A stretch of DNA of 49,407 bases from a virus: positions 1 through 49,407 of the IMG/VR virus record IMGVR_UViG_3300027714_000023. The stretch is one strand, 5' to 3'. Within the stretch, counting starts at the first letter, position 1. Each line of letters starts with the position of its first letter. Of this stretch, positions 1-49,407 are shown in pieces. A program made the position numbers and the translations under genes. Below the pieces are notes generated by a model. The model searched no databases, was not told the DNA's origin, and saw nothing but the letters and a program-made list of their open reading frames with translations.

Positions 1-2
1 TT

Positions 3-899
3 AACGAAGGTAAATGGGGTAATATAATGAAAGGAGTTAGAAAAGGATCTAAGTCTGGTCCTTGGACAGTAGTGTCTATACAAAATAATAAGGTTGTTAA
101 TCAAGAACATGTTGATATAATGGATGCTATTCCTGCATTTTATGAAAAAGCTAAAAAAGAGTTTCCTAAAGCTCGTATTTCAATTGAAGATAACGAAGGA
201 CACAGTGTTTACAACGAATCTAAAGTTACTAATAAACTTAAAAATACAATGTTATTTGAACAGTATTTGAATGAAGGGGTTTTATTTGGTAAAAAAGGAA
301 TAAAAATCAAATTGGAAGATAAAATAAAAATTGCAAAAGAAGCAGTTTCTAAATACAATTCATCTTTCTATATAAAAGTATTAGATAAATTAGAAAAACA
401 ACTTAAGTCTGGTAAAATAGACGCAAAAGACATTTTAACAGTTCAGGGAACTTCGGAAGAAGACATGCCTGGTTCTTTTGATATATTTGATGGTGGAAAT
501 TCAAACCAACTTGCAGTTCAAATAGCTAAGGTACTTAAGAAATATAAGAAACACGAAACAGATAATTCACAAACAAAAGCAGCAGCTGGATGGTCAGGTA
601 CCGCAATGAGTAGCGTTAGTGGAAAAATACAAGCTGGAGTTAGTTTTGGAACAGGACGTGAAACTTATTTAATAGGAGTAATGATAGGTTCTGGTATACC
701 AAGTAATATTAGTGATAAAATAAAACAAGAGATATATAACTTGTTATTTATATTCGATCAATTCGGAGGAAATGACGGTGGAGTATATGTTTCAGATTCA
801 CAAGGATCTAATTACGATTCGATAGGGTTAATTTGTCGCAAATATTCGTTTAATGATGCAGTTGGAAGATCTTTAACTGATATAATGAACAACAGATAG
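3..899 (+). CDS. Putative capsid-targeted internal protein (5' end outside window)
   Basis: The first ATG is at 27, but the frame is open to the window edge and reads NEGKWGNI just before that ATG, so the real start is probably upstream. The residue before NEG has a codon ending in TT (F, I, V or L), so the window may begin inside a capsid-targeting-like segment. A second such segment, MLFEQYLNEG, starts at the internal ATG at 249. The middle is lysine-rich and the C-terminal half is glycine/serine-rich with no domain I recognise. By analogy with T4 internal proteins, cleavage after Glu by the prohead protease would leave the rest inside the capsid. That role is inferred. I do not recognise the mature protein. 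Confidence 0.6.
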   Translation, partial: NEGKWGNIMKGVRKGSKSGPWTVVSIQNNKVVNQEHVDIMDAIPAFYEKAKKEFPKARISIEDNEGHSVYNESKVTNKLKNTMLFEQYLNEGVLFGKKGIKIKLEDKIKIAKEAVSKYNSSFYIKVLDKLEKQLKSGKIDAKDILTVQGTSEEDMPGSFDIFDGGNSNQLAVQIAKVLKKYKKHETDNSQTKAAAGWSGTAMSSVSGKIQAGVSFGTGRETYLIGVMIGSGIPSNISDKIKQEIYNLLFIFDQFGGNDGGVYVSDSQGSNYDSIGLICRKYSFNDAVGRSLTDIMNNR

Positions 900-908
900 A
901 AAATAAAT

Positions 909-2789
909 ATGGCACTTCAAAAATTAAGAGAACATTTTCAAGGAACTAATATAAACGAGTTTCAGAGGCTATTAAAAAATAGAGTGATGGTTGTTGAAAA
1001 AATATCAGCTCCTTCATTTTATGTTAGAAGAGTAAATGACAAATTTGAATATTATAAATCTTCAAATGGTAAACCTCTTACTATAGTAGATAGGACTATT
1101 ATGTCTCTATATGAAGTTGCAATAAAACACATACAAAGTTTAAACCCAATACATAAAGAGGAATTACCTCAAGATTATAGATTTGGATTTGAGTACTTGC
1201 CAGAAACTAATGTTTCTTCAATATCATATGATAAAGCTCCTACAAATAACTTAATACTTACACACGTTCAACACATATCTGAATCAGGTAAAGTTAAAAA
1301 GACTATAATAGATCCAGTTGTTTTATCAAAATGGTCTAAGGTACTTAATGTTCAAAAACAAGAAGTTATTTTTGATGGAGTCTTAAATCAATTACAAGTT
1401 GAAAAGCTTGTAAAATTACTAGAAATGAATGATAAGGAATTTTCTACTTCGTTCGATTATGATATATCTACAGATATTGAAACTAGTTTCACTAAAGAAG
1501 TTTATAAAATATTTAATCCAAACTCAAGAGCATCGCTTTTACATAACGATTTAGAACAAGAAATAGAATCTTTAGTATTAAACTTTTCTGAAGGAAAGAA
1601 AATATCTTCTTTTAAGTTAGAAGATTTTACTAGAACTAATGTTAATGAAATAAGAGAGAGTTCTCACATGTATCAAATCGCAATCGCTGACATACTAGAA
1701 CATTGTATCAAGTATGATTTCAAAGAAATACAGTTAGTTGAAGAGAGTGCAAACCAGAGGTACCTAGAGCTAATGTCTGTTGTATTTAACGACTACATAT
1801 CTAAAAATGCTTCTAGATACATTGGAGTTAACTTCGATAATGCAGAATTTTCAAACTCAAACTCATTTAAACTGAATACAAACTTTATTAAGAATGAGAA
1901 AACATTAAGACACGTTTCAAACGAAGTTCTTTCTTCTCTATTCAAAATAACTTTAGGTACTTTTAGAAAACAAAAATCAAAATCATCTGACATTATAAAC
2001 GATGATATGGTTCTTCAGTTAAACACGATAGTAGATAAAATAAATGAAGCAATCTTTGTAGAAAATACAGATGAAAATTCTATATATGACTACAATAACT
2101 TCATGATGCATACCAAGATAAAAAGTACAGTAAATCTAAACGAAGCACTAACAGTAGACCATGGAGAACAAGGTAAACAACCAGTGAATATCTTTGTTGG
2201 TAGATTTCAACCATTTACACTAGGACATGCAAAGGTACTTGAATCAATTCATAAAGAAAATGGATTTCCAGTTATTGTATTTTTAATAAAAGGAAAGGCT
2301 GTTAAAAAAGGTGATGAATTTAGAAAACCATATTCGACAGATACTCAGATTGAAATGTTTAAAAAAGTACAGAAACAATATAAGTTTCTAAAAGAAATAA
2401 TAGTTCTACCAAGTGCTGCAATAGACAAAATGTTTAATGCACTTAGACCTAAATATGAACCAATACTATGGGGAACAGGTACTGATAGAATGAAATCTTA
2501 TGGATATCAAGTAAATAATGATTCTTATAGAGATCAGTTAAACGTAAATAAAGATTTTGCTCTTTTTGAAATACCAAGATCTGACGACAACATCTCAGCA
2601 ACTAATGTACGTAACGCAATGTTAGACGGAGATGAAAAGACGTTTAAGAAAATGACACCAAAGGGAATTCATAAAATGTATTCTACCTTAAAATCTGAAT
2701 TAGAATCATCAATGGAATTAGTATCTGCATCTAAAATTATAGATAGTAGTCTAATGACATATGAACAATTCATTAATAAGTTAAAATAA
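909..2789 (+). CDS. RNA-ligase-like nucleotidyltransferase fused to NMN-adenylyltransferase-like domain
   Basis: 626 aa with two nucleotidyltransferase modules. Residues about 25-240 carry Rnl2-type RNA ligase motifs: EKISAPSF with candidate nucleotidyl lysine K31 (EKxxG in the family; Gly is Ala34 here), RFGFEYL with E95 (motif III), IESLVLNF with E220 (motif IV) and SSFKLED with K236 (motif V). The K31-E95 spacing of 64 equals that of T4 Rnl2. Residues about 426-600 form an HxGH nucleotidyltransferase of the NMNAT/NadM type: GRFQPFTLGH (431-440, first His replaced by Thr) and ISATNVR (562-568). The C-terminus ends in MTYEQFINKLK, which resembles the T4 capsid-targeting peptide. Possible roles are RNA repair or NAD-linked nucleic acid chemistry. 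The substrate is unknown, and altered motifs leave activity uncertain. Confidence 0.75.
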   Translation: MALQKLREHFQGTNINEFQRLLKNRVMVVEKISAPSFYVRRVNDKFEYYKSSNGKPLTIVDRTIMSLYEVAIKHIQSLNPIHKEELPQDYRFGFEYLPETNVSSISYDKAPTNNLILTHVQHISESGKVKKTIIDPVVLSKWSKVLNVQKQEVIFDGVLNQLQVEKLVKLLEMNDKEFSTSFDYDISTDIETSFTKEVYKIFNPNSRASLLHNDLEQEIESLVLNFSEGKKISSFKLEDFTRTNVNEIRESSHMYQIAIADILEHCIKYDFKEIQLVEESANQRYLELMSVVFNDYISKNASRYIGVNFDNAEFSNSNSFKLNTNFIKNEKTLRHVSNEVLSSLFKITLGTFRKQKSKSSDIINDDMVLQLNTIVDKINEAIFVENTDENSIYDYNNFMMHTKIKSTVNLNEALTVDHGEQGKQPVNIFVGRFQPFTLGHAKVLESIHKENGFPVIVFLIKGKAVKKGDEFRKPYSTDTQIEMFKKVQKQYKFLKEIIVLPSAAIDKMFNALRPKYEPILWGTGTDRMKSYGYQVNNDSYRDQLNVNKDFALFEIPRSDDNISATNVRNAMLDGDEKTFKKMTPKGIHKMYSTLKSELESSMELVSASKIIDSSLMTYEQFINKLK

Positions 2790-2793
2790 TGTA

Positions 2794-2803
2794 GATATAT
2801 AAT
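2794..2803 (+). promoter_or_regulatory. Late-type promoter box
   Basis: GATATATAAT, 31 nt before the ATG at 2834. The identical decamer precedes 25367, 30024 and 43734. It resembles the T4 late TATAAATA box that gp55 recognises. Assignment rests on recurrence and position. Confidence 0.55.
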
Positions 2804-2833
2804 CTTATAATATATAAAAAACATATAACTAAT

Positions 2834-4330
2834 ATGAATCTTAATGAAAGAAAAGTACAACTAAAGAGAAGATATACCGAAAACTATCCAGCTAAAACTG
2901 CAGGAACTTCTGCTAAAATAAGAAACAAAGTTTTAGAGGCTATTAAAGACGGTAAGATATCACAGAAAGATTATGACAATATCGTCTCAGAATTATCAAA
3001 TGATTCTAAAAGATGGTCATCTAGAAACTCAAAATATTTCAGTGTCTCTGAGGAAGGAATTTCATTATCTAAATTCGGAATGAAAATATTTAATTCAATT
3101 ACAATGAACGAAAAGAAAGACGAAAATCCAGAGATCTGGGTACCAGAAGGATTTGATAAGGCAATTTCTAAATTTCCAAACTCTCAAATATCAATTGAAG
3201 TTGTTACTAAACTAGCAAAAAAACATAAAGTATCTATTTCTGACGCAATAGCGTATGTCGAATACGGATGGGAATTAGATTTAAAAGAAAACAAAACTAA
3301 TATGAAAACTAATTTTATTTACGAATCATTTTCAGAATTCGTAGGATCTTTAAACGAACCTATATTAAACGAATCTTATATAAACGAAGCATTTAAATCT
3401 TCTAAATTAAAGAATTTATTAACTATGAGTTCATCTGATGGTTACCAAAAAACTGGAGACCTTGCTAAGAGATTTTATGAGTATACTAAAATTAAATTAG
3501 ATCTAGTTGATGACAGTCATATATTAGACATGGATATGAAAGACGCTTTTAAAGCATCTAAGGATAATGATAGAGTTATCTTTTATGTATTAGATAAAGA
3601 TACAAGAAGTCCATATGGTGATGATAACCCTGGAATGTTACATCCTGGTCTTTTAGCAATTTCTAGAGGAAAAGATTTCTTAGGATATAGCTCAAGAGGA
3701 GGAGGAAGATATACACAAGGTACTAAAACACTTTCTAAAGATGGAGTAGATGTTGGAGCTAATAAAAGATACAAAGGATACGGTGCTACTGGATTATCTT
3801 CAGTTAAAAGAATTATAGAGGTTGCCGATAGAGCTTATTCTATTAGTATATCATCACTACAAACACTTATAGGTTCTGCAGGTCAAAAGGAAGAACGTAA
3901 AGCAGCAAAGGCTGGAGCAACTGCATTTAAATCAGATAAAGATTTTAAATCAGAAAACAATAGCAGATACGAAGCTATATTAGCTAATAAAGCATCAAAA
4001 TTACCTTTAGATAAATTAGTTAAAGATGCAATCGACGCTATGTCAGAGCAGATTAAGTCAGGTATTTCTTCAAATGAAATTGGTAGATACGGAGATCCTA
4101 TAATCGGAAAGAGTAAAAAAGGAAAAGAAGTTAAATTAAGAGATGCCGCTAACCACATGTCAGGTATATTAGATGATTATTCTAGATACGTTGATTATGT
4201 AAAGCAAGAAGCAGATGTTAAAACTCAATACGGAAAAGCAGAATCATGGTATACTAAATCTGTTAAAGAATACGCTAAACGTACTATGGATAAAATAAAG
4301 CAAATAGACGATATGTCTTACGCTTGGTAA
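2834..4330 (+). CDS. Unknown protein with internal capsid-targeting-like segment
   Basis: 498 aa, no recognisable enzyme domain. Residues 1-156 are a charged N-terminal part. An internal ATG at 3302 (M157) opens MKTNFIYESFSEFVGSLNE, followed closely by ILNE and INEA, giving three possible (I/L)-x-E cleavage sites of the gp21 type. The C-terminal part (about 190-498) is Ser/Gly/Lys-rich and contains a glycine-rich stretch, YSSRGGGRYTQGTKTL. It may be a two-part polyprotein cleaved during head maturation, or a fusion of two ancestral genes. It has its own late-type promoter box at 2794. I do not recognise a function; an injected internal head protein is the working idea. Confidence 0.6.
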   Translation: MNLNERKVQLKRRYTENYPAKTAGTSAKIRNKVLEAIKDGKISQKDYDNIVSELSNDSKRWSSRNSKYFSVSEEGISLSKFGMKIFNSITMNEKKDENPEIWVPEGFDKAISKFPNSQISIEVVTKLAKKHKVSISDAIAYVEYGWELDLKENKTNMKTNFIYESFSEFVGSLNEPILNESYINEAFKSSKLKNLLTMSSSDGYQKTGDLAKRFYEYTKIKLDLVDDSHILDMDMKDAFKASKDNDRVIFYVLDKDTRSPYGDDNPGMLHPGLLAISRGKDFLGYSSRGGGRYTQGTKTLSKDGVDVGANKRYKGYGATGLSSVKRIIEVADRAYSISISSLQTLIGSAGQKEERKAAKAGATAFKSDKDFKSENNSRYEAILANKASKLPLDKLVKDAIDAMSEQIKSGISSNEIGRYGDPIIGKSKKGKEVKLRDAANHMSGILDDYSRYVDYVKQEADVKTQYGKAESWYTKSVKEYAKRTMDKIKQIDDMSYAW

Positions 4331-4355
4331 TTATAAAATAAAATAATAAAATAAG

Positions 4356-4712
4356 ATGGCAAAATTTAAATCATTTAAATTATTCACAGAATCTATCGTT
4401 AATGAAGCTGAAGTTAGAAAACCAAGAGGCTTAGAACCTTTTGCAAATGATATGAAAGAAGAGGGAAGAGATGTTGAATTACATTTAGCCACTTTTGATG
4501 GACGTTCTTTTAAGGCACAGTCAACAGATAAAACATGGGATGATGGAGTACCTGTAACTAAAAACTTTTCACGAGGAGGTTACAAATCAGTAACAATTAA
4601 AAAGGGAGAACATTGGATAATTGAAGTTGACACATTCTGGTACATTCTAGTTGGCAGAACATGGTATGCTGTTAAAAGGGAACAATACGGAACACCTCCG
4701 TTTGATTATTAA
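4356..4712 (+). CDS. Small putative capsid-targeted internal protein
   Basis: 118 aa. The N-terminus MAKFKSFKLFTESIVNEA closely parallels the T4 internal-protein targeting peptide MKTYQEFIAEA, with predicted cleavage after VNE at residue 17. The remaining ~100 aa would be the mature protein, which contains several aromatic residues (HWIIEVDTFWYILVGRTWYA) suggesting a small beta-rich fold. The leader is A-rich (AAATAATAAAATAAG) with no Shine-Dalgarno. The next gene starts 2 nt downstream, so they are probably co-transcribed. The cargo function is unknown. Confidence 0.65.
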   Translation: MAKFKSFKLFTESIVNEAEVRKPRGLEPFANDMKEEGRDVELHLATFDGRSFKAQSTDKTWDDGVPVTKNFSRGGYKSVTIKKGEHWIIEVDTFWYILVGRTWYAVKREQYGTPPFDY

Positions 4713-4713
4713 T

Positions 4714-5580
4714 ATGAAAGAAAATACAACACCATCAAACATAGGAGGTATGGGAGAAATTCTATTACCAACTCAAACACAAGACGGCAGTGGAGATATC
4801 CCATCGGGACAAGGAGACGCTGATAAGAAAAACAAAAAGAAAAAGAAAATGGCAACATTAAAAACATTTAAAGCATTCACAGAATCTATTATTACTGAGA
4901 AGTTTAATTTCTCTGAAAAAGAAGTAAGGGCTGCTGCTGAAGCGCTAGCAAAAGCAATGGCAAAGTTAGATAACGTTCATGTTGGTGTTCATGATTTTGA
5001 ATATGATAAAGGAAGAGGAGCAGGTTTTGAATTATCATGGGGTGGAGAAGACTTCGACGGTGGTAGTTATTACATAAAAGATAATGGTGATGTTATTAAT
5101 GCTGCAGTTGGCGGTGGAACTAAATATGGTAATATTAAAGACACTGAAAAAACTTTTATGAAAGGTCTTAAAAAGGCTGAGCCTAGCATGAGAGAATCAA
5201 GAAACGAATCTAAGCTTTCTATTGAGGAACTTAACGAATCATTCGAATCTTATTATTTTCACAAAGATGCTTTTAGAGGATATACAACAATAAGTAAAGG
5301 AGAAACTCAATACGCTGTTATTACACATAACAAGATAACATTAAACAAACAGAACATGACCCTAAAGGATGAAAATGATTATTCAATAGGAGCAGCTTTT
5401 AAACCGAAAGCAGTATCTGTATTTAAAGAAGAATCTGACGCAAAGACAGAATACGATAAAGCAGTTAAAAAAGGAGGATCAGGTGCAAATCTATCTTTTT
5501 CTTATGGAACTATTACTAATGCAGGCGCAAATACAAGCTACGTACAAATTGAAGGAATGATGGCAGCTTTAAAATATTAA
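4714..5580 (+). CDS. Putative capsid-targeted internal protein with extra N-terminal leader
   Basis: I place the start at the ATG at 4714, right after the stop of the previous gene; a further upstream ATG at 4651 would lie inside that gene. The protein is then 288 aa. Residues 1-45 form a leader (MKENTTPSNIGGMGEILLP, then a Gly/Ser stretch and KKNKKKKK). They are followed at M46 (ATG at 4849) by MATLKTFKAFTESIITEKF, a capsid-targeting-like segment almost the same as in the preceding gene. Two products from two starts are possible. The remainder has an N-terminal alpha/beta region and a C-terminal part with LNESFESYYF. It looks like a sibling of the 4356 gene with different cargo. Function unknown. 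Confidence 0.6.
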   Translation: MKENTTPSNIGGMGEILLPTQTQDGSGDIPSGQGDADKKNKKKKKMATLKTFKAFTESIITEKFNFSEKEVRAAAEALAKAMAKLDNVHVGVHDFEYDKGRGAGFELSWGGEDFDGGSYYIKDNGDVINAAVGGGTKYGNIKDTEKTFMKGLKKAEPSMRESRNESKLSIEELNESFESYYFHKDAFRGYTTISKGETQYAVITHNKITLNKQNMTLKDENDYSIGAAFKPKAVSVFKEESDAKTEYDKAVKKGGSGANLSFSYGTITNAGANTSYVQIEGMMAALKY

Positions 5581-5631
5581 AATATTCCGCGTATCATCGG
5601 AACTATCAACCACATGTGTTGAAACAATCAA

Positions 5632-5666
5632 AGAATGCTCTGTATAAACTACAGAGCATTCTTAAT
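5632..5666 (+). terminator. Strong hairpin terminator
   Basis: A perfect 13-bp stem (AGAATGCTCTGTA, loop TAAAC, TACAGAGCATTCT), then TAATTT. It closes the transcript of the internal-protein cluster. The U-tract is short, but the stem is the longest in the window. Confidence 0.75.
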
Positions 5667-5682
5667 TTAACAAGACACGTAA

Positions 5683-5922
5683 ATGAACAACCAATTCTTA
5701 TTTAAACCAGAAAACTACGAAAAGTGGTCTAAAGAAGCCCTTGATAAGGTAACAAAAGTAATAGACTCATGCACTGCATTGTCTCATTTAGAAACTGCTA
5801 AAACGATGACAGATCATTTTATATTAATGTTAGCCATCAACGAGACATACCCAGCAGATACGATACAGGATATATCGAAGCAACTTTACTTATACCTTTC
5901 ATTAAAAGAAAGTAACATATGA
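5683..5922 (+). CDS. Hypothetical protein, 79 aa
   Basis: A small, mostly helical protein starting MNNQFLFKPENYEKW. It is the first gene after the terminator at 5632. Its stop overlaps the next ATG by 4 nt (ATGA), so it is translationally coupled to the cytidylyltransferase. I see no motif that gives a function. Confidence 0.6.
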   Translation: MNNQFLFKPENYEKWSKEALDKVTKVIDSCTALSHLETAKTMTDHFILMLAINETYPADTIQDISKQLYLYLSLKESNI

Positions 5923-6488
5923 GTAATACAAAAAGAAAGATAGGCTTTACTGCAGGTAATTTTGACCTTTTACATCCTGGTTACATATATACCTTTGAAA
6001 CTGCTAAACAGCACTGTGATTACTTCATGGTTTTTTTACAGATAGATCCATCAGAAACAAGATTCACAAAATACAAACCCGTTATTCCATTATACGAGAG
6101 ATATAAAACTCTTATGGCTATTAGATATATTGATGAGGTTGTTACATATCAAACTGAAGAAGATTTAATAAAGCTAATAGAATTTTATAAGCCAGATATT
6201 AGAATATTAGGAGATGATTATATCGGTAAAGGTTTTTCAGGAGACGATTTAAGTCCAGAGGTAATATACACTACAAGATCTCACGGGTGGTCTACAACTA
6301 AACTAAAGGATCTTATTACAATGCAAACTGTAAAACAAAATCCAGAACTAATTGATAGATCTAAGAATGAAGGAACTACTTCTCCTGCTCAGAAATTAAT
6401 GAGACAGATCAGAGATCAAATAGCAAGTTTCTCAGAAGGTAAATTAACAGAAGAAGAATACAAGAAAAATATTAAACAACTACTATAA
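5919..6488 (+). CDS. Cytidylyltransferase-like protein (TagD/RfaE C-terminal family)
   Basis: 189 aa. The N-terminal ~140 aa are a nucleotidyltransferase of the glycerol-3-phosphate cytidylyltransferase / heptose-1-phosphate adenylyltransferase family. The signature loop reads GNFDLLHPGY (residues 13-22), so HxGH is HxGY here. The C-terminal signature is RSHGWSTTKL, matching the RTxGxSTT motif. ERYKTLMAIRYIDEVV and the following GDDYIGKGF are also typical. Such enzymes transfer CMP or AMP to a phospho-sugar or polyol. About 50 extra helical residues follow the domain. The neighbouring sugar dehydratase suggests a nucleotide-sugar pathway. The replaced second His is at an ATP/CTP-binding position, so activity should be treated with caution. 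Confidence 0.8.
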   Translation: MSNTKRKIGFTAGNFDLLHPGYIYTFETAKQHCDYFMVFLQIDPSETRFTKYKPVIPLYERYKTLMAIRYIDEVVTYQTEEDLIKLIEFYKPDIRILGDDYIGKGFSGDDLSPEVIYTTRSHGWSTTKLKDLITMQTVKQNPELIDRSKNEGTTSPAQKLMRQIRDQIASFSEGKLTEEEYKKNIKQLL

Positions 6489-6491
6489 GAT

Positions 6492-7433
6492 ATGAGAGTA
6501 ATCGTAACAGGAGGGTTTGGATTTATAGGATCTTCTTTCGTAAATTTATTAAATAAAAACTTTAAACATCTCGACGGAAATAATGAAGTAGTTATTTTAG
6601 ATAAGATGACATACGCTGCAGATCCAAATAACATTAAAGAACCTACTTCAGTTATAATAAAAGATATATGCGATGTTACAGCAGAGGATCTAGGAGATTA
6701 TGACTACTTGGTACATTTTGCGGCAGAGAGCCATGTAGATAACTCTATTAAAGATGGAAAACCTTTTATTAGAACTAATGTCGAAGGAACCTTTAATCTC
6801 TTAGAGTGTGCCAAACAGAATCCTAACTTAAAGAAGTTCATACATATATCAACTGACGAGGTTTATGGAGATATGGATGATATAAGCAAAGAAGCAGAAG
6901 CTGACGAATCTTTCGTAATTAAAGGATCATCATACTATTCAGCAAGTAAAGCATCTAGTGACTTATTAGTAGAAGCATGTGGAAGAACATTCGGATTACC
7001 TTATGTAATAACAAGAACATGTAATAACTACGGAGAACACCAGAACGAAGAAAAGTTTATTCCAAAGATAATGAAATCAATATCTAATAATCTAACTATC
7101 CCAGTATATGGTGACGGTAAGCAAATTAGAGAATGGATCGACTCCGATGACAATGCATCTTTAATCTATGCAATTATGTTATCAGATATAAAGGGAGAAG
7201 TCCTTAATATAGGAAGTGGAGAAAGTTATGAAAATATAGATATTATTTTTATGATAGGAGAAATGTTAGGAAAAACACCTAACTTCGAATTCGTAGAAGA
7301 TAGATTAGGACACGATAAAAGATATGCAATAAACTCCTCTAAAGTTAGAAACCTTTTTCCAAAATGGGAAACTGTTTCATTCAAAGAATTTTTATTAAAA
7401 CAAGTTAACATAATTAAAAACAAAAACAAATGA
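6492..7433 (+). CDS. rmlB: NAD-dependent sugar epimerase/dehydratase, dTDP-glucose 4,6-dehydratase-like
   Basis: 313 aa extended short-chain dehydrogenase. It shows the NAD-binding glycine motif TGGFGFIG (residues 6-13), HFAAESHVDNS (75-85), the catalytic T-D-E triad in ISTDEVYG (T121, D122, E123) and YxxxK (Y149, K153). The T-D-E triad is characteristic of RmlB-type 4,6-dehydratases rather than plain 4-epimerases. The product would be a 4-keto-6-deoxy nucleotide sugar. It starts 3 nt after the cytidylyltransferase and probably acts with it. Whether the sugar goes to phage DNA, virion protein or a host surface glycan cannot be read from the sequence. The exact substrate is uncertain, so the symbol marks the family. 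Confidence 0.85.
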   Translation: MRVIVTGGFGFIGSSFVNLLNKNFKHLDGNNEVVILDKMTYAADPNNIKEPTSVIIKDICDVTAEDLGDYDYLVHFAAESHVDNSIKDGKPFIRTNVEGTFNLLECAKQNPNLKKFIHISTDEVYGDMDDISKEAEADESFVIKGSSYYSASKASSDLLVEACGRTFGLPYVITRTCNNYGEHQNEEKFIPKIMKSISNNLTIPVYGDGKQIREWIDSDDNASLIYAIMLSDIKGEVLNIGSGESYENIDIIFMIGEMLGKTPNFEFVEDRLGHDKRYAINSSKVRNLFPKWETVSFKEFLLKQVNIIKNKNK

Positions 7434-7648
7434 ATTCACTATTAATTACAATGCTAAGAAGTTCAGCAATAGCTGACAAAGCAAGGGCTAAACTATCTTT
7501 AGATCTTTTAGGAGATAAAGGAGTAGGTATCGGAGATCACTCAACGGGAGATTTCTACAAGAATGCTGAAGAGGCTTTAATAATGTTAGTAGATGCTGAT
7601 GATAGATTAGCTGCTCTAGATAAATATTATAAAGGAATCGGAGAGTAA
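7430..7648 (+). CDS. Hypothetical protein, 72 aa
   Basis: A small, acidic, probably helical protein. Its ATG overlaps the stop of the dehydratase gene by 4 nt (ATGA), and a terminator follows 29 nt after its stop, so it is the last gene of the sugar-nucleotide operon. No recognisable motif. Confidence 0.6.
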   Translation: MNSLLITMLRSSAIADKARAKLSLDLLGDKGVGIGDHSTGDFYKNAEEALIMLVDADDRLAALDKYYKGIGE

Positions 7649-7676
7649 TGGGAAGTTGCTAAAATTTTTATAAAAT

Positions 7677-7711
7677 AAGTGAGTCAGGATTTTTCTGGTT
7701 CACTTTTTTTG
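7677..7711 (+). terminator. Rho-independent-type terminator
   Basis: AAGTGA pairs with TCACTT across an inner CAG/CTG helix, followed by a run of T (CACTTTTTTTG). It ends the sugar-nucleotide operon and lies directly before a promoter-like box at 7714. Confidence 0.75.
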
Positions 7712-7713
7712 TT

Positions 7714-7734
7714 TATATTTACATATAACTAATA
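7714..7734 (+). promoter_or_regulatory. Recurrent promoter-like box, second class
   Basis: TATATTTACATATAACTAATA, whose 5' end is 31 nt before the ATG at 7745. Near-identical boxes sit at 8049 and 36389 at 34-35 nt before a start codon. TATATTTA fits the Bacteroidota -7 element TAnnTTTG except for the last base. Likely an early or middle promoter used by host-type RNA polymerase. Confidence 0.5.
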
Positions 7735-7744
7735 GCAATAAGCC

Positions 7745-7990
7745 ATGAATGTAATTTCTCTTAATGAAACCAATGAATTTCTTTTATCTAATGGATATGA
7801 TTCTATTGATTTAGAATTATATGATAGAGTTTCAGTTCAGTCACAGTCGAAAGACGGATCAATGATTTATCCTGAATTCGTATCTTCAATGGATATATTG
7901 AAAGGATATAATCTTTCTTTGTCGGTATATAATGACTTACTAAAAACAGTAGAGTCAGATGATGTTGAAGATGATATATTCGATTTTTAA
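7745..7990 (+). CDS. Hypothetical protein, 81 aa
   Basis: A small acidic protein ending in an aspartate-rich tail (DDVEDDIFDF). It is the first gene after the promoter-like box at 7714, expressed apart from the upstream operon. I do not recognise it; size, acidity and promoter class suit an early host-takeover protein, but this is only inference. Confidence 0.55.
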   Translation: MNVISLNETNEFLLSNGYDSIDLELYDRVSVQSQSKDGSMIYPEFVSSMDILKGYNLSLSVYNDLLKTVESDDVEDDIFDF

Positions 7991-8048
7991 TTGTTAATAA
8001 CTATTATAAATTAAACCCTTAAGGTTTTCATATATCAATAAAAATGAT

Positions 8049-8069
8049 TATATTTACTTATAACTAATA
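8049..8069 (+). promoter_or_regulatory. Recurrent promoter-like box, second class
   Basis: TATATTTACTTATAACTAATA, 34 nt before the ATG at 8083. It differs from the 7714 box at one position. It probably drives the small-gene run 8083-10558. Confidence 0.5.
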
Positions 8070-8082
8070 AACAACCTATATT

Positions 8083-8379
8083 ATGTCAAAAGAAAATCCA
8101 GAAGTTATTGCAAGAATGAACGAACAATTAGATCAACTATTAGGATCTAAAGAAGCTGCTCAACATACAGAGAAGCAGAATCATGATAGGTTTGAATTAA
8201 TCATGAATACTCAAGAATATTTAACGCAAGAAGAATATGATTTTTGTTTTGGATGGGACAAAGATATTAGAAACGATACTACTTTTGTAGGATTGTCTGA
8301 AGGTAATACTTACTTGAACTTAAACGTATATAGCGAACATGATCATGAAAAATTTAACGGTGATGATTGTAATAATTAA
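8083..8379 (+). CDS. Hypothetical protein, 98 aa
   Basis: A small acidic protein with a charged helical N-terminus (residues 1-55) and an aromatic C-terminal half. It heads a run of small genes leading to the glucosyltransferase and dCTPase. No motif recognised. Confidence 0.55.
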   Translation: MSKENPEVIARMNEQLDQLLGSKEAAQHTEKQNHDRFELIMNTQEYLTQEEYDFCFGWDKDIRNDTTFVGLSEGNTYLNLNVYSEHDHEKFNGDDCNN

Positions 8380-8395
8380 AAAGAATAAATAAACT

Positions 8396-8542
8396 ATGTC
8401 AAACTCAGATATCTTAATATTACTAGAAAGAGGTTCAGAATCTCTTAGTTATAAAGATCCTATTGATTCTACACAATGGGCATACAACGAAGGAATGCAA
8501 GACTTAATAATATCACTTGAAAATAAATTAAATAAAAACTAA
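8396..8542 (+). CDS. Very small hypothetical protein, 48 aa
   Basis: Starts MSNSDILILLERGSESLSY and ends with a helical LIISLENKLNKN. The gene fits exactly between its neighbours (16 nt after one stop, 3 nt before the next ATG), on the same strand and with the same A-rich leader, which supports it despite its size. Function unknown. Confidence 0.5.
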   Translation: MSNSDILILLERGSESLSYKDPIDSTQWAYNEGMQDLIISLENKLNKN

Positions 8543-8545
8543 ATC

Positions 8546-8746
8546 ATGGCTATCAACACAAAACACCCTTGGGAAAAGAATCCAATTCTTAGTAGAACAT
8601 TAACAAGTAAAGAAGATTTTGAAATTGTAAACAAAAAGGCTCTCGCTAATTTAGCACCAGAAGTTAAAGGAAAATCTTGGCAAATGGTTGATGGATATCC
8701 ACACAAAATGACAGCAAACGGATGGGTACCTCTGACTAAAATGTAA
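8546..8746 (+). CDS. Hypothetical protein, 66 aa
   Basis: A small basic protein beginning MAINTKHPWEKNP, with a tryptophan-containing C-terminal half (GKSWQMVDGYPHKM, GWVPLTKM). The + strand frame fits operon spacing; the overlapping minus-strand frame at 8539-8781 does not. Function unknown. Confidence 0.5.
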   Translation: MAINTKHPWEKNPILSRTLTSKEDFEIVNKKALANLAPEVKGKSWQMVDGYPHKMTANGWVPLTKM

Positions 8747-8787
8747 ACAAAACTAATAAAACAAGTATAACAACCAAACATAATTTT

Positions 8788-9057
8788 ATGAAAAGTATTT
8801 TAGAAGAAGCAAACGATATTGTAAACAATCGTAGTGAAGAATCAGACAGGGCTTATGGCCCTTTTTCTGAAGGAATGGATAGAGCAGCAATGATCTTCCA
8901 AGGTATGACAGGTTTCGAAGTAACAGGAGAACATATGTTTAAAGCATTAATCGCTTTAAAGTTTTCTAGAGAATCTTATAACCATAAGAAAGATAACCTA
9001 ATGGATGGTGTCGCATACATACAAGGATTAGAAAATTACATTAACGAAAAGAAATAG
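8788..9057 (+). CDS. DUF6378-like small phage protein
   Basis: 89 aa helical protein. The pattern RAYGPFSEGMDRAAMIF, then MFKALIALKFSRESYN, then KKDNLMDGVAYIQGLENYI, matches the small phage family with YG...M..lKl.R...nhk.DN..D..gY (DUF6378-type), by recall only. The family often sits among nucleotide-metabolism genes, as here next to the glucosyltransferase and dCTPase. The biochemical role is not known to me. One base separates its stop from the next ATG. Confidence 0.6.
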   Translation: MKSILEEANDIVNNRSEESDRAYGPFSEGMDRAAMIFQGMTGFEVTGEHMFKALIALKFSRESYNHKKDNLMDGVAYIQGLENYINEKK

Positions 9058-9058
9058 T

Positions 9059-10087
9059 ATGAAAGTAGCAATCACATCAGTATTCTCAAATCTAACATAC
9101 AATAAAAAGAATCACAGAGGTTTGGAAATTGTATACTTTAAGCAATTGTTAGAAGAAAACAATTATGAAGTAGATCTTATTGGAAAGAAAGGACGTAACA
9201 CTGCAGATTTAGATTTCTATGTAGATTACACAGAAGCAAACTGGGATCAATATGACGCTGTATTTATCCAATTAAGTACTGCAAACTTCTTCGGAGGTCA
9301 AGTAGGAGCCCATACAGAAACAGTGGCTCGTGAAATTGCAGGATATAAAGGAAAGATCTTTACTCTTGTGAATGATCCTCGTATTGATTTCTTGAATCCA
9401 GTAGAAAAATTGAAGAGATTCAATCTAATCCAAGATCTTGAATCTGAGTGGTCTGATGTGATTGAGAATGCTACGTATTTATTTCCTGGTAAAGATATTA
9501 GTAAATTCTTAGGAAGAACTCCAAAGAACTGGAAACAATTAGACTGGTTTACTTATATGTTTAAGCAAAGAATGGAAATCAAACAAACGATTCCAACAAA
9601 CGCACTATTCGATTTTGATACTCCTAAAAAAGAAAATGATTTAATATACTACGGAGATAATCGCGCAGCATTTAGAGAGAAGCAAATTAGAAAGTACTTT
9701 CCAGATAGCGAAAACAATTTACTAATAGGATATAAAACTAAAAAAGTAAATGCACCCTTTGTAAAGAAGATGGAACACTCTGTTTTATTAGATACAATTT
9801 CAAAAAGTAAAGCAAGTTTAATTATAGGAGATGCAGAACACTTAGATAATGTAATAACATACAGGTTCTACGAAACTATGGCATCTGATTGTCTTGCTGC
9901 AATTCAAATAGAATACGATCCAAACAAAGAATTAATTAGTGATCCGGTTTTACGTGATATACTATATGTAAAATCAAAGTCTGATGTTGAGAAGTTAATA
10001 AGTTCTTACTCAGAAGATTTAATTTCACGACAAAAGAAAGAATTAGAAAACATTTTCAATAATCTTGATATAACCTTTAAAATATAA
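9059..10087 (+). CDS. bgt: DNA glycosyltransferase, T4 beta-glucosyltransferase-like
   Basis: 342 aa, close in size to T4 beta-glucosyltransferase (351 aa) and similar along its length. Shared features are the N-terminal MKVAITSVFSN strand, the NFFGG loop (about residues 79-83), the DPRIDF strand after it, and the C-terminal sugar-nucleotide-binding block LIIGDAEHLDNVITYRFYE followed by TMASD. The T4 enzyme moves glucose from UDP-glucose to 5-hydroxymethylcytosine in DNA, protecting it from host nucleases. The adjacent gp56-type dCTPase supports a modified-cytosine genome. No dCMP hydroxymethylase lies in this window. The donor sugar may differ from glucose, given the sugar-nucleotide genes 2 kb upstream. 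Confidence 0.85.
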   Translation: MKVAITSVFSNLTYNKKNHRGLEIVYFKQLLEENNYEVDLIGKKGRNTADLDFYVDYTEANWDQYDAVFIQLSTANFFGGQVGAHTETVAREIAGYKGKIFTLVNDPRIDFLNPVEKLKRFNLIQDLESEWSDVIENATYLFPGKDISKFLGRTPKNWKQLDWFTYMFKQRMEIKQTIPTNALFDFDTPKKENDLIYYGDNRAAFREKQIRKYFPDSENNLLIGYKTKKVNAPFVKKMEHSVLLDTISKSKASLIIGDAEHLDNVITYRFYETMASDCLAAIQIEYDPNKELISDPVLRDILYVKSKSDVEKLISSYSEDLISRQKKELENIFNNLDITFKI

Positions 10088-10090
10088 CAA

Positions 10091-10558
10091 ATGGCAAATA
10101 TAGACAATGAATGTAAAGATCTAGAAGTAAAAGATTTTTATAAAGATTCAACAACGCACTTAGCAGACATCATGGAAAACCAAAAGAAGATGCAAGAGCA
10201 GACTTATGGTTTCAATTTCGAAGACATGTCAATTAGAGAAGTAATGGATTTCTGGCACGTTAACACACATGCTTTAATCGATGAAATTCATGAAATGACA
10301 GACGCACTTGGAGGTATTAAAGATGGTTCTGGAAATGCAGTATGGAAATACTGGAAAAAAGACTTTAAGAAATATGATACAATGAAAGTATCAGATCTTT
10401 CGGAAGGAGATAAGAAAGAATTGTATATGGAATTTGTTGATATATTACATTTCTTTATGAATTACGCATCATCAATGGGATTAGATGCAAAGACATGTTT
10501 CAACTACTACTTCGCAAAAGCTGAAGAGAATGTAAACCGCCAGAAAAACAACTATTAA
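10091..10558 (+). CDS. 56: dCTP/dUTP pyrophosphatase, gp56-like
   Basis: 155 aa all-alpha NTP pyrophosphatase. It aligns with T4 gp56 in the block AVWKYWKKDFKKY, in the metal-binding helices (EIHEMTDALGG and ELYMEFVDILHFFMN), and in the end CFNYYFAKAEENVNRQ. It would hydrolyse dCTP and dUTP to monophosphates. This keeps unmodified cytosine out of phage DNA and supplies dCMP/dUMP for precursor synthesis. It lies 3 nt after the glucosyltransferase, and its stop overlaps the ATG of polymerase part A (TAATG), so precursor control and replication are expressed together. Confidence 0.9.
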   Translation: MANIDNECKDLEVKDFYKDSTTHLADIMENQKKMQEQTYGFNFEDMSIREVMDFWHVNTHALIDEIHEMTDALGGIKDGSGNAVWKYWKKDFKKYDTMKVSDLSEGDKKELYMEFVDILHFFMNYASSMGLDAKTCFNYYFAKAEENVNRQKNNY

Positions 10559-11955
10559 TGATATTAGATATTGAGCAAAGAGACAAGGACGTAATTGTAT
10601 CATATTACGATAAAGAAGGAAAAGTTGCGTATAAACAATATCCAATAGCACAGTACCAGAATTGGTATATATGTGGTGAAAAAGAAAAAGGTGTAAGTAA
10701 AGAATTTACAAACTGGGATGGCCGTCCTGTTAAACTAGGATATGGCCGTCAATTTAATAAGTTTTCTCTTAATTACTTTATAGACGGATTACCTGAAAAA
10801 GATCGTGAAGAGATTTTAGCTTATAACTTACCTAAAACTTACTTTGTAGATATTGAAACAGAAATCGTTGATGGTTTTCCAAAAGCAGAAGAAGCAAAAA
10901 CAAGAATACTTTCATTCTCAATAATTACACCAGACCGTAAAGCAATAGTATTAGGCCTAGAAGATATGGCTCCTGATAAGATTCAAAAGATTGAAGATGA
11001 TACTAATAAATACTTTACTGATTTTGATACTGATTGGGAATTCAAATACCATAAATTCAAGAGTGAGTATGATATGGTATATACGTTCTTAATGAAGTTT
11101 TTACCTAAGTTTCCAATGATGACTGGTTGGAATTTTATAAATTATGACTGGCAATATATTGTAAATCGTAGTAAAATTTTACAGATAGATATAACTCAAG
11201 TCGGTATGACTGGGAAGTTAGATAGAAACGATAGTAGACCTTTACATATCGGAATCTTAGATTACATGCAATTATATGACAAATATGATCGTAGTGTGAA
11301 AGTAAAAGAGTCTAACGCACTTGATTATGTAGCAGGACAAGTATTAAATGTCAAAAAGATAAAATACACAGGAGGATTACAAGATTTATATAGAGATAAC
11401 TTTGTTAAATATATTTATTATAACGTAGTCGATTCAGTATTGGTATATTATATAGACCAGAAATTAAAATCAATGGAAGTTCTATTGACTCTGGCAAATA
11501 TTACTAAAATGCCTTTATATAAAGCAGCTTCTCCAGTGGCAGTTACAGAATCATTGATGGCTAGGAAACTAGCAGAACAAGGAATGAGAATTGGAACTGA
11601 GCAAAAAGAAGATTTTGAGAAAAGTACACAATACGCCGGAGCTTATGTTAAAGAACCATTAGTTGGATATTATGAAGGAGTAACTGCATTTGATTTTGCT
11701 TCGCTATATCCTTCAATAATGAGACAATTTAATATATCTCCTGATGCTTATATTGAACAAGTACAGAAACATCAAATAACAGAAAGAAGAAAAGACAATG
11801 AAGTAATTGTATGCGACAACGGTGTAGTATATTCAAAGGACGAATCAGTACTTAAGAAGATACTTTCAGACTTATATGGCCAGCGTGTAGAATACAAAGA
11901 AGCATCATATAATTTCTTTACAAAAGCAGATAATCTTAAAAAAAGATTAACATAA
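10558..11955 (+). CDS. 43A: DNA polymerase, N-terminal part (split gp43, part A)
   Basis: 465 aa carrying the N-terminal and 3'-5' exonuclease domains plus the first half of the palm of a T4-type family B polymerase. Exo I is FVDIETEI (D98, E100), Exo II GWNFINYDW (N192-D197), Exo III YYNVVDSVL (around D292), and polymerase motif A is DFASLYPSIM (379-388). The ORF ends in the fingers region at GQRVEYKEASYNFF...KKRLT. Motifs B and C are missing here and found 3.9 kb downstream in the ORF at 15892. Together the two parts give 864 aa, near T4's 898. Both have normal start and stop codons, so the active enzyme probably assembles from two polypeptides. Confidence 0.92.
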   Translation: MILDIEQRDKDVIVSYYDKEGKVAYKQYPIAQYQNWYICGEKEKGVSKEFTNWDGRPVKLGYGRQFNKFSLNYFIDGLPEKDREEILAYNLPKTYFVDIETEIVDGFPKAEEAKTRILSFSIITPDRKAIVLGLEDMAPDKIQKIEDDTNKYFTDFDTDWEFKYHKFKSEYDMVYTFLMKFLPKFPMMTGWNFINYDWQYIVNRSKILQIDITQVGMTGKLDRNDSRPLHIGILDYMQLYDKYDRSVKVKESNALDYVAGQVLNVKKIKYTGGLQDLYRDNFVKYIYYNVVDSVLVYYIDQKLKSMEVLLTLANITKMPLYKAASPVAVTESLMARKLAEQGMRIGTEQKEDFEKSTQYAGAYVKEPLVGYYEGVTAFDFASLYPSIMRQFNISPDAYIEQVQKHQITERRKDNEVIVCDNGVVYSKDESVLKKILSDLYGQRVEYKEASYNFFTKADNLKKRLT

Positions 11956-12015
11956 TATTTTAGACTGTAAGGTTTAATGTGCTGGATTATTTAAATATAT
12001 AACCTACTACCAAGC

Positions 12016-12055
12016 ACAAAGGCCTTTATTCTTAAAAGGGCCTTTGTTAGTCTAA
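12016..12055 (+). terminator. Hairpin terminator after polymerase part A
   Basis: ACAAAGGCC (12016-12024) pairs with GGCCTTTGT (12039-12047). An outer helix, TTAGACT (11960-11966) with AGTCTAA (12049-12055), encloses it. There is no long U-tract, so it may act as a processing or attenuation structure rather than a simple terminator. Confidence 0.5.
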
Positions 12056-12093
12056 CATGAGTTTATAAAAACAAAACAGAATATAATTAAAAG

Positions 12094-13107
12094 ATGGAGA
12101 ACCCTAAATTATTTAAGGAAAGAATTGAATACAAACCATTTGAATATCCAGTATACTATACTGAAGGATGGTTAAAACAAATGCAAGCGTTTTGGTTACA
12201 TACTGAAATATCAATGCAAGGAGATGTTAAAGATTGGAATGAAAGATTAAGTTCAGGAGAAAAGAACCTGGTAGGTAATATTTTATTAGGATTCGCTCAA
12301 ACAGAATGTGCTGTTTCAGATTATTGGACAGGAATGGTTACTAAATGGTTTCCAAAGTGGGAAATTAAACAAATGGCAATGGCTTTTGGTTCTCAAGAAA
12401 CAATACATGCAACTGCTTATTCTTATTTAAATGAAACTTTAGGTTTAGAAGATTTCTCAGCGTTTCTACACGAACCAGCAACTGCTGAAAAGTTTGAACA
12501 CCTAACATCAGTTGAAGCTGATTGGACACATGAGGATTTACAAGGAAATCCAGTAGCTAGAAAACAAGTAGCTAGATCATTAGCTATTTTCAGTGCATTT
12601 GCTGAAGGTGTTTCATTATATTCATCGTTTGCTGTTCTTTATTCTTTTCAAATGAGAAATCTATTAAAAGGAATTGGACAACAAATGAAATGGTCAGTTA
12701 GAGATGAATCTTTACATTCTAAAATGGGATGTCAATTATTTAGACACATGACTGATGAATACCCAACGCTTAAAGCAGATGTTAAAGCAGATGTTTTAAA
12801 AGCAGCAGGATTAATGGTTGAGATGGAACATAAATTCATTGATAAGATTTTTGAAGAAGGAGATCTTGAAAACATGGAAGCAAATCACCTAAAGCAATTC
12901 ATTATTAAAAGAACCAATGAAAAAATCGCAGAATTAGGATATACTGACGGACCATTTATTGATTATGATATTGACGCAGCAGCAGAACTAGATTGGTTTT
13001 ATCATTTAACAGGAGGAACAACACATACAGATTTCTTCGCAGTTAGACCTACTGATTATTCAAAAGCAGGAGAAGATGAAAACTGGGACGAAGACGAATT
13101 ATTTTAA
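12094..13107 (+). CDS. nrdB: Aerobic ribonucleotide reductase, small (beta) subunit
   Basis: 337 aa class I beta subunit, which makes the radical needed to reduce ribonucleotides to deoxyribonucleotides. The metal-ligand and radical motif is QETIHATAYSYL: E102, H105 and the tyrosyl-radical candidate Y109, with the usual +3 and +7 spacing. The first carboxylate, 31 residues before E102, is Glu71 rather than the commoner Asp. Later ligands lie in FAEGVSLYSS and RDESLHSKMG. The acidic C-terminus (DENWDEDELF) should bind NrdA. There is no intron, unlike T4 nrdB. The gene lies within the split of gene 43, 15 nt before nrdA. Confidence 0.95.
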   Translation: MENPKLFKERIEYKPFEYPVYYTEGWLKQMQAFWLHTEISMQGDVKDWNERLSSGEKNLVGNILLGFAQTECAVSDYWTGMVTKWFPKWEIKQMAMAFGSQETIHATAYSYLNETLGLEDFSAFLHEPATAEKFEHLTSVEADWTHEDLQGNPVARKQVARSLAIFSAFAEGVSLYSSFAVLYSFQMRNLLKGIGQQMKWSVRDESLHSKMGCQLFRHMTDEYPTLKADVKADVLKAAGLMVEMEHKFIDKIFEEGDLENMEANHLKQFIIKRTNEKIAELGYTDGPFIDYDIDAAAELDWFYHLTGGTTHTDFFAVRPTDYSKAGEDENWDEDELF

Positions 13108-13122
13108 AACACAACAACAAAT

Positions 13123-14952
13123 ATGAAAAAACAAATTACAAACCACGGAGAGTCTCAAGGATGGGAACTCGGAACAGATTTCCCTGTATGGGCAAACACC
13201 GAAATCTATGTAAAGACTATTAGTAATGGTTATTTAGTAGAAGAAGAAACTCCTAAAGATGCATACTGGAGAGTAGCAACATCTGTCGCAAAGAGATTAC
13301 AAAAACCTGAATTAGCTAGCAAATTCTTTGATTACATCTGGAAAGGCTGGTTAAATTTAGCATCTCCTGTTTTATCAAATACAGGATTAGAAAGAGGATT
13401 ACCAATTTCATGTTTTGGAATTGATGTAGCAGATTCAATACATGATATTGGCGCTAAAAACCTAGAAATGATGTTACTTGCAAAACATGGAGGTGGAGTA
13501 GGAGTCGGAATTAATCAGATTAGACCGGCAGGAGGAACCATTAGAGGTAATGGAACATCAGATGGTGTAGTTCCTTTTTGTAAAATATATGATTCAACTA
13601 TTCTAGCAACTAATCAAGGTTCAGTAAGAAGAGGAGCAGCATCAGTTAATATTGATATCGAACATAAGGATTTCTGGGAATGGTTAGAAATTAGAGAGCC
13701 TAAAGGAGACGTAAATAGACAATCATTAAACTTACACCAATGTGTTGTAGTTTCTGATGGATTTATGGCTAAAGTAAAACAAGGAGACAAAGAAGCAAGA
13801 AAAAGATGGACCGCAGTTATTCGTAAAAGAAGATCAAGTGGAGAACCTTATATAATGTATAAAGGTAATGTAAATAGAATGAACCCTGACGCTTATAAGA
13901 ATAATGGTTTAAAGGTTTATATGACTAACATATGTTCTGAGATAACTCTACACACTGACGAGTCTCATAGTTTTGTATGTTGCTTATCATCTGTAAATCT
14001 TTCAAAGTATGACGAGTGGAAAGATACAGACTTAGTATATACTGCAACTTGGTTTTTAGATGGAGTTCTAGAAGAATTCATTCAAAAAGCAAAATTCATG
14101 AGAGGATTTGAAAACTCAATTCGTTCTGCAGAAAAAGGTAGAGCATTAGGATTAGGAGTTTTAGGATGGCACACATATTTACAAGAGCGTAATATTCCTT
14201 TTGAAGGATTAACAGCAAGTTATGAAACTCGTAAGATATTTTCACAAATCAAAATAGAAAGTGAAAGAGCAAGTAGAGATATGGCAACTGAATTAGGAGA
14301 ACCATTATGGTGTGTAGGAACTGGGATGAGAAATTCACATTTAAGAGCGATTGCACCTACAGTTTCAAATTCTAAATTAGCAGGAAACGTTTCTCCAGGA
14401 ATAGAGCCTTGGGCAGCAAACGTATTTACAGAACAAACAGCAAAAGGAACTTTCATTAGAAAGAATCCAACATTAGAAGCTGCATTAGAATCTATTGGTA
14501 AAAATAATAAAGAAACTTGGGATCAAATTCTAAGAGACGGAGGAAGTATCTTCGGACTAGAATGGAGTAACGATTATGTCGTTAGTTTAGGAACTAAAAT
14601 AGATTCACAAACAGGATTCGGAGTTCCAATCACAAGAAAGGAATTATCAGAATTATCTAGTGTTATACAAGAAGATTATGTACCTCTTACTGATGTATTT
14701 AAAACATTCAAAGAGATTAACCAATTAGAGTTAGTTAAACAAGCTGGTGTAAGACAACAGTATGTCGATCAAGCAGTAAGTTTAAACTTAGCTTTCCCTA
14801 AGGAAGCTGAACCTAAATTTATTAACCAAGTTCACTTAGAAGCATACGATCAAGGTATTAAAACCTTATATTATATGAGAACAGAATCAGTATTGCGTGG
14901 AGACATTGCGAGCGCCGCAACCGATGCTGACTGTCTAAGTTGTGATGGATAG
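13123..14952 (+). CDS. nrdA: Aerobic ribonucleotide reductase, large (alpha) subunit
   Basis: 609 aa class I catalytic subunit. The active-site cysteines lie in ISCFGIDVADS and VCCLSSVNLSK; NICSEI gives the N-x-C-x-E site. The radical-transfer Tyr pair is in LYYMRTESV, and the C-terminal redox pair is CLSC in DADCLSCDG. It is shorter than T4 NrdA (about 750 aa): the N-terminal ATP-cone domain is absent, so dATP feedback inhibition at that site is probably lost, as is common in phage enzymes. It pairs with the NrdB encoded 15 nt upstream. Confidence 0.95.
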   Translation: MKKQITNHGESQGWELGTDFPVWANTEIYVKTISNGYLVEEETPKDAYWRVATSVAKRLQKPELASKFFDYIWKGWLNLASPVLSNTGLERGLPISCFGIDVADSIHDIGAKNLEMMLLAKHGGGVGVGINQIRPAGGTIRGNGTSDGVVPFCKIYDSTILATNQGSVRRGAASVNIDIEHKDFWEWLEIREPKGDVNRQSLNLHQCVVVSDGFMAKVKQGDKEARKRWTAVIRKRRSSGEPYIMYKGNVNRMNPDAYKNNGLKVYMTNICSEITLHTDESHSFVCCLSSVNLSKYDEWKDTDLVYTATWFLDGVLEEFIQKAKFMRGFENSIRSAEKGRALGLGVLGWHTYLQERNIPFEGLTASYETRKIFSQIKIESERASRDMATELGEPLWCVGTGMRNSHLRAIAPTVSNSKLAGNVSPGIEPWAANVFTEQTAKGTFIRKNPTLEAALESIGKNNKETWDQILRDGGSIFGLEWSNDYVVSLGTKIDSQTGFGVPITRKELSELSSVIQEDYVPLTDVFKTFKEINQLELVKQAGVRQQYVDQAVSLNLAFPKEAEPKFINQVHLEAYDQGIKTLYYMRTESVLRGDIASAATDADCLSCDG

Positions 14953-14966
14953 TAAATAACAAAACG

Positions 14967-15047
14967 GTGGTTTGAATACCACTCTTAGGACCGAAACTAG
15001 TTTTCGGAAAAGATGCCAGGGGTTCGCTACTCTCTGGCATCGCTCGT
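14967..15047 (+). other. Structured intergenic region with three hairpins after nrdA
   Basis: Three stems follow one another: GTGGT/ACCAC (14967-14982), CCGAAA/TTTCGG (14991-15007) and the perfect 8-bp GATGCCAG/CTGGCATC (15012-15041), the last followed by GCTCGTTT. The third may be a terminator for nrdBA. The cluster looks more elaborate than a single terminator and is GC-richer than its surroundings. It does not fold as a tRNA by my reading. Confidence 0.45.
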
Positions 15048-15099
15048 TTAATAGATATTAGTTTTTATGAAACTTTATGTAATTTCTTGTTATAATACC

Positions 15100-15107
15100 T
15101 ATAAATA
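15100..15107 (+). promoter_or_regulatory. TATAAATA late-type box before the clamp gene
   Basis: TATAAATA, the exact T4 late consensus, 28 nt before the gp45 ATG. A TATAAT lies just upstream (15091-15096), so this gene may have both an early/middle and a late start. One copy of a short AT-rich word is weak evidence. Confidence 0.35.
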
Positions 15108-15135
15108 AAACATTGTATTATAAATCCAAAGAAAC

Positions 15136-15891
15136 ATGAAAATTACGATTAAAAAAGTAGATCAGACTAATTTCATTAACTTCATCAACAGGTTGAAGGT
15201 AATCGATTCATTCGTTTATTTTAAAATTAAAGACGGTACTATACAAGCTTCGGCGTATTTACCACAGAGAGATGCTGTAAAGCATCACAGACTTCCAGTT
15301 GGACAAGTTTTTCAAATTGAAGAAGGTTCAATTACAACAACCAAAGAATTAAAAGTAGCTTTCTTTGATGCACAAAAGTTAACAGATGCATTTAAGCAGT
15401 TTGAGTATGACTCAATCCAAGGTGAAATTGAATTCTTAGAAAACGATGAAGATTTCGTAGCAACAAGCTTTCGTATCTTTAATGACGAATTAGAAATTAA
15501 ATTAGCTTGTTCTGAGCCTTCATTAGGATATAAAGATCTTACTGATTCTCAAATCGCAACTATATTTAATGTAGATGATGCAAGTTTTAAATTCGAAATG
15601 GATTATGGAACTTTAACAAAAGTAAGAAACTTATTCGGATTAGATAAAGAAGAAACATTCTCTATCGAAGCAAACGGAAAAGGAGTAAAACTTACTGGTA
15701 AAACTTACAACATGCTAGTTACACCTGATTATGAAGGAACTACAGGTAAAAAAGTTACCTTGTTTAAAAAATATCTAAACTTATTAGATAAAGAAGACTA
15801 CACAGCTAATATATTAGATAATCGCGTTGTCATGAAATCAAATGATTCAGAGACATTATTAACTATAGCAACTTGTAACACCGGATCGTAA
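15136..15891 (+). CDS. 45: Sliding clamp, gp45-like (DNA polymerase processivity factor)
   Basis: 251 aa, close to T4 gp45 (228 aa), with two beta-rich halves as expected for a trimeric clamp. Sequence similarity is low; the call rests on size, fold pattern (MKITIKKVDQTNFINFINRL helix-strand opening, acidic DDASFKFEMDYGTLTKVRN centre) and position among replication genes, directly before polymerase part B with no gap (TAAATG). The clamp holds the polymerase on DNA and, in T4, couples replication to late transcription through gp55 and gp33. The candidates for both of those are in this window. Confidence 0.75.
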   Translation: MKITIKKVDQTNFINFINRLKVIDSFVYFKIKDGTIQASAYLPQRDAVKHHRLPVGQVFQIEEGSITTTKELKVAFFDAQKLTDAFKQFEYDSIQGEIEFLENDEDFVATSFRIFNDELEIKLACSEPSLGYKDLTDSQIATIFNVDDASFKFEMDYGTLTKVRNLFGLDKEETFSIEANGKGVKLTGKTYNMLVTPDYEGTTGKKVTLFKKYLNLLDKEDYTANILDNRVVMKSNDSETLLTIATCNTGS

Positions 15892-17091
15892 ATGATTGAA
15901 ATAGCACAACTAATAGAAAAACCAGAAGAAGAGCTTAGCGTTGAAGAAACAAAAGTTTTAATTGCCCACTACGAACAAATGTCAGCTAAATATACGGCAT
16001 ATGAACAAGCGGTCAAAGTAACGTTAAACTCTATTTATGGTGCATTTGGAAATAAATGGTTTCACTTCTTTGATATAGAGATCGCAGAGTCAATTACCTT
16101 ACAAGGTCAATCTGCTATTCTATACTCTGAAAAGATACTAAATAAGTATTTTCAAGAATTCTGGCCTAAAGACACTTCTGTACATTCTCACTTTAATCTT
16201 AAAGTGACAGGTAGATTAGTTAGACCATCAGTTGTCTATATTGATACAGATTCATGTTACGTTCAGTTTGAGGAAATGTACGAATCTATTGAATGGCTCG
16301 GAGAGAGCATGACTATAGATAAATTCATTATGGAATTATATAACTTTAGAATTAAAGACTATATAACTAAATGTATGCAGAAATACGCAGAAGTAACCAA
16401 TACGGAAAACTTCTTATATTTTGATATGGAAACAATAGCATACTCCGGAATCTGGTTAGCTAAGAAAAAATACTTGCAAAACATTGCGTGGGAGGATAAA
16501 TTAGACGTTGATGATAGATACCCATCTCTTAAGAAGATTAAAACTATCGGATTTGATACAATACAGAGTTCAACTCCTACGCTAGCACGTAAGCATTTAA
16601 CAGAGGCACTTCAACTTATACTTTCAGAAAAACCAACCGCAGATCTTTTAAAGAAACTAGTTGACTATCTAAAAAAATGTAAGAAAGAATTTAGATTGGC
16701 AGATATAGACCAGATTGCATTCAATAAAAGAACTAACAACATTGAAAAATATATTGTTGATGATACTATTGAATTTCAAATTGGACTTAAATGTCCTCCT
16801 AACGTAAAGGCAGCAGGTTTTTATAACTTTCTAATGAATACTAATCCTAAATACAAGAATAAGTATAAGATGATTGGTAACGGAGAAAAGTTAAAACTGT
16901 ACCACTGTAAGACGTTAACATCAGATATGTTTGCATACATGCCAGGGGAACACCCTTATGAAATAGCTCCTGAAGTAGATTATGAAATACAATTTGAAAA
17001 AAGTGTAATCCTTCCGCTTAATAGAGTTTTAAAAGCATGCTCATTACAGTTGTTAAACCGAAATTTAATTTATTCAACTTCTTTATTTTAA
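15892..17091 (+). CDS. 43B: DNA polymerase, C-terminal part (split gp43, part B)
   Basis: 399 aa with the rest of the palm, fingers and thumb. Motif B is KVTLNSIYGAFGN (residues 42-54), motif C is YIDTDS with the catalytic Asp pair (116-121), and KKKYLQNIAWED follows in the thumb-proximal region. The first ~40 residues supply the second fingers helix absent from part A, so no conserved block is lost at the break. It starts directly at the stop of the clamp gene. The C-terminus ends STSLF, which could be a clamp-binding tail. The polymerase would need non-covalent assembly with 43A; I see no intein or intron signals at either edge. Confidence 0.92.
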   Translation: MIEIAQLIEKPEEELSVEETKVLIAHYEQMSAKYTAYEQAVKVTLNSIYGAFGNKWFHFFDIEIAESITLQGQSAILYSEKILNKYFQEFWPKDTSVHSHFNLKVTGRLVRPSVVYIDTDSCYVQFEEMYESIEWLGESMTIDKFIMELYNFRIKDYITKCMQKYAEVTNTENFLYFDMETIAYSGIWLAKKKYLQNIAWEDKLDVDDRYPSLKKIKTIGFDTIQSSTPTLARKHLTEALQLILSEKPTADLLKKLVDYLKKCKKEFRLADIDQIAFNKRTNNIEKYIVDDTIEFQIGLKCPPNVKAAGFYNFLMNTNPKYKNKYKMIGNGEKLKLYHCKTLTSDMFAYMPGEHPYEIAPEVDYEIQFEKSVILPLNRVLKACSLQLLNRNLIYSTSLF

Positions 17092-17095
17092 ACAT

Positions 17096-17290
17096 ATGAA
17101 TGATACATTTTATGAAGCAGTAAAGTATTTAGTTAAAGAAAATCCTAACAATATGACTCTCGGTGCAAAGATACGAGATACCATTAATAGATTTGAAGCT
17201 CTAGAGAATTTAGACAAAGAAGTTATTAAAGAAGATACGAACCAAGTAACAATATTAGAAGATATAGAAAAATATGGAAATAGATCCTAA
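17096..17290 (+). CDS. Hypothetical protein, 64 aa
   Basis: A small acidic, mainly helical protein starting MNDTFYEAVKYLVKE. It lies 4 nt after 43B and overlaps the next gene by 17 nt, so it belongs to the replication operon. No motif recognised. Confidence 0.6.
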   Translation: MNDTFYEAVKYLVKENPNNMTLGAKIRDTINRFEALENLDKEVIKEDTNQVTILEDIEKYGNRS

Positions 17291-17468
17291 GAAAATTACA
17301 GAAGATTTAACAGCTGAACAGAAAGTACAGCTTAGAGATTATCAAAAGGTGTTTATGAGATTAAAGGTTTTAAAATCTCAAATGTCAGATATACAAGATG
17401 AAACGACAGACCTCTTACAGACTCTTGATAAAATGAGAACAAAAAATAAAGACGAAAACAATGGCTAA
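17274..17468 (+). CDS. Hypothetical coiled-coil protein, 64 aa
   Basis: Almost entirely helical, with a heptad-like pattern from about residue 14 to 55 (YQKVFMRLKVLKSQMSDIQ). It overlaps the previous gene by 17 nt and uvsX by 8 nt. Coupling to uvsX suggests a recombination accessory role, but there is no sequence evidence for one. Confidence 0.6.
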   Translation: MEIDPKKITEDLTAEQKVQLRDYQKVFMRLKVLKSQMSDIQDETTDLLQTLDKMRTKNKDENNG

Positions 17469-18576
17469 AAAAGATTTTACATTTACAGATTTAAATAAAG
17501 AGCTAGCTAATTTAAATCCATTAGGATCCGTTATGGATCAATCTAGCTTTAGTGAGGTTACTGAATGGATTCATACAGGTAACTATCATTTAAACGCTGC
17601 AGTTTCAGGTTCACTTTTTGGTGGATGGCCGAACAACAGATCTTGCTCAGTAGCAGGACCTTCAGGTACTGGTAAAACATTCCTTACATTAAATTCAGTT
17701 AGAGAAGCAATCAACATGGGTTACAACGTAATCTATTATGATTCTGAGGCTGCTGTTGATAAAGAACAAATGGTTAAATTTGGTATTGATACTAAAAAGG
17801 TAAACTACCAACCAATGAATACTGTTCAGGATTTCAGAACTTCTATTACTACTATTACGCAAAAGATGCAAGAGATTAAACATAATGGAGGAAAACTTCC
17901 TAAAATTATGATTATCTTAGATTCCGCTGGTAACTTAGCAACAAGAAAAGAAATTGATGATGCTGCATCTGGTTCTGAAAAATCAGATATGACTCGTTCT
18001 AAAATTCTTAAGTCAATCTTTAGAATCATAATGACACCGTTAGCTGATCTTAAAATTCCATTCATTTTTACAAATCACACATATCAATCACAATCTTTTA
18101 TTCCAATGCAAATTGCAGGTGGAGGAACAGGTCCTGAGTATGCTGCGTCAATTGTATTAATGTTAGGAAAGGCTCAGTTAAAAGATGGTGCTGATAAAGT
18201 AGGTATTATTGTTACGGCAAAACCAACTAAAAACAGATTTGCAAAACCAACTCCAATTAAGTTTCACCTAAACTTTAGTGAAGGCATGAACCCTTATGTT
18301 GGATTAGAAAATTATGCAACTTGGGAGATTTGTGGAATTACAAAAGGAACTATCGAAAAAGGAGTTAAAACTCCTAAAGCGACTGCAAGGGGTTGGATAT
18401 GTGATCACTTAGACCATACTGTACCTAATAAAGAATTCTTTACTGAAAAGGTTTTTACTAGAGAAGTTCTAGAGAAAATAGAAGAATACATTAAACCAAT
18501 ATTCAACTACAATTCTGACTCATCAACGATGGATATCGAAGGTATGTTAGAAGATAGCGAAGATAGCGAAGATTAA
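17461..18576 (+). CDS. uvsX: RecA-like recombinase UvsX
   Basis: 371 aa (T4 UvsX 393 aa). The RecA core has Walker A AGPSGTGKT (about residues 64-72), a YYDSEAAVDKEQM strand-helix matching the UvsX/RecA catalytic Glu region, Walker B MIILDSAG, and the loop region ITTIT...TNHTY ending in GGGTGPEYA. It forms ATP-dependent filaments on ssDNA for strand exchange and recombination-dependent replication. The C-terminus is acidic (MLEDSEDSED), as in UvsX and RecA. Its stop overlaps the next ATG (TAATG). Confidence 0.93.
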   Translation: MAKKDFTFTDLNKELANLNPLGSVMDQSSFSEVTEWIHTGNYHLNAAVSGSLFGGWPNNRSCSVAGPSGTGKTFLTLNSVREAINMGYNVIYYDSEAAVDKEQMVKFGIDTKKVNYQPMNTVQDFRTSITTITQKMQEIKHNGGKLPKIMIILDSAGNLATRKEIDDAASGSEKSDMTRSKILKSIFRIIMTPLADLKIPFIFTNHTYQSQSFIPMQIAGGGTGPEYAASIVLMLGKAQLKDGADKVGIIVTAKPTKNRFAKPTPIKFHLNFSEGMNPYVGLENYATWEICGITKGTIEKGVKTPKATARGWICDHLDHTVPNKEFFTEKVFTREVLEKIEEYIKPIFNYNSDSSTMDIEGMLEDSEDSED

Positions 18577-18887
18577 TGAAAGTAGATATACACAATATCG
18601 TAGATGATAAACTACCAATAAAATATATTCTAGGCATACAGGATCAGTTAGAAGCTTTTCCTGATGCTTTTGATATATTATACATATTTATCAACGAAGC
18701 GGTACGGCGCCCTGATAGACAGAAGGAAACATTCACGAAGCATGCTTTAATGCGATACCATTCAAAAGGTAATCATGAAAATGCAGAAGAAGGTTTAAAA
18801 AGAGCAATTCAATTAGGTTTACTAGAACAAGTTAAATTTGATGAAGGAAAAGAAACATACGAAATAAAAATAAACCCATACATATGA
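18576..18887 (+). CDS. Hypothetical protein, 103 aa, in the uvsX-41 interval
   Basis: A small protein whose central part (FTKHALMRYHSKGNHENAEE, then GLKRAIQLGLLEQVKF) looks like a winged-helix end: two helices and a beta hairpin. T4 has gene 40 at this position, but I see no convincing similarity. A DNA-binding accessory of recombination or helicase loading is possible. It overlaps both neighbours by 1-4 nt. Confidence 0.55.
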   Translation: MKVDIHNIVDDKLPIKYILGIQDQLEAFPDAFDILYIFINEAVRRPDRQKETFTKHALMRYHSKGNHENAEEGLKRAIQLGLLEQVKFDEGKETYEIKINPYI

Positions 18888-19453
18888 TAGCAGTATTCGA
18901 TAATTTTATAAAAGACGAAGAACTACTTAAAGAAATAGAAAACGATCCTAACTTTTATATACCAACAGGGCAATATAAGTATTATAAAGGATGGTGGAAT
19001 TCTGAACCTAGTAATGTAAAACAAAGATTGATTAAATATATCTGGGGAGACAATTTACCAGTAAAGGTAGGTGGAGAAATAGATGGATTTGAACATTGGA
19101 CTGGATTACAATCTGCCGATATTGAAGGTAGAAGAAACTACTTAGAGTTACACATTGATGATGATGTACACTTAAGAAATACTAAAGGTGAAAGAATGTT
19201 TCCAATATTAGGATGCGTATATTATCCTCCAGGTTTTGAATTTGAGGGAGGAGATCTTCAAATCTTTACAGACGGAGAAGGAAAAACACCTGAGGTAATT
19301 AAAACTAGACCAAATAGATTAGTTATATTTAATCCAGGAGAAGTAGTACACGGAGTGTCCGAGGTAACTGCTGGAACTAGAGGAGCTATCGCAATTAATA
19401 TATGGGCAACAGAGCCTTGGTCAGTAGGAGAAGGTCATATTATACTAGAATAA
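18884..19453 (+). CDS. 2-oxoglutarate/Fe(II)-dependent oxygenase
   Basis: 189 aa, prolyl-4-hydroxylase-type fold. Iron ligands are H90 and D92 in YLELHIDDDVHL and the distal H156 in GEVVHGVSEV; R166 in TRGAIAINIW should bind 2-oxoglutarate. The GCVYYPPGFEFEGGDLQIF segment is typical of phage members of this family. Such genes are common in marine T4-like phages, with unknown targets (protein, nucleic acid or small molecule). Its place between uvsX and the helicase gene suggests action during DNA replication, but DNA is not proven as its substrate. Confidence 0.85.
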   Translation: MIAVFDNFIKDEELLKEIENDPNFYIPTGQYKYYKGWWNSEPSNVKQRLIKYIWGDNLPVKVGGEIDGFEHWTGLQSADIEGRRNYLELHIDDDVHLRNTKGERMFPILGCVYYPPGFEFEGGDLQIFTDGEGKTPEVIKTRPNRLVIFNPGEVVHGVSEVTAGTRGAIAINIWATEPWSVGEGHIILE

Positions 19454-19507
19454 CGTTGAAACTAAACGACATTTAAGGATATAAACTGTATATAAAACAA
19501 AACAAAT

Positions 19508-20821
19508 ATGAAATTCGGAGCAGACTTTGAAAAGATCTTTTTTAGATTATCACTTGCTAAACCCAAGTACTTTGAAACAATTGATAGATCATTTTATACA
19601 TCTGATGATATTGCAATGTTACACACATTAGCATCTAAGTTTCATGCTAAATTCCATGAAACTCCTTCGGTAGATCAAATGGTTGTTCTTACAAAATCAC
19701 CTAAAGTTAAAGGTAAAATTGATGAGAACATCGTTGAGTTATTATATAGAGTAGATTTATTACAATACGATGATGAGTGGTTAACGCAAACCATGGAGTC
19801 TTGGATTAAATGGAGAAACTTCGAAGGTACTTTAATGGATACGATTGAGTATGTTAAAACAACTGACGTATCTCCTGAGAATGTAGATAGTATTGTATCT
19901 AAAGTAAAGACTTTAATAAACGAAAGAAACGCAATTACATTTAATTCAGATATTGGATTAGATTTCTTTAATGCAGACGATCACTATAGCGAAGATCGTG
20001 TTAAAGTAAGTTCTGGTTATAACTTTTTAGATAGAGTTTTAAACGGAGGTTATGACAAAGATGGTTCTTTAGTAGTTTATGTAGGAGAACAAAACATTGG
20101 TAAATCTATATTTTTAGCAAATGATGCTGCTAATTTTGTAAAGATGGGAGTTAATACAACATTCATCTCGGCGGAAATGTCAGCCCCTAAAGTTTTAAAA
20201 AGAATAGGAGCTAATCTATTAAGTATCACGATGAATGAATACGATGAAAAAGCAAAGAATCGTGATCTAATCAAAAGAAAGATTGAGAATGTAGGAGATG
20301 GTTTAACACCTCCTGGTCAATTATTTATTAAACAGTTTCCAACATCACAAGCAACAGTACCAGATATTGAAGCTTATTTGAAAGAAATTGAAGAAGAAAG
20401 AAGGATTAAACTAGGTGCAATTGTAATTGACTATATTAACATTCTTGCAAACTTTAGAAATCCAAATTCTGAAAACACATACTTAAAGATCAAGCAAATC
20501 GCTGAAGATTTAAGAGCAATGGGAACTCGTAACGGTTGGTTAATCGTAACAGCAACTCAGATTAATAGAAATAACTACAACTCAAGTGATATTGGAATGG
20601 GAGACGTTGCAGAATCTGCAGGTCTATCACACACAGCTGATATGATGTTAGGTATTATACAAGACGACTTAATGAGATCTAGTTATGAATATTGGTTAAA
20701 AATCCTGAAGATCAGGGACGGTGAAGGTAAAGGAACTAAGTGTAAGTTAGAAATTAACTACAACTACATGAGACTTACGGAAACCGATGAAACTACTAAC
20801 TCAAATATACACAGTTTATAA
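19508..20821 (+). CDS. 41: Replicative DNA helicase, gp41-like (DnaB family)
   Basis: 437 aa (T4 gp41 475 aa). An N-terminal helical domain is followed by a RecA-like ATPase with Walker A VGEQNIGKS (about residues 194-202), TFISAEMSAPKVLKR (DnaB motif 1a), Walker B AIVIDYINIL and a motif 3 TATQINR. The hexamer unwinds the lagging strand at the fork and works with primase gp61, which is not in this window. Upstream are AT-rich boxes (GGATATAAACTGTATATAAAA at 19478), perhaps a promoter. Confidence 0.92.
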   Translation: MKFGADFEKIFFRLSLAKPKYFETIDRSFYTSDDIAMLHTLASKFHAKFHETPSVDQMVVLTKSPKVKGKIDENIVELLYRVDLLQYDDEWLTQTMESWIKWRNFEGTLMDTIEYVKTTDVSPENVDSIVSKVKTLINERNAITFNSDIGLDFFNADDHYSEDRVKVSSGYNFLDRVLNGGYDKDGSLVVYVGEQNIGKSIFLANDAANFVKMGVNTTFISAEMSAPKVLKRIGANLLSITMNEYDEKAKNRDLIKRKIENVGDGLTPPGQLFIKQFPTSQATVPDIEAYLKEIEEERRIKLGAIVIDYINILANFRNPNSENTYLKIKQIAEDLRAMGTRNGWLIVTATQINRNNYNSSDIGMGDVAESAGLSHTADMMLGIIQDDLMRSSYEYWLKILKIRDGEGKGTKCKLEINYNYMRLTETDETTNSNIHSL

Positions 20822-21297
20822 TGTCAGAAAAAGAAAAAAAGAAAGAATCTCAAGGAAGAACGAAGAGAGATAAGATATTTGATAATACATTTGAAGAAAC
20901 AGAATACGAATTTGATACTTCAATGTCATTTGCACTATCTCCAAGAGTTGTTGATAATAGATCTGAAGAAGACAAAATAGAAGCTAATCTTATAGCAACT
21001 AAACTGCATTCATTAATAGTTAATTCTAGATTTAAGAAATTTAACAAAATAGATGAGTTCCATCAGACTGTTAAATTAAACAAAATAGATATTAATGAGG
21101 TTTATGAATTTATATCTGAAGAAACAAAAGACACGCATTCTTTAGTAGATATCTTTTCAGAAATGTGTGATTACTTTAACGTAAATCCTACAAGGTTCTA
21201 CCAGTCTCTTGGTAATAAATTTAAAGAAGAGCTAATCGAAGAATTAGACGCAAGAACAAATATACTACAAAAGAAAAATATTAATAGATTGTTTTAA
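20821..21297 (+). CDS. Unknown protein, possible gp33-like late co-activator
   Basis: 158 aa. The N-terminal third is highly charged. The C-terminal half (HSLVDIFSEMCDYF, then NVNPTRFYQSLGNKFKEELI and EELDARTNIL) loosely follows the layout of T4 gp33: an EF-type helix, a short loop, then a Lys/Glu-rich helix before a hydrophobic C-terminus. gp33 bridges RNA polymerase and the clamp at late promoters. The C-terminus is NINRLF, plausible as a clamp-binding tail. Similarity is weak and I would not rely on it. It overlaps gp41 by one base (TAATG) and precedes gp47. Confidence 0.55.
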   Translation: MSEKEKKKESQGRTKRDKIFDNTFEETEYEFDTSMSFALSPRVVDNRSEEDKIEANLIATKLHSLIVNSRFKKFNKIDEFHQTVKLNKIDINEVYEFISEETKDTHSLVDIFSEMCDYFNVNPTRFYQSLGNKFKEELIEELDARTNILQKKNINRLF

Positions 21298-21298
21298 T

Positions 21299-22414
21299 AT
21301 GATTGAAAGTAAAATCTTAAATACACCTGTAAAAAGGATTTGGGTTTTAGGTGATATGCATTTAGGAGTTCGTTCTAATTCAATGGAATGGTTAGATATC
21401 CAAAAAGATTTCTATGAAAATGTATTCATACCAACCCTTAAAGAAAAAGTAAGACCTGGAGATATATTAGTACAGGTAGGAGACGCATTCGACAATAGAC
21501 AAAGTATAAATTTAAAAGTATTAAATTATGCAGTTGATTTGTTCGAAAGGTTAGGTGAAATTATACCAACACATATTATTTGTGGAAATCATGATATCTG
21601 GGCAAAGAAGAGTAATGAAGTTACTTCGATAGATTCCCTTAAGTGGATTCCAAATATACAGATACACAAAGAACCTAAGATGTTTAAATGGGCAGACAAG
21701 AATGTATTGTTAATGCCATGGAGAAGAGACACAGAGCATGAGGTTGAAACTCTAGCAGAATATCCACAAGCTAATATGGTATTTTGTCATTCTGAAGTTA
21801 GAGGAATTAAGTTAAATTCAAAGGTAACTAACTTACATGGAGTCGAAGCAAATTCATATGATCAATTTGATGGAGTTTGGTCGGGACATATTCATTATAG
21901 ACAAAAGAAAGGAAAACTAAGAATGGTTGGAGTTCCTTACCAATTAACAAGATCTGATGCAAACAACGTTAAAGGTTTTGATCTAATTGATTTAAGTGAC
22001 ATGAGCGAGACTTTCTTTGAAAATGATAGATCACCTAAATTTGTTAAAGCGTATATCACGAGTCTATATAATGTAACACTTGGTGAATTTAAAGATGAGA
22101 TTAGAAATAATTTTGTAGATCTTTTTATACCATCACATGTTGCCGCTTCAAATTCATTATCTAAATTCATTAATCAAATTCAAAACATAGGTAGAAGAAT
22201 AGAACCTAACATATATGAACAAGATACCTTTATAGATAAAGACATGTATGACATGGAAGAAATAGAGGATCTTTATAAGAACTACAATATTCTTCATTTA
22301 TGTAATATGTATATTGATGGAATGTCTAAGGATGATGAAACAAAAGACCTTATTAAAGATAGAATAAAGAGATTGCACGATGTATGTGCATACAACTACG
22401 ACAGCGAACAATGA
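21299..22414 (+). CDS. 47: Recombination endonuclease subunit gp47 (SbcD/Mre11-like)
   Basis: 371 aa metallophosphoesterase. All metal-site motifs are present in order: GDMHLG, GDAFDNR, CGNHDIW, CHSEVRG and SGHIHYR. With gp46 it forms the Mre11/Rad50-type complex that resects double-strand ends for recombination-dependent replication. The stop overlaps the gp46 ATG (ATGA at 22411). Length is close to T4 gp47 (339 aa). Confidence 0.95.
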   Translation: MIESKILNTPVKRIWVLGDMHLGVRSNSMEWLDIQKDFYENVFIPTLKEKVRPGDILVQVGDAFDNRQSINLKVLNYAVDLFERLGEIIPTHIICGNHDIWAKKSNEVTSIDSLKWIPNIQIHKEPKMFKWADKNVLLMPWRRDTEHEVETLAEYPQANMVFCHSEVRGIKLNSKVTNLHGVEANSYDQFDGVWSGHIHYRQKKGKLRMVGVPYQLTRSDANNVKGFDLIDLSDMSETFFENDRSPKFVKAYITSLYNVTLGEFKDEIRNNFVDLFIPSHVAASNSLSKFINQIQNIGRRIEPNIYEQDTFIDKDMYDMEEIEDLYKNYNILHLCNMYIDGMSKDDETKDLIKDRIKRLHDVCAYNYDSEQ

Positions 22415-24084
22415 GAATAGAGTCAATAGAATTTAAAAACTTTGCAAGTTACGGTAATTCAATTCAGCGTTTAGAATTTGAAAAAGATAATTCAGAATTA
22501 TTTCTAACACTTGGAAAGAATGGACACGGAAAAACAACTATTGCTAACGCGATTGTTTTTGCGTTATATGGTAAAGTAGAAGGAGTCAAGATGGCAGACC
22601 TTCCTAATCGTATTAATAAAGAGTTGTGGGTAAAGATCAATTTAAAATGTAAAACAACCGATGTTTCGATAGAGAGAGGACTTGCTCCTGGTAAATTCGA
22701 AGTTAAACTTAACGGTATAGAATTTGATAAAGCAGGTAAGAGATCTGTTCAAGAATATCTAGAAGAAGAGATATTCGGAATACCATACCATGTATTTAAA
22801 AACATCATCATATTATCAGTTAATGATTTTAAGTCATTTTTAACAATGACGAATAATGATAAAAAGCAAATTATTGATAAAATGTTTGGTTTCTCTATTC
22901 TTAATGAAATGCAACAAAACATTAAAGAAGAGCGTAAAGGATTAAAGGTTGATATCGATGTCTACGAAAGAGAAATTACTCAATTGAATGAAAACATCAC
23001 TTCAGTTAATATGAAACTTAACGAATTAATGGCAGAGTCTAATCAAAAGGACAAAGTTCGAATTCAAGAGTTAAAGACTTCACTTATTAGATATACTTCC
23101 AATAAAACCAAACTAGAAGATGCCCAGGTATCTATTTCTAAAAGTTTAGGTAATATTTCTGGTACATTAAGTTCAGCACAAGAAGATAAGACAAAATTAA
23201 CTTATGAATTACAAGCTCTTAGAAAGAAATTAAGTTTGTATGAACAAAATTCATGTCCAACTTGTGAAGGTGAACTTTCAACAGAATTCCACACTGGTCG
23301 TAAAACAGAGATGTCAACGAAAGTAGAGCAGTTACCTTCTCAAATTAATATAGAAAAGGCTAAGGTTATAGAGATAGAAGAAAACATAAGCAAATTACAA
23401 CAAAAAGATAGAGCAGTTCGAGACAAAGTTTCAACTATAAATACAAATATTAGAAACCTTAAAGGAGAACTAATAAAGATTAAAGATTCTTTAAATAATG
23501 GAGATAGTTTTGCACACATGCAATCCTTGATAGATGGATTTGAAATACAAGAAACAGAAAAGACTAAAACAAAAACAATAGTTAATAGTGAGTATTACTT
23601 TCTAGAAAACCTTGAAGAAATTTTAGGAGAAGATGGTGTTAAGAATCTTGCAGTTAAAACAATACTACCAGGATTAAATACAAACATAGCAGCGATGGCT
23701 TCTACTATGCACCTTTCATTCCATATAAGATTTGATGAAAAGTTTAATTGTATTATTAATCATTTAGGTGAAGAAATTAATCCACTTACCCTTTCAACAG
23801 GAGAACGTAAGAAAGCAGACTTTATTATTATCATTGCAATTATAAAAATACTTAAGTTAAGATTTCCACAATTAAACCTGTTATTCTTAGATGAGCTATT
23901 AAGTTCAGTAGATGCCGACGGTGTACATAATATTTTAAAGATATTAAGTCAAGTTATTAAAGAAAGTAAAATCAACACATTTGTGATAAATCACTCAGTG
24001 CTGCCCCATGAATTATTTGATAAAAAAATACAAATATATAAAGAGAATGGTTTCTCTAAATTTGATATAGAGACTATCGAATAA
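22411..24084 (+). CDS. 46: Recombination endonuclease subunit gp46 (SbcC/Rad50-like)
   Basis: I choose the ATG at 22411, which overlaps the gp47 stop and gives the canonical start MRIESIEFKNFASYG. The earlier in-frame ATG at 22384 would add nine residues with no family match. 557 aa: N-terminal Walker A TLGKNGHGKTTI, a long coiled coil broken by a zinc hook CPTCEGEL (about residue 287), then the signature LSTGERKKADF and Walker B LLFLDELLSSVD. It is the ATPase partner of gp47. Confidence 0.95.
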   Translation: MRIESIEFKNFASYGNSIQRLEFEKDNSELFLTLGKNGHGKTTIANAIVFALYGKVEGVKMADLPNRINKELWVKINLKCKTTDVSIERGLAPGKFEVKLNGIEFDKAGKRSVQEYLEEEIFGIPYHVFKNIIILSVNDFKSFLTMTNNDKKQIIDKMFGFSILNEMQQNIKEERKGLKVDIDVYEREITQLNENITSVNMKLNELMAESNQKDKVRIQELKTSLIRYTSNKTKLEDAQVSISKSLGNISGTLSSAQEDKTKLTYELQALRKKLSLYEQNSCPTCEGELSTEFHTGRKTEMSTKVEQLPSQINIEKAKVIEIEENISKLQQKDRAVRDKVSTINTNIRNLKGELIKIKDSLNNGDSFAHMQSLIDGFEIQETEKTKTKTIVNSEYYFLENLEEILGEDGVKNLAVKTILPGLNTNIAAMASTMHLSFHIRFDEKFNCIINHLGEEINPLTLSTGERKKADFIIIIAIIKILKLRFPQLNLLFLDELLSSVDADGVHNILKILSQVIKESKINTFVINHSVLPHELFDKKIQIYKENGFSKFDIETIE

Positions 24085-24104
24085 CAAAACAATTAAAAGT
24101 TAAC

Positions 24105-25310
24105 ATGGCATCATATAATCAAAAATATAATTCAGACGATAGCGTAATAAGACACGTTCTTATTGGCTTATTAGCTGACTTAAATAATAAGGTTTATTTT
24201 TATCGACAATTAAATGAAAAAGATAGAGTAGTTATTGATATTCCATTCTATTATTCAATAACAGGAGATGATCAGTTCTTAAGAGATAATTTCTTATTTA
24301 CAACCCCTTCAGGAGCAGACTGTCATCCAGATATGGCATTTGCTGATGGAAACTACGATGTTGTTCCTAGAGGAGTAGTTAATTTAACAGGTATGTCAAT
24401 AGACTCTGGAAAGTTAATTAATAAAAGAAATATGGGAACTTATACTAAGTTAAACTCAGATGGAGCCATGGAAGGTTACTCAACTGAGTTTGAGATGATT
24501 CCTATCACACTTGGCGTAGATATTGAAATATTAATCAGTTCTACATTGGATGCCTTAAAGATAACCGAGATGCTTGTCAAGGAGTTATATAAAGCAAATA
24601 ATTTTAACATTGAGGTTGGTCATTTAAACGAAGCAACATACCGATTAAATTCACAATACTCAATGCCAGATGATTATGATATACAAAGACCTATAGACTT
24701 TACATTCGAAGATAAAGACAAATATAAAATTACATTTCCAATAGAGATTAATACTTCAATACCTTCATTTGATTTTGAAAGCGAAAGACATGCTGGAAAC
24801 AGAATGTATGAAATTAACTCAACTGTAGTGCCAGCAACTGGTAATTTAAGTTCAGTTGGATCAGATTCTTCTGCCGGTGGTAAAATAAGCATACCTAAAC
24901 ATACGGGTTGTCTTGTTAGATTACCTATTAGTAGATCAGCAGGTAGTAATCCAGATCCTAGTGGAGTATTGCATATTATAACAGCAACTTTAAGAAACGG
25001 ATCTACATTTTCGTTTGACGATAGATTACTTGAACAACCACATGCATTTGATTTATCAAACACAGTTGGAAGAATAAAAGCACAAGGAACCTTAGATGGA
25101 TTAGTTGGATATAATTCAAGATCAATGTTAACTAACCCTAACGGAGACATACAATTGTACGAACCTAATTATAAATTCACAATAGATTCTGTATCTAAAG
25201 GAATATCTGCATTAGATGGAACTTATATAAGAATGATAGGTATTTTAGATGATAATGGCGATGGTATTCCATTTAATCCAACAAATAGTCCGGGAACATT
25301 CTGTGTTTAA
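24105..25310 (+). CDS. Putative virion structural protein (tail or neck)
   Basis: 401 aa. The opening (MASYNQKYNSDDSVIRHVLI) and the block EFEMIPITLGVDIEILISST, followed by an acidic beta-rich middle, recall a structural protein family of marine T4-like phages. In those, a short N-terminal strand set (VPF.Y) is followed by an Arg/Met-Pro segment and a tail-terminator-like alpha/beta core. The C-terminal half (about 245-401) is beta-rich with many Gly/Ser/Asn, suggesting an exposed domain. The family link is from memory. It follows the recombination genes and precedes other late genes. Confidence 0.5.
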   Translation: MASYNQKYNSDDSVIRHVLIGLLADLNNKVYFYRQLNEKDRVVIDIPFYYSITGDDQFLRDNFLFTTPSGADCHPDMAFADGNYDVVPRGVVNLTGMSIDSGKLINKRNMGTYTKLNSDGAMEGYSTEFEMIPITLGVDIEILISSTLDALKITEMLVKELYKANNFNIEVGHLNEATYRLNSQYSMPDDYDIQRPIDFTFEDKDKYKITFPIEINTSIPSFDFESERHAGNRMYEINSTVVPATGNLSSVGSDSSAGGKISIPKHTGCLVRLPISRSAGSNPDPSGVLHIITATLRNGSTFSFDDRLLEQPHAFDLSNTVGRIKAQGTLDGLVGYNSRSMLTNPNGDIQLYEPNYKFTIDSVSKGISALDGTYIRMIGILDDNGDGIPFNPTNSPGTFCV

Positions 25311-25336
25311 TTATTGAATAGACCCTAAATAACAAA

Positions 25337-25346
25337 GATATATAAT
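25337..25346 (+). promoter_or_regulatory. Late-type promoter box
   Basis: GATATATAAT, its first base 30 nt before the ATG at 25367. Identical to the boxes at 2794, 29992 and 43695. Confidence 0.6.
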
Positions 25347-25366
25347 AAAAATAAAAACAAATCAAC

Positions 25367-26119
25367 ATGAAGACTAATATTTTAGCCCCATTTATAAAAA
25401 CTGAAGATTCTTTCAAGTTCTACGTTAACGGTAGAGTTTTTGAAATGAATAACAATATTATAACAGAAACAGAATCTATTGATTCTAACTTAAGTAACGC
25501 TATTGCTGCTTTTGAATCTTTTGAATTCTCAGCAAATTCAGTAAAATGGTTCCACGGAGCTTCTAAATTTACTTATAGTTTAACAGAAAACACATTCTCA
25601 ATAGGAGATGTAGTTATTGAAAACTTCACAAAACACGTATTATCTTCTGGATTAGTAAGATATGCAAATAAAGGAACTGCAGATTTATTCGAATCTTTAC
25701 CATCAATGATAGAGAATTTCGTATCTTTAGATTTCGTAGCAACTTTTGAAGGAAAAAACAATATTGTTAACTTATTTAAAATCGAAGAAAAGGTTTATGT
25801 TTCTAGATTTAACACTTCTAACAAAATAGCTAAGTTCTTCGAAGCTACTAACGCAAATGCAGCAGTAGATTTCGTAACAGAGCAAACTGGTTTATCAGCA
25901 GCAACATTCTTAAATGAATTAGTTACAGGACAAGCACAGGAAATAGCTCAAAACGAAGCAACAATAAAATCATATCAAGATATGGTTGCATTCTTAAAAG
26001 ATCAAAGAGGTTTATTAGCTGAAGCTGATAAGTCAATTCCAGAAATAAAAGCTGCAGATTCTTTAATCAATGAAGAAATTACAACTTGGGAAACTAAGAT
26101 TTCAGAATTACAAGCATAA
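25367..26119 (+). CDS. Unknown late protein, 250 aa
   Basis: A Phe/Asn/Ser-rich N-terminal alpha/beta region (1-170) and a helical, probably coiled-coil C-terminal tail (about 180-250, with QEIAQNEATIKSYQDMVAFL). It has its own late-type promoter and a terminator right after it, so it is a single-gene late unit and probably abundant. The codon choice is very regular, as in the capsid gene. I do not recognise it; a virion or assembly protein is likely. Confidence 0.6.
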   Translation: MKTNILAPFIKTEDSFKFYVNGRVFEMNNNIITETESIDSNLSNAIAAFESFEFSANSVKWFHGASKFTYSLTENTFSIGDVVIENFTKHVLSSGLVRYANKGTADLFESLPSMIENFVSLDFVATFEGKNNIVNLFKIEEKVYVSRFNTSNKIAKFFEATNANAAVDFVTEQTGLSAATFLNELVTGQAQEIAQNEATIKSYQDMVAFLKDQRGLLAEADKSIPEIKAADSLINEEITTWETKISELQA

Positions 26120-26140
26120 CACTGTTTAACAATACATGAA

Positions 26141-26170
26141 GAGAGACCCTAACCGGTCTCTTTTTTATTT
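26141..26170 (+). terminator. Rho-independent-type terminator
   Basis: AGAGACC and GGTCTCT form a 7-bp stem around CTAACC, followed by TTTTTATTTT. It ends the single-gene unit 25367-26119. Confidence 0.8.
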
Positions 26171-26225
26171 TAGAAACAAAACTACAATTAAGTGTATAAG
26201 TTTAAACAAATAAAAATTAATTAAT

Positions 26226-26603
26226 TTGGCTCGTAAAAAAAATTATCTAAATAACAAAGACTTCTACGCTGAGATGGTTCTCTCGAAGGATGCTGATGTA
26301 CTAACTAAGACTGCAGAAAAGATGTTAATTCTTTTAGCAGAAAAAACTATCAATAAAATGAGATATGTAAGTGAAGATGATCGTAATGATTGTTTACAAT
26401 TCGCTATGCTAGATCTTCTTAAATATTGGAGAAACTTTAACCCTAAATATCCTAATGCTTTCGCATACTTTACAGAAATTGCAAAGAGAGGATATGCTAA
26501 AGGATGGAATAAAATACATCCACAGAAATACAAAGGAACTATCTCTATTGGAGGTAACTCTGGAGGAGGCGAAGGAGAAGGTTCAGGTATCTACACTATA
26601 TAA
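26226..26603 (+). CDS. 55: Late-transcription sigma factor gp55-like
   Basis: 125 aa with a TTG start (no closer ATG gives the conserved N-terminus MARKKNYLNNKDFYAEMV). The core matches sigma region 2 as in T4 gp55: DDRNDCLQFAMLDLLKYWRN, then NPKYPNAFAYFTEIAKRGYAKG. gp55 directs host RNA polymerase to late promoters when coupled to the clamp. The gene is shorter than T4 gp55 (185 aa) and ends in a glycine-rich tail GGGEGEGSGIYTI. The TTG start and lack of Shine-Dalgarno suggest low translation. Candidate target boxes recur through the window. Confidence 0.8.
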   Translation: MARKKNYLNNKDFYAEMVLSKDADVLTKTAEKMLILLAEKTINKMRYVSEDDRNDCLQFAMLDLLKYWRNFNPKYPNAFAYFTEIAKRGYAKGWNKIHPQKYKGTISIGGNSGGGEGEGSGIYTI

Positions 26604-27092
26604 ATGTCAATAAAAAACCTCAAACCAACAAAAAATTCAGGATTCAGTCAAGGGTATTATGTACCTATATTTCCTGAAAAATACGTAGGACCAACTCCAA
26701 TAATATATAGGAGTTCATGGGAACGTAAGTTTTGTATATGGTGTGATAATAATGACAAGGTATTAAAGTGGTCTAGTGAACCTGTTGAAATTAAATATTG
26801 GTCTAGACAAGATTCAAAGGCTCATAAATATTATCCAGACTTTTACTTTAAACAAATACAACCTGACGGCACGACGTTAGAATACATTGTTGAAATTAAA
26901 CCAAAGAATCAGATAACTAAGCCGCAACCTCCAAAAAAACAATCTAAGAAAGCATTAGAATCCTATAAGTTCCTCGCTGAGGCATACATTAAAAATATGG
27001 ATAAATATAATGCAGCCAAAGAGTTTTGTGATGGAAGAAATTACAAATTCATTGTGCTAACAGAAGATACTATATTAAATGGGTTACGTTAA
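26604..27092 (+). CDS. 4: Head completion protein gp4-like
   Basis: 162 aa, near T4 gp4 (150 aa). Conserved blocks are GYYVPIFPEKYVGPTPIIYR, SSWERKFCIWCDNNDKVLKW, HKYYPDFYF, YIVEIKPKNQ and the C-terminal FIVLTEDTIL. This pattern (E...D...E-x-K) is a restriction-endonuclease-like nuclease core. In T4 gp4 is needed to finish packaged heads. It starts at the base after the gp55 stop. Confidence 0.88.
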   Translation: MSIKNLKPTKNSGFSQGYYVPIFPEKYVGPTPIIYRSSWERKFCIWCDNNDKVLKWSSEPVEIKYWSRQDSKAHKYYPDFYFKQIQPDGTTLEYIVEIKPKNQITKPQPPKKQSKKALESYKFLAEAYIKNMDKYNAAKEFCDGRNYKFIVLTEDTILNGLR

Positions 27093-27663
27093 AAAAACTA
27101 TAAAGCAATTAATCAAAGATGCAGGTAGCAAGAAACAAGCTAGATCTGCATCTGAGAAATGGTTTAAAGAAGGCGAATCATCTAGATCTCTGAATGAAGT
27201 AAAACAAACAAGATCCAGATTTGAACCTGGTAAAATATATGTATTTGACTATACACCCGTAACAAAGGATTTACCTTGGTTTGATAGAAAGCCTCTCGTT
27301 TTAGCAATAGAACATAAAGGTGAAAACGATCTAGGTATTAATTTAAATCTATTACCTGTTAGTATAAAAGAAAATCTATTAGATGATTTATATGATAGGA
27401 TGGAAGGTCAAATTAATAACGCAACATCAGGTAAAAGAGCTTATAATGCATCGAGACAGGCTCCTTTAAGAATAACGTACGAAGGAATATCATCGTATCT
27501 AAAGAGATTTGGATATGATTTTGCAATTAGACAGTATATTCCTACAGGAAAATCAAGACAAAGTGTTATTAGCTATACTAAGTGGCCGGAAATCGCTTTA
27601 TGTGATTTTATTAAACTAAACGGAACAACAGTGACACAAATTAGAAGAATGTTTTTCAGCTAA
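27079..27663 (+). CDS. Conserved T4-like phage protein of unknown function
   Basis: 194 aa. The block RFEPGKIYVFDYTPVTKDLP, WFDRKPLVLAI and GINLNLLPVSIKENLLDDLY matches a family I recall from marine T4-like phages (FxPGxIYxFxYxP...PYYDxxPL...GLNLHYLP). It has no assigned role in memory. The first ~45 residues are basic and helical. It overlaps gp4 by 14 nt and lies just before the portal, so a head or connector function is plausible. Confidence 0.6.
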   Translation: MGYVKKTIKQLIKDAGSKKQARSASEKWFKEGESSRSLNEVKQTRSRFEPGKIYVFDYTPVTKDLPWFDRKPLVLAIEHKGENDLGINLNLLPVSIKENLLDDLYDRMEGQINNATSGKRAYNASRQAPLRITYEGISSYLKRFGYDFAIRQYIPTGKSRQSVISYTKWPEIALCDFIKLNGTTVTQIRRMFFS

Positions 27664-27671
27664 TAAAAACA

Positions 27672-27683
27672 GAATATATAAAC
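27672..27683 (+). promoter_or_regulatory. Late-type promoter box before the portal gene
   Basis: GAATATATAAAC, a variant of the GATATATAAT box, its first base 33 nt before the portal ATG. Confidence 0.5.
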
Positions 27684-27704
27684 AAATATAATAAAGTAAT
27701 AACT

Positions 27705-29300
27705 ATGGCAGGATTCGTAGATAGAAATGGCCCTTTAAGTTACAATAAGAAATCGTTCACATTAAAAGACTCACTTAAGAAGTTATCTTCTTTTGGTATG
27801 TTTTATGATGATCTAGTACTTAGACAATCACAATCGATTGGACCGATGGAAGATGAGATAGGGTACGGTCAGATGAACCAAATGGGTATTGACAATGATG
27901 ACATGTATGGCGCTTTTGCAGCGTTATCTATGGCAGACACAAACATGCGTAAGAATATTCCGTTCTTCGATCAAGGTTACGAAGGTAAACGTGATGAACT
28001 AAGAGCATTTTCAACGTATGACGAAATTGAAGACATACTAGATATCCTTTGTGATGAGTCTATTGTTTATGATAACAAAAACTTTTTCGTAAATCCTGAA
28101 ATAATAGGAATGGATGTTTCGGAAGATGTAACTAAATACCTTAATAAATCATTTAGAAATATTTACCAATATTTTGGTTTTACACAAGATCAATCAGCAT
28201 GGTATTATTTTAGAAAATTCTTAGTAGATGGTTATTTATCATTTGAGATTATATATAGTCCGGATCAAACTGAGATTATAGGTTTTAAAGAAATAGATCC
28301 AATTACATTAGTACCAGGATATAACAAAGAAGATAAGAAGAAAGTTTGGACTCAATTCAAAGACGATCCTATCAAGGAGAGAGTCTTGTATGACTCTCAA
28401 ATCATTTATATCTCTTATTCATCTATTACCACAGCATCTAGAGTTAGTTACTTAGAACGTCTTGTAAGGTCTTTTAACTTAATGAGAATTATGGAACACA
28501 CCAGAGTTATTTGGGCTGTTACTAATTCATCTTACAGAATGAAATTCATTATACCAGTTGGTGGTAAATCTAAAACTAGAGCAAAACAATCTTTAGCTCA
28601 GTTAATGAATAACTATAAAGAAGTTGTAGATTTCGATTGGGAATCTGGAACAATGCATACTGACGGTAAACCAATGTTACAATTTAACAAAGAATACTGG
28701 TTACCTTCTAAAGACGGTGAACAACCTGAAATAGAAACATTAGGTGGAGAAGGTCCTGAATTAAGCGACACAGAAGCACTTAAATATTTCTCAGATAAAC
28801 TTAAAGCAGTTTCTAAGATTCCATTTAACAGATTCATGTATGAAGACGGTGGAGGAGACTTTAACTTAGCAGCAGATGGTATGATTAGAGATGAAATCAA
28901 ATTCTCTAAATTTATTAAAAGACTAAGATCAGTTTTCCAAGAAATATTAGTTAAACCACTACACATTCAAATGTGTCTTAAATACCCTGAATTTGCAGAT
29001 GATCCAGCTTTTAAAACGCAAATATCTTTACAATTTATTGAAGAGAATATGTTTGCAGAACTTAAACACATGGAAATTATGGAACGTAGAATTAACTTCG
29101 TTTCAGATCTTAAAGATTCATTAGTTGAAACAGATCCAGAAACTATGGAAGAAACATCATACTTTGATCAAGACTTCTTAGTAGACCGTTACTTAAAACT
29201 AACACCGGATGATAAAGCAGCAAATGACGCATATAAAGCTCGTAAAGCAGCTAAAGATGCTGAAGAACCTGAGGTAGATCCTATGGATTTAGGAATTTAA
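27705..29300 (+). CDS. 20: Portal vertex protein gp20
   Basis: 531 aa (T4 gp20 524 aa). Typical segments include YEGKRDELRAFSTYDEIED with CDESIVYD, GYLSFEIIYSPDQTEIIGF, LERLVRSFNLMRIMEHTRVI and RFMYEDGGGDFNLAADGMIRDE (given in parts). The dodecamer forms the DNA channel at one capsid vertex and starts prohead assembly. The C-terminus is an Ala/Lys/Asp-rich tail. It is followed by core, protease, scaffold and capsid genes in T4 order 20-67/68-21-22-23. Confidence 0.95.
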   Translation: MAGFVDRNGPLSYNKKSFTLKDSLKKLSSFGMFYDDLVLRQSQSIGPMEDEIGYGQMNQMGIDNDDMYGAFAALSMADTNMRKNIPFFDQGYEGKRDELRAFSTYDEIEDILDILCDESIVYDNKNFFVNPEIIGMDVSEDVTKYLNKSFRNIYQYFGFTQDQSAWYYFRKFLVDGYLSFEIIYSPDQTEIIGFKEIDPITLVPGYNKEDKKKVWTQFKDDPIKERVLYDSQIIYISYSSITTASRVSYLERLVRSFNLMRIMEHTRVIWAVTNSSYRMKFIIPVGGKSKTRAKQSLAQLMNNYKEVVDFDWESGTMHTDGKPMLQFNKEYWLPSKDGEQPEIETLGGEGPELSDTEALKYFSDKLKAVSKIPFNRFMYEDGGGDFNLAADGMIRDEIKFSKFIKRLRSVFQEILVKPLHIQMCLKYPEFADDPAFKTQISLQFIEENMFAELKHMEIMERRINFVSDLKDSLVETDPETMEETSYFDQDFLVDRYLKLTPDDKAANDAYKARKAAKDAEEPEVDPMDLGI

Positions 29301-29316
29301 AATTATAAACAATAAA

Positions 29317-29958
29317 ATGAAACACGTAAAATTATTCGAACAGTTTGTTAATGAAGCAAAGACTTTAGATAGAAAAGCCATGATGTCTTGGTTTAAAAGT
29401 AAAGGAAGAGACTTCGTAAAAACAAGTGAAGAGTTCAACGGTGAAGAATCAGGAATCTGGTTAAGTAAATCAGATGGTGATAAACAAATAGATCGAAGCG
29501 TATCAACTGCTAAGTTTGATAATGGAGTATTAAAGTCTTTTAGAAAGCAAGCTGCTGATAGGGGATGGGAAATAACATTTTACGATGATTCAACTATAAT
29601 GTGCTGGCCTGATTCAGTATTATCTGAAGCTGTTAAAGTAACTCCAGAATCAGATATTAAAGTAGATGACTATACTACTGATGATTCTCAAGAAATTAAA
29701 GCAGTTGAAATTGTTGGAGCTATTGTAAGTTCTGATACTGAAGACGAATTTATAGAATACTTTTACGAGACATACGGTCAAGGAGCATTTACAGAGACAG
29801 ATATATTTACTTTGATAAAGTATTATAATGAGTATGTAGAAGAAGTTACTGCCATAGAAACAGAGAAAGAAGAAGAAGAGAAAGAAAATCCAACAGCAGA
29901 TGGAGATGAAGATTCAGGAGATTCTATCGATGATGAAATAGCAGCATTAGAGAAATAA
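29317..29958 (+). CDS. Prohead core protein with capsid-targeting-like N-terminus
   Basis: 213 aa. It begins MKHVKLFEQFVNEAKT, a near match to the T4 capsid-targeting peptide, with cleavage expected after VNE at residue 13. The C-terminal ~45 residues are very acidic (ETEKEEEEKENPTADGDEDS), as in small T4 core proteins such as gp67/gp68. Its position between portal and protease is that of gp67/gp68. It probably lies in the scaffold core and is cleaved during maturation. It may be a paralogue in targeting segment only of the 4356 and 4714 genes. Confidence 0.65.
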   Translation: MKHVKLFEQFVNEAKTLDRKAMMSWFKSKGRDFVKTSEEFNGEESGIWLSKSDGDKQIDRSVSTAKFDNGVLKSFRKQAADRGWEITFYDDSTIMCWPDSVLSEAVKVTPESDIKVDDYTTDDSQEIKAVEIVGAIVSSDTEDEFIEYFYETYGQGAFTETDIFTLIKYYNEYVEEVTAIETEKEEEEKENPTADGDEDSGDSIDDEIAALEK

Positions 29959-29991
29959 ACAAACTTTTTAAAAAGGACACTTTTTAATGAA

Positions 29992-30001
29992 GATATATAA
30001 T
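29992..30001 (+). promoter_or_regulatory. Late-type promoter box
   Basis: GATATATAAT, its first base 32 nt before the protease-scaffold ATG. A small hairpin (TAAAAAG/CTTTTTA, 29969-29986) just upstream may end the core-protein transcript. Confidence 0.6.
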
Positions 30002-30023
30002 CCAAATATAATAAAATAATAAA

Positions 30024-32108
30024 ATGATCAAAAAAGACTTATTAATCTTAGAAAGATCTTCTTCTAGTTTAGATTTAAAGAACGAGAATGGGATTTACGT
30101 ATTAGAAGGTATTTTCGGCGAGTTAGATAAAAAGAATAAAAACAATAGAATCTACACAGCAGAAGAGTATTTACCACAAATCGAATCGTTACAAGACAAA
30201 ATTAAATCTTCAAAATTATTAGGTGAATTAGATCATCCTTCTAACTTTGATGTATCTTTAAAGAATGTATCTCATGTTATCGAGGAAATTACATACGATA
30301 AAGAAAACAAGCAAATTAAAGGACGTATTAGATTATTAGATACCGATGCAGGTAGACAAGCTAAGGCTTTAGTAGATGCAGGTGTTCCTTTACAAATATC
30401 ATCTAGAGCAGCAGGAGCTGTTGAAGAGAATGGTACTGTAAAAATCAAACAACTATTTACATATGATTTAGTTGCTGATCCAGGATTTGCCAACGCAGAA
30501 TTAACAAGAGTTAATGAATCTTATGGATTTGGTAATGACTCTGACATATTAATATATGAAATAGGTGCTAGTGCATCACAAATTAACGAAACCAAAATAG
30601 AAAATAAAGAAACAGAAACAATGGCAGAATCAAAATTCATCACTGTTGAGGACTTTAATAAATATTCGAAATATCTTTCTGAAGAAATTAAGTCTATTAA
30701 AGAGTCTCTAACAGAAGCAAGCGAAAAAGGTAATGAAACAGAATTAGCAGAAATAAAAGAATACACTAGCTATTTAGCTGAAAAATTAGATCAATCAATA
30801 AAGTACGCAGAGCATATCGCTGAAAAGACTGATCAAAATATTCAGTATACAGAACATGTTGCAGAAAAGACTGATCAAGTTATTCAGTATTCAGAGCATA
30901 TCGCAGAAAAGACTGATCAAGTTATTCAGTATTCAGAACATGTTGCAGAAAAAACAGATCAATCAATACAGTACGCAGAAAGCTTAGCTGAAAAGGTAGA
31001 TCAATCAATTCAATACTCTGAGCATATTGCTGGTGGTGTTGATAAAATTAAAGAGTATACTAATTATTTAGCAGAATCTTATAATGAAGGTGCAACAACT
31101 CACGAGAGTTTATTAGAGTATGTTGGATATTTAAAAGAAAACTTAGAAAAAGTATCTGATTACGCTGAATACGTTGCTGAAACTGTAAATTCTAATTTAA
31201 TAGTAGAAGATGAAGCAGGAATTCCAGCTGAAGATATTAAAACTGATACAACTGATGTTACAAAACCTATAGTTGATGCAGAAGGAAACGTAATTGACGG
31301 AGAAGTTGAAAACGTTGAAGGTGATTTAGAACTAGACGGTGAAGGAGAAGCTGAAGGAGAAGTAGTAGCTGAAGACAGATCTGAAGATATTGAAGACGAA
31401 ACCAAAGAATTAGGAGAACCTAAGAAACTTCAAGAATCTGAAGAATCTGAAGAAGAAGAAGCTTACGAAGATGAAGAAGAAGTAACTGAAGATAGAGCAA
31501 AAGATATCGAAGACGAAATCAAAGAATTAGGAGAACCTAAGGACGGTAAATTAGCTGCTAAAAACGAAGAAGTTGATTCGTTAGATGCTTACAAGAATTC
31601 AATCACTGAAAAGTTACAATCATTAATTAATAAGGCTGAAGAAAACAAAACAAAAGATCCACACTTCTTTAAATTTGTATCAGAATCTGCAAGAACAGAA
31701 TTTAATGAATTAGCAACAGAAGATAAAACTAAAGTATTATCTGCAATCGAAGGAAGAGGATTCCTAACAGAAGGACAAATCTTAGGATTATGGCAAAATT
31801 CTTTATTAAACGCGGTAGTAGCAACTGACCCTAAGGTAGTTACTTTAATGCCAACTGAATATAAAGACACTTACGCTAAATTATCAGAAGCTAAAAAAGG
31901 ATCAATCTTAGCACAATCTAAATACCACGTATTAGAAACTGCTTATCAAGTTGCAAATTTCTGGCAAACTAGAGACTTAAGAGATACTACAGTAGTTATG
32001 GAGAAAGTTGAAATGGTAAAAGAATCTAAAGAAGTTGAAGTAAAATCAACAATTGGATATGATACTAAGGATATAGCAGCACAAATTGCAAATAGATTTA
32101 AAAAGTAA
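30024..32108 (+). CDS. 21-22: Prohead protease gp21 fused to scaffold gp22
   Basis: 694 aa. Residues 1-165 are a gp21-type protease of the herpes-assemblin-like fold: GELDHPS with H71, QISSRAAG with S126/S127, and DLVADPGF with D152 are the likely catalytic residues. A linker contains SQINET with a possible self-cleavage after E189, then an internal ATG at 30621 (M200). The rest is scaffold-like: 14-aa coiled-coil repeats (247-344), an acidic Glu-rich stretch (about 390-510) and a helical C-terminal domain (about 520-694), as in gp22. T4 encodes these as two genes. Here one ORF could give protease-scaffold and, from the internal start, scaffold alone. Confidence 0.88.
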   Translation: MIKKDLLILERSSSSLDLKNENGIYVLEGIFGELDKKNKNNRIYTAEEYLPQIESLQDKIKSSKLLGELDHPSNFDVSLKNVSHVIEEITYDKENKQIKGRIRLLDTDAGRQAKALVDAGVPLQISSRAAGAVEENGTVKIKQLFTYDLVADPGFANAELTRVNESYGFGNDSDILIYEIGASASQINETKIENKETETMAESKFITVEDFNKYSKYLSEEIKSIKESLTEASEKGNETELAEIKEYTSYLAEKLDQSIKYAEHIAEKTDQNIQYTEHVAEKTDQVIQYSEHIAEKTDQVIQYSEHVAEKTDQSIQYAESLAEKVDQSIQYSEHIAGGVDKIKEYTNYLAESYNEGATTHESLLEYVGYLKENLEKVSDYAEYVAETVNSNLIVEDEAGIPAEDIKTDTTDVTKPIVDAEGNVIDGEVENVEGDLELDGEGEAEGEVVAEDRSEDIEDETKELGEPKKLQESEESEEEEAYEDEEEVTEDRAKDIEDEIKELGEPKDGKLAAKNEEVDSLDAYKNSITEKLQSLINKAEENKTKDPHFFKFVSESARTEFNELATEDKTKVLSAIEGRGFLTEGQILGLWQNSLLNAVVATDPKVVTLMPTEYKDTYAKLSEAKKGSILAQSKYHVLETAYQVANFWQTRDLRDTTVVMEKVEMVKESKEVEVKSTIGYDTKDIAAQIANRFKK
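30762..31055 (+). repeat. 42-bp coding tandem repeats (14-aa coiled coil)
   Basis: Seven units of 14 codons with consensus Y-S-E-H-I-A-E-K-T-D-Q-V-I-Q. The central copies are almost identical in DNA (GCAGAAAAGACTGATCAAGT recurs). An eighth, decayed unit follows. Fourteen residues equal two heptads, so copies can be added or lost without breaking the coiled coil. Confidence 0.9.
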
Positions 32109-32130
32109 TCACAAATAAATTAAGATATAT

Positions 32131-32170
32131 TATATAAGAGGTTGGTTAAGAGCCTCCTCTTATATTTTTA
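32131..32170 (+). terminator. Rho-independent-type terminator
   Basis: TATAAGAGG (32133-32141) pairs with CCTCTTATA (32156-32164), followed by TTTTTA. It separates the scaffold transcript from the capsid gene. The 214-bp gap also holds a late-type box at 32213 and a long A-rich capsid leader. Confidence 0.75.
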
Positions 32171-32212
32171 ATTAGAAAAAATGAATTTTTCATTTTCCTC
32201 TAAAATAATAAG

Positions 32213-32222
32213 GATATATATT
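32213..32222 (+). promoter_or_regulatory. Late-type promoter box of the capsid gene
   Basis: GATATATATT, one or two changes from GATATATAAT, 110 nt before the gp23 ATG. The long A-rich leader in between has almost no G. Confidence 0.5.
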
Positions 32223-32322
32223 AATATAAAAATACAATCGATTATTAGTTAAGAAGCAAAAGACTAAAAAAGAATCGAAAGAATAAACAATAAAAAACCA
32301 TTAAAAAAAATATAAAACAAAA

Positions 32323-33693
32323 ATGGCAAATTTAATTAACGAATCTGAAGTAAGAGGAACATGGTCTCCGATCATCGAATCTGCAACAGGAATCAACGAT
32401 GCTAGTAAATTAGCATGGATGTCGACTTACTGTCACAACCACAAACTTTATGAAGACGCTAACATTATGTCTTTAGATCCATCAATGAACTTAACAGGTA
32501 TGGGAGCAACAGCTTTTCCATCTGCAGGAGGAAACGGATCAGGAGATAAAGCTCCATCTTTATTACCTTTAGCAATGCAAGTTGCTGCTCAAACTGTAGG
32601 TTTAGATTTAGTACCAGTAATTCCAATGGCTGGACCAATGGGATTATTATCTTATTTAGACTTTACTTATGAAGGTGGTAAATTAGACGGTGTTGTTAAC
32701 CCAACTTACATCAAAACTGCAGAAGCTGCTTCTTCAGGAGATGTTGTTGAAGGAACTTCAAGATTAGACGGAAAGAACATTATCAAAATTGGTGCTACAA
32801 CTGAAGCTGCTGGTGTTATTACTGTAACTTATGCAGATGCTGTATTAGTTAAAGCATTAGAAGATCACATCAAAGGATTTACAGGAGCAGATGCTGCTGG
32901 AACACCTTATTCGAGAGAAGCTGGTGAATCAACTCCTGACAAGATCATGGGATTATCTTTATTCTCTAAATCAGTTTCAGCTAAGACTTACCAAGTTGCA
33001 GCTGCTGTTACTAGAGAGCAAGTTCAAGATTTAAAGCAATTCGGAGTAGATGCTGTAGCTCAAGTTGAGTCAGTATTAACTAACGAATTAACACAATCTA
33101 TTAACCAGCACATCTTAGGTTCTATTAGAACTTTAGGAGCTGATAACGTTACTGCATTCGGATCATCTTTTGATATCGCATTATCTGCAGCATCTGCATT
33201 AACTGGAGGAGATACTGTAGCTTCGGCACACAGACAAATCTTAACTCAAGTTTTAGCAGCAGCTAATTTAATCGCTAACAGAGGACGTAGAGGAGCAGGA
33301 AACTTCGCAGTAGTTGGAGCACAAGTTGCTACAGTATTACAAGCAGTTTCTGGTTTCGTTGCAAATCCAATGGCTAACACTATTTCTCAATCGGCTGGAG
33401 CAATCTATCCATTAGGATCAGTTGCTGGGATTAACGTATATACTGACCCTACATTAGCATGGTCAGATATGTCAGTATCAGTTGGAAGAAAAGGAGACGG
33501 AAACGGACCTGGATTAGTATTCATGCCTTATTTAATGGCTGAATCAGTACAGACTATCGCTGAAGGAACTATGGCACCAAAGATCGCTGTAAAATCTAGA
33601 TTTGCATTAGTTGAAGCTGGATTCCACGCTGAAACTCAATATGTTACTTTTAACGTAACTGGATCATGGTCTAACTTAATCAACTTAGTATAA
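32323..33693 (+). CDS. 23: Major capsid protein gp23
   Basis: 456 aa, shorter than T4 gp23 (521 aa). Similar segments include EVRGTWSPIIESATG near the N-terminus, DLVPVIPMAGPMGLLSYLDF, AAAVTREQVQDLKQFGVDA with ELTQSINQHILGSIRTLG, RGRRGAGNFAVVGAQVATVL and the C-terminal KIAVKSRFALVEAGFHAETQ (HK97 fold). T4 removes 65 N-terminal residues after Glu. Here the only comparable early site is LINE at residues 4-7, so the removed peptide may be very short. The codon use is highly biased, fitting the most abundant protein. Confidence 0.95.
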   Translation: MANLINESEVRGTWSPIIESATGINDASKLAWMSTYCHNHKLYEDANIMSLDPSMNLTGMGATAFPSAGGNGSGDKAPSLLPLAMQVAAQTVGLDLVPVIPMAGPMGLLSYLDFTYEGGKLDGVVNPTYIKTAEAASSGDVVEGTSRLDGKNIIKIGATTEAAGVITVTYADAVLVKALEDHIKGFTGADAAGTPYSREAGESTPDKIMGLSLFSKSVSAKTYQVAAAVTREQVQDLKQFGVDAVAQVESVLTNELTQSINQHILGSIRTLGADNVTAFGSSFDIALSAASALTGGDTVASAHRQILTQVLAAANLIANRGRRGAGNFAVVGAQVATVLQAVSGFVANPMANTISQSAGAIYPLGSVAGINVYTDPTLAWSDMSVSVGRKGDGNGPGLVFMPYLMAESVQTIAEGTMAPKIAVKSRFALVEAGFHAETQYVTFNVTGSWSNLINLV

Positions 33694-33731
33694 TTCTAAG
33701 TTTGATTAATTAATCATATAAATCTTTAAGA

Positions 33732-33762
33732 AAGGGTAACATTAATTTGTTACCCTTTTTTT
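33732..33762 (+). terminator. Rho-independent-type terminator after gp23
   Basis: AAGGGTAAC and GTTACCCTT form a 9-bp stem with a loop of about 8 nt, followed by TTTTT. A strong terminator. Confidence 0.85.
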
Positions 33763-33764
33763 GT

Positions 33765-33774
33765 GAATATATAC
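33765..33774 (+). promoter_or_regulatory. Late-type promoter box
   Basis: GAATATATAC, its first base 43 nt before the ATG at 33808, directly after the gp23 terminator. Same variant class as the boxes at 27672 and 38761. Confidence 0.5.
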
Positions 33775-33807
33775 TTTATAATAAAGACATAAAAATTATA
33801 ACAAATT

Positions 33808-34857
33808 ATGATAGATAAATTCGAGAATTGGTTTAACAAGATCAATGAAAAATTAGTAAGTGAAGAAGTTTCAGAGGTTCCCGTTGCTACAGATACTACT
33901 ACAACAACCGGAGAAACAACAAATACTGACACTGTTGGGAGAAAAGGAATAATGAGTGATGTTGATGCTATAATGACTTCATTAGATGCGTTATCCGTTG
34001 AATTGACAGAGTCTTTAAATGAAGATTTATTAGATAAAGCAATAGGAGGAGCTGCTGTTATAGGAGGTGGTATAATTGCAGGTTTAGGTCTTGCCGCTAA
34101 GAGAGCGTATGACTATAAAGTAATTGCACCTAAGGCTAAAAAAGCACAAGACTCAGTTAATAAAATGTCTATTAAGATTGCAGGAATCGAAGTTAAATTA
34201 GATGCTGCAGACGGAGATATGAAAGATAAAATTAGCAAAAAAATAGAGGCATCTAAGAAACAAAGAGATTCTTTACAACAGAATGTAGATGATAAATTTG
34301 GAGATAAATCATCACCTGTTAAAAAGGCTTTATCTATTTCTAAGAAAGAAGGTAAGATGGCTGTATTAAATATAACAATGGGAGAAGGTACTCCAGAACA
34401 AAAAGCTGATGCGAAGGCACAAATAACTAAATTAAAAACTGCGATAATACAGGATGAGGCAGACTTTAAAAACGCTCAACCCAGTCAAGAAGCAACAGAT
34501 GATTTAAAATCAGCAGTTGATAAGGAAGACGCAGACAAGGGTAAAGGTGAAGAAACAGAAGATGAAGAAACAGAAGATGAAGAAACTAACGATGTTGATC
34601 CAAACTCTAAAGATGGAAAATTAAAAAGATTAAAGGACTTATTAGCTAAAGCCGAAGAGTCTGGTATAAAATCTAAAATAGATACAGTAAAAGATCTTAT
34701 TGATAGAGTATCTGCAAAAGAATCTTGGCAAGTTAATGGAACTGGATTAGGTATGATGTTAGAATCTGAGATAGTTAAATTAGAAATGGCATATACATTA
34801 AATGAATCTAGACATCAAAACTTTGATATTAAAACAAGATTCTCTAGTTTACTTTAA
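33808..34857 (+). CDS. Putative head-associated protein with Gly-rich hydrophobic segment
   Basis: 349 aa. It has a Thr-rich stretch (about 28-42), SVELTESLNEDLL followed by a glycine-rich hydrophobic segment (AIGGAAVIGGGIIAGLGLAA, about residues 78-97), then a long Lys/Asp/Glu-rich helical region with an acidic repeat (ETEDEETEDEETND). KINE (about residue 14), SLNE and TLNE near the C-terminus fit prohead-protease sites. The hydrophobic segment could insert in a membrane, as expected of a protein ejected with DNA. That is speculation. It follows gp23 and has a late promoter. I do not recognise it. Confidence 0.55.
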   Translation: MIDKFENWFNKINEKLVSEEVSEVPVATDTTTTTGETTNTDTVGRKGIMSDVDAIMTSLDALSVELTESLNEDLLDKAIGGAAVIGGGIIAGLGLAAKRAYDYKVIAPKAKKAQDSVNKMSIKIAGIEVKLDAADGDMKDKISKKIEASKKQRDSLQQNVDDKFGDKSSPVKKALSISKKEGKMAVLNITMGEGTPEQKADAKAQITKLKTAIIQDEADFKNAQPSQEATDDLKSAVDKEDADKGKGEETEDEETEDEETNDVDPNSKDGKLKRLKDLLAKAEESGIKSKIDTVKDLIDRVSAKESWQVNGTGLGMMLESEIVKLEMAYTLNESRHQNFDIKTRFSSLL

Positions 34858-35351
34858 GATTTAGAATTCTTACGAACAATTTTTAAAAACTCTTTCTGTT
34901 GATTCATTAAGAGTTTTTTTACGTGTTTTTGGAAGAGAACTGAAGATTCCCATATTCTAGAATCTATACTTCCACCTAAAGTATCGTGATATTCTGGATG
35001 AACAAAGTTTTCTGCACTAAAATCATTTATATTAGATCTAATGTCTTTATCACTAAGTGCACACTTCCAATCAATAGTATCGTAACTTTCTTTTAACTCT
35101 TCCATTTTAACAAATTCGGAAGTAGACCAATCAAAGTATAATTTATCAAAACGATCTACATGTCTATGTCGACATACCTCAAATATGATATGCAAGAACT
35201 GATCATCCTGGGCACGTTCCTTTATAATAGGATGTTCTAATAATAATCTACGCTGCTGTTTTGAGATAGAGTCGTATCGAACCCCGTACCTATTCCTAGG
35301 GTAAGGTCCACCGGTTCTCTTAATGTTAGGATATTTTTTATTGTATGCCAT
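34854..35351 (-). CDS. Unknown protein, the only minus-strand gene
   Basis: 165 aa, starting MAYNKKYPNIKRTGGPYPRN. It is basic at the N-terminus and rich in His, Tyr and Arg (FEVCRHRHVDRFDKLYFDWS), with no domain I recognise. It meets the upstream gene tail to tail, overlapping its stop by 4 nt. The plus-strand frames of this stretch hold no good ORF. A late-type box, GATATATTAT, lies on the minus strand 48 nt before its ATG, suggesting late expression. An inserted cassette or a minor virion protein is possible. Confidence 0.65.
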   Translation of the reverse strand: MAYNKKYPNIKRTGGPYPRNRYGVRYDSISKQQRRLLLEHPIIKERAQDDQFLHIIFEVCRHRHVDRFDKLYFDWSTSEFVKMEELKESYDTIDWKCALSDKDIRSNINDFSAENFVHPEYHDTLGGSIDSRIWESSVLFQKHVKKLLMNQQKEFLKIVRKNSKS

Positions 35352-35380
35352 ATAGTATATTTATCTGAAACATTTCACAA

Positions 35381-35388
35381 TACCTTTG
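35381..35388 (+). promoter_or_regulatory. Possible host-type promoter element (TAnnTTTG)
   Basis: TACCTTTG, an exact match to the Bacteroidota -7 element, 26 nt before the gp44 ATG. I do not see a clear -33 TTG, so it is only a candidate. It would serve the gp44-RNase H-gp62 side. Confidence 0.4.
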
Positions 35389-35389
35389 T

Positions 35390-35399
35390 ATAATATATC
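35390..35399 (-). promoter_or_regulatory. Late-type promoter box for the minus-strand gene
   Basis: On the minus strand it reads GATATATTAT, one change from GATATATAAT, with its first base 48 nt before the minus-strand ATG at 35351. It overlaps the region used for gp44 in the opposite direction. Confidence 0.4.
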
Positions 35400-35413
35400 T
35401 AAACATATACTAG

Positions 35414-36364
35414 ATGATTCACGCATTATTTACAGAAAAATACAGACCTAAAAACCTAGAAGATTTAATATTACCAGAAAGAGTAATGTCAAAGTTCAAA
35501 GATGGTTTATCGCAAAACATATTACTTGCAGGATCTCCTGGTACTGGTAAAACATCTACCGCAAAGGCGATAGTTCAACAATTTGATCTACCATACCTTT
35601 ATATTAACGCATCTACAGATACTTCAGTTGATGTTATTAGAACTAGAATTACAGATTTCTGTTCAACTATGTCTATATTAGATGACAGAGATAAATTTAA
35701 AGTAGTTATATTAGACGAGGTTGATGGAGTATCTGACCAATTCTTTAAAGCATTAAGAGCTACAATGGAAACATTTGCATCAAACTCTAGATTTATAGCA
35801 ACTTGTAATTACATTAATAAATTGCCAGATCCTATTCTTTCTAGATTTGAAGTAATTAATTTTGACTTTGATAAATCAGAAGAAAATGAATTAACAAAGA
35901 AGTATATTAGAAGAGTATATGATATCTGTAAAAAAGAAGAAATGACAATAGAGAAACCAGCATTGGTTGAATTTGTTAAACGTAACTTTCCAGATTTAAG
36001 AACAACTCTTAATAAACTACAAGGATATAAGACTCAAGGAACTACTAACATTACAGTAACCGATGTTAAGAAATTTAATTCAGTTTATAAAGATGTATTT
36101 GAATTAATATTCCACGAAACAGACCCTATCAAGAACTATCAACAAATCGTTGGAGAGTATTCAAATAGAGTTGATGATGTACTACAAACGTTAGGAGATG
36201 AATTTATACAATACATCCAGGCTGAAAAACCATCAGCGGTTAGATTTATTCCACAGATTGCAGTTACAGTAGCAGAACACCAAGCTCAACGTAACCTTGT
36301 AATAGACCAAGTCATCACCCTACTTTCCTGCGTATATAAACTCCAGGAAATAGTTAGACAATAG
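35414..36364 (+). CDS. 44: Clamp loader large subunit gp44
   Basis: 316 aa (T4 gp44 319 aa). An AAA+ ATPase with FTEKYRPKNLEDLILP, Walker A AGSPGTGKTS, Walker B VVILDEVD, sensor 1 IATCNY and the arginine-finger SRFE motif. Four gp44 subunits with one gp62 load the sliding clamp on primed DNA. It lies outside the main replication cluster, separated from gp45 by about 19 kb. It has its own upstream region shared with the divergent minus-strand gene. Confidence 0.95.
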   Translation: MIHALFTEKYRPKNLEDLILPERVMSKFKDGLSQNILLAGSPGTGKTSTAKAIVQQFDLPYLYINASTDTSVDVIRTRITDFCSTMSILDDRDKFKVVILDEVDGVSDQFFKALRATMETFASNSRFIATCNYINKLPDPILSRFEVINFDFDKSEENELTKKYIRRVYDICKKEEMTIEKPALVEFVKRNFPDLRTTLNKLQGYKTQGTTNITVTDVKKFNSVYKDVFELIFHETDPIKNYQQIVGEYSNRVDDVLQTLGDEFIQYIQAEKPSAVRFIPQIAVTVAEHQAQRNLVIDQVITLLSCVYKLQEIVRQ

Positions 36365-36388
36365 TTTTTTTATGTCGCAAAAAAGGTT

Positions 36389-36409
36389 TATATTTACATA
36401 TAACAAATA
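36389..36409 (+). promoter_or_regulatory. Recurrent promoter-like box, second class
   Basis: TATATTTACATATAACAAATA, 35 nt before the RNase H ATG, differing from the 7714 box at a single base. It lies 29 kb from the others, which argues for a regulatory role rather than local duplication. Confidence 0.55.
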
Positions 36410-36423
36410 AAAACACACCAATT

Positions 36424-37650
36424 ATGAAATTAGGTAAACATACATTAATAATAGACGGTAACTACTTCTTACATAGTAGATTATTCGTACTGCCTAGACC
36501 GAAAGGCAAACAATTACTAGAAACTAAAGATAGTCAGGCAAGTTTAATGCGTAAGTTATGTATTGATTTTGCATCTGAGTTACGTAGAATGTCAGGATTT
36601 GTAGATCAGGTTGTAGTTGCCGTAGATGCTAAATCATGGCGTAAAGATCTATTTCCAGAAGCACAATATAAAGGTACAAGAACATATGATGATTCAGTTA
36701 ACTGGGCCGGTGTTTTCAGTACATATAAAGAATGGCAAGACATCTTAGAAAAACAAGGTGTTGTAATTCACCAAGTACAAGGTGCAGAAGCAGATGATGT
36801 TATGTTCGGTTGGTCTACTCAATTAAATAATGAAGGTAAGAATTGTATCGCTTGGACAGGTGATCGTGATTTAATTCAATTAGTTAATTATAATAAAGCA
36901 ACAGATGCATATACTTTATGGTATTATAACTCTAAACGTAAGCTTATTACATTCGAAGGTTTCGAAGAAGTTTTAAACGAAAGAGCTACAGATACTATGA
37001 CTAATGATGATTTAATGTTTAACATGAATTCAAACACCGTTATGCATGATCAGATGAAACAAAACCTTACAGATTGGGCACTTAAGAATAGTGTTACCTT
37101 TGAAGAAATCAATTGCGATGATTTCATATTCACTAAGATATTACAAGGTGATAAAAGTGATAACATTAAAAGTGTTGTATCTTGGACAAAGACTGCAAAG
37201 TCTGGTAAAATCATGAATTATTCTATTACAGAAAAGAATGCACTTAAAATCCTAGATCAGTATAAAGAATTAAATGGCGGCTTTGCAATAGATGATTTCT
37301 TTAATAAAGATAGCGTAGATAGTCTTGTTAGTATTATACATAAAGTTATTGATAAATCTACAATAGAAGAAATCAAAGGTAGATTCAATCAAAATCTAGA
37401 TCTTATGTTGTTGCATTTCAATACTATACCAGATCCTATTCAAAAAGAAATCTATAAAGCTATTGAAACTGATTTTAATGTAGAACCTATCTTTCCAAAA
37501 TTAACTAAGATGGAAGTAATATTAGAAGGAACCGATTGGTTACAGAAAAAAGGAGCAAGTGCTCCCGGAGGATACGATCCTTTTGCTGGATTAAAAACCC
37601 CTGAAACAAAAGTAACAAGTAGCAGTAAAATATCAAACGAGTTATTCTAA
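36424..37650 (+). CDS. rnh: RNase H / 5'-3' exonuclease (T4 Rnh-like, FEN family)
   Basis: 408 aa, larger than T4 RNase H (305 aa). Acidic FEN motifs: IIDGNYFLHS, VAVDAKSWRKDLFPEAQYKG, QGAEADDVMFGW, TGDRDLIQLV and ILQGDKSDNIKSVV. It removes lagging-strand RNA primers and adjacent DNA. The extra length is in the middle, after the catalytic core starts, and at the C-terminal tail. The C-terminus ends SKISNELF, a candidate partner-binding tail. It is adjacent to the clamp loader, as expected for lagging-strand processing. Confidence 0.9.
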   Translation: MKLGKHTLIIDGNYFLHSRLFVLPRPKGKQLLETKDSQASLMRKLCIDFASELRRMSGFVDQVVVAVDAKSWRKDLFPEAQYKGTRTYDDSVNWAGVFSTYKEWQDILEKQGVVIHQVQGAEADDVMFGWSTQLNNEGKNCIAWTGDRDLIQLVNYNKATDAYTLWYYNSKRKLITFEGFEEVLNERATDTMTNDDLMFNMNSNTVMHDQMKQNLTDWALKNSVTFEEINCDDFIFTKILQGDKSDNIKSVVSWTKTAKSGKIMNYSITEKNALKILDQYKELNGGFAIDDFFNKDSVDSLVSIIHKVIDKSTIEEIKGRFNQNLDLMLLHFNTIPDPIQKEIYKAIETDFNVEPIFPKLTKMEVILEGTDWLQKKGASAPGGYDPFAGLKTPETKVTSSSKISNELF

Positions 37651-37653
37651 AAT

Positions 37654-38085
37654 ATGCTAGACGAAACAAAATTATTTGACTTCATGAAAATCATGTTCAC
37701 GAAGCAAAAAGATTATCACAACATAAAAAACTATAATAAGAAGAGACACCATTTTATGGTTAATAGATTCTTCGCAATTAAGTTCCCATCAAATGCACAG
37801 TTATTTAATGTTAATGGAATAAATCCTATTGCAGTGATTGATAGCTGGGCATCAGTGGCTTCTCGATTTAAAGGAGTTCCTCGTTGGGTTTATACAAAAA
37901 CAAAGAAATCTGCAAAGAAAGCGGCCTCTACTAAAGGCAAATATATACCAAGTGATGAAGCAATTCGATTTTTCATAGATAAAAATGAAATAGGAATGCG
38001 AGAATTTAAAGAACTAGAGAAGTTCGCACAAACAGAATTATACACATCACTTAAATCGATCGAAGGATCTATGAAAGTGTATTAA
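37654..38085 (+). CDS. 62: Possible clamp loader small subunit gp62-like
   Basis: 143 aa. The segment HHFMVNRFFAIKFP, a middle VPRWVYTKTKKSAKK and a C-terminal two-helix end (GMREFKELEKFAQTELY) follow the pattern of short gp62 proteins in marine T4-like phages (FIVN...W.RK.R...Y), as I recall them. Similarity to T4 gp62 itself (187 aa) is not visible. Position next to gp44 and RNase H is the main support. gp62 is the single non-ATPase subunit of the loader. It starts 3 nt after the RNase H stop. Confidence 0.5.
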   Translation: MLDETKLFDFMKIMFTKQKDYHNIKNYNKKRHHFMVNRFFAIKFPSNAQLFNVNGINPIAVIDSWASVASRFKGVPRWVYTKTKKSAKKAASTKGKYIPSDEAIRFFIDKNEIGMREFKELEKFAQTELYTSLKSIEGSMKVY

Positions 38086-38095
38086 TATAAACAAA

Positions 38096-38749
38096 ATGAA
38101 TATTAGTAGCTTCCCGACCGCAGTCGACGTAACACTACATAGATACAACCACCTGGATAACCGCCTTTGGACCCAGGTTAAAAATCAGTTAGATTATGTT
38201 GAAGTAGATGAAATGTCCGTAGTGGTGACCTTATCACAACTCTCAGCATTACTCGATAATAACTATATGCCTATGATTCATCGAATTAAATCCACAGGCG
38301 TTGATTCTCTACATAAGCAAGTAAACTCACCTTATTTCATTTATATGATGTGTGTTGACATGCCAAATCTACAATTAATTAAATTAACACTTAGTCATGA
38401 TAAGAAATTCTCAAGATTAATAGAATCAGACGGTATGAAGATTTTAAAGTTTGACTTTAGAATACTATCAATGACTATAAAACTTTCTGACATATTTGAA
38501 GAAGAGGATCTTAGAATAATTAATCCTGTATTAGAGTCTTTAGGTATATTAGAAGAAAATGTACCTTATGCCAGATTAAAAATAGTAGAATTACTTGATA
38601 CTTTAGATAATTGGGTAGAACTTGAAATGGAAAATGATTTAATAGAAGGAGAACCAGACGCAGTTCCATTAATTACAACAATATTAGATTTAATAGACAT
38701 TAAAGTTGAGGGAGATAACCCGGTAACGCTACTAGTTACGGATTATTGA
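38096..38749 (+). CDS. Hypothetical protein, 217 aa
   Basis: An acidic protein, mostly helical in the C-terminal half, with no domain that I recognise. It starts 10 nt after the gp62 candidate and ends before a late-type promoter box at 38761, so it is the last gene of the clamp-loader operon. A regulator or replication accessory is possible, with no direct evidence. Confidence 0.6.
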   Translation: MNISSFPTAVDVTLHRYNHLDNRLWTQVKNQLDYVEVDEMSVVVTLSQLSALLDNNYMPMIHRIKSTGVDSLHKQVNSPYFIYMMCVDMPNLQLIKLTLSHDKKFSRLIESDGMKILKFDFRILSMTIKLSDIFEEEDLRIINPVLESLGILEENVPYARLKIVELLDTLDNWVELEMENDLIEGEPDAVPLITTILDLIDIKVEGDNPVTLLVTDY

Positions 38750-38760
38750 TATAATTTTCT

Positions 38761-38770
38761 GAATATATAG
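38761..38770 (+). promoter_or_regulatory. Late-type promoter box
   Basis: GAATATATAG, 28 nt before the membrane-protein ATG. It starts the late transcript for the neck and terminase genes. Confidence 0.5.
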
Positions 38771-38788
38771 ATTAAATAAACCTTTTTA

Positions 38789-39196
38789 ATGAAATTATTT
38801 AATAAATTTGGAAAAAGAGAAGCATTAATCTATATTATAGTTGTGCTATGGATCACTATGGGAATATACGCAGCAATTAAGGCATCGAGTCTTACTGATT
38901 TAGCAGTATATTTTGGATCTTTAACAGCGTATGCCGCTACTTATATATGGGCTGAATCAAAAAGGCCAAGTACTAAAACTGGTATTATGAGTAAGGGACC
39001 AATGTCTCGTAGAGAACTTATGATATATGTTGTAGTTTTTATATGGGCAATAGCAGGTATGGTATCTATGTATTTTGCAGCATCTCTTAAAGACCTTTCT
39101 ATTTATTTCGCATCGTTAACAGGATTTGTGGCTTCATGGATCGCTGGTGAAAAAATTAAACCAGAAGACGAAGTTAATCAAAATATTAAAAGATAA
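38789..39196 (+). CDS. Membrane protein of two duplicated two-helix units
   Basis: 135 aa with four predicted membrane helices. The first half (EALIYIIVVLWITMGIYAAI, then LTDLAVYFGSLTAYAATYIW) is repeated by the second (ELMIYVVVFIWAIAGMVSMY, then LKDLSIYFASLTGFVASWIA), an internal duplication. A charged loop links them. A holin or membrane accessory is possible on size and topology. A virion-associated role is equally possible given the late promoter and the neck gene that follows with a 1-nt overlap. Confidence 0.65.
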   Translation: MKLFNKFGKREALIYIIVVLWITMGIYAAIKASSLTDLAVYFGSLTAYAATYIWAESKRPSTKTGIMSKGPMSRRELMIYVVVFIWAIAGMVSMYFAASLKDLSIYFASLTGFVASWIAGEKIKPEDEVNQNIKR

Positions 39197-41145
39197 TGGT
39201 TACAGGATTTACAGCAACAGAATACGGTGATTTCTTAATCGCTAAATTAAACAAACCTTATTATGATACAGTTAAAATAATAGACTGGGAAATAATAGTA
39301 GGAATACAGAACTATAAAACAGTAGGTACTATTTCAACAGAAACAGGATCACCTATCGTTAGTGGAACTTTAACGCAATTCACACAGTTTACAATTGGAG
39401 ATAGAATCGTTATAGGAAACACAACATTCGAAATACAGACTATAGATACTCCAATACAAATAACTTTAACAACAGCCCCTACTTTTACAACTACTGGAAT
39501 TGAATTTTATATTCCACCTGCTGCTAATAATTATTTTGAATATGAATATCGATGGTCAACTGATAACGAGCAGTTCTCAGAATTAAGACCTTTAAACAAG
39601 CAATTAGCATTTTCTGATTTAATGGGATTAACATTTGATCCAAAGAAACCTTTATGGATAGATGTTAGAGGAGAAGTTGCTGCACTTTCATCAGGTAATA
39701 CAATAACTATTATATCAGTAAATTATACATTAGAAACTCAAGCAGGAGCGGTAGTTAGTTGTCCTCAGTTTTGTGTTGAATGTTCAGATCCTTTCGCAAT
39801 GTATGGATGTGCTAATGTTATTGAATGCATTGATGATAATTTATTTAAGCCATACGATTTAAATAAATCAACAAACTTATATAAACAACTTGTCAGTATG
39901 ACTAATAATATATTTGGACATGAAGTTCAATATTTTAGAACTGAGCCTGATGCAAGAACTGAAGATGTTCATTTAATGGAATATTCTTTACATAATGTTG
40001 TAGATAAAAAAGCAATAAAGATATTAGTACCAGATAATGAATTCCCAGATGAAGCGATGACTTTCGATATATTCGGAATGGAATTTGCAGAATTTGAAAT
40101 TCATATAGTAGGAGGAGAGTTTGAGTCAGTATTTGGTCAAGGTAAGTCTCCAAGAAGTAAGGATTACATGTTTATTCCACTAATTAATAGAATGTATGAA
40201 ATTAATTCACTATCAATTGCAGATGAATTTAATCAAACATCGTCATATTGGAGATGTAAACTAGTTAAATACCAAGACAGATCATCAGTTATTAAAAATG
40301 AATTCGAAGTAGACACTGATACTTTAATAACAGGAGTAGAAGAAGTATTTGGAGAAAGACAAAAAGAAGAACAAGAAAAAGTAACAAACCCAAAACAATT
40401 CAAAACAGTTACAACAACATATAGAGATGGTATTAGAGGTTTTGTAGATAGAGGGTTAAGTATAAAAGAGTATGACTTAAAAAACAGATGGACTGTTGTT
40501 AGTAAAAACTACTATGATTTATCTAAAATAAAAAAAGACAGAACTGGAGTTGAATACTCTGTAAAATCTGAATTATCAACAACAGATAACTTAGCAACAA
40601 CAATGTGGTTTTCTCCACAGTTCGGCGCTTCGGATTCAAATGAATATGTATTATTTGGAGATCTAGCGGCAATTGGAGGATTTAAACTATTTGTAAGCAA
40701 CAATAAGTTTAGAGTAAATGCAAATGGTGTTAATTATGAATTCCTTCACGGAATAAATCTACAAAAAGGAGAATGGTATGGTTTAGTATTAAACATAAAC
40801 AATAAATTCTTTCAAACATCGCTTTCATTATATAGATTAGACTCTAATATAAATACAGGAACAACTGTAGGATCACGTCCTCAGGATTCAAGTAACGATT
40901 TAATAGAAGAATACACAGGAACATTGGAACTAGGTCAACCTATGCAATGGAACGTAGATTCTAATTACCACATAAGAGGTAACAATACATATATGACAAA
41001 CATTAGAGTATTCACAAGTGTTATAGAATACGAACAACATCATAATATATTAAACCAATATGTAGTAAGAGACAATCAATTATCAATTCTTATAGATAAT
41101 GCAATTCCAAGTTTAGGGTATCAGAGATTCAAGAGTGTCAGATAA
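39196..41145 (+). CDS. Neck protein gp14-like, with lectin-like C-terminal domain
   Basis: 649 aa. Residues about 1-200 are beta-rich. The central part (about 225-380) recalls T4 neck protein gp14: NIFGHEVQYFRTEPDARTED, later VFGQGKSPRSKDYMFIPLIN, RMYEINSLSIADEF and YWRCKLVKYQDRS. The C-terminal ~200 aa (about 450-649) look like a concanavalin/LamG fold (TMWFSPQFGASDS, KGEWYGLVLNINNKFFQT, MTNIRVFTSVIEYEQ). T4 gp14 has only 256 aa. The fused lectin-like domain would be displayed at the neck and may bind glycans. The neck assignment is from pattern similarity and position before the terminase genes. Confidence 0.55.
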   Translation: MVTGFTATEYGDFLIAKLNKPYYDTVKIIDWEIIVGIQNYKTVGTISTETGSPIVSGTLTQFTQFTIGDRIVIGNTTFEIQTIDTPIQITLTTAPTFTTTGIEFYIPPAANNYFEYEYRWSTDNEQFSELRPLNKQLAFSDLMGLTFDPKKPLWIDVRGEVAALSSGNTITIISVNYTLETQAGAVVSCPQFCVECSDPFAMYGCANVIECIDDNLFKPYDLNKSTNLYKQLVSMTNNIFGHEVQYFRTEPDARTEDVHLMEYSLHNVVDKKAIKILVPDNEFPDEAMTFDIFGMEFAEFEIHIVGGEFESVFGQGKSPRSKDYMFIPLINRMYEINSLSIADEFNQTSSYWRCKLVKYQDRSSVIKNEFEVDTDTLITGVEEVFGERQKEEQEKVTNPKQFKTVTTTYRDGIRGFVDRGLSIKEYDLKNRWTVVSKNYYDLSKIKKDRTGVEYSVKSELSTTDNLATTMWFSPQFGASDSNEYVLFGDLAAIGGFKLFVSNNKFRVNANGVNYEFLHGINLQKGEWYGLVLNINNKFFQTSLSLYRLDSNINTGTTVGSRPQDSSNDLIEEYTGTLELGQPMQWNVDSNYHIRGNNTYMTNIRVFTSVIEYEQHHNILNQYVVRDNQLSILIDNAIPSLGYQRFKSVR

Positions 41146-41181
41146 AATTTGAATAAATAATCTATAACAAAATATTGAAAT

Positions 41182-41841
41182 ATGCCAGAAGAAAATAAAA
41201 GTATTAAGTCGCAAGCAGAAGATATTAGAAAAGAGCTAGATGACTTAATAGGAAATAATGACCCAATAGAATCTGTAATAGAAACAGATCCTGAATTACC
41301 TGCGAAGAGAGATCTTCCAGTTAAAATGTCTTATTCTCAACTTAAAGCAAGCGCTAGTAAAAAAGCTTCTAAAACTATTACAAGTTTAATGAAATTTTAT
41401 CTAGATGAGGATATTATAGAGAAGGATGAATATATTGTAGCAAAGAAAAAGATAGATGAGATGACAATGTCTTCTTTAATCTATCAACTACAAGCAGGTG
41501 AAAGAGCTCTTACAACTCTTTTAGAAACAATAGAAGACGGTGAAATCGCTCCAAGAATGTTTGAAGTTCTAGCAACTTTACAAAAGTCAATGTTAGATAT
41601 TATCAAATCCCAAACGATGTATTTAATGGCAGCTGAAGAAGGTGCTAAGAGAATGGCAAGAGATATCGAATTATACAAGAAAAGAGACGATACTCGTGAA
41701 ATTAGCGAAGCATCCGGAAATAAAGGAGGACATAAATCAAGCGAAACAGTACAGAGAGGTACTAAAGATCTAATGAGAATGATTCAAGACGGAATACAGG
41801 ATGATCAGATTGAAGACGCTGATGAAATAACAGAAGAATAA
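41182..41841 (+). CDS. 16: Terminase small subunit gp16
   Basis: 219 aa, larger than T4 gp16 (164 aa). The central helical hairpin region matches gp16: QAGERALTTLLETIEDGEI, APRMFEVLATLQKSMLDIIK. The N-terminal ~55 residues are charged, and the C-terminal tail is acidic (DQIEDADEITEE). It forms a ring that recognises phage DNA and regulates gp17. It lies 2 nt before gp17. Confidence 0.85.
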   Translation: MPEENKSIKSQAEDIRKELDDLIGNNDPIESVIETDPELPAKRDLPVKMSYSQLKASASKKASKTITSLMKFYLDEDIIEKDEYIVAKKKIDEMTMSSLIYQLQAGERALTTLLETIEDGEIAPRMFEVLATLQKSMLDIIKSQTMYLMAAEEGAKRMARDIELYKKRDDTREISEASGNKGGHKSSETVQRGTKDLMRMIQDGIQDDQIEDADEITEE

Positions 41842-41843
41842 AT

Positions 41844-43676
41844 ATGGCAAATGACTCATACGTAGGCGATAATCGCTGGATCCCTCAGGGACAGTCAGCT
41901 GATGACGCTGGTAAACTAATCTGGTCAACTAAAAGTATCAACGAGTTGATGCTAGCACTTGATCAAGGATATCGACCTTCGGTATCTATGCCTTTTTATG
42001 AAGGTAAGCAGTTTTTACGTAGAGGTAATATTGTATTTGAATGGACAGACGCTGAGATTACAGAAATGGCGAAATGTGCTCATGACATTGTTTACTTTGC
42101 AGAAAAGTATGCTGTTGTTATGACAGATAACGGAGTTCAGCAGGTTAAGTTAAGAGATTATCAAAAGCAAATGCTAAGAGATTTTCAACATAATAGATTT
42201 AATATTGTGTTAGCCTCTAGACAGATGGGTAAAACTGTAACAGCATCTATATTTAATGCATGGTACCTTACCTTTAATTTTGATAAAACAACTTTATTGC
42301 TTGCAAACAAATCGGAATCAACCAAAGAAATTATAGATAAAGCGAAGATAGTTTTAGAAAACTTACCTTTCTTTATGAAGCCTGGAATTATCAAGTATGA
42401 TGTAATGAATGTTCGTGCAGATAACGGATGTCGTTTAGTTGGACAATCAACAACGGCAAAGTCTGGTATTGGTTTTACTATTCATAATTTATACCTTGAT
42501 GAATTTGCACACATACACCCTACTATCGTAGATTCATTCTATGAAAATGTATATCCAACGCTATCAGCATCTAAGATATCGAGAATCAATATAACTTCAA
42601 CTCCAAATGGATTTAATAAGTTTTATGAAATTTACGCGGATGCAGAGAAAGGAAACAATGAATATAAGGCAACAAGAATTGATTGGTGGCAGCACCCTGA
42701 TAGAGATGATGCATGGTATAAAAGAGAATTAGGAAATTTAGGATCTGAAGATTCTTTTAATAGACAGTATGGAAATGAATTTACAAGTTCATCTAGTTTA
42801 TTATTAAGTCCAGGTACTATGAAAAATATCAGATCAAACGCACAGATATTTAAATGGTATGATTTCGAAGAATTCGACAATATACACATAGACACTAAAG
42901 GATATTTAGGATTTAGTCCAGACTTCGATCCAGAAGATGCAGGAAATTCACAGAAATATTTTATGTTTTCTGTAGATATCGCTGAAGGAAACGGAGGAGA
43001 CCATTCTGTAATTAATATGTTTGAGGTAGAACCTATGGAAGATATTGATATAGAAAACTTTATAAGTCCTGGTGCAATGTATGACTTTTTTAAATTAAAT
43101 CAAGTTGGAGTGTTTAGAAGTAATGAACATCCTATTGAGGACTTTGCAAAGATATTATATACACTAGCACTTGATATATTCAACTCAGAGAACACCAAGT
43201 TGATTATAGAGTACAATACTTATGGAAGTATATTATTACAGTATTTAAGTACAGTGTTTCCTGGACGTAACGATTTTGAAGACGAGATGGTATTGAGATT
43301 TAAACACAGGCATGATTCAAAGGTTTTAAAACCAGGTATTAGATTAAAGAGTGATAACAAATCAGTATTCTGTCAAAACTTTAAAAAGCAAATAGAATTA
43401 AACAAAATCAAAATTAATGATATAGTAACTGTACAAGAAGCAAGTTTATTTGGAGTACTTAGAAATAATAGTTACGGAGCACAAATGGGGCACGATGATA
43501 TTATCATGACCGCCGTTACTGCTACTGAATTCTTTGGCACAACAGATTACGCAGACTACGTGGAAGAGCTATTAGATATTATAGACCATGATAAAGTTAA
43601 ACTAATGGAAAAGATACTATATAAGGATAACACAGAACAAGGAGATTTACAGTTCGATATTTATGATTTACTGTAA
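41844..43676 (+). CDS. 17: Terminase large subunit gp17
   Basis: 610 aa, same length as T4 gp17. The ATPase domain has Walker A ASRQMGKTVT, Walker B NLYLDEFAHI and the coupling motif ITSTPNGFNKF. The nuclease domain (RNase H fold) has the first catalytic Asp in FSVDIAEGNGGDHS and later Asp residues in QMGHDDIIMTAV. It cuts concatemers and pumps DNA into the prohead through the portal. Confidence 0.96.
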   Translation: MANDSYVGDNRWIPQGQSADDAGKLIWSTKSINELMLALDQGYRPSVSMPFYEGKQFLRRGNIVFEWTDAEITEMAKCAHDIVYFAEKYAVVMTDNGVQQVKLRDYQKQMLRDFQHNRFNIVLASRQMGKTVTASIFNAWYLTFNFDKTTLLLANKSESTKEIIDKAKIVLENLPFFMKPGIIKYDVMNVRADNGCRLVGQSTTAKSGIGFTIHNLYLDEFAHIHPTIVDSFYENVYPTLSASKISRINITSTPNGFNKFYEIYADAEKGNNEYKATRIDWWQHPDRDDAWYKRELGNLGSEDSFNRQYGNEFTSSSSLLLSPGTMKNIRSNAQIFKWYDFEEFDNIHIDTKGYLGFSPDFDPEDAGNSQKYFMFSVDIAEGNGGDHSVINMFEVEPMEDIDIENFISPGAMYDFFKLNQVGVFRSNEHPIEDFAKILYTLALDIFNSENTKLIIEYNTYGSILLQYLSTVFPGRNDFEDEMVLRFKHRHDSKVLKPGIRLKSDNKSVFCQNFKKQIELNKIKINDIVTVQEASLFGVLRNNSYGAQMGHDDIIMTAVTATEFFGTTDYADYVEELLDIIDHDKVKLMEKILYKDNTEQGDLQFDIYDLL

Positions 43677-43694
43677 TACTCACAGAATAACAAT

Positions 43695-43704
43695 GATATA
43701 TAAT
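43695..43704 (+). promoter_or_regulatory. Late-type promoter box of the sheath gene
   Basis: GATATATAAT, its first base 39 nt before the gp18 ATG. The leader to the start codon is nearly all A and T. Confidence 0.6.
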
Positions 43705-43733
43705 AAAAGAAAAAAAAATAAAAATATAATATT

Positions 43734-46103
43734 ATGGCATTAAGTCCAAATTTATTACAATTTAAATCGAGTGGAGTATATCGTTTAGAATTTGACAAGT
43801 CACAGACTGCAAATATAAACGTTGAAACATTAAGATTAATTACAGGTCACTCAAGAAAAGGACCTTACAATTCACCAGTTTTAATTTCAAGTGTTGAAGA
43901 TTTTACTAACGTATTCGGAACAATTGATAAGAAACTAGAAAAGAAAGGAATGTTTTTCCACAGATCTGCATTAGAAGCTCTTTCAAGAGGACCTATATTA
44001 GCGTTAAACCTTTATAAGTTTACATCAGCATCTAAATCAGCTTACGCAAAACCAGTTTCTAACGGAAACCAGGTAGGAACAGAATCAGCACCGTTAAATC
44101 CTTTATCAAATTCAGGAGTTTCAGAATATACAAACTTTTTTGATAATGATAAGTTTATGGTACCTTCTGATTCAAAAGTACTTGCTGACTTAGCAAACGA
44201 AGGAGTAGCTAAATCAAACGCAATTAACTTTGTAAATATCAAGCAACAAGCTGTAACAGTTTTTATTAGAAAAGCAGCAGATGTAAAAGCTTTTGATATT
44301 AATGCAAGAGATTGGTATGGTGAAGGTAATGTACCTGAATTCATGAATGATTTCGATTACATATCAGATTTCATGGTAGATGTTTTCGTATTTAAAGGAA
44401 ACTTCTCTGATGTATCAGCTGATCCAGTATATGGAGCTTACTTTAACGCAGACGGATTAGACAAATCTAAATTAGCAGAATTTGCTAACTTAAGACAAGT
44501 TACTTTAGAAGCACAATACACAGGATCTTTAATCCCAGGATTTAAAGATTTAGAAGGAAGAAACCTATATGTTGAAACAATGGTAAACTCTGAAGCAAGA
44601 AAGACAGGTTTATTCTGTGCAATTGATGAAGACGCAGTAATCAACGAAAATGGAACTGAAATAGATTTAGTAGGACATAAAGCTTCTACACCAAACACTC
44701 AGTTACTATCTTATAAAATAAATGCAGGTGATAGAGAAGTTGCAGAAACTTTAGAAGGAGTATCTCACCAAGTACCAACAGTAGATGGTAACGGAGATCC
44801 AGTATTAGACGGTAACGGAGATGCAGTAACTGAAGAAGGTAAAACAACAGGAGTATACGCAAGTAATGGTTCTCAATTTTCAGTTGATTTCGCAACAGCT
44901 GCAAATACACCAGCAACTTTCGCTATATCAGCAGGAGACTATGTTAAATCAGCAGTTACTGATAGATTAGCAAAAGTAAAGAGAGTATCTAAAGCAGGAT
45001 CAGTATACAACGTATATTGTGATGTTGCAGTAGAATTAACATTCTCAGATAAATTCTTTAAATCATGGGAAGAAGCTACATCGCACTATGCACCATTTGC
45101 ATTACCAGGAGCTACTTTAGAAGATCAGACAATAAGTTCTGCTCTAGACGCATTAAAAGGAGGAACAGGATTATACGCTGGATTAATTGATAAAGACTTA
45201 ATTGACTTTAGATATGTTGTAGATACATTTACATCAAACGATGGAGAGCTACAAAATAAGCACCAGTTATCAGATTTAGCGCAAGCAAGACAAAACGCTT
45301 CTGCTATCTTAAATGCACCAACTGTTGCAGATTTTAAAAAATCAACAAACCCTTCATTTACAAACGCAAACGGAGAGTTTAAAGTAGAGTATATCGCACA
45401 AGGAGGAAATTTAGATAAAAATCCAACTAAGACATATTCTTTACCAAGTATTTTAGAAGGAGCAAATTATGCATTCTACTACGGACCTGGTTTATTAGTA
45501 TCAGACGGAGGTAAAGACTTAATAGTTCCACCAGCAGCTAATGTATCAAATAACTTTTTAGATAAATATACAAGCGCTCAACCATGGTCGATCGTTGCAG
45601 GTCCAAGAAGAGGAGTTGTAGGAGGATCAGGATTAAAAGGAGTAGAATATGCTTTTGATAAAAATGATAGAGATGTATTAGAGCCTTTCGGAATCAATCC
45701 AATTGTATTTCAAAGAGGAGTAGGTCTTACTATTTTAGGAAACAAAACGGCACAACAATCTGTTAAATCATCGCTTTCTTCAGCACATGTTAGAGAAGCT
45801 TTAATTTTCATACAAGAAGGTATTGCTAATATTCTTAAAGGATATGTATTTGAATTCAACAATGTTCAGACTAGATTAGAAATCAAAACTTTAGCAGATT
45901 CGTTTATGGAATCAGTAAAAGCAGACGGTGGAGTTTTCGAATTCAAAAACATCATGGATCAAACAAACAACACTGATGACGTAATTGATAATAACTTTGG
46001 TATTATAGATACTTATGTTGAACCTGTTAAAGGATTAGAAATAGTCGTACACAGAACTACAGTTTTAAATACTGGTGAAATTTCAACAGGGAACTTTAGT
46101 TAA
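43734..46103 (+). CDS. 18: Tail sheath protein gp18
   Basis: 789 aa, longer than T4 gp18 (659 aa). The N-terminal ETLRLITGHSRKGPYNSPVL and the C-terminal core (WSIVAGPRRGVVGGSGLKGV, DVLEPFGINPIVFQRGVGLT, SAHVREALIFIQEGI, FKNIMDQTNNTDDVI) are sheath-type. The extra length is mostly an inserted middle region (about residues 330-440) with a short DGNGD repeat, probably an outward-facing domain. Sheath subunits contract to drive the tube through the host envelope. The codon use is strongly biased, as in gp23. Confidence 0.95.
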   Translation: MALSPNLLQFKSSGVYRLEFDKSQTANINVETLRLITGHSRKGPYNSPVLISSVEDFTNVFGTIDKKLEKKGMFFHRSALEALSRGPILALNLYKFTSASKSAYAKPVSNGNQVGTESAPLNPLSNSGVSEYTNFFDNDKFMVPSDSKVLADLANEGVAKSNAINFVNIKQQAVTVFIRKAADVKAFDINARDWYGEGNVPEFMNDFDYISDFMVDVFVFKGNFSDVSADPVYGAYFNADGLDKSKLAEFANLRQVTLEAQYTGSLIPGFKDLEGRNLYVETMVNSEARKTGLFCAIDEDAVINENGTEIDLVGHKASTPNTQLLSYKINAGDREVAETLEGVSHQVPTVDGNGDPVLDGNGDAVTEEGKTTGVYASNGSQFSVDFATAANTPATFAISAGDYVKSAVTDRLAKVKRVSKAGSVYNVYCDVAVELTFSDKFFKSWEEATSHYAPFALPGATLEDQTISSALDALKGGTGLYAGLIDKDLIDFRYVVDTFTSNDGELQNKHQLSDLAQARQNASAILNAPTVADFKKSTNPSFTNANGEFKVEYIAQGGNLDKNPTKTYSLPSILEGANYAFYYGPGLLVSDGGKDLIVPPAANVSNNFLDKYTSAQPWSIVAGPRRGVVGGSGLKGVEYAFDKNDRDVLEPFGINPIVFQRGVGLTILGNKTAQQSVKSSLSSAHVREALIFIQEGIANILKGYVFEFNNVQTRLEIKTLADSFMESVKADGGVFEFKNIMDQTNNTDDVIDNNFGIIDTYVEPVKGLEIVVHRTTVLNTGEISTGNFS
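44784..44831 (+). repeat. 24-bp tandem duplication in the sheath gene
   Basis: Two copies of about 24 bp encode DGNGDPVL and DGNGDAVT (residues 351-366). The DxNGD pattern resembles short calcium-binding or turn-forming loops. It lies in the inserted domain of gp18. Confidence 0.8.
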
Positions 46104-46106
46104 TCA

Positions 46107-46116
46107 GATATATAAA
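46107..46116 (+). promoter_or_regulatory. Late-type promoter box of the tail tube gene
   Basis: GATATATAAA, its first base 31 nt before the gp19 ATG. It differs from the main box at one position. Confidence 0.55.
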
Positions 46117-46137
46117 AAAACAAAAACAATATAAAAA

Positions 46138-46692
46138 ATGGCTTTACCACACTATTCACAAGATCAAACAAGCAGAAGCGGTAGACAATTCGAACCAGTT
46201 CAAGCGAACTTATTTGAAGTAACAGTTTTACCTCCAGCTGGCGTAGCAGATGCTCCACTGATGATTCAACATGTTACCTCAATAACAGGTTTAGAATTAT
46301 ACAAAGAAGTTGCAGCTGTTGAGCAAAAATATAAATTCTCAACACGTTCGTTCGCAGGAATGCCTGATCAAACAACTGTAGACGTTGGAATAAACTTTAC
46401 ATTAAACTTAAACGATGCTAATCAAGCATATCTTTATAAATCAATGAGACAATGGTATAATAACCAATACGATCCTCAGACTGGCCAAATGGGTCTTAAA
46501 AAAGATTATGTAGGTACTATCGTTGTAGTTCAATTCAATAGAGCTGGAGACATATATAGAACAGTAACTTTAGAAGACTGTTTCATTACTTCAGGATTAC
46601 CTTTCACTACTGAATTAAATTACGAAACTACAGAAGCACAAGCACTTGAAGTAACATGGAGATGTGATACTTTTAAAGAGGTTCTAGCTTAA
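46138..46692 (+). CDS. 19: Tail tube protein gp19
   Basis: 184 aa (T4 gp19 163 aa). Family segments: NLFEVTVLPP near the start, HVTSITGLELYKEVAAVEQK, SFAGMPDQTTVDVGINFTLN, then YLYKSMRQWYNNQYDPQTGQ and EALEVTWRCDTFKEV-type ending. Stacked hexamers make the inner tube inside the sheath. It follows the sheath gene, as in T4. Confidence 0.95.
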   Translation: MALPHYSQDQTSRSGRQFEPVQANLFEVTVLPPAGVADAPLMIQHVTSITGLELYKEVAAVEQKYKFSTRSFAGMPDQTTVDVGINFTLNLNDANQAYLYKSMRQWYNNQYDPQTGQMGLKKDYVGTIVVVQFNRAGDIYRTVTLEDCFITSGLPFTTELNYETTEAQALEVTWRCDTFKEVLA

Positions 46693-46704
46693 TCTTATTT
46701 TTAC

Positions 46705-46736
46705 ATAGGGGATCCATCAACGTTTCCCCTATTTTT
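46705..46736 (+). terminator. Rho-independent-type terminator after gp19
   Basis: ATAGGGGA (46705-46712) pairs with TCCCCTAT (46725-46732), followed by TTTT. It closes the sheath/tube transcript. Confidence 0.8.
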
Positions 46737-46773
46737 ATGAAACAAAAACATAATATGTTGATATAATAATAAC

Positions 46774-46989
46774 ATGGATAAACTGACTAAGAAATTACAA
46801 GTTCTTCTGTCTGAAACAGAAGTGACATCAATAAACAGGATTATCTTAAATGAAGCAATTGAAGGAGGAGAAAGACCAGTATCCATCTCAGCGTTCATAC
46901 GAGATATAATCCGCAAGGAAATTGAATTGAAGGCCGATTCAATATTAGAATGGAATAAAGATAATATTAAGAAACTTAAAAAGAAGTAA
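46774..46989 (+). CDS. Ribbon-helix-helix-type small protein
   Basis: 71 aa. Layout: a short strand (KLQVLLSETE), helix 1 (VTSINRIILNEAIEGGE), turn and helix 2 (PVSISAFIRDIIRKEIE), then a basic tail (NIKKLKKK). This is the CopG/Arc-like ribbon-helix-helix pattern, so a DNA-binding regulator is likely. Its position between the tube and hub-assembly genes is unusual for a regulator and may link it to late-gene control. It is 3 nt before the next ATG. Confidence 0.6.
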   Translation: MDKLTKKLQVLLSETEVTSINRIILNEAIEGGERPVSISAFIRDIIRKEIELKADSILEWNKDNIKKLKKK

Positions 46990-46992
46990 CAA

Positions 46993-47937
46993 ATGAGCAC
47001 CAACAAAAAAGACGATGCAAATTTAGACGATGCTTACAAAAACATCGTTGAGAACCAGGAAAACCCGAAGCCTGCTGATTTAGGGTCAGTTAACATGGAA
47101 AAGTACGGAACACAAAAAGCACAGGATGCTGATACATTATTAGGATATCATTCTCTTGCTGTAAACGCTTTACCATCTGCGGGTATGTTTTACCCCAAAG
47201 GAACACAAGTACATATTAGATCAGCAAAAGTAGCTGAGATTAGACATTTTTCAACAATAGATGAACAGAATATTTTAGATGTTGATGAGAAGTTAAATAA
47301 TATAGTAGAAGCATGTACAAGAGTTACTAGTGATAAAACAAGAATGTCTTATAAAGATCTATTAGAAGAAGATAGATTCTTTTTAATTCTTTCTATTAGA
47401 GACTTAACGTTCCCAGAACCTGAGTCAAACTTAAGTGTAGACCATACAGATAAAAACGGAGAAAAACAAACTGTTGAAATTAAAAAAGAAACTTTCAAGT
47501 ATTTTGCAATACCTGAAACTCTAGATAAATATTATGATGATACTGCTAGAACTTTCTTAATAGAAACAAAATCTTTTGGAATATTAAAAGTGGCACCTCC
47601 TACTATTGGTGTTATGCAAAAAATGACAGCTTACATTAAAGATCGTCAAGAAAAAGGTTTAAAAATAGATCAGTCAGTTCTTCAAGTAATGCCATACATG
47701 GTATCTGAATGGAGAGGATTTACTGATAAAGATATTTTTAAGTTTGAAATGGAAATGAATAGCTGGTCTAATAAGAAATACAGTTTAATTTATAAATTAT
47801 CAGAACAAATGAAAGTTGGTATTAAACCAGAAATGAGTGTTCAGATTGGGGATGACTGGGAGGACGTCCCAATTGGGTTTCGCGACGGCATCAAATCTCT
47901 TTTTATTGTTCAAGATATCTCTGGAGAACTTCTTTAA
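46993..47937 (+). CDS. 26: Baseplate hub/tail assembly protein gp26-like
   Basis: 314 aa. The block LPSAGMFYPKGTQVHIRSAK, VAEIRHFSTIDEQNILDV, LNNIVEACTRV and the later DRFFLILSIRDLTFPEP match the T4 gp26-type baseplate assembly family, here with an N-terminal extension of about 60 residues. The ORF ends at CTT CTT TAA, a candidate +1 slip site that would add the gp51-like segment. It lies after gp19 and before the tape-measure-like ORF, the usual place of tail assembly chaperones. Confidence 0.65.
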   Translation: MSTNKKDDANLDDAYKNIVENQENPKPADLGSVNMEKYGTQKAQDADTLLGYHSLAVNALPSAGMFYPKGTQVHIRSAKVAEIRHFSTIDEQNILDVDEKLNNIVEACTRVTSDKTRMSYKDLLEEDRFFLILSIRDLTFPEPESNLSVDHTDKNGEKQTVEIKKETFKYFAIPETLDKYYDDTARTFLIETKSFGILKVAPPTIGVMQKMTAYIKDRQEKGLKIDQSVLQVMPYMVSEWRGFTDKDIFKFEMEMNSWSNKKYSLIYKLSEQMKVGIKPEMSVQIGDDWEDVPIGFRDGIKSLFIVQDISGELL

Positions 47938-48154
47938 AACAAAGTTTTATATTTATAAACATCTACATATCCAACCTAGCGAATTGGAAGCATTAGAATA
48001 TTATGAATTCCATTACTTAGTTAAAGATTTACTAGAATTTATGAAAAAAGAAAACGAAGCAAATCAAGGAGGGCAAGATCAGCAATCGGCAAATCCATCT
48101 GGTATGAAAATCCCAGACATGAAAATGCCAAACATGAAAATGCCAAAACTTTAA
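47837..48154 (+). CDS. 51: gp51-like tail assembly segment, probably expressed by +1 frameshift
   Basis: The + frame is open from 47837, but the residues before 47936 read like out-of-frame noise. From KTKFYIYKHLHIQPSELEAL the sequence looks like a real domain (then YYEFHYLVKDLLEFM), resembling gp51-like proteins of marine T4-like phages. There is no credible ATG between. The most likely expression is a +1 shift at the end of the gp26-like gene, yielding an extension of about 72 aa. The C-terminus has short MKxPxM repeats (KIPDMKMPNMKMPKL). Independent translation from 47837 is the alternative. Confidence 0.55.
   Translation: MFRLGMTGRTSQLGFATASNLFLLFKISLENFFKTKFYIYKHLHIQPSELEALEYYEFHYLVKDLLEFMKKENEANQGGQDQQSANPSGMKIPDMKMPNMKMPKL
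47929..47937 (+). promoter_or_regulatory. Candidate +1 frameshift site
   Basis: CTT CTT TAA: a leucine CUU codon directly before a stop, as in the bacterial prfB frameshift (CUU UGA). Slippage from CUU to UUU puts the ribosome in the frame of the gp51-like segment at AAA ACA. I see no upstream Shine-Dalgarno-like stimulator. Confidence 0.5.
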
Positions 48155-48171
48155 TTTAAACAAATAGAAAT

Positions 48172-48196
48172 AGCGGGAATTGTTCCCGTTATTTTT
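48172..48196 (+). terminator. Hairpin terminator
   Basis: CGGGAA and TTCCCG form the core stem around TTG, followed by TTATTTTTG. It ends the tail assembly operon, and a late-type box follows at once. Confidence 0.7.
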
Positions 48197-48197
48197 G

Positions 48198-48207
48198 TAA
48201 TATATAG
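48198..48207 (+). promoter_or_regulatory. Late-type promoter box of the tape-measure-like gene
   Basis: TAATATATAG, like the GAATATATAG box at 38761 except for the first base, 46 nt before the ATG at 48244. Confidence 0.45.
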
Positions 48208-48243
48208 TAGGTAAGACACAAGATAAAACATCACTACTGATTC

Positions 48244-49407
48244 ATGAAAATACTATTAGCACCATTACAACGGTTAGCCAATTTAATAGAAGAACAAAAT
48301 AAACAAATTAGCGAAATTAACTCAGTACTTACTGTTGATTTAGTTAAGGTGTCTACCACAACTTCTAAGGAACTTAAAATACATACAGGATTACTTACAG
48401 ATATTAAAGGTTTATTAAAAGAGCAGATCAAGGCGACTTCTAATGCCAATTCAAACGAAGGAAGCACTAAGTTAAAAATGCCAAGTATGTTTGCAACTGC
48501 CTCAGGTGCTTTCGCAGTTGTTGCGATGGCGGGAGCTATAGTTGCAGCTTCTGGTTTATTACAGTTTGTTAGGCCTATTAGTGATGATCAACTTATTACA
48601 TCATTAGCAATTGGTGGATTATTTGTAGTTATAGCACCTATATTTAGTGACATAGCGGAATCATTAAACGGTGGAGGACTTTTAACAAGATTAATAGGAA
48701 AATCAAAAGGATTAACAATGAGAAATCCTATGAAACTGGCCGGAAATGTTTCATTAGCAATGATTGGAATGGCAGCGGGTATTATGGGATCTTCTTTTCT
48801 ATTAAGCTTAGTGCGACCAATATCGATGTCACAAGCTGCTAGTGCTATTCTAATAGGAATCATGTTTATCCCATTAGGGTTTGCATTCGGTGCTATTATT
48901 AGAGGATTAGCGAAGGCTAATATAACAATGAATGCTAAAGGCTTACTAAAGCTAGCAGCAGGAACCGCAGCTATGGTTGCTATCGCAGCAGGAATTGCAT
49001 TAGTAGCTACTGTATTTAATAAATTAATGCCTGATAAGTTTTCAGCGTTACCACCATTAAAGTGGATCCTAAAAACAGGTATTCTATTATTCATATTTTC
49101 ATTCTCATTTAAAAAGATAACAAGAGCAGTCAGAGGACTATCTTTAAAAGAAATGATATTTGCATCTATTGCAATGCCAATAATGGCGGCAGGTGTTGTA
49201 GGTATCGCATTCGCATTTCAATTGTTAGAAAAAGTTAAATCTTTCAGAGCACCTGATTTAGATTGGGCTCTTAAAGCAGGATTATCAATATTGATTTTCG
49301 CAGTACCTTTTTCTATATTAGCATTAGTTACTAAAAGAGTAGGAGTTAAGGGAATTGGAATGGCAGCACTAGGAATAGTCGCTATAGCGGGAGCAATACT
49401 CGCAGTG
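48244..49407 (+). CDS. Putative tail tape-measure protein, 3' end outside window
   Basis: Open for 388 codons to the window edge with no stop. The N-terminal ~80 residues are a charged coiled-coil-like region (LIEEQNKQISEINSV). After that come many hydrophobic, Ala/Gly/Ile-rich segments of about 20 residues (such as ASGAFAVVAMAGAIVAASGL) separated by short charged loops at fairly regular spacing. This mixture, its size and its place right after the tail assembly genes fit a tape-measure protein. A membrane-inserting virion protein ejected with DNA is the alternative. It overlaps a long minus-strand frame at 48588-49094, which is a shadow. Confidence 0.65.
   Translation, partial: MKILLAPLQRLANLIEEQNKQISEINSVLTVDLVKVSTTTSKELKIHTGLLTDIKGLLKEQIKATSNANSNEGSTKLKMPSMFATASGAFAVVAMAGAIVAASGLLQFVRPISDDQLITSLAIGGLFVVIAPIFSDIAESLNGGGLLTRLIGKSKGLTMRNPMKLAGNVSLAMIGMAAGIMGSSFLLSLVRPISMSQAASAILIGIMFIPLGFAFGAIIRGLAKANITMNAKGLLKLAAGTAAMVAIAAGIALVATVFNKLMPDKFSALPPLKWILKTGILLFIFSFSFKKITRAVRGLSLKEMIFASIAMPIMAAGVVGIAFAFQLLEKVKSFRAPDLDWALKAGLSILIFAVPFSILALVTKRVGVKGIGMAALGIVAIAGAILAV

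What the first reader, a model, noticed from the sequence alone, without database searches (positions are those of the whole stretch)
1..5580. Cluster of proteins with capsid-targeting-like segments: a possible injected effector set
Short segments matching the T4 internal-protein targeting peptide (MKTYQEFIAEA, cleaved after Glu) recur: xNEG at the window edge, MLFEQYLNEG (249), MTYEQFINKLK (2753), FIYESFSEFVGSLNE (3311), KLFTESIVNEA (4377) and KAFTESIITEK (4870). The same peptide starts the core protein at 29317. The attached cargoes are unrelated to one another and unrecognised. In T4 such proteins are packaged with DNA and injected, e.g. IPI against host restriction. This could be a set of undescribed injected host-takeover or defence-blocking factors.
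Basis: partly seen in the sequence, partly recalled or inferred. Interest (0 to 1): 0.85.

Follow-up and report, generated by a model that had tools for sequence, protein, structure and literature searches.

The report
Phage arsenal tagged for capsid packaging
A little-known group of very large bacterial viruses appears to tag two dozen or more unrelated proteins per genome, some strung together as cuttable chains, with the same short address label that phage T4 uses to load proteins into its capsid and inject them with its DNA, so a large hidden set of host-takeover and anti-defence proteins could be read from sequence.

Summary
The window is a fragment of a huge T4-like phage, probably of Bacteroidetes. 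In relatives the consensus leader K-L-F-E-Q-F-[ILV]-N-E|[A/S/G/K] begins 25, 24, 12 and 9 genes in four large contigs. Within each genome nearly every tagged cargo is a different family; about 150 cargo families were seen in 354 tagged proteins. A matrix from these leaders, run on T4, ranks IpII and IpIII first and second and scaffold gp22 third of 566 ORFs; PTm1 and HTVC008M lack it. Cargoes also sit inside longer proteins behind gp21-type sites (ESVVNE|A); 17 cargo families occur in both contexts. Tagged genes carry the same upstream ATATATA element as virion genes. The window encodes a gp21-type protease with T4's His and Ser conserved, a gp55-like late sigma and a tagged core-like gene between portal and protease. 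Recognisable cargoes include two Acb1 (anti-CBASS) homologues, NMN adenylyltransferase, RNA ligases, Nudix, GNAT and a kinase. The window's five genes are one cluster of this system; P2 is an RNA ligase-NMNAT fusion, the rest are unrecognised. Best reading: T4-type capsid-targeted, protease-processed, injected proteins, here numerous and partly polyproteins. Packaging, cleavage and injection are inferred, not shown.

The parts
3..899 (+). P1: C-terminal end of a longer polyprotein; starts at junction (ESI)NE|G, module 1 (WGNIMKGVRKG...) 9-248, internal leader MLFEQYLNE 249-275, module 2 276-896
   Evidence: L002 shows the upstream part; module 1 stand-alone in G002:27723, module 2 stand-alone in G007:95954 (51%, 2e-62)
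909..2789 (+). P2: RNA-ligase-like nucleotidyltransferase (N-terminal part) joined by VNLNE|AL (2130-2144) to an NMN-adenylyltransferase-like domain (to about 2723)
   Evidence: Foldseek of AF2 model: T4 Rnl2 2hvr 4.5e-7, NMNAT/PPAT TM about 0.65-0.71; PF01467 6e-8; tagged stand-alone NMNAT L026:633; junction conserved in 14 homologues
2754..2780 (+). C-terminal leader-like helix MTYEQFINK of P2, no cleavage Glu
   Evidence: 12.6 bits; conserved as MTFEQFIxx at the C-terminus of 14 homologues
2794..2816 (+). Two late-promoter-like elements (GATATATA 2794, AATATATA 2809) upstream of P3
   Evidence: the element precedes virion genes, not replication genes
2834..4330 (+). P3: N module behind a shortened leader MNLNE|R; retained start and leader MKTNFIYESFSEFVGSLNE|PILNESYINE|A at 3302-3388; C module 3389-4327
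   Evidence: 54 IMG/VR relatives, many starting MKKFEEFIGE|G or MNFNDFLNE|K; C module starts its own gene in G005; no known fold
4356..4712 (+). P4: leader-like KLFTESIVNE|A (to 4406) plus a 101-aa cargo; gene absent in the 93%-identical phage L002
   Evidence: cargo behind a canonical leader in G001:177713 and behind NESKVNE|A inside G005:64238; absence in L002
4714..5580 (+). P5: linker (PSNIGGMG..., Lys-rich), then Met 4849 with MATLKTFKAFTESIITE|K (4849-4899), module P5a, module P5b
   Evidence: P5a behind leaders in G002:153007 and L008:7689; P5b stand-alone in L052:7570
29317..29958 (+). Core-like gene between portal and protease (position of T4 67/68): MKHVKLFEQFVNE|A (29317-29355), extra module, SVLSE|A (to 29628), conserved core module
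   Evidence: 33.9 bits; core module stand-alone next to gp21 in G001, G002 and G005, with the leader in G001 and G005
30024..32108 (+). gp21-type prohead protease fused to a long repetitive C-terminal part
   Evidence: PF03420 6e-12; 5jbl 3e-5; LGEL-x-HP His and SSR Ser conserved with T4 gp21
32323..33693 (+). Major capsid protein; N-terminus MANLINE|S carries the same LINE|[A/S] motif
   Evidence: LINEA conserved in relatives; cleavage there is only inferred
26226..26603 (+). gp55-like late sigma factor, candidate reader of the ATATATA element
   Evidence: phrog_234 6.5e-10

Best explanation
The cluster is part of a large set of T4-type capsid-targeted internal proteins. An N-terminal amphipathic leader (consensus MKHIKLFEQFINE) directs each protein into the prohead core; the phage's gp21-type protease cuts after the Glu, and at similar sites between modules ([ILV]xE|[AG], e.g. 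ESVVNE|A), releasing small mature cargoes that stay with the DNA and are ejected into the host, where they act before phage genes are expressed: disarming nucleotide-signal and restriction defences, repairing RNA and NAD, and modifying host proteins. Cargoes are swapped between phages behind a constant leader; neighbouring tagged genes fuse in frame to give polyproteins. Shown here: leader, module exchange, junction sites, protease, shared upstream element, cargo homologies. Inferred: packaging, cleavage, ejection, function.
For: Leader enrichment; T4 test IpII 1st, IpIII 2nd, gp22 3rd of 566, negative in PTm1 and HTVC008M; conservation of peptide not DNA: codon identity close to codon-usage expectation in each genome (0.68 vs 0.66, 0.62 vs 0.59, 0.61 vs 0.58, 0.53 vs 0.60); P1 Glu in 76/84; 71 cargo families in 117 tagged proteins with no family repeated inside a genome, about 150 families in 354; 17 families in both stand-alone and internal contexts, 11 of 17 junctions with the site against 1.5 expected, P = 1e-8; ESxxxE site 31 times in 13 of 949 proteins against 1.0, median spacing 85 aa; protease residues; leader on the core-like protein; ATATATA element at structural 32/54, replication 3/64, tagged 23/71, others 95/647; Acb1 homologues with both HxT motifs; literature on T-even internal proteins (PMC3012670; PMC12373910).
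Against: No virion proteomics, no cultured phage, no cleavage data. My seed pattern was shaped with the quoted T4 peptide in view, so the T4 test shows likeness rather than blind discovery. Several window segments are weak by the leader matrix. Most cargoes have no recognisable function. The upstream element is present in only a third of tagged genes (10 of 14 with a gap of 40 nt or more). Capsid room for 25 or more cargoes is not shown.
Confidence: 0.8

Rival explanations
1. The leader is a scaffold-binding tag and the tagged proteins are core or structural proteins that help build a very large head; they are packaged and processed but have no role in the host.
For: The core-like protein beside gp21 and a protein after the capsid gene carry the same leader or sites; large heads need much core protein.
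Against: Cargo identity differs between closely related phages (P4 absent in L002); about 150 families; enzymes such as Acb1, Nudix, NMNAT and RNA ligase make poor scaffold.
Confidence: 0.1
2. The leader is a signal for something else in the infected cell (membrane, replication-site or chaperone targeting, or a degron) and resembles the T4 sequence by convergence.
For: Short amphipathic helices are common targeting signals; location was not measured.
Against: Near-invariant Glu with small residues at P1', T4 ranking, leader on the core-like gene next to the protease, same upstream element as virion genes.
Confidence: 0.06
3. Leaders target to the capsid, but the internal ESVVNE|A segments are only flexible linkers; the multi-module proteins act uncut, like the polyvalent proteins of Iyer et al. 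2017.
For: No cleavage data; polyvalent proteins are an established class (PMC5512222).
Against: Specific [hydrophobic]xE|[AG] rather than generic linker composition; sites at exchange points (P = 1e-8); some junctions keep a whole old leader (SLKHVLKLDQFLNE, NTMLFEQYLNE).
Confidence: 0.2
4. The similarity arises from recent duplication of a 5' gene segment, for example a translation or recombination element, not from selection on a peptide.
For: The leader is nearly constant among otherwise unrelated genes.
Against: Synonymous codons differ about as much as codon usage predicts; Phe/Tyr, Ile/Leu/Val and Glu/Gln swaps; a variant form (MKYIKEYEDFINE) in LR756500.
Confidence: 0.02

Closest known systems
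T4 internal proteins IpI, IpII, IpIII and the capsid targeting sequence (T-even phages)
   Same: Short N-terminal leader aromatic-x-x-F-I-x-E|A, non-homologous cargoes sharing only the leader, gp21-type protease; T-even Ips inhibit type IV restriction enzymes (PMC3012670, PMC12373910)
   Different: 3 Ips in T4 (at least 10 among T-evens) against 24-25 tagged genes in the two largest contigs; here also polyproteins, a protease fused to a long C-terminal part, other cargo classes (Acb1, NMNAT, Nudix); Bacteroidetes-type phages
Polyvalent proteins (Iyer et al. 2017)
   Same: Several unrelated domains in one polypeptide, predicted to be injected
   Different: Here modules are separated by repeated prohead-protease-like sites, also exist as single tagged genes, and no metallopeptidase or MuF domain was seen; processing in trans is predicted
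Ejection (inner-body) proteins of phiKZ-like phages such as SPN3US
   Same: Many packaged proteins, several cut by the prohead protease (PMC10052503, PMC7411985)
   Different: SPN3US: most head proteins are not cut (42 uncleaved); here a shared short leader on dozens of cargoes
Phage P1 Dar proteins
   Same: Head-packaged anti-restriction proteins; the DarB N-terminal 30 residues suffice for packaging (PMC9024508)
   Different: The P1 Dar proteins share no consensus leader
T4 Acb1 (gene 57B, anti-CBASS)
   Same: HxT/HxT 2H phosphodiesterase family (PMC9117128)
   Different: T4 57B has no such leader; the homologues here do

Membership tests
T4-type capsid-targeted internal proteins | N-terminal leader of the form aromatic-x-x-F-[ILV]-x-E|small | tested here: met
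   matrix ranks T4 IpII and IpIII first and second
T4-type capsid-targeted internal proteins | gp21-type prohead protease in the same genome, catalytic residues intact | tested here: met
   PF03420 and 5jbl matches; His and Ser aligned with T4 gp21
T4-type capsid-targeted internal proteins | cargoes unrelated to each other apart from the leader | tested here: met
   25/25, 24/24, 11/11 and 8/8 families within genomes; alignment of 94 families shares only the leader
T4-type capsid-targeted internal proteins | expressed with virion genes | tested here: inconclusive
   shared ATATATA element, P = 5e-5 against replication genes and 5e-4 against the rest; no expression data
T4-type capsid-targeted internal proteins | packaged in the head, cut after Glu, ejected | not testable with these tools
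   needs virion mass spectrometry
T4-type capsid-targeted internal proteins | counter-defence function | tested here: inconclusive
   two Acb1 homologues with HxT/HxT; most cargoes unknown
Polyvalent proteins | several disparate domains in one polypeptide | tested here: met
   1029-aa protein in G002 with eight sites, 913-aa protein, P2 ligase-NMNAT
Polyvalent proteins | domains typical of the class (ART, MPTase, MuF, SWI2/SNF2) | tested here: not met
   none in Pfam scans of 74 + 94 tagged proteins nor of the window proteins; the longest polyproteins were not scanned on their own
Acb1 (anti-CBASS) for G001:198662 and G002:84671 | Pfam Acb1 above cutoff and HxT/HxT tetrad | tested here: met
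   28.3 and 31.2 bits against cutoff 27; HCT and HMT motifs

The most novel reading that the evidence does not exclude
These huge phages carry a modular, prohead-protease-processed polyprotein arsenal: dozens of effectors per virion, encoded singly or as strings of 50-100-residue warheads, cut apart inside the capsid and delivered together with the DNA, with a gene pool of well over 150 mostly unknown effector families identifiable from a 13-residue leader.
Probability: 0.55. Interest if true: 0.88.

Novelty: new variant of a known kind. Interest (0 to 1): 0.76.

Why it matters
In T4 the few injected proteins turned out to be specific inhibitors of bacterial restriction systems. If the same label marks two dozen or more proteins in a huge phage, the leader is a sequence-readable index of injected effectors: a way to pull candidate anti-defence proteins from uncultured phages, and a way to ask whether huge phages survive by arriving fully armed. 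Acb1 and NMN-adenylyltransferase carrying the label suggest that counter-CBASS and NAD repair may begin before any phage gene is expressed. The polyprotein format would be a new way of loading a phage head.

Tried and rejected
P3 C-domain as an Alt-like ADP-ribosyltransferase: model weak (pLDDT 64) and no fold match. T4 late promoter TATAAATA upstream of tagged genes: not enriched; ATATATA was. DNA-level element instead of peptide: rejected by the codon test. Host assignment through bacterial genomes with the capsid protein: no relative found. Cultured relatives: Tenacibaculum phage PTm1 and Pelagibacter phage HTVC008M have no leader set, so there are no ready virion data. Short-peptide tblastn in annotated phages: only LR756500 and LR745206, weak. 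First junction test with a loose alignment-boundary rule mixed in tail-fibre repeats and truncated ORFs (70 of 404 against 7% random); replaced by the cargo-based test. P3 had no match in annotated phages.

Full report
WHAT IS THERE. The window (49,407 bp, 32% GC, an IMG/VR fragment) is a T4-like phage with portal, gp21-type protease, capsid protein, large terminase, tail genes, replication genes and a gp55-like late sigma. Its capsid protein is closest to an uncultured 462-kb phage (LR756500, 52%) and then to the Prevotella Lak megaphages (37%). The host is unknown; low GC and A-rich upstream regions fit Bacteroidetes but this was not proven (one search found no cellular contig). The finding covers five genes: P1 3-899, P2 909-2789, P3 2834-4330, P4 4356-4712, P5 4714-5580.

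RELATIVES. P3 has 54 relatives in IMG/VR and none in annotated phages. Their N-termini settle the question that the window alone leaves open: where the window reads MNLNE|RKVQLKRRYTEN, relatives read MKKFEEFIGE|GKITLKRRYTEN, MNFNDFLNE|KRNVTLKRKYTEN or METGMSFNEFINE|RNITIKRQYTQN. The neighbourhoods hold many further genes starting MKHIKLFEQFINE|A and alike; the strict motif is in 49 of 306 non-redundant N-termini against 1.0 in shuffles and 10 of 3132 interior 25-mers.

SCALE. I read contigs of 256 kb (G001), 234 kb (G002) and 149 kb (G007) whole, and 130 kb of a fourth (G005). A matrix over 11 positions finds 25, 24, 12 and 9 tagged genes at 14 bits or more; 0.1% of interior windows reach 8 bits. 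Caution: the seeds were chosen by a pattern in these same genomes and the pattern was informed by the T4 peptide quoted in the finding. Checks less exposed to this: when only the helix half of the motif is asked for, the P1 residue is Glu in 76 of 84 and P1' is A, S, G or K in 62; codons of the leader differ about as much as codon usage predicts, so the peptide, not the DNA, is kept; applied to phage T4 the matrix ranks IpII and IpIII first and second of 566 ORFs, then gp22 (LIAE|A) and gene 61.1, then falls; in PTm1 and HTVC008M nothing stands out; in LR756500 about 20 genes carry a variant, MKYIKEYEDFINE-like. In all, 354 tagged proteins fall into about 150 cargo families, 82 of them singletons. 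In G001, G002, G007 and G005 no family occurs twice among the clustered tagged genes (25, 24, 11, 8).

MODULES AND JUNCTIONS. Seventeen cargo families occur both as single tagged genes and inside longer proteins; at 11 of the 17 best junctions a [hydrophobic]xE|[AG] site lies at the exchange point, 1.5 expected, P = 1e-8. A stricter motif, E[SA]xx[NTSD]E|[AGSKR], occurs 31 times in 13 of 949 proteins, 1.0 expected; they are tagged proteins, the long polyproteins, or proteins of the head cluster; median spacing 85 residues. The longest is 1029 aa with eight sites (G002:160319). Some junctions still contain a whole leader (G007:96821 SLKHVLKLDQFLNE|S; window P1 NTMLFEQYLNE|G), others only ESVVTE|A, which suggests in-frame fusion of tagged genes followed by loss of the targeting half (inference). 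The near-identical phage L002 shows that the window's P1 is the end of such a chain and that P4 is missing there.

THE MACHINE. The window's protease matches PF03420 (6e-12) and the solved T4 gp21 (3e-5). T4 reads LGELNHP and GVSSRG, the window LGELDHP and QISSRA; the solved T4 construct has Ala at exactly that His and at the first of the two Ser, which points to these as the catalytic pair. The gene at 29317, between portal and protease as T4 67/68, carries the leader (33.9 bits) and its conserved second half is a tagged gene at the same place in G001 and G005. The capsid protein begins MAxLINE|A in relatives; cleavage there is only a guess.

TIMING. An [AG]ATATATA element lies within 70 nt upstream of 32 of 54 virion-gene orthologues (portal, gp21, sheath, tube: 5 of 5 each) but 3 of 64 replication and metabolism genes (P = 3e-11), and of 23 of 71 tagged genes against 95 of 647 others (P = 5e-4); among tagged genes with at least 40 nt of upstream gap, 10 of 14. 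P3 has two copies. This suggests late, virion-time expression; it is not expression data.

CARGOES. P2 is not unknown: an AlphaFold2 model (pLDDT 75) matches T4 RNA ligase 2 (4.5e-7) and NMNAT/PPAT structures; the junction VNLNE|AL is conserved as [IVL]xE|[AG], a tagged stand-alone NMNAT exists (L026:633), and the homologues end in MTFxQFI-like sequence, a leader-like helix at the C-terminus whose role is open. P3, P4, P5 and the P1 modules stay unrecognised. Elsewhere, Pfam on 74 tagged proteins gives two Acb1 (anti-CBASS) homologues above cutoff with both HxT motifs, Nudix, zeta/AAA kinase, GNAT and ATP-grasp; PHROGs adds RNA ligase; 94 further families gave a nucleotidyltransferase, HD, PAP2, AAA and GNAT. 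That is what one expects of an early host-conflict set, but most cargoes have no match.

COMPARISON. T-even internal proteins are described as diverse defence proteins with only the targeting sequence in common (PMC3012670); Ip1-3 block distinct type IV restriction enzymes (PMC12373910). The present set works like these and meets the main defining features that sequence can test; packaging, cleavage and ejection are untested. It differs in number, in the polyprotein format (nearest: polyvalent proteins, PMC5512222) and in cargo classes. Searches of the paper library found no description of this set; subscription journals and preprints are mostly not in that library.

LIMITS. Gene calls are mechanical; contigs are incomplete; matches to Acb1 are modest; the P3 model failed; the T4 test is not blind; nothing experimental was possible.

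Noticed in passing
window 2794, 2809, 24033, 25337, 27673, 29992, 32213, 33766, 38762, 43695, 46107, 48199: Putative late-promoter element [AG]ATATATA upstream of virion genes across five related phages, nearly absent from replication genes; a gp55-like sigma is encoded at 26226. Analogue of the T4 late promoter with a different sequence.
   Followed up: partly
window 30024-32108: Prohead protease fused to about 550 residues of repetitive sequence (YSEHVAEKTDQSIQ repeats), probably protease and scaffold in one protein.
   Followed up: no
window 9059-10087: beta-glucosyltransferase-like gene (phrog_7922, 1.7e-21): DNA may be glucosylated, which would make type IV restriction enzymes a threat and injected inhibitors useful.
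   Followed up: no
window 909-2789 and homologues: RNA ligase-NMN adenylyltransferase fusion with a conserved C-terminal leader-like helix (MTFEQFI) that lacks the Glu: possibly a C-terminal packaging signal.
   Followed up: partly
L008:10062, L031:11312, L009:9728 and window 4714-4848: A conserved small protein (MPSTSKAQQRLMGMAY...) with linker GGMG..LP..GSGD..(K-rich) ends just before a leader with its own Met; possible internal translation start or fusion point.
   Followed up: no
G001:198662-199201 and G002:84671-85237: Acb1 (anti-CBASS) homologues carrying the capsid leader: candidate injected anti-CBASS enzymes.
   Followed up: partly
T4 gene 61.1 (AF158101 18966-19130): T4 61.1 begins MKTFKEFIKE|D and ranks fourth with the leader matrix; a possible unrecognised T4 capsid-targeted protein.
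   Followed up: no
window 5919-7433: HldE-like adenylyltransferase followed by a dTDP-glucose-dehydratase-like gene: a small sugar-nucleotide cluster.
   Followed up: no
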